In this document: in pieces, positions 1-64,000 of the stretch
Numbering within the stretch: the first letter of the stretch is position 1
Layout of the letters: each line of letters starts with the position of its first letter
Assembly (NCBI GenBank): GCA_963969595.1
Contig: OZ018413.1
Span: forward strand, 12,699,711-12,763,710
Direction: 5' to 3'
DNA from: Neckera pumila
Lineage: Eukaryota > Streptophyta > Bryopsida > Hypnales > Neckeraceae
Length of the DNA: 64,000 bases
Notes under the pieces: generated by a model
What the model was told of the DNA's origin: nothing
The model's database searches: none
The model's input: only the letters and a program-made list of their open reading frames with translations
Made by a program: the position numbers and the translations under genes

Positions 1-2466
1 CTCGAGCCTTGAGAAGTCTAAAATGTCATTTATCAATGAGGAGAGAAGACTGCTGCTCTTGGCCATGGTCTCAACCATAGAGTGCTGATCTTCAGTCAAG
101 TCTGTTTGCAGCAAGATTGAAGCGAGGGCTATGAGGGCGTGCATAGGAGTTCGCATCTCATGGTTCATCACCGCTAGAAAGTCGTTGCGTGCGGCCACTG
201 CTTCCTCGGCCTCCTTCTTCGCAATCTCCAGGGCTAAATTCTGAGATATCAGTTGGTCTCGTGCTCGCATGGACTCCTCCAACACAGTTGCATGCGACAG
301 TGCAACTGCAACCTGATTGCACAATCAGATCCAAAGAGTTGAGAAGGTGATCGATGAACAAGGAATTTACCAAACTGTTGAGCACCTTTTTTGCCTTATT
401 GTCCCATTCCATCAATACAACATTCAATACTCCATTCTACTTTAACAAGGTCATTAAAGCAAGCAGGGGTAGACGGCCATCCACACACTTTCTCAATATC
501 TTTGGTGATCATTTATTTTTATCAGAAACTGCTTAATAAGACTTACAATTAAATGCGTATTTTCAACAGTCACGAGGAAGGTTAAAGAATTCAGTGAAGT
601 TCACAGCAACAAATGATGATCCCCACTCACTTCCTGATACTCGGGGATCAGGGCTTAAGATACGAGCAAGTATGCCACTCTACACTCAACGAGATATATG
701 AAATGTGCACTGCTAATTGGGGATCAGGCAAAATACCTGATCTGCCACTGCTGTGACCAAATCAAACTCATGTCCTTGCCAGTTCCTTTGGGGATCATTG
801 GGCAACACAAGAACCAAGAATGCATAAGACGATGCTTCAGGAAGATGGCCATTCGCAACGTTGGCTTCACTAAAATCCTTAAAATGAGAGGTACTCAAAC
901 AAGGAAGCCTCACAGCCACAACTCGATCTTCTAACACGGTTTCATCAGGCAATTCTGAAGCAATATGCCTCAGTAATAAAATAGAGTTGAGAGGAACAAG
1001 CACTGCACCCTGGTTGCATAGAACCTGCAAATTGCATCTGCAATTTAGCCCCACCATCGAGAGACATACTCATGGTCATCAATCACAACATGGCCTGAAT
1101 CTATTTGATTCATACAATTAAAACATACAAATCATTACAACTCGGCTATGACAATACTTACATGTTGGATGCCTGGATCCGCTTTAGAAACAGTCAACTG
1201 GCTTCTAGACATGATGTTATCCGCTTCCAGCTCATGTGTGAGCTCGAACTGTTCACCATCCTCACTGGGCATCCAGATGTTGCAGCTTTTAAGATTTAGA
1301 GTTTGCGAAAGCTCCACCAGGGTAGTCTTCAAGATGGTGTGTCGATTGAGCGTGCTCCGAATTTCATGGGTCAGCATGCGCACATGCGTTCCTGCCTCTT
1401 CCTTCTTTTTCATAGCTCCAACCTGTTCATCTAATTCTGCAGTCTAGAAAGACCACCCACCGATACACCATCAATTCCTATTCAACAGATTAAAAACGGA
1501 GACTTAGAACGCAACATGAACAGGACATAAATGCTCACGAAATAATCATACAGGTTAATCTTACCTTGCCAACGAGATATAACTCGCGTTTTTTGACACT
1601 TAGAACTTCGGGAATTACCCAGCTGAGGGTGACAGCTGTGGCACAGGACACAAAGGCAGTGGAGACTTTGAAAATGGTCAAGGTTCTGGTTGCACTTGCT
1701 GCAAGGGAGAGAAAAGTCCAGACATTTGTGAGATGAGTCAATCCGCAGAGAACAATGAACGCACCGAATTCCGCAACTACCCATTTGTAAGGGAACACCT
1801 GTATCATCAACACGTCCATAAAACTCAGTTTAGTTCATACTACAATTTGTTAACCTCATGACTGAATGGCCAAAAGTGAACTTCCATATCCATAGGAGCT
1901 GAACAAATAAATTAGGAATGTAACAACATGCACTAATAGGAAGAAGAAATCTTACCGACATTTTTCTATCAATAGATTATATAACGTGAAAGTTACAAAA
2001 ATCGACTATTAGCCTCCGAAGTGGACTTTCTATTTTGAGCTTGGCCAGGTAGATGTTAATTCAACTTTGTCGATTTGAGGATGGAACTACTCCTGAATCA
2101 CTTCAATAGCATTACCTGTGCCTTGTAGATGAAGAACAAAAGCTCGACCGGGATAGAGAAGTAGGCAAGAGCAATGAGCACGTCGGAGACGAGCTGCCAA
2201 TGAATCATCTCCACATAGCGAGGGATAGTGGGGTGAGCAAGGAGGCAGGTCGCACATATTCCTGATGCTTCCAGAACCATGGTGGTGCAAGGCTCGGTGC
2301 AATACTCCTTGCTCGCATAATTTTCTAGCTTCCGAGTCACCATCTCGTCCACAAGAGCATTCTCCGGGAAGAACTGCCTCCTTATGATCGCTGTTACGCC
2401 AGCAGGAGATAAGATCAAGTAAACGCTACAGAACATTGTCCACACTGTTATAAAATTCTTCTCCAT
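1..2466 (-). CDS. ETR: Ethylene receptor, ETR1/ERS-type (5' part; continues past the left edge)
   Basis: This is an ER-membrane ethylene sensor and histidine kinase. Five minus-strand exons join in phase: 2116-2466, 1565-1798, 1162-1443, 737-1024 and 312 to the edge (489 codons so far). Every intron starts GT and ends AG. The N-terminus has a hydrophobic segment (about residues 5-25), then a Cys-rich loop, then the three-helix ethylene-binding domain. That domain keeps the key Asp and Tyr ([13 protein letters not shown]) and the copper-ligand Cys and His (IVLCGLTH). A GAF domain follows ([13 protein letters not shown] starts the linker), ending at [11 protein letters not shown]. The HisKA domain has the phospho-acceptor His in [10 protein letters not shown], so the kinase H-box is intact. 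The extra N-terminal hydrophobic segment resembles subfamily II receptors while the H-box is subfamily I-like. The ATPase and any receiver domain lie outside the window. Confidence 0.96.
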
Positions 2467-2607
2467 TTGGGAATCGATTCTTCAAGGCCACATGTGCGTC
2501 AACAGAGGCAGTTAAAGTTGCTTGTTCGCCGCTTGTTGATAGGAGTCCAGGAAATCACAACTGCGACCTTCAACTGACCTTCAACGACCGCTCGTTGAAG
2601 GTCGCTT

Positions 2608-3201
2608 TCAACTGAGCTCTGAAACAATATTCACCAAGACTCGTCGTGGCAGCTGGGAGCTGAACCCTAATATAGTCAGGACAATAATCTCCAGAGCAAT
2701 TGAGACGATTGAACTGTACTTTGAAATATATGGGTTGTGGAGTAACCAAACACCTTTTCCTCTGTATGTCCCGAGTGACAAATCATGCCAGCTACGTGCT
2801 TCACTATGGAAGCTCCTTACTAATATGAACTTAAGGATGAGTGAAACAAACTCCAGCAACCGAGAGTCGCGGACAAAAGTAAGGAAAGCTGGAAGCACGC
2901 TAGGCACGTCATACTCACTGTGGGAATCCACCTTCACTGTGGCAACCTGTCCACTGCAAGTAACATCAAAAGCAGTGGGGGAAGATAATTTTAGGTTAAA
3001 AGGTGCTCCATAACTAAAAACCGTCCCAAGATATGTATTGGCGTTAATAAGTTGATCTGCTGAGGGTTCTGTAAAGAGCTCTGGAAGATGAAACGAGGGG
3101 CTACAGTCCGCAGAAGGAACGTTATACGTCTCTTCTACATTGACAATATGTCCATTGAAAGTGAAAATCATGCGTTCAGGTGATAGACTTGCCAAAGTCA
3201 A
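2608..3201 (-). CDS. Unrecognised ORF, 197 codons, upstream of the ethylene receptor
   Basis: I do not recognise this protein. The frame is open for 197 codons but begins at TTG. The first ATG is codon 11, and a splice acceptor just upstream (about 3208-3212) is possible, so it may be a terminal exon. The N-terminal half is polar. The C-terminal half has two hydrophobic stretches (about residues 115-132 and 165-182), which suggests a membrane-associated protein if it is translated. It lies between the 3' end of the phytol kinase gene and the start codon of the receptor, on the same strand as both. It could be a separate small gene, an exon of an unidentified gene, or a chance ORF in the receptor's promoter and leader. 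Confidence 0.3.
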   Translation of the reverse strand: MTLASLSPERMIFTFNGHIVNVEETYNVPSADCSPSFHLPELFTEPSADQLINANTYLGTVFSYGAPFNLKLSSPTAFDVTCSGQVATVKVDSHSEYDVPSVLPAFLTFVRDSRLLEFVSLILKFILVRSFHSEARSWHDLSLGTYRGKGVWLLHNPYISKYSSIVSIALEIIVLTILGFSSQLPRRVLVNIVSELS

Positions 3202-3983
3202 AAGCTAATCCTGAATAATAATCCTGCTGAAAATGCAAGAGACCCCATAAAAAATTGATCAGAACTGCAGAAAAATCGCATCAGATTACGAAAACTCTTA
3301 CATTGATTCTTTCCATCAATCACAGCACAAGGAGCGCCTTCCCACACGCATTGAGCACCTTCTCACATGCTCCAACAAGTGTCATAAGGTTCTGTTTTTC
3401 TGTTAGCCTGGTATAAACTCACGCGTTAATTACATCCAGTTAATTGTCGACGTCATTGAAAATAGAAAAAACAACGACAAGACGTCAGAGCTCCAGCCAA
3501 GCAGTACATGCCTCTCAAGCAGGCAATGGTATAGAACCATGTATATCTTTCGACCTAAAATGATTGTACGATCCAGAAGGTCTAACGAGGTGTCGGCCGC
3601 AATTCGGTCCCCAAATGGCAAACAAGAGATGGAAGAGGCTCATCAATGGAGTAAGAGACCTCAATACTTTAATAGAAGTGCAAGAAGCACGGCTGTGGTC
3701 ATGTGGAGGTTTTCTTGGCGACTGCTAATCTTCAGCAGAATGAACTACCGATCCACAAAAGCACGTGCATTTCAGACCATTACAAATGCCAGTGCCTGTC
3801 AGGTGTACACCGAAAGTGGACTCTCGGAAGGTACTCAATAAAAGTACAAACCCTTGTAAATGGAAATGCAGAAAGCTCACGTCGAGACGGGTGTCCACTA
3901 TACATTCCAACTCCCATCTTCGACTCCAAATTGTCACGAAAACGTTGAAGTGGCTTAGGGAAGTTCGAACACGTCTTTTTGCT

Positions 3984-6592
3984 CTAATAAAGCAATAACA
4001 GCATACCAACTCCCATAGCCGTAAAGGGAACAGTGAGGTTGTCATCAATGGGAAGAGGCAAAGACTCTGCAAATGCAGAGGCAAGGGCTACCCCCACCGT
4101 TGCGAAGTACATTTTCGCCGTTGCTGTGAAAAATCCAAATGCTGAGAAAATTGCCACATACCTGCACCGTTCCAGACAACAAATTCAGCTCAGAAGCGAC
4201 CGCGTGTTCGGGCGATCAATTAATAAAGAAGCCGAAATTCCAAAAACAGAGAGGGAAACAGGAAAGCGGTCGGATCTTAGCAGTAATCACTTTCTCAAGG
4301 GCGTGTAACCACAAGATTTCGATGTTGGCCACATACCCCATGGACGCGAGAGAGGCAATGACGAAGAAACCCAGAGTCCCAACGAATGATTTGCTGCTGT
4401 TGTACGGTAACTTACGGGTACCATATTTCCTGCCCAGAATGTCAGCAAAACCTGCACCATTCGTAGAAAAGAGGCGTCACACATGGGCTTAAACCCTAAG
4501 GCTACACGAAAGTAGAGTTTTCATCTGTTTCAGATATGTAGAAACATCAGAGGGAATCCTCTCCATAATCATACGTAATGGTCACAGTGATTATAAAGGG
4601 GCTCGCTCATAATCACGGCGATCATATAGAGGCCTCCATATGCTCACTGTGACCATAGAGTCCAGCTCTTCATGAATCATGAGGAAAATTCCTTTTATGA
4701 TAATACCTACAGTTCTTGAAACCACCTAATTTTATGGAAACCTATGTCACATTGTTGGATAACAAGATCCTCGAAGGAGCCAATTTTCAACCGGCAAACA
4801 CTGGAACGGTTAGTGACCCAAAGCTTCAAAGAGACTTCAAGTCATGTCTGCAACGTGGAAAGAAGGACCACGAACTCTACTTGAGAGAGGTAAACATGAT
4901 GTAATAGTGACGTACCATCGCCCGCGCACAAAGTTGTAATAGCGCATATACCAATAGGTGAATCTCGCCAGAAAAATAATGTCGCAATGGTAATTGTAAT
5001 TGCGTAATAAAGGGGACCATGCAGCAATTCTCTGCACAGCGCACATAGAGCATCAAAAATGCGCAAGTAAAAGGGTTCCAGCATTATAGAACTTGGGAGA
5101 GAGGGAGAAGCAACCACTGTCACAGAGACTACCATTCTGGACTAATCCGTAGAGAGAAGACACCATTATTACCTCTTTCCACCTTCTCTGCTTATAGCTT
5201 TCACAAGAGCTTTATTCGTCCAGAGGCCTAACCCCAATCCGATCATACGAAGCCCGTTCGCACCCGGTGCAAAAGCTGCCATATATCTCGCAAGAGGCGC
5301 TGAACTGCAAGACGAAACCAACAAAGTACATATTAAAGACCTAGATTCTAATGTAATAAACTTCCGAATCCCTGAACTTAGTACCTGACCTTCAAAATGC
5401 ATCAAACCATTGGTACAACTCCCATGCCCTGCTACTTTAGAATCTAGCTTTTCAAGAGTAATGAACCATGTCAGGTCCCATACACAAATGAGAACATCCT
5501 ATCGAGAGGAAAAGTTCAAATGCTAAAGTGATTGAATAGTCAAGCAGCTCCAGTGAGACTAAAAAGCATTACCTGAAGAAAGGCCAGAAGAGCATGAACA
5601 CCAGCCCGGACAATATGTGGCACAGCTTTCGACTCAGTTTCTGCACAAATCCACAAAAACCTCGCGCTCATCACATTGTTTCTTGAGCACGAGATCAAAG
5701 AAACTCCAATCAACCGACACCTACCTAAATGCAACACACCAAACTTCTGCACATAAAAATGTATTAAATTGGCTTAGAGAATGCTCACCATCTCGATCAC
5801 CATCATAACTCCTGTCAATTTTAGGATCTATCAATAAAACTTCAAATACTTATAGCTTTTGTACTCCAAATCACGCATTCTCTGGTGCACTAGAATCCTC
5901 TTCAATGCACAACAAGAAATCTAAAAATCTAAAAATTCTGACAACAGTAACTACACTCAGCGGAATTAGGTGCAACGAGCCTGCTCCCTCTGACCAAACC
6001 TCGACTCTCCACTCCTAAACTCCAAAGCTCAAAATCCTTACTACGACAGCATAGTTAAATAAACAAATCCGTGTGATCAAGAAAGAACGCTTAGAGAGAG
6101 AGAGAGAGAGACATTAAGAACGAACTAGCTACCTTCTCAAGGGGATGGCATACTCAGCGCTTTAGGTGCAATTAGCCTGCTCTTTTTCACCAAATCTCGG
6201 CTCTCCATTCCCAAACTCCAAGCTCAAAATTCTAACTACAACAGCATAGTGGAAACTCAATTAAATCGGAGGAAACTCAAATCAGTGCAATCAAGTACGA
6301 ACGGTGCCATGCTTTGATATCGCGCCATTAGAACAAACTAGCTTACCTTCTCAAGGAGATCGCGCTTGGCCAATTCGTCAAAGAATTGCAAAATTCCAAG
6401 AGCCCCGCACAGAGTGAACGAAGCGACCACAAAGTCGGACGCGGGGATAGACTGGAACGCCGCAAGAGCTTGTGTCATGGAGAAATTCAATGCAGCTGAG
6501 GACTGGCTCCATAGCCCCTGGAGGGAAGCAGAGGAGCATGTGTTGTTGATACAACCCCCTCCGGAAGTGAAGAAGCTCAAAATGTCAGTCAT
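3984..6592 (-). CDS. VTE5-like: Phytol kinase / farnesol kinase-like protein (VTE5/FOLK family), 293 aa
   Basis: Integral membrane, CTP-dependent prenyl-alcohol kinase that phosphorylates phytol (or farnesol) for salvage toward tocopherol and phylloquinone. Six minus-strand exons join in phase to 293 residues: 6347-6592, 5573-5640, 5173-5304, 4916-5031, 4310-4451 and 3984-4161. Conserved blocks occur in family order: a helix ending FDELAKRDLLEK, then KLCHILSGLVFMLFWP, then SSAPLARYMAAFAPGANG, then RELLHGPLYYA, then CAGDGFADILGRKYG, then KLPYNSSKSFVG and finally ESLPLPIDDNLTVP. Several stretches are clear transmembrane helices. The donor of exon 5 (TTGTG/GTTACA) is weak and was chosen because it keeps phase. 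The first ATG is at 6592. A plastid transit peptide is not obvious, so plastid or ER location is undecided, and so is phytol versus farnesol preference. Confidence 0.9.
5950..6360 (-). repeat. Imperfect duplication of about 200 bp in intron 1 of the phytol kinase gene, reaching the exon 1 end
   Basis: The stretch around 5955-6145 is repeated, with small indels, at about 6152-6360. Matching landmarks are the GCCTGCTC block (5978 and 6174), the ACAGCATAGT block, and the block CTACCTTCTCAAGG / TTACCTTCTCAAGG (6131 and 6345). The last block is the exon 1 end and its splice donor, so the intron holds a second, decoy-like copy of the exon 1 donor region about 214 bp downstream. A short (AG)n microsatellite lies at 6093-6111 between the copies. 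Confidence 0.7.
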
Positions 6593-8472
6593 TTCGGTTT
6601 CCCGGATCTCCAGGACGGATCACGATCTCCGCAATGGCGACTCAAATCTGCGCAGCTTTGGAGTTCTTCGACATTTGGTGTTGTTTGCAGCAGCATTTGA
6701 GCAAGAGCATCGGGAGTCACGGGCGAGTCAATAGTGACGGCCCACTGTCGAATTCTTCGTCGACGAGGATGAACAGAAACAAACGAAAATCAAACGAAAT
6801 AGCCTCTTAGGCCAGTGTTTTGCTAAGTATTTTAAAACTCTCTAGAGCAGTGATCCCAGAACTGCTTTACTGAATTTAGTACAACATGCTACCTCAGTTA
6901 TAGGTTTAGTGCAATATGCTACCTCCAAGACAAATGGGCATCAATTTTGGCTACCTTGAGAGTGATTAGTATTAAAAAAAATAGAAAAGATAGGATTTTC
7001 TATTTTTAAAGGATTATTGGGAGTACTATAATATAAAACTAACAAAATAGATGCTAATTCCAATGTAGAGGAAGTTGCACATTGGCTACCAAATTCTATT
7101 GTTTGTTGCAATCTTGACTAAAATCTAATTTTTTCAACGATTTTTTCCAATACACTTTTAGCTCCTGAAAATTTTTAGTAGCAATGGAGCAAAATTTAGC
7201 CACTTCTGTGAACGTTGCTCTAGAGTTGTGACGACAAAATATATCATGTAGTTGTTTTGGGATCTATACCTTTAATGAGGTTGTTTGTTTTGTTTTGTTT
7301 ATACGATGATATGTAACAAACTATGAGGCGTCCAATGGCATTCTTGGTACCACTCAAAAGCTCTTGACAAGGAGGGATGCATGGACTTTGTTTTGTGGTG
7401 TTTGGACCTATAGTGTTAAAGTTATTGAATTTCAAAGTTTTTATGAATAAAAAAATTGAATGAAATTCTTTTATTTTGGAAAAAACATAACTTTTATATC
7501 ATGAGTCCAAACGCCACAAAACAAAACCCTTGCACTCCTTTATGCATAAAAATTTCTATTTGTGGTGTTTGGACCGACAGTGTGAAAGTTATGGATTTTT
7601 CAAAATTAAAAATGGAATTAAATTATCTTTTATTTTAGAAAAAACATAACTTTCACATTGCATGTCCAAATGCCACAAAACAAAGCCCTTGCACTCCTTT
7701 GTGCATAAAGCTTTCTATTCATACTAAGAACGCAAACTCACACTACGGTGCAAAAGTTATTGAATTTCAAAGTTTTAATGAATAAAAAAATTAGAAAATT
7801 ATTTTTCTTTTACTTTGGTTGTGGCAACGGCACAAGGCACACTAGTATAAGTAAATTGATCTTTAAAGTCTTGAGAATTCTTATCTCTTTGGTCCCTTAT
7901 TTGAATCTAATTTTAAATTATTTTTGAATTTTATTTAACTTGTATTTTTTTAGATTGATAACAAGGCATGATTGCATGCAATCAAATCACATTGAGTTGT
8001 CTCCTTCCTATTTAGAATTTTAAATTCCATCCTCAAAAATAAATGATCAAAAGTTTTTTGCATTGATTGAAGTGCTAGTTTGCATTTTGATAGGATTTTG
8101 TGATTTAAAGTTTGAATATGGCTTTTACACTTCAAGTATTTAATTACGTTTGACTTAGTTGTATATCCTTGCATCTTGTTGTCTAAGAGCATCACCACCC
8201 TTACATGGCCAATGAGCTTGGGACAGCTAGTGTAGAAGCCAAGCTTCAAAACATCCCCCACCCGTGCAAAGCCAACAAAATTAATTCTACATGCATGGCC
8301 CCTCAAATCAAAGCTTTACACACCATTTTTTAGGGTGTAGGAAAATTTTGAATGAGACCATTTTGTGGAGATTATCTATGTCATTTTCATATTTTAGAAC
8401 TTCCCTAATACCTCCAAAGGATAGCTCCCACTGCGAGTAGGACACTTCTATTGATTCAAGGCAAACTTCATC
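6593..8472. other. AT-rich intergenic region with no gene recognised
   Basis: The first 150 bp or so upstream of the phytol kinase start are GC-richer and probably hold its promoter and leader. The rest is AT-rich. The only structure seen is the alternating inverted-repeat array listed separately. Small open frames here are not supported by any recognisable domain. Confidence 0.6.
7383..7790. repeat. Array of alternating inverted and direct copies of a module of about 50 bp
   Basis: A module containing TTTGTGGTGTTTGGAC and AAAGTTAT appears in one orientation at about 7383-7428 and 7556-7600. Its reverse complement (GTCCAAACGCCACAAAAC) appears at about 7481-7531 and 7636-7690, with a further partial copy at about 7741-7790. 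The direct copies are about 156 bp apart. The alternating orientation lets the array fold into several competing hairpins. A foldback element or nested MITE ends would explain it; no coding capacity was seen. Confidence 0.7.
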
Positions 8473-10161
8473 ATGCTCCATGAGTCCCGGAAGAAACACT
8501 TGAGCTTGTGGCTCGAGGAGGAGGAGGCTGTACGTAGAAGATGGGAGGATCATGATTCCATACCACCCAATTTGGTCGAGGATGTGGTCCCTAAAGATGA
8601 TGACGACAGTGGAAACATTGCAGTAGGCGTTATCAACGACAAATTCCAAGAGCCTATTCCAATGGACGGAATTCCGGAATTGCTAAAGTAGCACATGTAT
8701 GCTGTTGCACCCATGCTTCAAGGTCATCATGGTGTGTACAATAAGCAATTCTTTGGCACTGTCGTTGATATCTACTCCCGCGGCATTCTAGTAGACCAGT
8801 ATTGCAGAAGATGGGAGTTACTGACATTGAGATCTAGGAGAAGTGGAAACACCATCCAGGTGACAAGTACAAGTTTCTAATGGCGTTGTCAACAGACAAC
8901 GCCCAAGTGGCACAATTCCTGGAACACTATCAGCAAGTGTATGGAGGGCAGCCTTGCAATGAGTCCTTTTCTTTGAGGTTCTTACGCGCTTGCTTTGTCA
9001 CGTTCATACACAAGGTTGAAATAGATTGGGTGAAAGAGGCAGTCAAAAGGCACAAAGGTGCAAATGGAGCAGAAGAGCCTAAACCGGCATAAATTAGGTC
9101 TTGTAGAAATGCGCCAACAACTTGCTACTTTGTGCGCAGCAGTATCTCTTTACTACTGACTTCCCGAGAGCACAACCGGCAGTCAGTTGCCTATGTCTAC
9201 AATTGTTTCCAATAGGTCTCTGGGGACCAAGTGGCACAAAAGCAGCAAGAGACATTCACATAGTAGAACAAGTTCTCCAACAGTAGCAAGGGCGGAAAGC
9301 AAATTGCGTGGATTCCTAAAGGTAATGAAATCCACGCAACCTGCTCCTGAAGGCAATGGAAGAATCAGTCAAGGCTCTGATTGCCATAGAGAGAGATGAA
9401 CGGGCCCTAAACGTGCAGTACACAGCTTTGGTTGACAAGGCTAAGGCGATGCAACTCGAAGGTGCGTACGAGAGTGCCATGGCAAAGTTGAGGGTTGGAC
9501 AACAATTGGTGGACAAATTGATTTCAATAAGGGAGAAGCATGCGAAATCACTTGACTCCTGTCAGGCCATTTGAGCTTCAGCGTTGCCGGAGGCACTGAA
9601 GGCAATTGCGCATTCAAAAATGTGTGTTGCCACCGTCATAGGGAAGTTTTGGAAGCTCAAAGGTTCTTCCTTTGCAGTGCAACCGAGAGCTCCTTTTGTA
9701 TATCCAGCAACTTGTTCTGAACGTTCATTGTCAATTACAGGACCTAAACTTTGTACAGGCTGTAAGAAAGGTTTTGTAGCACGGGCTGTGATCATTGCTT
9801 CTTGTGGTTGTGGATTTCACCCTATATGCATTGCCTTATTGCTGGAAGAGAATAAACATACGTGTCCTTGTTGTGAGACCGCATTTTGTGGAGCTTGGAT
9901 GGCTCAATTAGGGGTTCTTCTTACATCCTGAATGGAGCAGGATGTTGACAGCATGAAAAAAAGGCTAGAGGCCGAAGCACCCCTAAAGACAGGTGAGTTG
10001 ATTCCACTTACCTCTCTGGCTAAGCATGCTTCTTTTTTTCTTAGTTCATTAATACCTAAACCATATGTACATGCATTGTATGTCTTGCAGTCATGGAGCC
10101 AGGTCTCGAAGAAGTGAAGGGTGGGGAGCTGAATCTACCTTCCATACCACCAATGACATGA
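8473..10161 (+). pseudogene. Decayed gene with a coiled coil and a RING/PHD-like zinc finger
   Basis: The coding signal is spread over three frames with in-frame stops (8689, 8878, 9090, 9572, 9929), so this is a degraded copy. An acidic segment opens it (from the ATG at 8473), followed by a helical segment (about 8835-9092). A likely coiled coil runs 9356-9571. A Cys/His cluster at about 9752-9874 reads CTGC, 13 residues, CGCGFHPIC, 11 residues or so, CPCC, which resembles a RING or PHD treble-clef finger with one ligand unclear. A genuine intron is visible: donor AG/GTGAGT at 9993, acceptor TTGCAG ending at 10090, and a last exon in phase ending TGA at 10159-10161. The gene faces the transposase-like pseudogene tail to tail, 299 bp away. 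I do not recognise the family. It could be the accessory gene of the same mobile element or an unrelated host gene copy. Confidence 0.55.
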
Positions 10162-10460
10162 GAGCTCGGTGATGGTGACTGGTCCAAGGTAGTGTTTCTA
10201 ATATACTTTAAGTTTTAACTAACTTCAAACTTGCACTATCACGCTCAATGATATAAGCATGTACAGCTTTTGACAAGTGACAGTTGTAAAAATGGATAGT
10301 TTTGAACATTTGAATTCTAGAATATGTAATATTAACATTCAGTGTTTTCAACATCACTACTATAACTTATATGTCCGAACTCCTATACGTCAGATGCTTC
10401 CACATGGTCCATCTAATTCGAGTACGTTGTCAACAACCACCTTGCTTCAATATTTCGATT

Positions 10461-13400
10461 CTAGAGGTTGTTCATGTCTTCAATACCCTCCTCTGCTGCA
10501 ACTTTCACCCAAGCTCTCCCTTTTCGTGTTCTATTCTCCCTCCACCTTCTAGCTACATTCAGCCCGTTTGATGTAGTATAGGTCATCTTCTTCTGCAATT
10601 GGGCAGCCATTGTAGGGTCATTGTGCACTGTCTTGATGTTCCTTGATTCTAGCAAGTCCACCTTCTTTGCAAATCTATGTTGAATGTTTCTGTACCAATG
10701 TTGATATTGTTGCACGATGGCACTTGTTCTATCTTTAGTGTCACCATGCTGAGTGTGATGTTGATTAGCCGCCTTCGCTCCATGATGGGATTTTTCCATC
10801 CCTTAGTTGTTCCAAACAGCATGGCTTCCATATGTTTGCACATACCATGGACCATGCCGCACAAGGTTATGCTACAAAGACAAAAATGACCCAAATTAGT
10901 CACACATCCTTAAGGAAATGGCACCCTACATTTGAATCATTTAGAAACAGTTTAGTTACTTTAGCAATACGCAACAATAAACACTAAACCACGGAAAGCA
11001 TAACTTCCATTTTAATTCCAACATCACCCTGAAAGAGAATTACCACGCACGTTTAGAACTTACCATATAATGAGTGACATGGTCTTCTCCAAAGCACTTA
11101 ACATAAAGGCGCCCCCAAGTCTCAATCTTGCCCTTGAAAGTGTCAATTTGCTCTTGATCCAAGGACAAACTGACCAAATATGGTTATATTGTTTCTAGCG
11201 CTTTCCACATTTCTACTCGTTCACGATATTGCCTACCTTAATTGATTGTGTTGTTTTCTGAGCACAAGATGTCCTTCCAAACTTGATCTTGCCTTGACCA
11301 AGTGGATGGTTGGAACATCCTACCAGCAGTCATGCCACTGAGGGAGGGTTTGACAGGGACACTATTGGAAGCACCACTGAGCATTGTGTCCTTCATTATG
11401 TGCACATTGCCACCATGAAGCTTGGTTGCTGACAACGTCCTCTCCATATTTTCTATAGCAACCTGTTGACGGGCCTCATTCTCCATGTTCCAAATGAATA
11501 TGAAGTGCAAGTGAAGGATTTTCTCCATCATCCTTGTTAAGGCATGCAGTGGACAAATATGCACCCTCTCAAGTGGGATGGGCAAAATAGATTTCCATCG
11601 AGATTCTTCTTCAATGGATATTGGTTTCGAGAGGACATTACCAGTAAATAGACCTCCATGCCACGTATGCTTTTTTCTCCTAGCCTCTGAAGTAGCACTT
11701 GTCGATGTTCCCACCACTGGCTTTGTCTGCTCTTAGTTACAATAGATGCAAGAATGAATGACATTGGCTCCATGCTTCGATCTGTACAAGCATTTGATGG
11801 TCTTCATATCTGCAGACAAATGCCACTGTATTTTGAAGTTGCCAACACCGTCAACACATAAGAGTTGGCCCCCATCTTGTGCCTTGATCAATGCTGAAAA
11901 CTGTGTCTATTTAAACACCCACTAGAGGACCTCATGTGACTCCTTAGCAACCTCAAAACAGGCAATAGGCCATATTTTAGTTTCAGATTGAATTGAAAAA
12001 TACCTACCATTGGTTTTTTGAATGCTGGTGTCCAAGGCACGATTCATGAGCGTCAAACTGACCCTTTCAAACTTCTTCCCTTACACAATCTCTGCTTCGT
12101 CCATCTTCAACACAAAAACCAATGGATGGTTCCCAACTTCTGCACATCCAAGCACCATGATTTTCAATGAGTTTTGTTAATGCAAATGTCAAGGTATATG
12201 AGTGAGTTCTAACGGTCCTCTGACTGTTGGAAACATGACTTAGAAATCTACTCTAGCATTCAATAGTCACCTTCGGTGGTGAAACCATATAGCTTCACCA
12301 CAGTCCTCTGCATGACTTCGATGTCAACAAACAAGCTGTTCTTTGATGTCAAGACGACTCGTATTATCTCAGATTTCTTCTTCCTTCCTTTGGCATTGGT
12401 CACTAGAGCTTGTGCCACCACCTCCAACGTACTGTGAATGTGATAATAGTCACCGACAAGATCCTTCAATTTTGAACTAAGTTGTAATAGCAACAACTTG
12501 ACCTAATGAGCGTATTGCATGTTTCATCAATATATATACCACACACCGCATGTGTCATCTATGCATTGCCTCCCTACCAAACTATTGAGGATTGTTCTTG
12601 TTCTATTGTTTAGCATTGTCTATAGATTGAACTAAAGCAACTTGTTTCCAACACGTTTAGCATAGGTCCCTAAACCACAACTCCATAGCATGCGCTAAGT
12701 GCAGAATCCTTAAACCTTAAACCGCATATATCATGTATTGATTATCCTAGATTAACTGAGCATCATGTACAAATTTGTCTCATGCATCTAGTGTTTGGAG
12801 ATACAGTGGAGATTGAACTGATGAACTAGGGTAAGTAAGCCCAAACCTTGTGCGAATTCGGGAGGAAAGTTGGCTTCAAGCGTTTGTCAACAAGCTGCAC
12901 TCTTCTTTTTATTGTCTTGTAGATCTTGCCGTATCCTTTTTGTGACACTCCTATCATGTCATATGCTACCAGTATTGCTTCTGTACCCAAGTCCTTACCA
13001 ATTTTGTCAAGGTAGTAGTTGGCCATTCGAGTTGCAGCAAAAGTATTATTAGGATTTGACACCAAAGCCACTGTCTCCCTTTGCGACACTAATCGCCCAT
13101 TGGCATCACCTATCCCCTCTTGTGGATCCCTGTCGCCACACAAGTGCTTCTTACCGCCTCCACTCTTGTTTCCGTCTTGTATAGACTGAACAACTTGGGG
13201 TTGCAACAAGCTTCTAATTTTTGCTACATGAGCTCTTGCAGCGCCACCAATCTTGGATAATTCAAACATACCCTTGCTTGCTCTTAGTTGCGCGCCTAGT
13301 GGAGTACTTACCATCCTCTCCATTTTCTTCTTTAACTTCCACAACGCCTTTGTGACTTCCACAAGTTCTTGTTTCCCACACGCAAGCTCTTCATGGTGTA

Positions 13401-14303
13401 CTTCATGCACTTGTACCAACTCTTCGGTTGCCTGCAACATGCTGGACTCAAGTTGTTGTTGATGTTGATCAGTAGCTTCCTGATGCTCTTATTGGAGAAT
13501 CACAAGGTTGCTCTTGTAACTAATCTCATTCCTCTCCAACTCTTGTTCAAGTGTTGTATATCGAGCCTTCAGAGATTCCAATTCGCTCTAGAATTTGACG
13601 ATCTCTTCTCTGCTAGTGGCAAAAAGGTCCTTTTCACGCTCAGCCCATCTACTGTTAATAACATCAAGATCAGCCACATGCTTTGCAATTGAATTTTGCA
13701 ATACTACTTTTTCATGAAGACAGTCTGCTCATGTCTTTTCTAATTCCTATTCCAAGCCTTTCATTGCATCGTTGGTGCTAACAAGGTGGTTAGTGTATCC
13801 TAAGAGTCCAGAACTCCAGATTCACCGTGACAAAGGAATTCTGTGTAAGTCTTTAATGTTTGAAATTCCGGTGGCTTCCTAGTGACTATATCCGGTGGGT
13901 AGAGATTGCCATCCAACCACAAATCCATGTTGGTGGCACCTGACGCTCTAAATGCTGGAAATTTGGATTTAGAAAGTTGTTGGTCCACTCGAATGCCTTT
14001 CTTCACAATAGATGCAAATCTACTATGAAGAACTACAGATGTTGAGTAGGAATTACCCTTCTCCTTGTTTGTAACATCCTGAAGTGCCATCTCTGCAAGT
14101 AGATTAAAGTTCCGGCACTGGACGTTGGCAACATGAATGAACCAAACTCCTGCAGCAACGTGAATGAGCCTAAACTCCCGCAATAACTGTGGCAATGTTA
14201 ATGAGCCACCTCATTTGGCGCGAATAATTCCAATGAACTGTACAATGTGTTCCTTGCGAGCATCTCGACGCTGACCACTCCAATTCCTTTCACATTCCCC
14301 CAT
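10461..14303 (-). pseudogene. Decayed transposase-like gene with a RAG1/Transib-like DDE core
   Basis: A possible start ATG is at 14303 (MGECERNW). A coiled-coil region of long heptad-like runs follows (about 13800-13300), then a spliced body. Introns were inferred at about 12499-12842 and 10872-11063, both GT...AG and in phase. Motifs in order are KMDEAEI (Asp codon 12099-12101), DGVGNFKIQW, SADMKTI (Asp codon 11808-11810), CIYC (11739-11750), VHICPLHALTRMMEK (about 11531-11575), and finally GMEKSHHGAK. The spacing of about 97 residues between the two Asp and about 271 from the second Asp to the Glu position is close to RAG1 (108 and 254). The Glu position itself is a TAA stop at 10803-10805. 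Many other stops and a frameshift near 13805 show that it is dead. The family name is inference; other RNase H-fold transposases also use a CxxC...H pattern. Confidence 0.6.
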
Positions 14304-17300
14304 GATCGTCAACTAGTGTGTACAGTGCAAGTACAATAATTTCAGGTGGTGGATTCTAAATCCCAACTCCTAAATCCTTCTCTACACTTACATCCCAAGT
14401 CATTTAATATTTGTAGGTTACAATAAAATAGTTGTCAAAATACAATATTCAATTAGACATGATCACTACGGCCAGTGCTGAGGTACACACGGCCATTGCC
14501 AACTTGACAATACTCTGCCTCTCAATTGCCAACTCGGCCTATGCCGCCTTGTTCCCATTGGCCCACAGAATTGATGGCAACTTCTGAAAATGACTAAATG
14601 TTCGGAATCAAGGCTTTTGCAAATATCAAACAATTCATTTCTACGGCAAAAGTACCAGGCATCTAGAGCCCCAAATTTGGCTCTAATGATTTGGAAATGC
14701 AATATCAACTATATTGCTCTACATGGGATGTTATAATGAAGTGTGTGAATTTCCTTTTGTCAATTCTAAAGGCCAATGTAAGGTATACATTGTATGTATA
14801 CAAAGTTTTTAGACTAAAGTACTTATAGTGTCTTATTGGATTTATCATAAGTGTTTCAATTTAATGAATTGTCTCACTTTAATGAAGTGTTTAAATTAAT
14901 ATCCACTAAATGCATTAAATTTCAAAATATTAAAATTAAAAAAAGAATTTGAATGTTAAATTTTCAAGTTCTTGGTATTTTTTTAAAAATAATGGTACAA
15001 GATTTTATTATGTATTTTGGCATACTAAAGTCTTAGTTTATTGTCTCAATTTAATGAATATCTATGACTTCCTAAAAATAATTTGGAATGAAAATGAGAT
15101 TGCTAATTGTCTCATTTTGATTAATAAGGCCTTTCACTACATTTGACTCAAGTATATTATTCACTTGAAGATAGAAGAACTTGTATATATGCAATGTAGA
15201 TGATATGACACATATTGTGCATTCTATCACTTGTTCTATTATTTGAATCCTCAAACCTAACAAAAAAAAAGAATGGATCTATATTTATTATTTCTTAAAC
15301 CAAACATAGTCAGAAACATCTTGTACTTTGCAAGGCCCATCATGTACATATAACAGCTGTTAAATGCAATACAACCACAAGTTGAGCTACAACTCATTTT
15401 GTAACATTTATATTCAACATTCATCTTTGTTGAAACTAGAAACAAACTACTTCAAGTATTATTACTTTTTAGACTATGTGATTCTCCTCATCCTAAATTA
15501 TGTGCAAAAATGACTAGCGGTCCTAGAGGTCCTTTGCTTCCATTTCAATTTCTTACACTTCTATATGTTTATCAATTTGCTCTCTTTATCCTTTCATTAA
15601 TTCTCTTAAAAGAAAAACATCCAATTATCTACTTCTTCATGTTTTTGTGAATAACTATAATTATACAATGTTACTTTTCTAATCTCAAGCACATTTTTCT
15701 ACATATTATAGAACAAGACACAATAATTTCAGGAGGACTTGGCAGCACTACAAGCCTAAATTCTTGCACATTTATAAAACAACATTCACTTTCTACAAAT
15801 GAAGCATGAAATAATCATTGTGGCTCCAACACCTTTCTTCTATGTCCTATCAATAAGTAAAAACTTGTAAGAGATGAATGCATATTCTATTCATTACAAC
15901 CAAGTGACGGTAAATCAATATTCACCGTTCAATGCACAATACCAAGAATTTTTTATGGTTATCATTTTGGAGGTCTTGGAAGTCTTCCACTATTGGTATT
16001 TACTGCTTTTCAATGCTTCTCAACCTTTGCTTTTGCTCAAGTAAAGTCCAAACAAATAAACTATAGATATTGAAGACAACATATATGGCTTTACATTTTC
16101 ACTAATATTTTCCTCAATAAGCTACTCAATGTCTTTTGCACATCAAAAAAGACATCTACTTCAATCACAAATTCAAAACAATTGGACATTGACAACTTAC
16201 AACAAAAAAATTCTTTAGCAAAAAGATAAGCCCCCCCTGTGGACTGAATCCCTCTATAGCTAATTCTTCACTATCAATTTTGTTTCTATACTCTAATTCA
16301 ACTTTGAACCCTTTGCATGACTACTCCTTTCCAATTCCAAACCAATTTTTGGTTTTTTGATTTAATTGTCACCTTTGCCCTTACACTAGTCCTTGTTGCT
16401 TGTATTTGGACTGGATAATAGACATCTTGCTTTTTCACCTCTTTCAATAGCACTTTTGTTAACTTCTTGTGATTGCAAACTTTCTATGTATTGAATCTTC
16501 ACCTCCCTAGCAACAAGCGCTATTTCTACATCTTAGAGAATATGGCATCTATAAGTGGCATACTTTTGAACAACTCCCATAGAAATTAGCCATTCTAGAA
16601 AGACATCAATGATGGAAATACATTGTGTTTTCCCCTCTCTACAATGACATTCAAGGAACGTATACATAGAATGTGTTATCGCATGTTCAAATGTTGATAG
16701 GTTTTCATCCACTACTAATATAATTTTACATCCAACTTAAATGTCTGACAAAAGCTTTAGTAGCTCTACCACATGCTACTATTGTTCAATAACTTCTAAA
16801 TCCATTTATAGCCTTTCCATTCAATGCATATTAGCATAGCAAGAAATTTGTTGGTAGAATAACATATTGATGGTGGTGGCACTAACTTTTATCAAAAAAA
16901 ATGAAGTAGTAAAAGATGGCAATAACTAAAAACAAATAAACCAAGCTAATGAATGGCTATTACACATGGCTTTTTTGGCTGCCTTTCCCATTTTCCAACC
17001 CACAAGTCTTCTCTAATCTTAATACTTGTAGAACAAAATTTGTACTACAAAATTCTAAATTGTATAAAAGGCTTTATATGTACTTAAGTAAAAATTGAAG
17101 AAGTTGTGTTTAAATTTATCTTGATTGATAGAAATGGTCTTGTAATATACAGTAATCTATAAATAGTTTGTATTTTCATATCATTCAATGTTTTAATTTT
17201 TTAAACAATGAAATTGGTAAACATTTTTTTTACCATCTATACAATTGTATAATAAAAGATAATATCTTTGTTTGTTTTGTATAATTAAAACAATGATTTG

Positions 17301-20300
17301 ATATACATTTTTATAAATTTAATGTAGATGTTTCCTATAAGTTTTACACTATCTATAATTCCCTATAATTTTTAATTTTCATCATTATACTGTTTTCAAA
17401 TAGAGAATATAGCTACTATTTTAAACCTCAAAATCTTTAAACTTCATGAATTTCAGTTTCATTTCAATCAATAATGAAATAAGAAGAAGAAGTAGAATAT
17501 ATAAATAAAAATTAGAATGAGTAAAAGATAAAGGTAGTATACTAGAATAGGATAGGAGTGATCATTAGGTATGCAATGATATCAAGAATTCACTATAATT
17601 AACCTTTAAGTGCTCTAGAATCTATTATTTGAATGATTAATACAAGGCTTTTAGGCATTGTTTAGTGTAACTAACTTCTCATTCATCTAATTTAATACTT
17701 GAATTTTGAAAAAGACAACCTTTTTTAATGATAAATTTTATGGAATTGGTTAAAATTGATGTTTCAATTCAAAGAGGTAGGTAAAAATGCAAAAAAATGC
17801 AAAAAATGAAGAAATAAAGAAATTAAAAAACCATATAAAAGTAATAGAAGGAAATAAGAAAAATATGATTTGAAAAGACTTTATAAAGTGAATTGACAAA
17901 CACAAAATTCCTAAAATTGCTCAAAATTATATCTATATACTAATCAACAAAAGTAACACAAAATAACATTCATGTCATTACTCTATAAGGGAATGTTGTC
18001 TTTTATGAAAGAATGATTGTCCAAATTAGCAAATTGAATTCAATACACTACTAATTTAGTTGATTTGGGCATTCTCTACACTTCTAATCAACTTCTTTTT
18101 AATTTCTTTTGTAATTTCTTTTAAAGGTAGTCCACGTGGATCACACTGAAATACAAAAAGCAATTTTCATTCAATACTTATCATTGAGCTTTCCTAAAGT
18201 AGATCACTGCATTTTCACATCTTGTTGTTTCACATGACTTTTGTAGTGCATGTCTTAAGTTTTTAGGGTGGTTTTCCCTAATCGTAAGTACATCATTATT
18301 GCAACAAAGGAAAATGCAAAATCAAAGCAGCTAATTGTGCAGCTCATCTCCTGTAATTTCAAGTACTTTTTGGATTTGTGTTGTAATCCTATTGATGCGC
18401 AGCTAGATTTGTGTGAAGAAGAGGATCTTGGGATCATTTGGTTATCCTCTACACTTTTTGTTGATGTTTTAGGGTGCTTTTTCTGAAACCCTAATTAGAC
18501 AAAGTGACTGAGCATAGGAACCTAGGCTTTCTAATAGCAATTGTTGATTACAAAGTTGTTTATGGCTCTTGAATGGGGCAATATTGTTGTTAGCAATGCA
18601 TATGTCAAGAAGTCATTCCAAAAAGACAACAATTTTGTAATATCTAGCAATTATTTTGTAAACACTTTGATCTTCTATGACCTTGTGGTTTCAATTTAGT
18701 TGAAAATGGTACGTAGCATTAATGTAGTGATTGTTGGTGCATTTGTAAATATGGATGTAGGCAATTAAAGAATTGCCACGATTATATTAGGATATACATG
18801 AGCATTTGCCTAATAATGTAGACTTTCTAGAACAACTCCTAGCAGGTACAAGGGTAACTATCTTGGTCATGTTTGCATATTTGTGCAATTTTTTGTGCAA
18901 AGCTAGACTTAAGAAACTCACTAGTGTAATCAAATAATGTTTGAATTACTCATTTTCTTGCTGAAATTTGGCATTAGAAAAAGTGTTGGAACAAGATGCT
19001 GCTTTGAAGGCATTGATGTCATTGCTTCATTAAGAAGCAAAGGGTAGTTAGAATTCAAACTTTGTAGCTATTCAAAAGTATTATATAGATATTGAAATTG
19101 CAAGATGCATCATTTTTGTGCTAGTAGATTATTTCTCCAATTTGTATACTTTTCCATTTTCTTTAGATTTAATCTTTTTTTGCAAGTAGATCTTATGAGA
19201 GAAGCTTTAATAAAAATGTAATAATTTAGTTTTTCTATATTTTCATAGTAGTCTATACATAAATTGATATATTGGTATGACTTGCAAGCTCATTGACTAC
19301 TCTATAAGCATATCAAAATTTCATAAAAATCTATAAGATAAAGTCTTTACCTCTTTAAAAGAAAATTAAACAACTATTTTATCTTTTCCCTATAAACTCA
19401 ATTCTTTTTATGAAACACATAATGTATGATGATGATTATTGTTGAATTCTTTGTGTCTTTTCAGTTTCAAGATATTGTAGGAGCATCTTCTTAAATCATT
19501 TATTTAAATCTTCTTCCTATGTTTCTATTTGGCCATCTATCATGCTCTTCTTTCAAGTGTTCTCAATCAAGAAGGAGTATATGCATTTGTAGAATGAAAC
19601 ACAACAATACATCAGAAATGTAGTCTTTTAAGATTTTTGAATTTATTTTTATGAATTTTGGGGCATCTAATATATTGTTGAAAAATTCTTGAAAACACCT
19701 TTTCAATAGTATATTGCATGCTCTAAAATTTCAAAAGTTAAAGTTAGAAATCCAAAAAGAAGATTTGTAGTTGTTTTGGGATTACACAAAACAATGGATA
19801 AAAGAATTGTACTTGATTTTGAGTGCAATTTTTTACCAACTTTTGTTATAGTGCTTGTAGTATAAGAACTATAAGAACATTAGTTCATGGAAATATAAAA
19901 AATATCTTTAAACTACAAAAAAATGTTATATATAGCATGTAGCATTAAAAAGTATTTACGTATCAAAATTAAAAAAGCTAGTGACATAAACTAAGAAAAA
20001 CATCAAACTAATTGTAAAAACAAATTGTTGTAGTGGTTCACTTGTTACAATGTGGAAAATATAAATAATGTGCATAATTTAGTAAAGTTAGAAGTGTTAA
20101 TACTCTAAATTAATTCATAAACATGGATTAGGGAATTTCCATTAAATAGTAATGGAAGCTTTAAGAATTTAGAGTGGAACTTCAATATGCAGCTAAGAAA
20201 AAACATTTTAAAAACTTCAAAGAAAAAAATAGGGGTGTTAAGCAAAAAAGATTCTACGCACAGTTTGGTAAACAAATCATATTAAACAAATGAAAAAATG

Positions 20301-21060
20301 ATGAGTAAATGTAATCAAATTACTACTAGTATAAATTAAAAATCAAGTAGAAATTTAAAAAATGAAGAAATGTGCAAACTACAAAAGTGAATTTAAAACA
20401 AAAATGACTACAAGTAGAAAATAGAATTAGATGTAAATTGCAAACCATAGAAAGAAGAAATCCAAAAAGTGCAAAAGCAAATAAAAAATACAATATCAGA
20501 AGTAAGAAATGAAACTAAAAATTATTTGAAAACCACTAAAGAATTATATATATAGAAAATACAAATAGAATTAGTGAACTTAAAACTATACTAGAATACT
20601 ATACTAATGAAAAAAACATTAAAATTGGGGGAAAACAATAATTTAGAGGGCTTTATAATAATCTGACACATTCTATACTAAATTAGCACAATTTTTACCA
20701 AATTAGTGTACTTTGCACTAATTTAATGCATTTAAAAATAAACTAATAGTTTTACAATAAATTAATATTGGATGAATGTGACTAGGTAATTTTGTTGGTT
20801 AAGCTGTTTGTTTGTATAAAATATTACGGTTTGAAGATCCCTTTCTATTAACTTTTGGTGTATGAGTGTTTAGAAGCTTGGTAAAAAATGAGGGAAAAAA
20901 TAGAAAAAAAATACTATGATAAAGATTGCAATGAGTTAGGTTAGAAGTAGGACAATTTTTGAGTAGATTCACTTGATGGTGAAAACAATTGGGTAGAAGA
21001 GTAGGTTTTTGAGGCTTACAATGGGCTGATTTTTTGTGCATTCAAAGGAGAGTATTAAGG
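14304..21060. other. AT-rich gene-poor stretch
   Basis: No recognisable gene, RNA gene or complete transposon was seen. Open frames are short and rich in Lys, Asn, Ile, Phe and Leu, as expected by chance at this base composition. Poly-A/T runs and scattered direct repeats are common. Old transposon remains are likely but could not be assigned. Confidence 0.5.
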
Positions 21061-21067
21061 TTGGAAA

Positions 21068-21444
21068 TCAACTATTGCCTCCAATAAAGAATGCTAACTT
21101 TGGCAAGCCATAGAGAGAAAATAGCAAAGCCAATTGCTCTAAAATATTGGAAGGATGGAGATGGGCAATTTGGATTTTCAACAAGCTAAGTCTCATCCAA
21201 CTTAGAGCTTGAATAAAGACAAGGTGGCCAATTTTGTACAAAGAAGTCAACTCTTTCCTCCAAAAAAGACTACCAACTTTGAAGACTTAGTGCACAAGAA
21301 TGGTGAAGCCAAAGTTGGAATTTTGAGAGAATGGAAATGAGCAAGTTTGCTTTTCAACCTTGATAAAGCTTGATAAAGCTTGTCCAAAATAAAGCTTGCC
21401 CAATTTGAAACAAGAACAAAGACAGAGCGGCCAGTTTTGTGCAA
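21068..21444. repeat. Two tandem units of about 190 bp
   Basis: Two adjacent units (about 21068-21250 and 21247-21444) share ordered landmarks: a block with TGCCTCCAA / TTTCCTCCAAAAA, then CAACTTTG or CTAACTTTGGCAAG, then AAAGCCAA, then TGGAGATGGGCAA / TGGAAATGAGCAA, then ACAAAGACA..GGCCA. Antisense frames across both units give similar peptides, so the repeat is real but diverged. A local triplication of AAGCTTGATAAAGCTTG lies near 21363. No function is evident. Confidence 0.6.
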
Positions 21445-21449
21445 AGAGG

Positions 21450-24400
21450 TGAAAAATTTGTAATTATTTTGTTTTCAATTTTTCATTTTTGATGCATGTT
21501 CAAATGCAATAAAATATTCTATATTTGTGCTATACAATGGGTTGAGTGAAGGTATCAAAGGTTATGCATGAAATTTTCTTTGTGAGATCAGAAGGTCTAA
21601 TGGATGCATGAATGTTGATTTTAGTTTCTTAGGGTTTTAGGGCAAGTGCAAAAGCATTGCCTCAAATTGAACTTAACGAGGGTTGGATGGTTAGGATGAT
21701 AAAAAATGAAGTACCACTTTATTGTTAAAATGATATATCTTATTATTGGATTTAGAAAACTTACCAAAAAATGCAATTTAGAAGCATGTAAAAAATAGAT
21801 TCCTTAAACAACTCATGTGGTTATGTGACCTTGGTTCAAGGCCAAATTTAGATTGTTTTAAGCCCTAAATTGCACATTTGAGCAAAAATTTGGCATATAT
21901 TGTAATCCTAATCCACTTGAAAGCTTAATTGGATGATAGTTGGTTTTTAGGAAGTTTATTTTGGTGATGTGAGATGGCAACTTTCTTCTTATGTAGAGGT
22001 CATTGAGGTAAAACTTAGCCAAAAATCTCATTGCTTGAAAGGTAATGTAGGTTAAAAGTTCCATATTCACTCCCTGTTGGCCAATTCTAGGGGGTCTTTT
22101 TGTTAAGTGGTGAAACTAATTCATAAAGCTTATAGAATTTAAGATTACAATTTTAATATTTAATATCACAACTACTACCCTAGCTTGCCCTAAGTTTCAC
22201 ACAAACTTCATCATCACAAAAAATTGTGTTTTTTAAAATAGAGTACCATCTAAAAAGAAAAGATTTGTAATATGAAGAAGTACCAAGTTAGCATCTATTG
22301 CCAATTGTTTTTGTGCTATAGATTGTTTGATTTGCATAACAAAACATTTCCAGTTTGAAGTATAATAAAGATTTTTGCGCTAAGAAACTAGAACTTTACC
22401 TCATCTTCATTTTTGTTTTTTATACTAACAACAAATTTTTAATAAATTGAATAGAATTCTCAGTACATAAACAAAATATGTGACAAAAATTGTACAAATT
22501 AGTAAGTTAAAAATAAGAGTCAAATGCAAACCAAAAGTACCAAACCAAATAAAAAATCCATAATATACATCATTAGTATATTTATAATTATTATAGTGGT
22601 AATTCTTACTCACACACATAGTTGTAAATGGTATGTTACCAAGGCTCAAAAGACCTTCTTTTATAATTATTTTCACTAGCAGTGCATCTTCCAAATGATA
22701 AAAATAATAGCAATACTTCTATTTTAAGTGCTTGCATAATAATGATGCCAATTTGTTGATTTATTGATAGTAGTTGTATACATTGAGTCAAAATGTAGAA
22801 AACCAATACAAAATAAATATTAAGTATTCATCTTATAAAAGTATTGAACTAAGCAATTGTATATGAACATTGTAATAAATAAAAACTACCTTTCAATTGC
22901 TCCATATGCATATCAACAATCAAAAGTGGCAATACAAGCATTATAAATGCTTCTCTTCATTTCACATTGCTTTATTGCTTTTCTTTATGCATTAAGAAAA
23001 GTAGCCACTACATTTGTTTTTTGTTAGACCTAGCAACAATGAAACAGTTTAACATCATGCAATGTCTAATAGACTTTTTGCAACGTGTAATAAAGTCACA
23101 TTTACCTTTGACTTTCCAAATCATCACCATCCTTTTTTGCAAACTACATGGATGCCATGTAGCATCCACGTGGTACATTTGAAGGCGTATGTAAGATTGA
23201 TTAGTTCTGGTACTACTAATAAAGGCGGCCGCAAGCAAGAGAGTTGTTAAGTAAGAAGCAATTGCAGGTAGAAGAGACCACAAGTATATGAGATAACAAC
23301 CGATGGATGACTATGGCTAAAGCAACCACCATTTTAAAGTGACCCTTAGTTGCCCCCTCTTGGACCCATAGTTGCCTCTTCTTGGACACAAAGTTGCCCA
23401 AGATAGACCTATAATTGCCCTAGCTAAAATTGCAATCACCTTAGTTAGATTTATGATTGCATAGGATAGATACACAATAGCCATAGCTAGATCCTTAGAT
23501 TGCCTTAGTCAGATCTAATTGTCACGTGCGCATGCGCATGCACCTTCAAAAGAAATGTCACCTCTGCTTGCCTTACCTAAAAGGGGTTGTAAAAACCACC
23601 TTGCTTTTAGGGGGGAGGACAGGAGGGGAAGATGAAGAGCTACAACTATAGATAATGCAAACTTGTAAAGACTGTATTGGATGGAACCACATGAGCAAGA
23701 TGTTTCTGGCATGGTGCCATTATTACAACTCTCACATCAACAAAGCAAACCTAAAGTTCTCTAAAAGCCTAGCTTTCACTAAAAGATGTGAAGAATAATG
23801 GAAGATTCTCTATAGAACCTTTTCTATGGACAAGAATGAAATTCCCTTTTTCATTCTCAAAGGAGCATATGTTGATGTGGCCTTAAAGAAAGAAGTAGAC
23901 TAGAGGAATTTTGAACTATCTAAAGTACTTTTAAGAGGCTTTTGAAGTTTACATTAAGGATTCCATAGAAAATGATGCTTTTAACGGTGCACAGGCCCAA
24001 AAAGTAATACAAGCTAGGATAGACATTGTAGCCCTTATTGAAGTTCAAACTAAAAATGACAAAGATGATTCAACATTTTGATGTTACAAAACACTTTGCA
24101 AAGGTGCAATGTTCAATCACATGAATTGGGCCAGCATCAATTTCAGTGACAAGTTTACACCTACTATTAAGGATACAATACATTAGCAATGTCTTCAACT
24201 TTGACCCAACCAATGACATGCCCACACATTACTAGAAAATTTAGTGCCATAATTAATAAAAATTTAGCATAAAAGTGTTGAATCTTTTTGATTGATTTGA
24301 ACATGTTTATTTGGATAGTTGTCAATAAAAAAAAAACTCTTTTCCATTAAAGTGGTCATGTAAGGAATTTAAAAAAATATAAAAACTTAAATGGAATTCA

Positions 24401-24908
24401 ACCTTAAAAAAATTGATATGTGGCAAGTGCATTGTCATCACATAAAGAGACACCTAGGCAAATTGTCACTTAAATAGGCCGCCACCTAGGCAACTCACCA
24501 CCTAAGCTAAGAGGTGCCAATGGAATTCAAACCTTGCACCCCTTGCTCATAATGGAAGGCCTTTATCAATGCACCATATATTCATTTACATATGCACATA
24601 TAGGTTGCTTCTTTTTTTTATTTCGTTTTTTTTTTCTCATTTGGTTATGAATCTCATAGACTACAGTGGCCATTTAAGCATAAGAGAACAACCTTTTTTT
24701 TTAAATCTTCAATTAATAAAAATTGGAAAATCTAATTAGCTTTCACCTTCAACAATCCTTTTGCAATTTCAAGTCTTTAGTTAAAATAATGGAGAATATT
24801 CAAAGAAGGATTGGAATAGACATGTTCTTGACATTTTTAGTCATCTTCTCTAAATTTTATTCTAAATTTTTGATTGGAGACTCAATATTATACAAATTTT
24901 TTTGTAGA
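21450..24908. other. AT-rich region, no gene recognised
   Basis: The stretch 23336-23520 holds a degenerate short repeat with the recurring words GTTGCC or ATTGCC and GGACC or TAGATC, spaced about 25-35 bp. It looks like an eroded minisatellite. The rest shows no coding signal. Confidence 0.45.
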
Positions 24909-24912
24909 TTAA

Positions 24913-25775
24913 CCCCTAAAAGCCCAAGTGTCCATGGGAGGGTTTTTTGGTACTTTGGGCAAGCCCATGTGACCTCAATTTTTCACATGATTTTTTGAAA
25001 CTTTTTTGGGAGATAGGAAATCACATTAGCTTCGCGGAAAGATAAATTTCGACTTATCCTCCAAAAGTTATGAGCATTTGAAAATTAATTTCAGTTCGGG
25101 AATCTGCTGCCCTTCAGGAATCTGACTTTGACTCTCAAGGGGGCAGCAGAGGTGGCAAGAGAGGAGAGGTGGCAAGAGAGGCTATTGTTGTGCCTATTGG
25201 AAGGTCACATGAGGCTTTAGGAGCTTGTAGATGTTAGAGATTTTGACATTTTTCAAATTTTCTTTTTCCTACTTCTAAAATACAAGTGCATCTTTCAATC
25301 CACTTTTCAGATTTTCTAGATCAAAAAATGTGTGATGGGATTTCTTTTTTGAAAATGGCCTATTGTATTGTCATTTCTTAGGACATAGTGGCAAATTTTA
25401 ATTTTTTTGAATACTGGGAAGGTCTTGGATTGCCTTGAAAACTGGTATGCACATGCCTAACATGTTCCCCCATAAGAAAAAATTATAAACTGGAGGTCTG
25501 TAGTGGAAAAAAATTTAGCAAATGGCGGTCAAAGGCATCTGAAATTTTCGGGCACAGTGGAAAGAAAAAAAAAAATAGACTTTCAATGCAAATATCTCCC
25601 AATCTATACGGTCAAACCTCACGAAATTTTTACCACATGTTCTCACACAAGTTAACTACAAGATCCAATGGTTACATTTCCAAAAAATCAATTTTTCAAA
25701 CTTTTTTGATGAATGCTCTAGAAATGGCAGTTTTGGGTGTTTTTTGATGTAGAAAAGGCCTTGGGCTCTTAGGGG
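24913..25775. mobile_element. TTAA-flanked MITE, family A, copy 1 (863 bp)
   Basis: The left end is TTAA followed by CCCCTAAAAGCCCAAG; the right end is the inverse, CTTGGGCTCTTAGGGG, followed by TTAC (a mutated TTAA). The TIRs match over 16 bp with one mismatch. Internal blocks, such as the one with ATTTTTACCACATGTTCTCA and the block with GGCAGTTTTGGGTGTTTTT, recur in the copies at 42856-43772 and 49746-50672. TTAA target sites with CCC-starting ends are the hallmark of piggyBac-type transposons. No transposase is present, so this is a non-autonomous element. Confidence 0.75.
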
Positions 25776-25779
25776 TTAC

Positions 25780-28532
25780 ATTAAATTTGATTTCTTTACT
25801 TTTGTAAGCTTAATTTTTTTCTAAAATTTGCTTCATTATGCCTTAATGGCCTCTAATGTTTGATAAGTTTAAAAAGCACTAGATTTTTAAGTGAACAAAA
25901 AAATATTTGTTAGCCAAAATTTTAAAAAAAAACTTTTGTTTCTTTTACTAATTTGAATATTCTACTAATCAAACTAACAAAGTTATGTATTTCTTTTATT
26001 CACTTGTACCAAAATCAACTAAAAATAATAAAAATAGACAATACAATACCCTCTCTAATAAACGTTTTTTGAGTTTTTTTTTATTTGGTTATTGTTTTTC
26101 AACTAGTGATGGAAGCAAATATTTGTACTTCTATCCTTCAATCCATAGTAACTTTAGTTGATATTGTTATGATTTTAGCAAAGGCTCTTGACCTTCTAAA
26201 GACCAAAAACACAATTGCTTTGGTGGAAAGCAATGTTAGGAAATTGCAATTTTAGTAAAAATACAAAAACACTCTCTTTTCTCAGCAATTTACAAAATTG
26301 CAATGCCTCAAAGACAAAGTGCAAGAGACTTTCTCTTTGTTGAATATGGTTGGTGCCTTTATTTATTAGGATTTCCATCATTTGAAGAAGTTTGTAGGTA
26401 ATATCACAATTGATTTGCTTCACCATTTTCATTTTGCCAAGCGTGCCAAGTATTATTTGATTAATCCAAGTGCATTTATTATAATAATCATTGGAGATAC
26501 TATTAATGGCACAAATGATCTCCAAGAATTGAAAGCTTTGGTCTTATTTCCTACAAATTCTAATTCTATATTGTTGCAAAGAAAAATAGATTTAAAAGAA
26601 CAAAACAAAATGCAGTAAGAGTATTTGTTAGAGTTAGTAGCCACATACCATCATAAAAAGGTCACGTGCATCTTTCCTACAGACTGAGCACAACAATGTG
26701 TAGAGAAATTGGAGAAAATTTCAAAAAACTTTGTTGTACAGTTTTTAAATTAGAGTGTAATCTCACATTGTTGGCCTTATTAAAAGACAGGTTTTTTGAT
26801 ACATGTCCATGCTAGACTTTGTAGAACAAGATCTATTAGGTTGGACACAAATTGCTTGGAATAACAAAAATCAAATGTTCAACCATATTGAAGTAAAGGT
26901 GTCACATCCCTCATTCTAAAGCCTACATGTGCCACCTTGGTGAGCAAGGGAGACCCTACGGGTGACTGCCCTAACCTTTGCAAGAGATAAGATGAGGCAA
27001 TTGTGAATCACAAGCAAACAAAGCATTTTAGCGCTCTAACCAAGACAAATTGGATGGCGTATTTTGCATGCCTAGAAAGTTAATGAAAAGATACATCCAT
27101 GAATCTAAAGAATGCAAGGATTCAAGTTGGGAGTCAAAAGTTATGGCTCCTCAAAGTTGGCAATGTCTTGTCTCGGTTGCAACTTCAAGGTAGGAGGCTT
27201 AAAAGTAGGTGTTCTAGAAGAAGCCTAGGCCAATTAGGGCATGCCACATATCATTGGAAAGTTATTGAGACAAGAATCTAGAATATTAAGGCTCATAAGA
27301 ATATAAGCTTCAAATTAAAAGTTATGAATGGCCAAAGAGAGGAAAGATCCAAATAACTCCTCCTCTTTGGGGGACTTGGATCTTTGGAGGGCCTTAAGTT
27401 TCTTAATATTTGTTGCAATTAATAAATTAAAAAGCCTACAATGATCTATGGAAAGTTTAGATTAAGAAAATGAACTTGCATGCTAGATCTCAAGTTTGGA
27501 GCTAAGAATTATCCTATTGAAAAGATTGGAGAAGTTTTGAGGCCCCTTTTTGGGTCTAAAGGTAGAAATTGGGTGGTCTTTCAAGATGAGGTGTATCTTA
27601 GAAGTTGCCGGTGACACCAAGAGAGGGGGTTTGTCAAATGCCACAAAGGATACTATGAGAAGGGGTGGTTTCCCTCCTTACTCCTAGATGGTGCCATGGT
27701 GGGCTATAGTAGCTATGTCAGGTAAGGCAAGTGTTGGGGCCTCACCACCATTAGTGTGTTACTATAGAATGCTTATGCACTCTTTGATACTAGTTGGGTA
27801 GTATTCTGCTCTATACTAAGTCAATATTTCCATCCTAATTGGTGAGTCTTAGTTGGTGAGTCCTCTGGTAAATCTCTAATAGTATTGTTTGGACCTAGTG
27901 TAGAATTGGAAGCTGTTTAAGGGCGGTTAGCACCAATAGCGAATAGTGTCTCCATTGAGTGCTTTGACATCAATGGAAGTTCCATCCCATGTCATCAAAT
28001 GACAAGTTCAGTGTCTTGTAGGAATTTAGTGAAGGGACTCTTGAGGAATGGGGAACCCATGATTAAGTGTTAGAATTTAACATTGTAGATGGATGGCATG
28101 TGTAGTGTTAGAAGATTGTGACTCTTAATGTCACTAGAAGCTAATTGCTACAAAAGCACTTTGAAAGAACTTAAAGCTATAAGTGTCACTAAAGAGCACG
28201 TTAAGAGATTTAAAAGCTATTTTGGCGGCATCTTATATCTTTTGTTTTGGATTACACCAAATGCCTAATATGTCAAGAAAAATTTGGCTTGAAAGGTAGT
28301 CATGCACTTGAATCATGTGCACATGTATACTACCATTAATGTCTTATTGCACAGTGTCTAATAGATGGCATTGCAGTTTGTATTCCACACCTCTTTATGA
28401 TTTTTGTATGCCATATTCAACTTGATGAATTGCATGCCAATTTTTTGTAAACACAAAAATGATACAATAGCAAATACAACAGTCTAAGTCCCAATTTGAA
28501 ATTTGCAAATCACATCTATATGGTCTAGAGAG
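25780..28532. other. AT-rich region between mobile elements
   Basis: No gene was recognised. Short frames at about 26100-26650 (plus strand) run together with stops and might be remains of an old mobile-element ORF, but I could not identify a domain. The stretch from 26900 to 28500 is slightly less AT-rich and repeat-like. Confidence 0.4.
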
Positions 28533-28947
28533 TGTCAGGGACATAGTTCAGAACCTTTAGCAAGGAATTTGTAGTTAAGTGGAAGTTTTTGGAAGCATCT
28601 TGTAGTTGAAGGAAGCCCCTTGGAGCACTTCCTAGTTAAGTGGGAGTTTCGAGAAGCATCTCATAGTTGAAGGAAGCCTCTTGGAGCACTTCCTGATTAA
28701 GTGGGATTTTTTGGAAGCAGCTCGTGGATGGAGCACTTCCTAGTTAAGTGGAAGTTTTTGGAAGCATCTCGTAGTTGGAAGAAGTATATAAGCAAATCGA
28801 GGCTGAGTTAGTTCTCATTCTCAAAGACACCTCTCTTGAATGTTAGTTTCTTGATTTAAACTCTAGTCTTTTATTTTCTCTTGATTTTTATATCAAGTCT
28901 TGTTCTTGAAGCGCTCATTTTGTCTGGTTTCTCTTGTGTCCATTACA
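28533..28947 (+). repeat. 5' LTR of the chromovirus (415 bp)
   Basis: It begins TGTCAGGGACATAG and ends TCCATTACA, and matches the 3' LTR at 34298-34712 in length and along nearly all of its sequence. It contains four imperfect units of 47-61 bp (TTAAGTGG landmarks at about 28575, 28636, 28697 and 28744) upstream of a TATA box (TATATAAGC near 28789). These repeats probably make up the U3 enhancer. Confidence 0.93.
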
Positions 28948-28949
28948 AT

Positions 28950-28961
28950 TTGTCGAGACTG
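28950..28961 (+). promoter_or_regulatory. Predicted self-priming primer-binding site
   Basis: Two bases after the 5' LTR, TTGTCGAGACTG is exactly complementary to CAGTCTCGACAA at 34581-34592 in the 3' LTR. That 12-mer lies 31 bp downstream of the TATA box in the LTR, where the transcript should begin. No match to the 3' end of initiator tRNA-Met was seen. This is the Tf1-style self-priming layout, in which the 5' end of the transcript folds back to prime its own minus strand. Confidence 0.6.
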
Positions 28962-29115
28962 TTCTACAAATTTTGTTGTGCAAAATTTGCTTTTGGTATT
29001 TTTCTTGTAGATAACAGAGAAAGAGTCTATTCAAAGTCTCTGGTGCTAATTCTTGTCTTTATTATTGACTCAACCAAGGATCAAACAAATACTAGTGCTT
29101 GGTTTTTTCTTGATT

Positions 29116-29450
29116 GTGAGCGGACTACCGCCTTTCTTGAAAACGACTTTGGCATTTAGAAAGTGCGGATTATCCTCCTCTAAATTAGTATTATTTTTTC
29201 TCAAGCAAAGCTTTTTCTTAAATGTGAGCGAACTACCACCCTTCTTGAAAACAACTTTGGCATTTAGAGATTGTGGATTAACCATCTCTAAATTGATTTT
29301 GTCTATTAAGTTAGTCTCTTTGTTATTGACTTAACCAAAGGTCAAATTGATACTAGAGCTTGGTTTTTTCTTGATTGTGAGCGGACTACCGCCCATCTTG
29401 AAAACAACTTTGGCATTTAGAGATTGCGGATTACCTATTTTTAAATTGGT
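29116..29450 (+). repeat. Three direct repeats in the chromovirus leader
   Basis: A block starting GTGAGCGGACTACCGCC and running through ACTTTGGCATTTAGA occurs at 29116, 29224 and 29377 (spacings 108 and 153 bp) between the PBS and gag. The copies differ at a few positions. They lie in the untranslated leader, where packaging signals are usually found. Confidence 0.8.
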
Positions 29451-29489
29451 TTTGTCTGTTAAGTTAGTCGTTCTGTCAAGTGGATCAAA

Positions 29490-30500
29490 ATGTCAAATAG
29501 TGCCGACGTTGGTATGATAGAGTCTAAACTTGACTTTATATTGAAGGTCGTAGAATCATTGTCCATGAAGACAAATGTTTTAAAAGATTTTGTTGCAAAA
29601 AACCAAAGAGTAGATGAGACATCGCACTCTATACCGGCTACTTTGTTTCCATCGCCAAGTTTATTTTCTCAAAGCTTTGATCCAAAAGTCTCAACCATCA
29701 AAGAACCAATAATTAGTCTTCCCAAGAAAGTTGATGGTTTTTGTTCAAAATTTCGAGGATTTGTAAATCAAGTTCAACTCATTGTTGCTCTTCATACTCA
29801 AGAGTATCCAACAAACGATTTGTGGGTGGGCTTGGTTGGAAGTTTGCTCACTAGATAAGCTTTGTCTTGGTTTGCACCACTATTTGAGACAAGGTCTATC
29901 ATTTTAAGCAACTTCAATACGTTTTTAGCAGCCTTTGCTAAAGCATTTGGAGAACATGACAAAGAATGTTGGACAACAACAAAAATCCATTCTCTGCAAC
30001 AAGGAGCACGCTCGGCTTCAGTATACGCATCTGACTTTCAACAGCTAGCGTGTGACATTAATTGAGGCAAAGAAGCGCTTGTGAGCCAATTTCAATGGAG
30101 CTTAAGAGACAACGTAAAGGATCTATTATTATCATTTCCAGATCCTCAAACATTCAATGAAGCCATAAGTCAAGCTGTGAAATACGACAATTGATTATTT
30201 CAAAGGCGCTAAGATCGGAAGTCTGTGATTGCATCAGCACCAAAAATAAATTTTGTGCCAACAATCAAGGCGGCACATATTACAAATAATATTTCAAGAA
30301 TCAGAAGACATGCAATTGATGCTTTACATTTTTGACCACTTAGCGCATAAGAAAGAAAACAACGTCTTGACAAAGAGCTATGTTCATATTGCGGAGAATC
30401 TGGCCACAAGGCAATTAATTGTCAAAAGAAGCAAAAACAACCCCCCATGAAGACAAGAAGTGCAAGTATGTCAAAAAACAAAAATGCTCAGCCACAATAG
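29490..30500 (+). pseudogene. gag: Chromovirus gag (disrupted), with CCHC zinc knuckle
   Basis: The Gag polyprotein forms the retrotransposon capsid. It starts at the ATG at 29490 (MSNSADVG). The capsid-like region contains WVGLVGSLL and SWFAPLF on either side of a TAG stop (29856-29858), and a further stop lies at 30063-30065. More stops follow near 30195. The nucleic-acid-binding knuckle is intact at 30381-30422: CSYCGESGHKAINC, the canonical C-x2-C-x4-H-x4-C. All pieces lie in one frame, so simple point stops explain most of the damage. Confidence 0.85.
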
Positions 30501-30628
30501 GGATCGTGCGGCTTGAACCTTCTATTTTTCAGACAAATCCAGGTTTTGACCTTTCTTCTCAGCCTTCTCATTGCTTTATTATACTTCTACGTTTGGGCTC
30601 GTAAGAGAAATTACAAGCTCAAGCTCTC

Positions 30629-30898
30629 TTGGATTCTGGAGCTTCGGCTTGTTTTTTGGATGAGGAATTTGTAAAAATTTACAAGCTTTCTCTAGTTAAA
30701 AAAACAAAATCCATTCATATAGAAGCGATTGACGGACAAACTCTATCTTCAGGAGATGTCACTCATGAAACTATAACACTGCAAATCTTGTTCAAGGGAC
30801 ATGTTAGCACAATTGTGTTTAATATTATTAAGACTCCATCCAATCCTATCATCTTGGGGCTATCTTGGCTTGAAAAGTATAATCCAATTATAAACTAG
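30629..30898 (+). pseudogene. pol (PR): Chromovirus aspartic protease domain
   Basis: The retropepsin active-site motif LDSGASA is at the start of this block, and the ILGLSWLEKYNP motif typical of Ty3/Gypsy proteases is near its end. The frame is shared with the downstream reverse transcriptase. A TAG at 30896-30898 interrupts where NP.I.W is expected, so a Trp-to-stop change is likely. The domain would cleave the Gag-Pol polyprotein. Confidence 0.85.
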
Positions 30899-30997
30899 AA
30901 GTCACGAAGCCTATCATTTTCTTCAAGAAACTTTGCAACAACATGTTCTCTAAAACCTCTAATTGGCAAATCTGTACTTACTAAAGCTAAGGCTTAT

Positions 30998-32722
30998 ATG
31001 AAAGTTGCAAAGGAGGGCAATTTGTATGTTATCTACGCAATTCCGATGCGCGAAGAAAATACCATCTCATCGAGTATTCTAAAACAGTACAAGGTTTTTG
31101 AAGATGTGTTTGAAAAGGAAAACGCAAATATGCTACCAAAACATCGTCCATATGATTGCGCTATTGATTTGCAAGATGGAGCTCAACCACCATTTGGCCC
31201 GATTTACAATTTATTGCAAAATGAGCTTTTTGCATTAAGAGAGTATATTGACGAAGATCTTGCAAAAAAATTTATTCGACATTTAAAGTCACCAGCAGGA
31301 GCATTGATACCCTTTATGAAGAAAAAAGACGGTTCTTTGTGGAGGTGTGTTGATTATCGCGACCTAAATAAAATAACGGTAAAAACTAGATATCCATTAT
31401 CATTGATAGGCAATCTTCTTGATTAACTTGGACAAGCTAAAATCTACACCAAGATTGATCTTTGTGGAGCATATAATTTGGCGCGCATAAAAGCGGGGGA
31501 CAAATGGAAAACAACATTCCGGACAAGATATGGACATTTTGAATATAATGTCATGCCGTTTGGTCTTACAAATGCGCCAGCTATATTCCAGCATCTTATG
31601 AATGACATTTTTTGCAAATATTTGAATCAATTTGTTGTGTGTTATCTCGACAACATATTGATTTATTCCAAAAATGTAGAAGATTACAAAAAACACGTAC
31701 GACTTGTATTACAAAAGCTATGGAATGCCGGGTTATACGCTAAACTAGAAAAATGAGTATTTCATCAACTGCAAGTGGAGTTTCTTGGATATATCATTTC
31801 CAATGAGGGACTATCGATGGATTTAAAGAAGATTCAAGCTATTACAGAATGGTCGACTCCACAAACAATGTACGACGTACAATACTTTCTCGGATTTGCT
31901 AATTTTTATCATGCTTTTATCAAAAACTATTTGCAAATAGCGGCTCCACTAACTTGCCTCACATGTAAAGACAAATTAGATTGGAGTTTTGATGTAGAAA
32001 AAGCTTTCCAACATCTCAAGACCGCCTTTACAACAGCTCCAATTTTGGTCCACCCAGACTTTACCAAACCATTTTTTATGGAAACAGATGCTTCAGACTT
32101 TGCATTAGGAGCAGTCTTCTCTCAAATGGGAGAAAAAGGAAGACTCCATCTAGTTGCATTTTATTCTAGAAAATTTTCAGGTGCCGAGATCAATTATGAG
32201 ATTTACAATAAAGAACTTTTTGCTATCGTGGATTTGTTTGAAGAGAGGCGTCATTTACTCGAAGGTGCATCAGATCAAGTGATTGTATATACAGATCACA
32301 AAAATCTTGAATATTTCATGTCAGCTTGCATATTGAATTGTCGTCAAGCTCGTTGGAACTTGTCGCTATCCCGTTTTGACTTTGTTATCACGTACCGCCC
32401 TGGAAAGCAACAAGGACTATTAGATGCCTTATCTCGGAGGTCGTATTTGGTGCCGAAGGAAGGAGAAGCGGCATACGACCAACAACAAATGATTCTTTTG
32501 AAGCCCGAGCGGTTCCAACTTCATGCAATAGTCATGGCAATGCCCATTGACCCTTCATTTCTTGACCAGGTCCGTACAGCATCAAATATGGATCCTTCCT
32601 TTCTTGACATTCAGCGTCAATCTCATAATGATGATGACAAATTCAAGCTATTGGACAAACTTTTGTATTTCGAGGAGCGTCCATATATTCCTGAAGGCCT
32701 TCTACGCCTTCAAGTTCTCTAA
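30998..32722 (+). pseudogene. pol (RT-RH): Chromovirus reverse transcriptase and RNase H (disrupted)
   Basis: RT blocks occur in order: MKKKDGSLWRCVDYRDLN, then KIDLCGAYN, then [19 protein letters not shown], then the active site YLDNILIYS (31643-31654). The usual YLDD has become YLDN. The thumb region starts FLGYIIS. RNase H follows with TDASDFALGA, NKELFAIV and YTDHKNLEYF. The reading frame is constant but stops occur at 31424-31426 and 31754-31756. The Asp-to-Asn change in the catalytic pair would on its own abolish polymerase activity. Confidence 0.93.
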
Positions 32723-32989
32723 GCTTGATATGATTTTATTACTGCTGGACATTTTGGATTCAATAAAACACTTGAACTCGTGTCACAAGATTTTTGGTGA
32801 CCACAGATGTAGAAACTTGTCAAAAACTTTGTGCTTTCTTGTGACACTTGCTCCAGATCCAAGAATCCTCAACATCGACCACATGGACTTCTTCAGCCAT
32901 TACCTATATCAAAATGACCATGGTCTTCAATTTCTATGGACTTCATCACGGATTTACCTCCATCGGCATCCTTTGATTTTATATGCTTG

Positions 32990-33986
32990 ATTGTAGATTG
33001 ATTCATAAAGATGGCGCATTTTATTCCGTGCAAGAAGACAATTGACAGTGAACAAATGGCAAAACTCTTCTTTGATACTATTTATCGATATCATGGACTA
33101 CTAGATGATATTGTATCAAACCGCGGACCACAGTTTATTTCCAAATTTTGAAAATCCTTATTCAAAACATTGAAGGTGAAGATCAATCTTTCTTTTGCCT
33201 TTCATCCACAGACAGATGGGCAAACATAGCGTGTAAATCAAGTACTCAAGCAATATCTGCGTTGCACTGTCAATTACCAGCAAGATGATTGGAGTTCTCA
33301 TTTAACATTGGCGGAATTTGTGTACAATAATACGGTACATGCGTCTACTGGCCAAACACCATTTTATGCCAATTATGAATATCATCCAAAGTTTGACCTA
33401 TTCAATATTTTTGAGATGGACAATCCGACAGCCAAAGATTTAGCTTTGAGATTATCAGAACTTCAAGACATTATGAAACTTCTTCTACAGGAAGCTCAAG
33501 AACGTTATAAGTCAACAACAAACATATTATGGAAAGATTTGTCTTCATTCCAAGTTGGTAAAAAAGTTTGGCTTCTCCGATGACATATCAAGACAGCTCA
33601 ACCATGATTGTGACAAATTGGATTTTTGGCGATTAGAACCATTTTCCATCCAAAAACAAATGAATCCAATTGCTTATCAATTGGAGCTTCCAGCATCTAC
33701 AAAGGTCCATCCGATATTCCACGTGTCTCTTCTTGAGTCGTATAAAGAGTCAAACTTGCCAGGACAAAATCAATTGCCTCCCCCTTTTATCGAGATAGAT
33801 AATCATGAAGAATATGAGGTAGAAACAGTCCTTCATTCTCAACATAGATGTGGCAAGCTAGAGTATTTGGTTCATTGGCGCGGATATGATATTCATGAGC
33901 GCACATGGGAATTAGCTAAAAATCTAGCCAATGCGTCGCAAAAGATACAGCAATTCCATCGGCATTATCCTAATAAACTACAATAG
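32990..33986 (+). pseudogene. pol (IN-CHD): Chromovirus integrase core and chromodomain (disrupted)
   Basis: The integrase core is recognisable from KMAHFIPCKKTID through VSNRGPQF to HPQTDGQT and AEFVYNNTVHASTGQTPF. Two of the three catalytic acidic residues are lost: Asp of the VSDRGPQF motif is Asn (33119-33121) and Glu of the QTERVNQ motif is a TAG stop (33227-33229). The last part (about 33808-33960, EEYEVETVL to YLVHWRGYDIHERTWE) is a chromodomain, which targets integration to marked chromatin. A frameshift separates the core from the chromodomain frame near 33555. The zinc-binding region at 32720-32900 is too degraded to read. Confidence 0.9.
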
Positions 33987-34283
33987 CTTCTTCAAGACGA
34001 TTTACCATTTGAAGTTTGATATAAGGAAGGGAGAGTTAAACACAACCCTTATTCTAGTTGCATTTAGTTCTTAATCTATTGAAGAGTGCTTAAAAAGTTT
34101 CTAGATTTTGAACCTGTAGAAGAGCCCAGTTGAAGGAAGTCTTAGACATCAGTGTTGGTTAAAAGGTCTTGTCCATCCTTTGCCTAAGATTGAGCAGATT
34201 GCGTATGTAGCTCGCATCATACAACGCATTCTTAACTTCTTAAAAATGGGCAAACTTTAGAGCTCTTCTTGGAACTTGTCACT

Positions 34284-34297
34284 AGAGAAGAGGGTGA
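34284..34297 (+). promoter_or_regulatory. Polypurine tract of the chromovirus
   Basis: AGAGAAGAGGGTGA lies directly before the TG of the 3' LTR, 13 of 14 bases being purine. This is the expected plus-strand priming site and supports the LTR boundary. Confidence 0.75.
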
Positions 34298-34712
34298 TGT
34301 TACGGACATAGTTCAGAACTTTTAGCAAGCACTTCCTATGCAAGTGGGAGTTTTTGGAAGCATCTTGTAGTTGAAGGAAGCCCCTTGGAGCACTTCCTAG
34401 TTAAGTGGGAGTTTCTAGAAGCATCTCGTAGTTGAAGGAAGCCTCTGGGAGCGTTTCCTAGTTAAGTGGGAGTTTTTGGAAGCATCTCGTAGATGGAGCA
34501 CTTCCTAGTTAAGTGGAAGTTTTTGGAAGCATCTTGTAGTTGGAAGAAGTATATAAGCAAGTTGAGGCTGAGTTAGTTCTCAGTCTCGACAACACCTCTC
34601 TTGAATGTTAGTTTCTTGATTTAAACTCTAGTTTTGTATTTTCTCTTGATTTTTATATCAAGTCTTGTTCTTGAGGCACTCATTTTGTCTGGTTTCTCTT
34701 GTGTCTGTTACA
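34298..34712 (+). repeat. 3' LTR of the chromovirus (415 bp)
   Basis: It begins TGTTACGGACATAG and ends TCTGTTACA. Its length equals that of the 5' LTR. It carries the TATA box (TATATAAGC at about 34550) and, 31 bp downstream, the 12-mer at 34581-34592 complementary to the primer-binding site. The matching stretch in the 5' LTR differs at four of 16 positions. Confidence 0.93.
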
Positions 34713-37700
34713 GAGAAGGGGCTTGCTAATTTGTTACTAAATTAAAATGTAGCTTTACAAAAAAGTGCTAAAATTAGATCTAAGTTGTTGGACAAAGGGC
34801 TTCAATTCAAAAAGAAAGACATTGTTTTACTAATGCCTTGGTAGATATTTTGATAAGAGCTATGGAATCATTAAATAGGATGCTCACTTTATAGGAGGAA
34901 TAGGATCTAGAAATACTAAGTTCAAAATCGCTAATATCTAAACAAGTGCATTTAATAATTGGTAAGTAATGCCACTATGGTTGTCTATAGCATGGAGTCT
35001 AAGGTGATGACATAAGATTTTGATAGCATTGCCACCAATAGAAGCAAGTAAAGACAAAACAATATACTATTGCATTATCATTTGTTTATTGTATGGGTTG
35101 AATTAAAAAATATTGTTGGAAATGACTTATATTGCAGTAGGATAGTCCCGCACATCAAATACACTTATTTTAATAGCTCATCATTATTGCTTGGAATTTG
35201 TTATTATCAACATGGGCCATATACAACTTTCCTGCATACCAAAAATAACCCATCATTGTTGTATGGAGTGCTTTGTTGCCAACATGGACCATGTAAGTAC
35301 AACAATATGGCGTTTGGCCATTGCCACATCTTATTCACATGAGTGTTGTTAGTTCCAACTTGACTTGTTCCTCACTTCTTTCTCTAAAATCAATTGGTCT
35401 ACAATATTGATGGCAACTTTGACAAAGACAACGGAAATAATTTTGCAAGCATTTACATAAATCAAAATATTAAGTTTAAGCTCAAAAGTTTTAGGCATGT
35501 GGATATCCAAATTATCCTCTAATGTTTGCAAAAGCGTTGTGAGAATCTACAAAGGGAGAAAATAGCCAATTAGGATAGAAATTGCCTCTTTAGATAATTT
35601 GATTGATATGGCTTACCTCAAATTTATGTATAGGCCATATTATCAAATTCAAGCGCTTGATTACTTGTTGGAAATACACTCTTCAACAACAACAAATACT
35701 CTCAAAGCTTTAAAAGATTCCAACTTCTTAGAATCCATTTTAAATGCAAATGCACTAGCTTCAAGCTTGTGCCAAGTGTAAGCTTAGAGTTGAAGAGTCA
35801 TCCACCTATGGATGTGGCAAAAAAAGGGGTTCTCAAAAAAACCCAAATGTTATCATCTAAGTATATTCATTTTTTTGTTAAATCAAAATCCTTTCATATA
35901 ACAATAGATGTGATGTAAGACCCTTAGCATATGGTCATATTGTATCAACCATAGCAAAGACAAAAAATATTTGGTGGTTTTGCTTTGCTTATATTATTCT
36001 ACATTTGCAACTTTGTACAATACTTATGTACAATGTTATATTGCTTTGACTTTCAATACATACTACCTTCACTTTCTTGTCTAAAATATAGTTATCTTTA
36101 TAAAATTCAAAAATCTTCATCTATATTCTAGGCAAATCCAATCAACCAACTCTTTGTTTTACTTTCTCAAGTACCTTGTTGTAAAATTTTAGGTATGCTA
36201 TCCTTGTCAACTACCATGTTAATGTGCCTAAACTTCAGCTTGTAGACTTTTCTACCTTATATAATTACTAAAGTAATGTCTACCAACATTTCTAGAATAG
36301 AACATGTACATCTTCTAACTTTTGCATTTTAATAAATAAATAGGAGAATAAATCAAGAACACCAATAATAAACTTTAATCACTAAAATTTCCATACATAT
36401 TTTAAAATTATTAGAACTAAAAGATGTTAATGTAGAAGAGATATAAATTCTATTCTAGAAACTTTTGGAACATTTTTAGAATGGTTGATCCAATCATTGA
36501 GACCATTGTAGTGAAATCTAAACACTTAAAAAGACCATAGTCTCCTTTGCTTCAAAAAGCAATAAAATTGGCCATTCTAGTGTAGATACTACAAAAAACT
36601 TTGTAAACTATTTTGAGAGCACAACTAGCTGTAGGATCTTACATCTAAATACTATAAGAATTTGTAGAATAACTTTCAAAAATTGTAGATTCTCCATCAT
36701 ATAAATGCAAGATACTTGAATTTAGAATGAAGACAATAATTTCTTATGCACCTTGGACAATAAGAAACATTGACCTTGAACCTTCATGACATACATTTTT
36801 TAGTACTACTAAGTTATAAGGTTTACCTTCAAATAATAAGGATTTAAGTTGATACTGAAAGAAAAAAAAATAATTTGTACAATTTCATTTTTAGGCTTAA
36901 ATTTTTTTTAATTTGTATGGTAAAAATTTTACAATTCAAAATAAGATTTAAATCTAAGTACATATATATATTTTTTTTAAATAATAATCACTTATTTTAG
37001 CAACATAGAATTTTTCATAGTATTTGAATGATGACATTGTTGTGGCAAGCAAAGCAATGATTGTCCACAATACAAAAATCCTCTGTAATTTTCACATCAT
37101 TTCATATCACAATAGAATGAATCAAAGCTTTCCATGCTAGAAGAGTATAGTGATTAAAAAATTGAATTTTAATCAAAAAATGAAATTTAGGCAAGTATCT
37201 CTTGATATATGGTGGCTTAGTCTCATTTGTTTTGTGATTGTTTGGCATGGATTTTGGTACTTCAAGAATGATTGAAACAAAAAGATGTACTTCCAAAAAG
37301 TTGATTCGTTCAATTATTTTTCAAAAGGGTCCTAGGATATATTTACATAATTAAAAGTATATCATCTGCACAAAATCTTTTTTGTCCATTGAAGGTACAA
37401 TGTCTTTTGGGGTTAATATCTTCTATATATAAGTTATAACTTTCAAATATATATGCAAAAGACAACTCCATGTGCTTTTTCTTCCTACATCACTTGTAAA
37501 ATAAAAATGGTTGTTACTTTCAACAATGTCATTTGAAACTTCACTATTCAAACTTTCTTAAGTACATATCAAATTATTGATGTATAGAGTTTTGACTTAA
37601 TAGTTCATGTTTTCTAAAATTTCTTAAATAGTTGTCCAATTTGACATGTCTAATTATAAGATCACCTCTAACTTTTGCAATACTTATTTAGTGATAAAAT

Positions 37701-38530
37701 ACAAGCTTTCATACTAATATTGTGATAGATAACATCCTTTCTATCATATTCTTTCAAAAATTCCAAAATATTATGCAATGACAATATAAAAGGTTTTTCA
37801 AAAGATCAAATTAGGCTCTGTGGATGTTCATGGATTATACCATAAAATCTCTAGATCTTATATTCATTTTGTTATCAAAATTTACTTTTACAAAAATCTA
37901 ATAACTCAAGTTTCATGGATCCTTTAAAGTTTAGAGCCCCACAATTCTTATAAAATTTCTTTACCCCCATATAGGGCAACACGCCAATTTAGAAGTGTTC
38001 ACTACAAAAAGCTAATTTTACACTTGCAAGCTAAACATTCAACATCTCTACATTGTCTTCCAAATTGCTTTTGCTAATACTATGATTGTGCTCTATAACA
38101 ACATGCTTCACTTCTATAGGTTCTACATCTTGCATGCCTTATATATACATGTAAGATGTTGTCATGGGATTTGCAACCTTTTTTTTCCCCCTTTTTGTCC
38201 TTTTCACATCCAAGGCCTTGTCAAAAATTTCATGAAAATTTCATTGTTGCTATGAAAAGAAAAAATGTTGTATTTATGGGTGTATTCATTTGAGTGTAAA
38301 ATAATCAACCACTAACCTTATATTAAGAATGAATAACTTCCTAGGCTTCACTATTATCATAGTCTTTTACATCCATTGCTACATCTATCCAAAAAAATTC
38401 TTTCATCTTCTAGATGGACATCAGATGGAAGGTCTTTACTATTTGATCAATCCACCCCCTCCTTCAAGGCATATTCAACACACACCATTTTTGCAAGAAA
38501 GAAAGAAAAATTGTTGTTTTGGTACGTGTA
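34713..38530. other. AT-rich region, no gene recognised
   Basis: Short plus-strand frames at about 35070-35340 and 35600-35780 look like chance ORFs or eroded mobile-element sequence; no domain could be named. No RNA gene was seen. Confidence 0.45.
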
Positions 38531-38971
38531 AGGTAAAAGATCCCATTGCGGTTAAATGGCCCATGATGGACACCTAATGATCCCATTGTGGTTTTTCAGA
38601 CCACAATCAATGCCTTACATGATAGTTATGGAGTAATTAGTGACCACAATAGGTACTTCCAACTTTTTAGTGTAAAATTCTTTGTAAAATCTGATTTTTC
38701 AGGTCTTCCATGTTTGAAAATGTTGCGATTGCATTGGGTAGGAAGATGACCATATTGGATTCAAATTTTGTTGGTCATAAGGTGGCCTACAGACCTCAAT
38801 GGGCTGATCACTTTAAAAATTCATAACTAATTCATATTTGGTCCGAAAAATATAATTTCAAATATCTTCACTTTCTCTCACACTTATCTTTGTGTGGGAA
38901 AAAATTTGAGAAGTTTCAGCAATGGCATGAGGGTAAACTCTAAAGTTTGACCACAATGGGTTGGTTTACCT
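38531..38971. mobile_element. TA-flanked MITE (Stowaway/mariner-like), copy 1 (441 bp)
   Basis: It begins AGGTAAAAGATCCCATTGCG and ends as the imperfect inverse, CCACAATGGGTTGGTTTACCT, with TA on each side (38529-38530 and 38972-38973). It shares its whole length with the copies at 50676-51686 and 57189-57629. A TA target duplication is typical of Tc1/mariner elements. There is no coding capacity. Confidence 0.82.
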
Positions 38972-38973
38972 TA

Positions 38974-40790
38974 TAGGCCTTTAAGAAGTTCCTTTCTACC
39001 TTGCAACATCTTCCCTTGAAGGCTTTGTTCTTGTAGTATGGAAATTTTGCCTTGTTAGAGTTCACTTAGAACTTGTGATAATATAATAAAATTAACTTGT
39101 TGATGTGGCACCAATCTACATAAGGTTTGGATGAAAGCATTATAACACATGCTAACTTGGACATAACCGTTGCTTTATTTTGAAGAATCTTTGTTTTTAC
39201 ATTTGAATGATTTAAAGCATGAAAAAAAGCATAGCATATTGTATTTTAGTTGTGGTTGTTTGTCAAAATACAAAACAAAAATAAATGTGGTGCACAACAA
39301 CTGACAAGTGACTCTTGCTACAAATGGTGGGCAGGCCTAAGTATGCAATTTACCAATCAAAACGTAATTGAGATACGCTATCAGTTTTCAATTTGTGATA
39401 GCTAGGACTAAATTTCTATTTGATATATAGGATGTCCCAAAACTCCTCGGGAAAAGCAGTGATAAACAGCCAATTTAACCAAATATTTATTATAGAGTAT
39501 TATACAGGGCTTCACCTAACTTTCAAAGGTCAATGGGCTACTAAGTGAAACATAGCATAGTGTAACAATTGGTAATTGTAGGATCAACCCAAACTCAAGC
39601 ATGTTCTCATTAGCATGCCCTAGACAAATCAAGAAGATACGTAGATGCTTATTGGAGAATACTCAACATGAAGATGTTGAAATCAGGGCAAAATTTGACT
39701 TTGGACTCTATAATTATTGCATGTTCTTTTTTAATGTTATTCTTGTGTTTTTCATCCAATATTATTTGCAACTTATTTGTGTGGAACTAAAAAATAAGAG
39801 TTCTTCAACAAACAACAATGATTTTTAGGCAAATTAATTTGGTTCTAGGTGATATTAATCATAGTCTATGTAAATTTTTCTTATCTTGAGTGCATTAGCA
39901 ACCTTGTAAGAAACCAAAATATCAATGAAAAGTATGTAATTAATGTTTAGATCTTTTTTTAGGTTTTCACTTTATCTTTTTGATCAAGCAATTTTCAATG
40001 GATGACAGCTCCACTAAATACATTTGTTTGTACAATTAGCAACTTCTCACAAAAAAGATGTTGTCTTTTCTTTTGCACACTAAAAGGCTTGTCAATGATC
40101 AATTGTAAGTTAGTGCTAAGAATTGTATAGGTGTAGGAAATAATAAGTATGCTGCCCATAAAATCCAAAACCAATTTTTTGGGGGAATCAATGGATTTTA
40201 TTTGCACTTGTGGAGGTATTTTTGAATATATTGATATTATTGCTTTCTATTTCAATTGATCATTGAATGAACAATTGGTCCTTTAAGGATTAATAGGCAT
40301 CCCACCAAGCACCCAAATAGAAGGCAATAAGGTAGAGGTACCCATTGTCAACCTCAAACTATTTCCAACCTATAGAAGGTATTATTTCCAATCTTTGCTA
40401 GAATAGATTTCCAACTCAAGCTTCTTAAGGTTGGGACTAATAAGGTCATGACACATGTCTCCAAGTACACAATAAATAGTGAGCAGGAAGTAATTCTTGA
40501 AAGATTAGAATTAGATGGTCTATACATTGACTATGGGATCCAATAACTTTTTGGCTCCCAAAGCTTACAATAATTTCAATTTTGGGAATGAAATTACAAA
40601 AAATTTGCAATCCCTATATTTCTTACCTTCCTACATGGGAAAAATTAGCATCGCCTTTCTAGATGCTCTTCATGTGGCTAGAAATTGCTTAAAAGATTTA
40701 CTATAGGTGCTTTGACCTTATTTTTGTTAAGATCCATCTATTAGCTATGTCTAGGTTTTTTCAGACCCCCAAACCTCCAAAAATTCATCT
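38974..40790. other. AT-rich region, no gene recognised
   Basis: Small frames at 39601-39828 (plus) and 39995-40207 (minus) carry no recognisable domain. Nothing else is supported. Confidence 0.4.
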
Positions 40791-42610
40791 CAAATTGGAA
40801 AATGACCAGTACTAAACATGAAGAAAAACATAAAATAAAATGTCCATGCTGCTCTTTGCAGAGTGCTGGTGAAGCGGTGGTGTCACAAGAAAAAACCATA
40901 GGAAAAATCAATGGCCATGATATAAGTTTACGTAGTATCACAATCTACGTAGTATCACTCAAATCGATTGTAGCCAGTATCGAGCGTCAAGTCCTCTACG
41001 CTACGCCTGTCTCATCGATAGTTGGTGAGCTTTACGAAGTTTCAGGTTGTGGTGAACAATTGCCATGCTTGTGCACTGACGGGGATGTCTGCGTGGTTTG
41101 CCTCAGGCTGCAGCATGCATGTGTTTGGGGAAGGTGCTGGCCATGTAATGCAGAAAAAAAGGGACTCGGTAGTGGCTATTAAGCTCCCGAGGTTCAGATT
41201 TTCTGCTCACGGTGGCCTTCGAAGAGAGTAGCCATCATGATTTACTGCTCATGATGGTCTCATGATCATCTCCGAAGTAAATTTTCGAAATAAATCCCAC
41301 GATTCTTATAAAGTATGGTTTGCCTGGAGCTCTGTATTGCGTATATAAGGCTTCATTGTGAGTGTTTTATCGGCTTTATTACGGGTTCGTTTACATGTTC
41401 AATTGTCTTGGTGTTACGTGTAAATACCTTCGCTCTGAAGATGATGGGACTGTGAGTACATTGCTAGCAACGGATTGCCAATTAGCTATCGTTTGGTAAG
41501 ATTTTTTACCCGTGCATCGATACATTACTTCTCGATTACCCCCATCATACAGCCTGAACGTTTTAGATTGCAAATGTTTTGAGCTTCTCCCTCTCGACGA
41601 ATTCTGGTTTTTAAGTGAGGATTCAAGGAGTGATGATTTTTGAATGAAATTGTTAAGCGGCTTATTCTTGTGTCACCCGAATGCTGGAATTGTGGAGTGG
41701 GCAAGTTGGCTATGGACGTGAACTCTTGTTTCTCTGGAACAAGTGGTCGGAGTTGTCATGGGCTAAGCGATTCTTGCTTGTTGAGATTTGGATTTGGCTC
41801 CACGAACCAGTATCTGGTTCGTAAATTGGCATCCACATGATACTGGTTCCTGGGAACCGTGCCGGGACCGTGATTGTTTGAAATCAATGCAGAAAGAAAA
41901 CCATGGCGATCAATGGACCTAAGAACTTCAGTAGCTCAACAGAGACCTTGAAAACCAAGACTCTAGAAGGCAAATAAGTGCAGGTCCCTCAAACGCAATC
42001 CCCTGCGCGAGTGCCCCCTTTACCTACCGATGTTCAAAGCAAGATATCTATCCAGATCACATCTCCCTAAAACGAAAACAAAAACAGATAGCAAAAGGGT
42101 GAAGTTTGCAGAAAAACGTCAGACTCGCAAGGCATTGCACATAGATTCCCCACATTGAACCCATTATAAAACTCTGCTGGTGGGTTTCAAAATCAAGCCC
42201 TAAAGCAGAATGTTGATCTAAAAGAGCCTGAGTTCAAACAGGGGAGGCACTTAACTGCAACCAGTCGATCAAAGCACAAATGGTTCAGAAACTATACCTG
42301 CGGTTGCAGCTCGCACGTGATAATCTCCTCAAAGTACACTCCAGCAATGACAAACGAACGAGGAAGTCCAAGATCGACTCACCAAGACAAGCAGCTGCAG
42401 AATGATGACGCAACACATAAATTTCTTGCAGTGGAGACCGGAGAGCGGGCATATGAACGCGGCAACGCCTGACGTGGAGCTTACACTCACAACTGCTAAT
42501 TGTATGGACGCATTGTCAAAGCGCGCCATAACGCACTGCAGCAAGAGCAAGTGGACCGAAGCTTTTGGTGAGACTATAATAAGACACGAGGATTGTAGGA
42601 GGTGACCATT
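40791..42610. other. GC-richer island without a recognised gene
   Basis: Base composition rises compared with both flanks, and CpG-containing words are common, as around the real genes of this window. Plus-strand frames at 40802-41182 and 41640-41840 and a minus-strand frame from an ATG near 42526 are possible, but none shows a known domain. An ACGTAGTATCAC direct repeat sits near 40931 and 40947. A non-coding RNA, a first exon or an old gene copy are all possible. Confidence 0.35.
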
Positions 42611-42855
42611 AAAACTGCTTAAGATTTAAGTTTTAAATCTTGAGGTTGTCTTGCAATGGGGGAGGCGAATGATCAAACCAATAACAAAGCCTTAAACTTC
42701 AGAGTCTGGAAATCAAAATAAACTTCAAACTAGAAATTACATATGAAATTAAAGAGAATGCAATAAAAATTGAATCAATACCAAAAATAAAAACTTGAAA
42801 TTGCATCTTATATTCTTAGATGGATTCATAGGATTTCCCAAATGTAGGCAATTAA

Positions 42856-43772
42856 CCCCTAAAGGACCATTGTCCCTTCGGAAGACAAATGCGTTTTTGG
42901 GCAAGTACCTACGGGCTGAAATTTTCTTCTGATTTTTTGAAACTTTTTTTGGAGGTAGAAAAGCTGATCATCTTCATGGGAATATAATTTCTTTCACAAT
43001 CGGTGGTCGGGAACAAAAGTTATCACCAAATAAGCTCAAAACAGGGGACGGCGGGCAACAAAAAAAATTTGCAATTTTTTTTTTTTTTTAAAGTATTTTT
43101 TTTCTCATAGATTATATTTTTGTCTAGAAAGCTTTGATTCATTTCATTTGGATTTTCTATGAGAAAGTTATGGACATTCTTGTTTTTTGGGTAGTTAGAG
43201 CATCTTTTTGAAAAAAATAACTTGTGAGACTCATTTCTGAATGCAATTTTTCAAATTTTTCAATTTTTTTTTTTTGCATGGTTTAGTTTACTTGCTAGAA
43301 CAATCTCACCATTGGGATTAGTGCATTTTAATCCTAGCTAAAATATATGAATATTTTAGATTTTCCTTCTATCTTGTACCTACTTCTACTTAATAAATTT
43401 TTTAATAATGAAAATTAAGTTTTTTTAAACTTTTTTATTTTGGCTAGATTCTTAATTCAATTCTCCAATATAAACATTAAAAGCTCAAATCTCTGTAGTG
43501 CAAAAAAATAAAGTTAAAAATGTTCAAAGTCAAAAAATCTAGTTCCCCAATGTGCTGAAAAACTTGTTTTTTTCACTTTAAACGCAGATATCTTGCAACC
43601 TGTGCGGTCAAAAATTCTGAAATTTTTTCCACACACTCTCATACTAGTTAGGTGTATGATCCTACAATTAGACGTGGGAAAAAAACATTTTTCAAATTTT
43701 TTTATTTTTTGCTATAGAAATGGTAGTTTTGAGTGTTTTTGGGCAGACAAAAGGGCCTCGATCCTTTAGGGA
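42856..43772. mobile_element. TTAA-flanked MITE, family A, copy 2 (917 bp)
   Basis: TTAA at 42852-42855 and 43773-43776 flanks ends CCCCTAAAGGACC and the inverse GATCCTTTAGGGA. The internal order matches copy 1 at 24913, including a GAAACTTTTTTTGGAGGTAG block near the left end and GGTAGTTTTGAGTGTTTTTG near the right. It is non-coding. Confidence 0.78.
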
Positions 43773-44372
43773 TTAAAGATAGTCCATTCATCCTTGATCT
43801 TGAACTTGTAGTTCTCAAAAAACTTGTCACTTTTTCCTTCATTGCATTATTGTCAGGATAAAATAGAAGGAGTGCTTCATCATCATGAAAGATAAGTGAG
43901 AAAAAAATGCCATCATTGCTTGGAGGAAACTTGGAATGTCCACATTCCAATGTAGAATTTGAGATGGCAGGTTTGAGATCCTTGGAACACAAAGACCATT
44001 TAGATATTCTGCAATTATGAGGTCTAAGGTAGGTCTTTTTTGCACTTTGCCATAAAAAAAGTACTTTTTGCCTTCACCCACCTAGAAAGACAAATTTCAA
44101 GAATTTTATTAATGATTGAAGATGTAAAAGTCAAAGAACATCATAAATTAAAAGAGATGGATTTTATAAAATATATAAGTTTTCATAATAAGAAAACATC
44201 AAAACACGAGGGCCAATATTAAATATATAATGGAAGAGGTACATAAGCGAGAGTGCTTGATGAATAAATATCAAATCAGACTCACCAGAAAATTAATAAA
44301 ATTATCTTTAATGTAATTTACATCATGATTTATTCAGGTTGTTTATTCATAATTTTTTTGATTAATGGTAAC

Positions 44373-46206
44373 TGTAGACAGCCTAGTTGTTCTTTAAATG
44401 TTTACCTTTTTAGTATATATTTGATGGTTTTTGAGTGTGATTGTTGAGTTTTTATCATCTTTGTGCACCAACTTGGGGTTCTTTGTATATGTTTTTACCA
44501 AGTTGGAGTGTAGTTTGTAAGTATGTTTTTACTTAAGTCAGCCCAATTAGGAGTTACTTGTGGTGAGTTGATGGGTGCATTGTCTTGCGGATTTCCTAGT
44601 TGTTGTGTTAATTCCTAGTTGGTTGGTCAGAGTTGGTAGGTTGTGTGGTAAATCCAAGTTGTGATTTAGAGAGTTGGTGAGAGTCCGAATGGATGGTTGT
44701 TGCGGTTGAATTCCGAGTCGGTTGGCTAACTGTCAGCCGGCTTGATTCCTATTTGGTCTGTCTTTCCAATTTGGAAGTCACCCAGTATCGAGTGAATGCT
44801 GTGAGTCCCAGCCCAGAGAGTGCTGCGTATTTCCTTTGTGTTCATGTGTGTGAGTGAATTGTGGAAGTTTGTTTGTGCTAATTGGTTGTTAATCTGTCAT
44901 GGAGGAGAGTCGAGTCCGAATGGGGTGTTACAAGTGTGATTTCCTAGTCGGGTGTGTGTGTCTGTCAGTTTTGAATTCCAAGTCGGAACTGTGTTTGAGT
45001 GTATCTGTGTCCTAGTTGGGATGCTTGCGTGCCAGTGCATGGCATCGTGCTGTGCAGAAGAGTGAAGATGGAGCGATGTGAAGTTTTCCAAGTGGGTAGT
45101 TTAAGCTGAAAAGTTAGAAGCCCAATTTGGAATTTAGGAAGTGATGGCTATAAGCTGTAGTATCTGGAGACTAAGGATGAAGTTGATTGCTAGATCTTGA
45201 GATTTAGTTTTGAGTAAGATTGTTAAATCTGTAATGGTGATTTAATCACCCAATTTGGAAGTTAATATGAATTCAGTTCAACCAAATTGGTGTTGTGAAT
45301 GTGAGGGATGGTGTTTGGAATGTATGTGAAGTTTTTTATGTTGAATCCTAATTGTATGAATGTATGGAATTGCAGTGTTATTAAGATTGGTGATGAGCAA
45401 ATTGGAAATTAATTGCACTTGTTTGTTTGTTTGATCCGAGTTGGATTTGTGTATGTCATTGTAGTATAAATTAAAAATCCAAATTTTAAGTCAGTCAGAT
45501 GAGTCATGTAATAATTTATGTGAGCCTGTTTGATAAGCTGGTGTATTTTAAATCCAAATTGGGACATGAGAGTGATGCTGTGTCCAAGTTGGAAGTTATA
45601 TAGAGCTTGAATGCTGTTTGCTTTGTGTCCAATTTGGTTCGTGATTTGTGAGTAAGATTTTGTACTGAGTGACCAAATGGGAAGTGGAAGTTGAAAGGCC
45701 CAAGTGGGTAGAAAGGAATGTGTGGTTCCTGAGTCGGCAGACAAGGCTGATTTGATGACAGAGTAGTCAATTCCTAATGGTACCTGTGGTGTACTGGTCC
45801 AATTTGGAAAAGGATTGCTGAAGCAGTAAAAAAAAAATGAATTGGTAGTTGTTGCAGCCGGACTGTGAGGCAGGTTAAAGAGTCCAAGTTGGAAAGATAA
45901 AAGGAGTTTAAAGTAAAAGATGAAATGAAGTATTAAAGACAGAAAAGATTAAATACCAATTTGGGAGAAGTTCTTACCCTTGTGGCCTTTAAGAGTGGAG
46001 TGTGAAATTTAGCAATTAGATTCACCATGCGAGGAAAAACATTTATGCTTGTGGTTAAGGAACAAATTTTCTCTATATTTTCTATAATTGCAATGGCTCA
46101 TTTGGTAATTAGAAGTATCCCTATATAAAGGCCTCCCTTGGAACGAACTTTACTATTAGCCTTGGGTTTTGTTTAAATATAATTTGACGACCAAAGCTTA
46201 TCTACA
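44373..46206. repeat. Solo LTR of 1834 bp with perfect 5-bp target duplication
   Basis: The block begins TGTAGACAGCC and ends TTATCTACA, so its termini are the inverted TGTAGA...TCTACA with the TG..CA ends of LTRs. GTAAC lies directly on both sides (44368-44372 and 46207-46211), a perfect 5-bp target-site duplication. A TATA box (TATATAAAG) is at about 46122-46130. No retrotransposon coding sequence is next to it, so it is a solo LTR left by LTR-LTR recombination. The long U3 part holds many copies of a CCAANTTGG-type palindrome (separate finding). The second LTR is absent, so identification rests on ends, TSD and promoter. Confidence 0.85.
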
Positions 46207-46211
46207 GTAAC

Positions 46212-47169
46212 ACATGCAGTAAGTGTTTTAGAAAAAGACCTTTGAAACTATTTTATTAAAAGGCTATAAGAATATGCAAATAAAATATAATGCTGTTAGT
46301 AGTTTTATAATGATGAATCTACTTTTTACAACAACATTAGTTTTTTGTTTCAGAGGTGGTGAAATTATCTTTAGCAAATTATCTTTCAGAGGTGGTGAAA
46401 TTAGCAATGAAAGAATATTGAAATTGAATTTTTTGATCAGTTGTTTGTGAAATTATATTTCATCTAGTAGAATTGTTGAAGAATCAGAACTTCAAGTTCA
46501 ATGCCGGATTTTACTTCAAATTTAAAAAATAAATGATGTCTGTATTTAAAAAATAACAAAATAAAATAAATGATATGCATCATTTATTAAATATTATAAA
46601 TGAAAATTTAAATAAACGGAATATGCTGTTTATATTTTTAATTTCCGTGTGCAACATACAAATTTGAGAACTAAAAAAGTCGATTTTAAAGCAGAAAACT
46701 CGATTACACAAGTAGCGCAGTGTAAACTGGGTCATAGAGTCAGTGATATGACAAGAGTTTTGCTCACGTATATGTGACCAATACTATGCTGCAGTTTATG
46801 GCTCCTATGATTATTTGAAAGGATTTATGGAAATGAAGCAAAATTCAGCAGTTGCTTGCAACGGAACCCTTCGAAATCTCCTTGGAATTTTACTTCTATT
46901 CTAGAGTATTGGATCTATTGTAACCAAGTACACCAAAAAGCAGTAACTCAGACAGATCCCCAGTCAACCGCGACACTTATAATGGCAGCCAAGACAAATA
47001 TATTATACGTAGTATACCTATCATACATCTCTCTGTGCTAAGGTCATCCACTGTGGATTTCATCCTGGGTCCAACATAGAGAAACTGAAATCGCTGGCTG
47101 CAATATGGGTACCTAATCCCTGATTAGACTCACTAAGGCTGCCATTATTCATTGTCTGTTACTGATTTT
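46212..47169. other. Intergenic region and 3' flank of the CVNH gene
   Basis: AT-rich to about 46700, then more balanced. The last 130 bp or so before the CVNH stop codon probably contain its 3' UTR. No gene was recognised. Confidence 0.5.
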
Positions 47170-47888
47170 TCACATCTTCAGCACTTTGCGTCCGGCAATG
47201 ACAGCACCAGATTCCGCCTCTGCTTCTGCACCCGCATCCACAGTTTCCAGAAGAGACGGGCGACTGCAAACGTTGAACGCCAGGTTGCCGAAGTTATTCG
47301 ACACTCGCCTCTCCACGTTGTACAGGGTGGTGCTCCCTACGCTTCCGTCCGCCTTCGTGCACTCCGCAGCCACGCCCTGGTTGTCCGTGCCCAATTGGTA
47401 CCACCGGATGTTCTTGCACGACCTTGCAAACCCTTCCCCGTCCACAAGGTTTCCGTTATTGTTGCTGATGTGCGCGTTCAGGTCGAGACTGGCTCGGCTG
47501 AATCCTCCTTGGCCGTTTCCGCAGATGCATGTCAACCCCCCCCCCGTGCTCACCTGTATGCCGCTGCAGCTCAGTGCGAAGCCACCGCACTGCACTTCCA
47601 CACAGCAAAACTTCCAGCATCAGATCATTATCACATTAAATTGCTCGGTAACTTGTGCACGTGGCCCCCTAAGGTGATCGCATATCTGGTAGGAACATGA
47701 TAATCAACAGCAATCAAGCATTGCGATCGTAAAATATCATAGATAATATGTACACAAAAAACTATGCATTATGCATCTAAAGGACAAAGCTAACGTACGT
47801 CTGCTTGGGCGAAGGTGGAGAGCAACGCAAATGTGCACAGGAGTGCTGCTGCAGTGTAGGCAGCGCGAGCTGGTGATCGTGCAGCCAT
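47170..47888 (-). CDS. Secreted cyanovirin-N homology (CVNH) domain lectin, 169 aa
   Basis: Two minus-strand exons, 47799-47888 and 47170-47589, join in phase across a 209-bp intron (donor GAC/GTACGT, acceptor GTGCAG). Exon 1 starts with ATG at 47888 and encodes a signal peptide (MAARSPARAAYTAAALLCTF then ALLSTFAQA). The mature part is a CVNH domain: GGFALSCSGIQV, LTCICGNGQGGFSRASLDLN, ISNNNGNLV, FARSCKNIRWYQL, AAECTKADGSVGSTTLYNV and NNFGNLAFN. The two pseudo-repeats and paired Cys fit the mannose-binding CVNH fold. The domain is followed by an acidic tail of about 30 residues not usual in CVNH proteins. CVNH proteins are known from ferns, liverworts and fungi, where they bind high-mannose glycans. 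The role here is inferred to be secreted sugar recognition or defence. Confidence 0.93.
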
Positions 47889-47899
47889 GGTGACGTCCT

Positions 47900-47993
47900 A
47901 GCAAGTCGGCAATCAGATTAGTTTACAAGCCTCAGCAGCACAGAACAGCAAGTCGGCAATCAGAGTAGCTTACAAGCCTCAGCAGCACAGAAC
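47900..47993. repeat. Tandem duplication of 47 bp just upstream of the CVNH start
   Basis: Units 47900-47946 and 47947-47993 begin AGCAAGTCGGCAATCAGA and differ at two positions. They lie 12 bp upstream of the CVNH start codon, in the inferred 5' UTR or core promoter. Confidence 0.9.
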
Positions 47994-48262
47994 AAGCAGA
48001 TCTCAACACAATTGGCGATATGAAAATTGCCAGTTCACCATGACGCCATTCCTGAGATGCAAATCTACTCAACACAAGATCAGCTGCTAATCACAAGTAA
48101 AAGTAGTGAAACAATGTTCTGCAGAGAGCTGGAGTTTACTTCGAAGACCATTTAACCCGACTCCAGAAACCCCAACTTTGAGCGAGTCACACTAACTGGC
48201 AATCGGCGCAGTAGGAATGCTTGCGTAATTGCTCTGTTCGACAATACTGTTGCCCTGTTTGT

Positions 48263-48270
48263 TATAAATA
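48263..48270. promoter_or_regulatory. Possible TATA box of the CVNH gene
   Basis: TATAAATA on the plus strand reads TATTTATA on the minus strand, about 375 bp upstream of the CVNH ATG. It could serve either direction. A CACGTG (G-box) lies at 48302-48307. No gene is supported on the plus side. Confidence 0.35.
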
Positions 48271-48528
48271 GGGCTCAGAGTTCAACACCATTTTCGTTAC
48301 CCACGTGAGTTTGCAGGCTGCCACTTGCATCCAGCGTTTCTTTTTGGAGCGATATAAGGTAGGCAACCCAAAAGCGTTACTTTTTGCTACTGAGCCTATT
48401 TTCTATTATCGAGCTGGTGATAATTTCATAAGTTCTTGTGGGCAAGTGAAAGGAGGTTCCAACGCACTAGAGAATGTGGCATTTGGATACCATGTGCAAA
48501 AGTTATTAAGGAATGAAGTTGGGTTCTA

Positions 48529-48595
48529 AAAGCGCCATCTATGCTCTGGTAAGAAACTGAATTTCGAGATGTACACACAGCATAGATGGCGCTTT
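48529..48595. repeat. Perfect 17-bp inverted repeat (hairpin) with 33-nt loop
   Basis: AAAGCGCCATCTATGCT at 48529-48545 is exactly inverted at 48579-48595. A further partial copy (AATGGCGCTTTTGG) follows near 48602. It could be the remains of MITE ends or a small hairpin RNA. Confidence 0.8.
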
Positions 48596-48715
48596 AAGGT
48601 CAATGGCGCTTTTGGGATGTCTACTTTATTGCTCCTTCTGACAGGTTTGGACCTGTGCTCTCAGGTCCCTCCAAATTTAAGCCTACCTCATGAAGCCACT
48701 TGACATTTATTGTTC

Positions 48716-48940
48716 CCAAAAAGAAAACCTTTTTGCATCCATGTGACTGTATCCTCTTTACTTTCAGATAAGGTCGTGCATCTTGTGTTGAAAAATTTTC
48801 AACTGCACGGTACAGACTTTCTTGTATGTATTTTCATTTCTTTTAGAAAATGCACGTGTTCATTAAAAAACAGAGAGGAGAGATCAGTCCAGCTCCCGAG
48901 GGCGACATTATGGTCTGTCTGTACGTACAGACAAACTTTA
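48716..48940. repeat. Duplicated block, copy 1 (uninterrupted)
   Basis: This 225-bp block (from AAAAAGAAAACC through GCATCCATGTGACTGTATCC to GTACAGACAAACTTTA) is repeated downstream. There it is split into 49686-49741 and 51688-51850 by inserted MITEs. Both copies are followed by a related TTAA-type MITE end, so the duplication included the MITE insertion site. Confidence 0.85.
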
Positions 48941-48941
48941 A

Positions 48942-49649
48942 CCCCTAAATGACAGAACCATGACCATTTATTTCAAACTTCACTGTCCATCACTCAATTT
49001 GCTACCATTTTGCAACTAGATATGTATGAAAAAATTTATTTTTATTTTTCAAAGATGAAAGTATATGTCTTCTTTACTTCAGAAAAAATTTAGATTTTTT
49101 TGTGAAAAATTAATTTTCTTAAGAATTTTTGAAGAAAAAGTGAAGAAAAATCATATTAAATAGATTTTTTTTTCAAAAAATCTGAAAATTTCACCATAAG
49201 TGTATATCACAATGACAAACATCATGGTATAAACTCAATTTCCGTGTCATTCTATAATTAGAAAATGATAGACATTGAAAATACACCCAATGTTCAAATT
49301 GCAATAAAATATGCAATACTAGGATTTTTTTCAAAATTCAAATTCGAGTAGAAACTAGAGTAGATGACCTTCATTTTGTTAGTTGGGCTCAAATTCAAAA
49401 GATATCACTTTTGTGGAGAAATTTCAGATTTAAATCAAGGAGCAACAACTTTCCAAAATACTCTAAAATAGTATATTTTGTGATCCCTTTTTTTTAATAG
49501 CTTCTCATTTTTATGAAGACAAAAATCGGAAAGAGTACAAACTCAATTAGATACTCTTCATAACCCCATGTGAAAGGTCATCAAGGAAAAGGAAGATGAA
49601 AAAATGCTTTTAAACTCTCTTGGCTCAACAGTATTGTCATCTGAACAGG
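48942..49649. mobile_element. TTAA-flanked MITE, family B, copy 1 (about 708 bp)
   Basis: TTAA at 48938-48941 is followed by CCCCTAAATGACAGAACC. The other end is CTGAACAGG followed by TTAA (49650-49653). Internal blocks resemble 53163-53875 and 53880-54580 (GGTAGAAACTA.. / GTAGAAACTAGAGTAGATG, then TTCATTTTGTTAGTT..GCTCAAA). The TIRs are weaker than in family A, so the right boundary is less sure. Confidence 0.6.
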
Positions 49650-49745
49650 TTAATCCTTAAAGGACGGAGCCTATAGCCGTGTGGTCAAAAAGAAAACTTG
49701 CTTGCATCCATGTGACTGTATCCTCTTTACTTTTAGATAAGTTAA

Positions 49746-50672
49746 CCCCTAAAGTTTCATGACTATGTAATCACCAAAAACGCTCCCAAACTGCCATCTC
49801 TAATACAACTAGCAAATTTTTGGAAAAAAAACAATTTTTGACACATGTAACCGTAGGATCTTGTAGTATGATATTTTGAAAACATGTGGTAAAAATTTCA
49901 GAAAATTTCACCTTGTGGATAATAAGATACAAGCATTCAAAGACTTGAAGACCATTTTTTCAATCCTGCGAAAAATCGAGTAGCTGCACTTTGCAAGCTC
50001 ACTTTTCAATGAAAAAATGCCGATAAAAGTGGTGCTTCTTTGAATTCAGTTTCCTAAACAAGTTGTCTATATGCTTGAAAATTTTCACATCATTTGGAAT
50101 TGTACAACATATAGGAAAAAAATAGTAAGTAGAAAAAAGTAGAAAATGATTCAAAATACTAAATTGTTAAAAAGTTAATCATGGAATTTAAAAATGCCAA
50201 TCCCAACGGTTGTAATGTTGTAATAACCAATCTACATCCTAGGATTTTATTTTTTTCCAAAAATATTGAAAATTGAGTTAAATAAACGGCTTTAAAGTTT
50301 TTTTAGAGTAGAGAATCCATAATTGCCCGCAATTCAAAAACCTTCATAACTTTTGACTCATTGATTGAAATGGAATGACTCAAAGTGTTTTAAGTTTATA
50401 TAAAATGTAGAGAACCAATTTCCAAAAAAAAATCCGAAAAAAATGATTTTTTCTGATCTGCCCAAACTGCCCAGTTACGAAAAAAAGTAACATATTAGGT
50501 CACAACTTTTGACTCGTATTTCGAAATGTCATGAAACTTGGTACACATGAAGATATTTCTTGCCCCTACCATCATTTACTAAAATTTCAGCCTCAAATAT
50601 GGATATCTCTAGTCACACGTACCTGCCCAAATTTTCTATACGGCCAAAAAATGCATGTTGGTCCTTTAGGGG
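49746..50672. mobile_element. TTAA-flanked MITE, family A, copy 3, inverted (927 bp)
   Basis: TTAA at 49742-49745 and 50673-50676. Ends are CCCCTAAAGTTTCATG and the inverse GGTCCTTTAGGGG. Its interior matches copies 1 and 2 in the opposite orientation; for example, the ATGTGGTAAAAATTTC block here is the reverse complement of the block in copy 1. It splits the second copy of the 225-bp duplicated block. Confidence 0.82.
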
Positions 50673-50675
50673 TTA

Positions 50676-51686
50676 AGGTAAAAGACCGCATTGCGGTCAA
50701 ATGGCCCATGGTGGACACCTAATGACCCCATTGTGGTTTTTCACACCACAATCAATGTCTTACATGGTAGTGATGGAGTAATTAGTGACCTCAATAGGTA
50801 CTTCCAACTTTTCAATGTAAAATTCTTTGTAAAACCTGATTTTGTAGGTCTTCTATTTTTGAAAATGTTGTGACTACATTGGATAGGAAGATGACCATAT
50901 TGGATTCAGTTTTTGTTGGTCATGAGGTGGTCTACAAACCCCTATGGGTTGATCACTTCAAAAATTCAAAATTAATTCAAACTTGGCCCAAAAATTATAA
51001 TTGCAAATGTCCTCACTATCTTGCACACTTAGGGCCGCTTTACACCAAGAAGCCGGGCCAATTCTCCTTCAAGCCAATTGCACAAAATTTTAGCCCCTTT
51101 TGGGTTGGAGGCCGATCTCAACTTCCCATTAGAATAAGATTATGATGGAGGCCAATTTTCCCATATGTAAAGGCCTTAATGCCAAGAAGCTGGGCCGATT
51201 CAATAAAACCTACAAAAGAAAGAGAGAGGGGCTGAAATTTTCAGGGCCACTTTACACCTAGAGGCCGGTCCTAATCCCCATGAGGCCGATTGCACAAAAT
51301 CCAATGGTAATGATTAGTTGAAAAAAATAGTTTTTTATTAAAACGATTTTCTTAATTGAAATCTGACATTGGGCCCCAGGCCAAGAATTGGCCTCCCATT
51401 TTTGGTGTACCCAATTCAACGAGCTCGGGCCATGTCAGATCATGTCTTTTTTGAATAAAAAAATTCAATTCACCAAATTGGCCCAGCCTCTTGGTGTAAA
51501 GGGGTTGGGGCTGATTTGAGCCATTTGTCCAATCAGAAGTCAGGATTCTTGGCCTCTGACACAGGAAATTGGCCCGGCCTCTTGGTGTAAAGCGGCCCTT
51601 ATCTTCATGCGGGAAAAAATTTGAAAATTTTCAGCAATGGCACGAGGGTGGACTCTAAAGTTTGACCACAATGGGTTGGTTTACTT
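50676..51686. mobile_element. TA-flanked MITE (Stowaway/mariner-like), copy 2, with a nested insertion
   Basis: It begins AGGTAAAAGACCGCATTGCG and ends CCACAATGGGTTGGTTTACTT. TA is present at 50674-50675 and 51687-51688. Compared with copy 1 (441 bp), it has an extra 570 bp, which is the Tourist-like element at 51032-51598 plus its target duplication. Confidence 0.85.
51032..51598. mobile_element. Harbinger/Tourist-like MITE (567 bp) nested in the TA-flanked MITE
   Basis: The terminal inverted repeats are 32 bp long with one mismatch, starting GGGCCGCTTTACACCAAG. TTA flanks both sides (51029-51031 and 51599-51601). The uninterrupted sibling element at 38531 reads straight through this site (CACTTATCTTTGTG), which proves the insertion and the 3-bp duplication. 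A TTA/TAA target with G-rich TIR starts is typical of PIF/Harbinger MITEs. Internal partial copies of the TIR word (TTTACACCTAGAGGCCGG) occur near 51245. Confidence 0.93.
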
Positions 51687-51850
51687 TAGTGCATCTTGTG
51701 TTGAAAAATTTTCAACTGGACGGTACAGACTTTCTTGTCTATATTTTCTTTTAGAAAATGCACGTGTTCATTAAAAAATAGAGAGGAGAGATCAGTCCGG
51801 CTCCCAAGGGCGACATCATGGTCTGTCTGTACGGTACAGACAAACTTTAC

Positions 51851-53875
51851 TCCTTAACCCCTTGCGGGTCGACGTCCATATTTTGGACGATGCACAGAAA
51901 GGCAACGTCGTATCTCGTAGGCTATGAGGCTTTTTCATTCGTCGCTTTTTCTGCAGACAGGTGGAAGAGTTCTGTACTCTGGAAAGGGAAGCCCTTCCCC
52001 GAATACGACGTCCGTATTTTCTGATAAATAGGAAGACACGGAGATGCCACCCACTCTTCAAGTTTCTGTTTGCCCAGTGATGAGCACCAGCGAACTTGCA
52101 GGGGAATGAAATTTTTTTTTTCCGGCCCTGGGCTGCAAATTTTCGAGAAGCTCTGGAACGCATGCTGACGTCATAGCAGCTAAGAAATTTTTGGACGACT
52201 GCTCAGAGGAATTATAAACTTTCAAGGGTACGGTAGTGCTGTTGGGCGTGATGACGAAGTGTAGGCATCAAGGCAACGTAGAAATACACGTGTCACTCGG
52301 TAATAACAAAGTATGCATGCATAAGAAATTCTGTATGGAGCACATTGCCGGCTAACTTTTGCAAATTGGAGTATTGCATTCCTAGTGCAAAGTCGGAAAC
52401 TCTCTGAGAAACGAGGGGCCTAAGAGTGCACACTTAGGCCTAAGGATAGCAGTCGTTGGTGGTGCTACATGAATTGAACGTCTTACAGTCGTGCGTGCTA
52501 CATGCACATTTCTTGTTGTGCTCCCTTCACGATGACATTCTTTGGAAAACATTCATTATTCCTAATATTGAATGTACGCATTGAAAAATGCAGGAGTATT
52601 ATATGCGGTGGTCTGACGTGAACGTGAAGGAAAATGACGTCAACAGCAATGACAGTGCACGATGGGCAACACCGAAAGTGGAAACGGTCAGAAGGGCAAG
52701 TCGAAAATCTCGCCGATTCCTGTCGTCGGTCAAGTAGCGGAAGAGTCTTCTCTTTTGCATGATAAGGACGTGCTTTGAATTGCAAGCCTCACTGCCAAGA
52801 ATCGGTGCAATGTTTCCAATCTCTGGAAGTTCCTTAGCATTCCAGACATCGTCAAGTTGGAAGTCCATATTTATCGAGAATTTTGCAACCCCCTTTGCCA
52901 CTCCAAATTAGACAGCCGTGAACAGCACAAGCGCTGCCCGTGGTAGTCAACGCTCAAAACTTCGTGGTCAAACACTATAATCTCCGCATCCACAAATTGT
53001 TTTCGAGAAATCTTTCTTCCGTTCAACTGTAGTGACGGTAATTGCAAAGATCATACGGTTACTTTGTATCCAGTTCCCTTCCTGCTCTAATTAGTGCGTT
53101 TGAAACATTTCCAGGATTTCCTCTTCTTTCCTGTCTCCCGCAAGGGTAGTGCCGCTAAAGGGTTAAAGGACGGAGCCTATAGCAGTGTGGTCAAACTTGA
53201 AAGTTGTCTTTTTGTATCTTCTATTACATCGCTCTTTTTGAGTGATTTTTTTTGGTTATATTTTTAAGAGATGAAATAACATGTCTAATATATGTCAAAA
53301 AAAATTCAAAATTGTTTGAGAAATTTTTGAATGACCATGAATTTTTGAAGGAAAACTAAAGAAAATTCATATCAAATACAAATCATGCTCAAAAAATCTG
53401 AAAATTTCAAAATAGAAGCACATTATAGTTTAGAACATCATGGTATGAAGCACGGCTACTAAAAATATCATACCATTAAACCATGGTTATAGGCCCACTA
53501 ATCATATTGTAATAATATATTGGAATTTGAGAATTTTCCAAAATTTTCAAGTGAGGTAGAAACTACACTTTAGAAGCTCTATTTCATTAGTTTTGCTCAA
53601 AAATAGAAAAAATTGATTTGATTGAGAAAATCAAGTGTTAAGCAAAATCACTCAAAGTATTGAAGTACACTAGGAGATTGTACCACTTTTTGGAAAAATT
53701 ACAACATATAGAATCAAAAAATATCTAAAATGCATTAGATTTAAATCAATAATGTGAATTTGACAAGTAGAAAATTGCACATAGAAAATGAGTGGAAGAA
53801 AAACAAATGCTTGAGTGCAAAAAATTCAATTTGACCAAGCTGTGGATGTTTTTTGTCTGCAATGGTGTTTAGGGA
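51851..53875. mobile_element. TTAA-type MITE, family B, copy 2, interrupted by another TTAA element
   Basis: The left end follows TTAC (a changed TTAA) as TCCTTAA, is interrupted at 51858, and resumes at 53163 as TTAAAGGACGGAGCC. The right end GTGTTTAGGGA is followed by TTAA (53876-53879). The interior matches family B copy 1. The uninterrupted end sequence, TCCTTAAAGGACGGAGCC, survives at 49654-49671, which shows the empty site. Confidence 0.7.
51858..53162. mobile_element. piggyBac-like element of 1305 bp, TTAA-flanked, nested
   Basis: It is flanked by TTAA (51854-51857 and 53163-53166). The left end is CCCCTTGCGGGTCGACGTCC; the right end, inverted, is CCCTTTAGCGG, with CCCTTGCGGG repeated about 19 bp inside. 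The GC-richer interior differs from the surrounding family B MITE. A 100-codon minus-strand frame (52599-52901) shows no domain that I recognise, so it is probably non-autonomous. The empty target (CCTTAAAGG) is preserved in the related fragment at 49655-49663. Confidence 0.82.
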
Positions 53876-53879
53876 TTAA

Positions 53880-54580
53880 CCTTGGTAGGACAAGCCTATG
53901 ACCATTGTGGTCAACTCTAAATCCTTCACATTGTTCTATATATGAGCATTGTTCACATTGTTCTACATGTTGTATATTTTGAGCAAATATGAATGTAAAT
54001 TTTTAGTTCATTTTTCATAGATGAATTCAAATGCCTTCTTTGAGTCATAAAATTTTCAGATATTTTTGTGAAAATTTCAAATTACCATGAAATTTTGAAG
54101 AACAAGTGAAGAAAATTCACAAAAAATACAGACAATGCCCAAAAAATCTAAAATTTTCAGAGTAAATTTACATTGAAGTGTATGATGTCATGCTATAAGC
54201 CATGGTGTCTATAAATAGTAAATTTACAAACCTTGGTTATAGGTCCACCATGGGAATTGCAATAACATATTGACATTTGAGAATTTTTTGAAATTTCCAA
54301 TTGGGGTATAAACTATTCCTTACAAAATCCATTTTATGAGTTTTACTCAAAAGCAAAAAAGATTGTTTTGAATGTCTAAATCATCAAAAACTAAAGAAAA
54401 ATGACTCAAAGTTAAAGTACATTAGATATTGGTACCATTTTTGAGAGACACTACCCCTTATAAATTCAAAAATAACTTTAATGTCTTGAATTTGAATCAA
54501 TCATGTAGATATCACACCACATAAATAACACACAAAAATTCAAAATGAAAATAACTTGTTTTGAGCACGGTGAAGGGGCT
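53880..54580. mobile_element. TTAA-type MITE, family B, copy 3 (right end lost)
   Basis: It starts directly after TTAA (53876-53879), the same site that closes the preceding element. The start, CCTTGGTAGGACAAGCCTAT, continues into GACCATTGTGGTCAA. The interior parallels copy 2 (AATTGCAATAACATATTG, then a block with TATAAACTATTC and TTACTCAAAA). No right TIR was found. Sequence similarity fades near 54580. Confidence 0.55.
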
Positions 54581-55054
54581 ATTTGTCCAGTCAGAAGCCA
54601 CAAATTGACTTCAGCGTCCTTCTAGACTTCATATACAAGTGTAGGACAAAGATTTCCATTTCATTATTAATAAAAACACTTTCATATGCAACCTCTTGAC
54701 CTCCAACCATGAAGATTTTAGAATGTCCTAGACTAGAGCAATTTTTCTGGATACTTTGGCTTGTTTTCACGATGGTACTTTCAATTTTACGTAAAACCAC
54801 ATTTTGAACAGCCTTAAACTCTATAAGGCAAGTGACAAACTGTAAATGTCTTATGGAAATTAAAGGATCTTCGAAATGGTGCAAGTCAAAAGTGCAATTG
54901 TGAACTCTCGGATTTCTATGCAAATTGAGTAGGCCTTTCAGTCACAAACAGAATCAAATATTTGTGATGACTATTTCATTCAAGCAGCCATATCATTTTT
55001 GTGAATAAATTCCGAACTTGTGAACATAAAAGTCATAGAACATGGCATATTGGA

Positions 55055-55955
55055 CAATGTACAGTCGGGTACCAAAAACATATGAACTCCCTATTTCTGC
55101 TGGGCATTTTCTTGCATAGCATTGAAAAAAATTGGAATTTTTCATTGTGCATAATTATCACTCAATTCTCACACATTCCCACTCAAGCCTACCAAAATTC
55201 AGCATCGAATAACCAAAATCGTATTTTTGGTGAATTTGTAAAGTCCATTTTCATGATTTTATAGAATATTTTATTGCAAGCAATTGTAGATGAATTTTTT
55301 TTATTTGATTGCATAGGTATGTAGGGAACATCCATATGCACATCTTTAATATTAAAAAACATCCTATTAAGTAACAAAAATATAAGCTCCCATGGCCAGT
55401 AAGGGTCCAATATGAGGCGTCATAATTATGACCAAACTTTGTGAAATAGATATCTTTATATTTTGAAATAGATTTTGGCAAAATAATTGTACCATCATGC
55501 TTAAATATACCAAATTAGTTACTACATGAGTGGCAAAGAGGAAAATTTGATTATAATAATTAGATATCTATTTTTACAGCATTTGAAGATTGCCACCCCA
55601 ATACTTAAAACTCCACTGAAGGAATTGTAAAACTTTTTTGAAGAAACTTGCCTTGGAAAAGATGTGCATATGGATGTTCCCTACATATATCCACAATTGA
55701 ACTTAAAAATTCACCACCAATTTCTTGCAATAAAATATCATGTCAAAATCATGGAATTTGACTTTAAAAAATTGCCAAAAATAGAATTTTGATATATTTT
55801 TTAACTAAAATTTGGTAGGCTTGAGTGGGATTGCGTAAGGATGCAATGATAATTATATCTACCAAAATCTACCAATTATAATCTACAGTGTAAAAGAAAA
55901 TTTGACTGCCTCAAAAAGGTTGGTGGTAAGTTTATTGTACCCAACTGTACAATTT
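55055..55955. repeat. Long inverted repeat of about 900 bp (arms about 290 bp)
   Basis: The outer ends match as TGTACAGTCGGGTACC (about 55058) against the inverse of TTGTACCCAACTGTACA (about 55936). The inner ends are a perfect 28-bp match: 55318-55345 is the exact inverse of 55660-55687. Between them the arms match imperfectly along the AAGCCTACCAAA..TTCA and GAATTTGTAAAGTCCATTTTCATG blocks. The loop is about 315 bp. It could be a foldback or long-TIR MITE, and a transcript through it would form a long hairpin. Confidence 0.8.
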
Positions 55956-56298
55956 GTTTTAAGTCATTGCATTTTGATTGGGTGTGGCAATGAACTTAGA
56001 TGTAAGGTAGTCAACTCCATTATCACCACTGCCCCAAGAGTACCATGGTCATTCTGGCTACATCATCCAATTCAATCATGTACATGCAGGGAAGATGGTG
56101 GTTTCAAAACTCCCTTTGACCTTGAATAACTTTTACATTGGTGGTATCAATGTCTGGGGAGAACCGGGGTTAAGTTATATGGTAGCCGGTTCAATTTGTG
56201 AAAATAAAGGTTGATGTAATCAAACACAGGCTTCAAACCGATCTAAATATGCAAAAAATTAGTATTCTATTGAAATAACCTGTGAAACTACAAAATTA

Positions 56299-56601
56299 CT
56301 ACACTAAAAATGATATTTAGTGTTGGCAACACTAATTACGAACCTTGACACTAAATATCATAAGTAAGTAACACTAAATCTAATTTCTAACACTAAATAT
56401 GCTCTATGGTAAATCTGAAATCTGAAAAGGTTTACATTTAGTGTTAGAACACATTAAAAAAATGAACTTGCAAAGGAGCGGAGGCGGTGCATTGAAGTCC
56501 AACACAACACTAAACCCGCTACAATTCAGATTTAGTGTTGTGGCTGGTAGGGGGGTAAAACACTAAATGTCATACTACACTAAATATCATTTTTAGTGTA
56601 G
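56299..56601. mobile_element. Small MITE of 303 bp with TIR CTACACTAAAAATGATATTT
   Basis: The first and last 25 bp or so are perfect inverted repeats. The interior repeats the word AACACTAAAT or its inverse at least six times, which looks like subterminal transposase-binding sites. A clear target duplication was not seen, so the superfamily is open. Confidence 0.75.
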
Positions 56602-56942
56602 TTCATTTTAAAAAATCAAAGGATCTTAGCCTGTAGGGCTCAAAATCTCCCCGAACGCTGGGTGGTATCCAATAGTTGCGATCTTTGGTGCCTTGGAAAT
56701 CTCCATTCATTTGCCAACAAGAAAAATTAAAATATTTGATCAGGTTAATCATAGCAACTACGCACAGTAGAAAATTGGCAAGAATGGGGGTGACTACCGT
56801 ACCTTACCTCGTTTTCCATGATTGCATTCACCACTTCAGTGCTTGCTCTTGTCTCCTAGCTTGGGCCTCCGGCCTCATTGTTTAGATTTTATTTTTGGGA
56901 GAAAAATCTCTGGTTTTCATATAGGGCAATGCCCGCAGAGGA

Positions 56943-57018
56943 GGGCATTGCGCCAAATAATCAGCCAACGAGGAGGGCAGAGCCCGACGAGGAGGGCTGA
57001 TTATTTGGCGCAATGCCC
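56943..57018. repeat. Perfect 24-bp inverted repeat with 28-nt loop
   Basis: Arm 56943-56966 (starting GGGCATTGCGCCAAATAATC) is the exact inverse of 56995-57018. The GC-rich loop repeats CGAGGAGGGC / CGAGGAG. The stem is far stronger than expected in this AT-rich background. No coding frame or transposon end is obvious around it. Confidence 0.85.
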
Positions 57019-57188
57019 AACGTAAATCACGACTAAAAGAGGAGATAAAATTGGATGAAATGATGAGCTGGATGAAAAATCTATAACCCCTGATTATGCG
57101 GTTTTGCCCACGTAATTGGGGATTACGGCATAGAAGCTTCCCGCCGATTGAACGGGACGGGAACCAGGAGTGGTTTATGGATTGATTA

Positions 57189-57629
57189 AGGTAAACCAGC
57201 CCATTGTGGTCAAAATTAGGAGTCTACCCTCATGTTGTTGCTGAAAATTTTCAAATGTTTTTCCACACGAAGACAAGTGTGAGAGAGAGTGAGGACATTT
57301 CAAATTACATTTTTTGGACCAAGTATGAATTAGTTCTGAATTTCTGAAGTGATCTGTCCAAAAGAGTCAGTAGACTACCCCATAACCAACAAAAAGTGTA
57401 TCCAATATGCTCTTTTTAATCACCTAAAGTGGTCACAATAATTTCTAATGTAGAAGGCCATAAAAAGTCACTTCCTACAATGATTTACACTGAAAAAACA
57501 GGTGTTCCTAATGAGGTCACTAATCACTCCATTGGTGTCAGGTTAGACATTGAATGTGGCCAAAAAAACTGTCATGGGGTCATTAGGTGTCCACTATGGG
57601 TCATCTGACCACAATGGGCTCGTCTACCT
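57189..57629. mobile_element. TA-flanked MITE (Stowaway/mariner-like), copy 3, inverted (441 bp)
   Basis: It starts AGGTAAACCAGCCCATTGTG and ends CCACAATGGGCTCGTCTACCT, with TA at 57187-57188 and 57630-57631. It has exactly the length of copy 1 but the opposite orientation, and it diverges from copy 1 more than copy 2 does. Confidence 0.82.
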
Positions 57630-57631
57630 TA

Positions 57632-58500
57632 GATCTCAGGCTTGCTGCGTACGTCTTCTGACCTGAAGCCATTTACCCAACCCGCAAAGATCTTGAAAAG
57701 AACTTGTGAGTAAACCTACACAGGCTAAGTACTTGTCAATTACCCACAGGCCACAGCTACTGTACCTCCAACAGGACCAAAGCAAGTCTCCTTCAATTCC
57801 GCTTGCCCAGCAAGTTACCGAGACTCACCACAATTTTAGCCTTTGCAATGGTGCGCATTAGTTGCTGGGGCTGAGTGAAGTTTGGTGTTCCGGCAGTGAT
57901 TCATGAACTGTGACTGATGTGGCGGAAGAACTGTTACAATTCTCTTCTTGTGCAATTGCTTCTTCTTGCGCCGTTCAGGATTTTGTTGCTGACTATGGTT
58001 TTTCCATTCCCTCAAGGAGTATTGTGTTTAGTATACTCGCGGAGGGTTGAAAATCGCATGCAGAAGGTTGCACAAAGCGAGCTTCACTCTATATGCTTGT
58101 GTTGCCAGTGCAACTAGATCTCGAGTCCTGGAGACCTGGTAATTGTTACAAATTATGTTTTTATCTTCCTTCTCACTTTTGCACTTGTTGCCGGGCATTT
58201 CTGAACACAAGTCTGTACAGATTTGGGGTTTCAATCATTGTTCTGCTCTGGTTGGTTCCTTGTCAATTTTATGTTCAATGACAATAGAATATCCATAACC
58301 CGTTGTTGAGTTTTCAACACTCACATGGCACCGTCCCATTGGCAACCCATCACCATTGCCATTACAAGTTGTAACTCATAACCTTCTCTCCTTTCAACTT
58401 GCTTCCTACCCCCCTGGATCATGAAGAAAAAAAGGTTGTGACTGAAAAGTGAACAACCGGTTATGTCCAATAACCTACTCACCGCTACCGCGGCTCGTCG
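57632..58500. other. Intergenic, no gene recognised
   Basis: A 66-codon plus-strand frame from ATG at 57917 begins with a hydrophobic stretch, but no family was recognised. Base composition is more balanced than in the MITE regions. Confidence 0.35.
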
Positions 58501-58504
58501 GTTA

Positions 58505-58866
58505 TCTTATACATATTTGGGAAGTTTTTAAAGATTCAAGTTGGAATGAAAACTAGACATAGTAGGCTTCATTTCATTAGTTGTGGTCAATTTTAAAAAA
58601 GATCATTTTTGTGCCTGAAATTTAAATAGAGAGCATGATGCCTAAATTGCCAAAATACACTACTAGATGGTCCATAAATTCAAATAATTCCACCATATTT
58701 CTTCAATTGTTTTGTTTCAAGCAGTATTTGACCCCACTTTGAGGTGCTCCTCAAGGTTTGTGTCAACATTGATAGCATTGACACAAGTATCTAGACCAAT
58801 AGTGAATGAAATCAAGGTTTTCATTCGTCTAAAAGGACGTTGTTGGTCCTTGTAGGCGTTACAGGG
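58505..58866. mobile_element. TTAA-type MITE, family B, right-end fragment
   Basis: The stretch AAGTTGGAATGAAAACTAGA through CTTCATTTCATTAGTTGTGG matches the interior of family B. It ends CGTTACAGGG followed by TTAA (58867-58870). The left part is missing. Confidence 0.5.
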
Positions 58867-58870
58867 TTAA

Positions 58871-59938
58871 GAAGTTTCTCTGAATTGTTGATATGTTGTG
58901 ATGTGCATGCTGTTGTAGGGGCCTATTTGCTTGGATATACGGAACCTCAGATGAATATTTACTCGCTTTATAAGAGAATCTTCTTTTGACACAAGAATGG
59001 ACAGTTCTACAATTACCCAGAGTTTTTTTCTCTTGATTTTAGGGTGAATGCAAGAAAGACCAGTACTATTTGATGTCACAATGGAAGTGACAAAGTTGTG
59101 AACAGCCATAACTTTTGGGGGGTCAAGCCAATGTGCTTGAAATTTTTACAGAAGATGACAAACTTTATAGTGATTAGAGCCCTTATTTTTTAGAAATTTA
59201 GAAAAATATTTTGCTAATTAATTTTGAATTTAACTAATTTGTGACATTTTGTAGTTTAGGGTTTTTTAGTACTAGGGAGCATCCAAATTTAATGATCTAG
59301 AGCTGAAATTTCTATGGTGTATTTCCATAGTAGGAATTCACGTTTCCACCAAAGGATATTCAAAAATATTTTATTTTATGTCCTCCACATGCGTACTAAC
59401 GGGGCTCTATTGCGCGCTTATTTTTGAACATTGAAGATGGTTTTAAGATCATTCTTTTAGTGAAATTTCTTCACCATAAAGTTCTCCCAAATTGATGATT
59501 TTTAGTTTTTTTTTAAAATTGATTTTCTATTTTTTACAACTTAAAATGTGAAAGTACCTATTTTCATGACATTTTGCACTTTTCATGAGATTTTCTAGTT
59601 CTTCTACCTAGAGAATTTTTCTATGCTTTTCCTTCCTAGGATACCTTCTTCTTAAAGATATATACATGAAATATATTTTTTTGATTTTTTTAAAGTTGAT
59701 TTTCTAATTATAAAGTACTCTCGAAGAATCTTCGTAATTACATATGAAATCATCTAATTTGAGTATCATGAGCTGAACGGGACTCAATCACCACACTAAT
59801 TATAATGGCGGAATTGCACAATGTTGGCGGTTCAAAAAACTTAGAGAACTAAGAAAATTTTGAACAAAATAGGAACGCTGCAAGAGTTGATGAGGTCAAT
59901 TTGAAGGGAATGGATTGCAAGAGCTAAACTGAAACATT
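58871..59938. other. Intergenic, AT-rich, no feature recognised
   Basis: No gene or clear repeat was seen. The last 150 bp or so may hold the promoter of the TPR-CHAT-like gene. Confidence 0.4.
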
Positions 59939-60503
59939 ATGTACGCATGGTTGAGAAGTAGAAGAGAGCGAAAATCTCACATCTTCTACAAAATGGCATT
60001 AATAGTGAAATGCGCTAATTTGATTAGTATGAAGTTCTCACTAATTTCGTGGATGCCCTTCTCTGGAATTCCAGTTGGTTCAATCCTTGGTTGGTTTGGA
60101 GCACCATTTATTGAAGCTGTCGTTTCCCATTCAACTGGAGTTTCGGAAACACAGCGCTCTGGGATGTCTGTACAACCTAGATGGATTGGGAAAATGCCAT
60201 ATTTCATTTTGAGTGATGTCTCGAGATCATGGAGACTGTGCCAAGAAAAAGAGTGGCAACATTTAAGCAAATGGCAAAGATTAAGAGGGGAAACGTCCTC
60301 AGGGCCAACCAAAAACTTGAACTTGAACTTGAACGGAGCCGGAGAGCTCTCAACTCTTGTGACTGGCTGAGGCAATGGGTCATCCTCCCTCTCGCGGACC
60401 TTTATCACATGAAGAAGCAATACAAGACAGCGTTTGATTTACGGCTTTGTTTGCAAGATGCAGTTCAATGTGCTGAGATTGCCGACCATAAGTCGAAGAT
60501 GGA

Positions 60504-61772
60504 CACTACAACAGAAAGCAATGATTGCAACACACTAGCAACGCATTTGCAATGGTTTTGCAATGAAAGAATGTGTAACGGAACTTAGTTTGGAACTCAA
60601 AAAAGAAATAATGCATTGCAAAACCATTGCAAAGTTGTGATTAATTCAATATAAAAGTATTGGACATTGAATCCATGCTATTGCATTTCTAAATTGTTGC
60701 AAATTCATAAAACTTAAAATGCAAAATCATAAAAAAAATGTAATTGTTGTGTGTAGAAGTCATTGCAAAATCATTACAAAGTCACTGCAAAACCATTGCA
60801 AAACCATTAAAATTAAAAATTAAAAAATTAAAAAATTCTGCCCACCCCCAGCAACCCAACCCGCCCCCAATGGGCAGCTTAATCAACCTCTCAACCCCCG
60901 GTCAGCCCAACCAAACCACACACCCCTGGGCAGCCAATCCAAACCACACACACCTGGGCAGCCAATCCAAACCACAGACACCTGGGCAGCCAATCCAAAC
61001 CACCACCTCAACCAAATCCTCCCCCTCAAAGAATTGAACCTTGCACCTCATGCATGAGGTGCAAGGTCTGATGACTAGTACACCATTCAAAATTACAAGT
61101 GACTTTAAAGGGACACGGTTTTGATTTATTTGATTTCTGTTTCTCATTAGTTGTAAAATCAGCAGACTTTGGAGGTCATTTTGGCGTAGTATAAAAACTT
61201 TTTTTGTAAAACTTTGAACTAAGAAAAGTTGGGAAGTAAAGTAATCTTTCATCTCCAAAAAATCATTTCAGATTTCAAGTCTCCAATCAAAGGTTATGGA
61301 CATAATTCAAAGAGGTGTTTAAAAATGTCAAAGAAAATGTTCATTCCAACCCCTCTCTCAAATTTGTTCATGACTTTTGATCGGAGACTTGAAATACCAA
61401 ACGGGTTTTTGGTGATGAAGTTTCATTTCATTTACCAACTTTTTTTAATTCAAAGATTTTTGAAATTTTTTTTCCTACTATGCCAAAATGGCCACCAAAG
61501 TCTGCTGAGACTAAAAATCACCAAATTATGATTCCATTGCAAAACCATTGCAAACACAGTGCAATACTATAATTTAAAGCATTACAAAATTGATAAAACA
61601 AACTTGCATGCAAGGCAAAACCATTGCAAACACAATGCAATACTTTATATTAAACATTGCAAACACAATGCAATATTTTATATTAAACCATTGCAAAGTC
61701 ATTGAAACAAAATTTGTGGGCATTGCAAAACCATTGCAAAAAGTATTGCAAACGCTGCATTCTCTTGTAGTG
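60504..61772. mobile_element. CACTA-type (CMC/EnSpm) MITE inserted in a coding exon (1269 bp)
   Basis: The left end is CACTACAACAGAAAGCA; the right end, inverted, is CACTACAAGAGAATGCA. GGA flanks both sides (60501-60503 and 61773-61775), the 3-bp duplication expected for CACTA elements. Subterminal repeats of TTGCAATGGTTTTGCA and its inverse crowd both ends, like transposase-binding sites. Removing the element and one GGA joins the flanking codons into one open frame (KSKM then ELENYIFYKAYA), so it landed inside an exon. It has no transposase. Confidence 0.93.
60925..61008. repeat. 28-bp minisatellite, three units, inside the CACTA MITE
   Basis: CCTGGGCAGCCAATCCAAAC recurs at 60925, 60953 and 60981, exactly 28 bp apart. 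It adds a C-rich core to an otherwise AT-rich element. Confidence 0.85.
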
Positions 61773-64000
61773 GGAATTGGAAAATTACATATTTTACAAA
61801 GCATATGCTACAATGTATCAGTGCGCCATCTCTGACTCTTTTATTGATTCCAGATTGAAGATCTTTGTTATCAAGAGTGTTTTGGGAATGCTAGGGCTGA
61901 TGGATGATTGGTCTATGGAGTGCTTTCAACTGATGTGCAGGTACTCGAACGCAATAAGCTATAGTAAGGATTGCCTTCGATTGATTCGGGAAAATCCCAA
62001 CCTAGAAGGATTGGAAAATCCTCAGGATGTCAGACTTGGATTTAAAGATAATGTAAAGATTGCTGATTTGTATGCCATATTGCTTCTCGAAGCCGTTGAA
62101 TCCCGGAGACAACCAATCAAGGGATTCGGCCAAGATGAGAACTATCTACATGCAGTGAAGTACTATAGGAAGTGCCTCCGTCAGCTATCGATGAGCCTGA
62201 TATTTGGCCATTTCCATAGGGACTTCATTACTGCTTTAAATGTGAACCTCTTGCTTGTGTATTTCACGACATGATCTCAGTACAATACATACCTCAAGTC
62301 CTGCAGGCAAAGATTGCTCACAAATCTAGGATCCTACGATGACAACAAGAGCAGCATACAAGATCAAGATGAAGCTCGGCGCCAGGCCCTCATTCAGGAC
62401 TATCTTGTGGAGATGAAAACTTTTCTTGAGTGGCGTTGGAAGCTACCCATTTAAAAACTCGGTGAACGGACAATATGGCAATTTACTCATTCCTTGCGCA
62501 CCATGGGCAGGAAACAATACACCGAAGGTTGGATTGAGTGGTTGGAGCATCATAAGGGCTTGTATGCGATATTGCAATATTACCATGCGAGAACAGTGTT
62601 GACATCGTCTCTCCCGGGAAACTCGTTCTATACAAAGAGAGAAGGACTTGCCTCTCAGTGGAACGCATTCCTGTTTGCTGAAGGCGAGCGCACACGGGTT
62701 ATGATGTACCAGCTTGAAATACACTGGTGCAAGTCCTTGGGGCCTTCTTTACCGCAATGGGGTCTTGACGCCCACGACAGCGATGCTTTGAAATATGTCA
62801 AAGAGAGTTGTTGCGCTCTACTTGCTAGAGAATCTGTTGTGTTTGTGCAATACAGTCCCTATGAGTATTCGCCGCTCTTTAGTCAATCTCCATCTGAAAC
62901 TCAATCAAGTTTTTCCCATAAGTATTTTATATATGTTATCATGATCGACGAGGTATTACTAATAGTTCTACTCTCAAATTGCAATCAGACGTGTACTTAG
63001 CCAAAGGATAATTAGCTATAAATTACATTACTGTACGATTTGTTGCATTATGGTTACACCTTTTGCAATTTTTTTTTTTGTTAAAATTGACCTTGGAATG
63101 TTCAGGATGGCTGCCAATTGTTCACAGAAATCACGAAGCCCTTGGACCAGGATGGTCGTATAAGAAAATCCAAACGGCTCACGCTAGAGAAAAGACTCAA
63201 TCATCTATATGAATATCTGGCATACAAACAACGACACCCGGCGGACAAGGAAATTTGCCAAGACAAAGAAAACAGACGTCTTTGCAAAAATTTGACCATC
63301 ACCAGTGATGAGTCCATGAACGAGTATTTGGAGTTCCTGTTCGCGCATTACTGGGGCTAGTTGCATACCATCTGGAGAAGATGAAGCCTGGAGACAACTT
63401 AGTGCTTTCTCCAAGTGAGGTACAATGGCATATTTTGCAACTTTGAAGCAGTTCTAATGTGCATGTAGTTAGTATATTTGATCAAATAATTCCCCAAATG
63501 CTTGAAATTAGTAATTTGAGTTTAAGAGCTTGATGTGAAAAGCCTTTTAATCCAGCCTTCAATATACTGTCGGAGATATTTGTAGATTCCTAACCTAGTT
63601 CTCACATCCTGCAAACTGTGTGACTGACGTGCAGTATGTAGCTGCTCACCCGCATGCCGTTTGCCGCATTTTGGAATCCAAAGGACCACAAATATCTCAT
63701 TGATAGCCACGCCATCGTTGTTGCCCCCTCGCTGAACACAATAAGAAAACGTCGTTTTTATGACGTTAGAAGGAAACGTTCATGTCAGGTTGAAAAAGGA
63801 TGTAGTCACAGAAGCTTTGTCCCTGAAACGCAGAATTTTGAGAGATGTTCTTGGGAACAGGCAGATGTCCATTGACAAACGATTTAATGTTGCAAAAAAC
63901 GTGCATGGTTTGAAGGACATTTTGGAAAATGATTCAGCGTTATAGAAGACATTATGCACAGGAGATGAAAGCCACATGGACCGCTGTTTGGTCAATGCAT

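Follow-up and report, generated by a model that had tools for sequence, protein, structure and literature searches.

A decayed moss transposon copy with a RAG1-like arrangement of candidate catalytic and zinc-binding residues

The enzyme that generates antibody diversity in vertebrates stems from a clade of transposons whose plant members, beyond CACTA, seem to be little described. In a 64,000-nucleotide stretch of the Neckera pumila genome (referred to here as the window), a first-pass annotation had proposed that positions 8473-14303 hold the relic of a two-gene, tail-to-tail element with a RAG1/Transib-like transposase, which raises the question of what kind of element this is and how closely it is related to RAG1. 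Based upon the results described below, the region very probably holds a large cut-and-paste transposon that has decayed and lost its left part, with a CMCT-type RNase H DDE enzyme and zero-stagger insertion.

The assembly searched for copies comprised 339.5 Mb in 18 contigs, and a 164-residue piece of the transposase gave at least 135 matches in it, with fragments of one copy counted separately. The light-harvesting family PF00504 has 49 matches in the same assembly, as would be expected of a photosynthetic eukaryote and most likely a land plant. Ten close copies (family 1) were about 93-98% identical to each other over long blocks and, in blastn comparisons, 85-90% identical to the window, where the relic covers roughly the right-hand 6.4 kb of a full copy. 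All ten stop at a matching base, after which their flanks diverge, and the right terminus so defined in the window (14644-14688) bears an inverted terminal sequence, outside-in 5'-CATTAGAGCCAAATTTGGGGCTCTAGATGCC. The two genes are parts of one element, whose extent had been placed too narrowly: the relic occupies about 8422 to 14688 of the window and full copies measure about 14.8 kb. Both ends were reached in nine of the ten copies (all but copy B), with lengths of 14,341-15,483 bp. CTAATG forms the right end of all ten family-1 copies, of the copy in the window and of both copies of a second subfamily (subfamily 2), and the left end reads CATTAG in 8 of 9 family-1 and 2 of 2 subfamily-2 copies, the ninth family-1 copy differing at the first base. 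Both termini of the close copies, when read from the outside in, start with CATTAGAG (apart from the first base of that one left end), and full copies are bounded by imperfect inverted repeats starting CATTAGA. The inverted repeats of subfamily 2, one copy of which (K) is 12,936 bp long, are 33 bp in length, agree at 30 positions and start with CATTAGAAAGA. Searches for TIRs within the window found none, the left end of the element being missing from it; the alignment of copies that had been suggested for finding the termini located both the exact shared right end and the inverted repeats. Short tandem repeats with a unit near TAATACTTTAGTTTCATTATTCCATAATGATTGG were also observed inside the full-length element, and their number varies from copy to copy (L009, about 63-180; L015, about 240-430).

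The transposase pseudogene lies on the minus strand at 10462-14303. Translation, GT-AG junctions and comparison with homologues define four exons (about 14303-12847, 12502-12271, 12139-11064 and 10871-10462), which are separated by three introns with GT-AG ends (12846-12503, 12270-12140 and 11063-10872). Stops interrupt 6 of the 358 codons in the coding frame of exon 3, as compared with 13 and 22 stops in the other two frames of this strand, and the region 8473-14303 contains 6 stop-free runs of at least 110 codons, whereas in 200 Markov-generated versions of it such runs averaged 1.8 and never numbered more than 5. The strongest test that this gene is real is its homology to relatives. An exon-3 query identified 65 homologues (best E 4.9e-196, identity 29-76%) and an exon-4 query 21 (best E 3.3e-52). 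The whole read-through transposase used as a query gave no homologue, the likely cause being a length filter that removes exon-sized predictions, and no relatives were found in viral and prokaryote contig collections or in phages. Between the two subfamilies, exon 3 has a dN of 0.385 with saturated dS, which fits selection acting on the protein. When six close copies are compared in pairs (dN 0.017-0.031, dS 0.018-0.050, with dN exceeding dS in 1 of 15 pairs) the apparent signal of selection is much weaker. A stretch of 382 codons across exon 3 is open in 6 of the 10 close copies.

The motifs previously described on the minus strand are present where they had been placed. In alignment A1, which has 15 rows including the window sequence, the column of the first Asp (KMDEAEI, codon at 12099-12101) is almost invariant, while the invariant columns include the second Asp (LSADMKT, 11808-11810), the Glu-Arg of an ERVS.TLMNRAL block and a V-H-x-C-x-L-H-A block, along with others. 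Twenty residues past the second Asp is a CxxC (CIYC, 11739-11750), conserved in A1 and the homologues, whose cysteines are proposed zinc ligands equivalent to C727/C730 of RAG1. Regular expressions matched the first Asp in 47 of the 65 exon-3 homologues, the second Asp block in 55 and C[IL]YC in 56; many of the proteins missed begin downstream of or at the motif, and others have variant letters. The candidate catalytic Glu (GMEKSHH, 10794-10796) belongs to a block, MEKSHH, that is found in all 21 exon-4 homologues. An H-x4-H motif (10854-10871) is situated 25 and 20 residues upstream of this Glu, as are H937/H942 in RAG1, and both of its histidines are present in the four exon-4 relatives long enough to cover them (P0070-P0073). 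The spacing from H-x4-H to Glu is identical in 10 of 10 close copies and is also kept in both subfamily-2 copies, one of which has a stop just before GME and the other a stop further on. The Asp-Asp and Asp-Glu distances, earlier estimated at about 97 and 271 residues, are 97 and 274 in the spliced gene, with 20 from the second Asp to CxxC; read off the PDB alignment, the corresponding RAG1 distances are 108 (D600-D708), 254 (D708-E962) and 19 (D708-C727). RAG1 also resembles the family in having a W six residues ahead of Glu and, as far as a model of moderate confidence goes, in predicted fold, this likeness of motifs to the RAG1/Transib group being based upon comparison with RAG1 only.

When a profile of the spliced family was compared with residues 598-1010 of mouse RAG1 by hhalign, one clear local match was obtained, consisting of 34 ungapped columns with 32% identity (score 34.9, P 0.001, probability 21%). 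Its family side, EDHVTHYM-HNLVRHGPWYVQTYGSHAVWNNxGME (the hyphen marks an intron), sets the family Glu on E962 and H-x4-H on H937 and H942. All 800 shuffled RAG1 sequences scored lower (30.1 at most), as did reversed RAG1 (17.4). When only the 76-residue block (a typed hybrid) was used as the query, each of the 15 hits listed from the PDB at E<=10 was RAG1 (best E 0.063). The global mode of hhalign gave no sensible alignment of the family with RAG1, RAG1 598-927 alone did not match, RAG1 was not recovered with the 9-row profile A5, and no sequence similarity to RAG1 was found outside the Glu block. For the predicted transposase model, which is of moderate confidence, RAG1 was the best VIA-align match, with 17 RAG1 rows clearly ahead of all others and the Glu lying outside the matched range; other transposase families are absent from the rows shown, which excludes nothing. 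The Foldseek list for this model contained no RAG1. With a single-sequence fold, the RAG complex chain 6cg0_B appeared at rank 19 in Foldseek (E 1.1, TM-score 0.19), which we have taken as noise. To our knowledge, RAG1, RAG1L and Transib are the only members of the clade with solved structures, so that a match to them in structure does not set them apart from other members. Pfam transposase models matched neither the window protein (E<=10) nor the 15 members of A1 (E<=1), and the companion genes likewise gave no such match. A DDE-type transposase with the RAG1 arrangement is supported by the predicted-structure match, the Glu block and the positions of H-x4-H and CxxC, and this part of the RAG1-like assignment can be retained. 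Membership in Transib or ProtoRAG proper is not supported, as the element has no 5-bp duplication, ends in CATTAGA and has no detected Kelch domain.

The claim of a plus-strand pseudogene encoding a coiled coil and a RING/PHD-like finger also proved correct. This companion, which spans about 8473-10163 with its last intron at about 9992-10091 (start approximate), was recognized by its translation, its counterpart in the copies and a paralogue, and it comprises an N-terminal domain, a coiled coil and a C4HC3-order finger (9752-9874; C-x2-C-x13-C-x-C-x2-H-x2-C-x11-C-x2-C). Pfam zf-RING_2 matches this finger weakly (E 0.012 at best, under the curated cut-off). Apart from weak RING matches, no Pfam match to Kelch or PHD was detected in the finger proteins (E<=1; for the window protein also E<=10), and in view of the undetected Kelch domain the gene is no recognizable RAG2. 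By blastn, each of the 10 close copies, including the nine with two known ends, has both genes of the tail-to-tail pair, and they lie inside one TIR-bounded unit and not in the separate units that intact copies might have revealed. The order of genes from the left in copies E and D is a plus-strand gene (about 1.0-2.0 kb), a minus-strand coiled-coil/finger gene (about 3.1-4.9 kb), a plus-strand finger paralogue (8.4-10.0 kb), which corresponds to the window companion, and the transposase (14.3 to 10.5 kb). The two finger paralogues are 24% identical (E 4e-28). The left-end gene, for which Pfam gave nothing at E<=1, is kept in subfamily 2 with about 44% identity; it was located at element positions 1163-1924 in copy K (L038+L039+L042) and at about 970-1960 in copies E and D. 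The finger genes were not found in either of the two subfamily-2 copies at E<=0.01 and therefore do not represent a constant partner. The finger proteins probably have an accessory role, as subunits that act in transposition or in the control of silencing.

A 5-bp target duplication had been expected if this were a Transib/RAG element, and it is absent from the flanks of nine copies and from the empty sites of three insertions. None of the nine family-1 copies has three or more matching flanking bases and two of them (E and I) have 2, while the flanks of the subfamily-2 copies share at most one base (at least 2 matching in 0 of 2). Uninterrupted paralogues of the joined flanks were available for copy A (L046, 196/200 identical, and L047), copy C (L048 and L049) and copy F (L050 and two window repeats). 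In five junction comparisons with the L sequences at these three insertions, no gap was observed within 30 bases of the junction, with neither loss nor filler. Copy E also reads through without extra bases, although only 7 of its left bases could be compared with L050; no empty sites were found for copies D, G, H and I, and that of copy J is too diverged to be judged. Based upon these flank and empty-site comparisons, insertion neither duplicates nor removes bases where this can be checked. Window positions 25616-25790 and 43591-43795 are members of the abundant repeat that hosts copies E and F elsewhere.

CACTA/EnSpm elements are large multi-gene plant elements with a CACTA terminus and a 3-bp duplication, neither of which is found in this family. 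PMC12730594 defines the CMCT clade, to which it assigns Lanisha, by C(2)C and H(3-4)H motifs, by ends that are mostly CA..TG and by duplications of 2-5 bp. Like CACTA/EnSpm and other CMCT lineages, the family carries between the second Asp and Glu both C(2)C and H(3-4)H, and it has 5'-CA..TG-3' termini, but it ends in CATTAGA instead of CACTA, its window protein has no Pfam match at E<=10, and in place of a 2-5 bp duplication there is none in nine family-1 copies, three empty sites and two subfamily-2 copies. The transposase would be placed among the RNase H-fold DDE enzymes of the RAG1/Transib/CACTA-type clade (CMCT), with a single zinc putatively held by CxxC and H-x4-H. It would move the element by cut-and-paste, cutting at the CA..TG ends and joining these to target phosphates directly opposite each other, and by reason of this zero stagger repair would leave no duplication. 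The family probably works like the CMCT clade, and descends with it. Spy (PHIS), according to PMC4482050, is likewise a TIR transposon without target duplication and prefers AAATTT targets; however, 0 of 9 family insertions lie in AAA|TTT, and the likeness concerns insertion traits.

Duplication-free insertion could also result from end-joining repair of excised elements into breaks instead of zero-stagger strand transfer. The lack of a duplication of three or more bases in all nine copies would fit such repair, but small deletions would then be expected, whereas the five comparisons at three sites revealed neither loss nor filler, and we regard this explanation as quite improbable. Similarly improbable is that the resemblance to RAG1 is due to convergence within the RNase H transposase fold, with the family belonging to hAT, KDZ, MULE or another superfamily. 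The restriction of sequence similarity to one block and the Foldseek list without RAG1 speak for it; the ungapped H-x4-H-W-G.E register, the 17 RAG1 rows standing well above the rest for the predicted model and the failure of any Pfam transposase model to fit the window protein (E<=10) or A1 members (E<=1) argue against it. Another reading, also unlikely if slightly less so, places the element in Transib/ProtoRAG as a plant branch, its transposase being RAG1-like and its partner a degenerate relative of RAG2. RAG1 was the closest solved structure found for the model, the H-x4-H/Glu spacing is the same, the putative zinc site corresponds in position to ZnC2/ZnH2, and, as in ProtoRAG and RAG-like elements, a transposase and a convergent gene with a C-terminal C4HC3 finger occur in one TIR-bounded unit. 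Whereas the RSS heptamer starts with CAC, no RSS-heptamer-like TIR was found, CATTAGA being present in both subfamilies. RAG-like transposons are described as having convergent genes and mostly 5-bp duplications (PMC7204232; see also PMC4411706), and this family, in contrast, has no duplication, no Kelch propeller detected by Pfam, a coiled-coil N-terminal half in its transposase, a third gene, and a finger gene that is doubled in one subfamily and undetected in the other. The structure match, given the few clade structures that we know to be solved, is not specific.

The main doubt on novelty is whether the element is a copy of Lanisha, and thus in essence already described, for which we consider the chances to be slightly better than even. 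Lanisha was proposed in Repbase Reports in 2020 by Maumus, McDaniel and Carey. McDaniel and Carey work on mosses, and the present genome, with its 339.5 Mb in 18 contigs and 49 light-harvesting matches, would fit a moss. As described in PMC12730594, this proposed cut-and-paste superfamily shares the clade and motif set with the family; on the other side, clade members are there stated to make 2-5 bp duplications and none is found here. It is possible, although we hold this tentatively, that the family represents a plant-lineage superfamily other than Lanisha, lying inside the RAG1/Transib clade or beside it, which switched from staggered to zero-stagger strand transfer and works with duplicated coiled-coil/zinc-finger partners. 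The earlier statement that plants have no well-described element of this kind is weakened by the 39 Transib-like plant proteins reported in PMC9435367 and by the inclusion of Lanisha in the CMCT clade in PMC12730594. Among the titles and abstracts listed in searches of a licensed subset of PubMed Central for RAG1-Transib-type elements of plants, ferns or mosses, none describes this element. A multicopy plant family with the zinc and catalytic layout of RAG1 and no duplication would let one ask how target stagger is set in this class of enzymes, and whether partner genes with a finger have evolved repeatedly.

Elsewhere in the window, pieces of a Ty3/gypsy-like retroelement are present at 29463-33986, in which the frames 31757-32722 and 33477-33986 have Pfam matches to RT-RNase H and a C-terminal chromodomain. 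An open frame on the minus strand (47170-47619) contains a cyanovirin-N homology (CVNH) domain, matched in Pfam at E 1.5e-16, and tandem repeats of 28 and 33 bp are found at 60894-61007 and 61618-61697, respectively.
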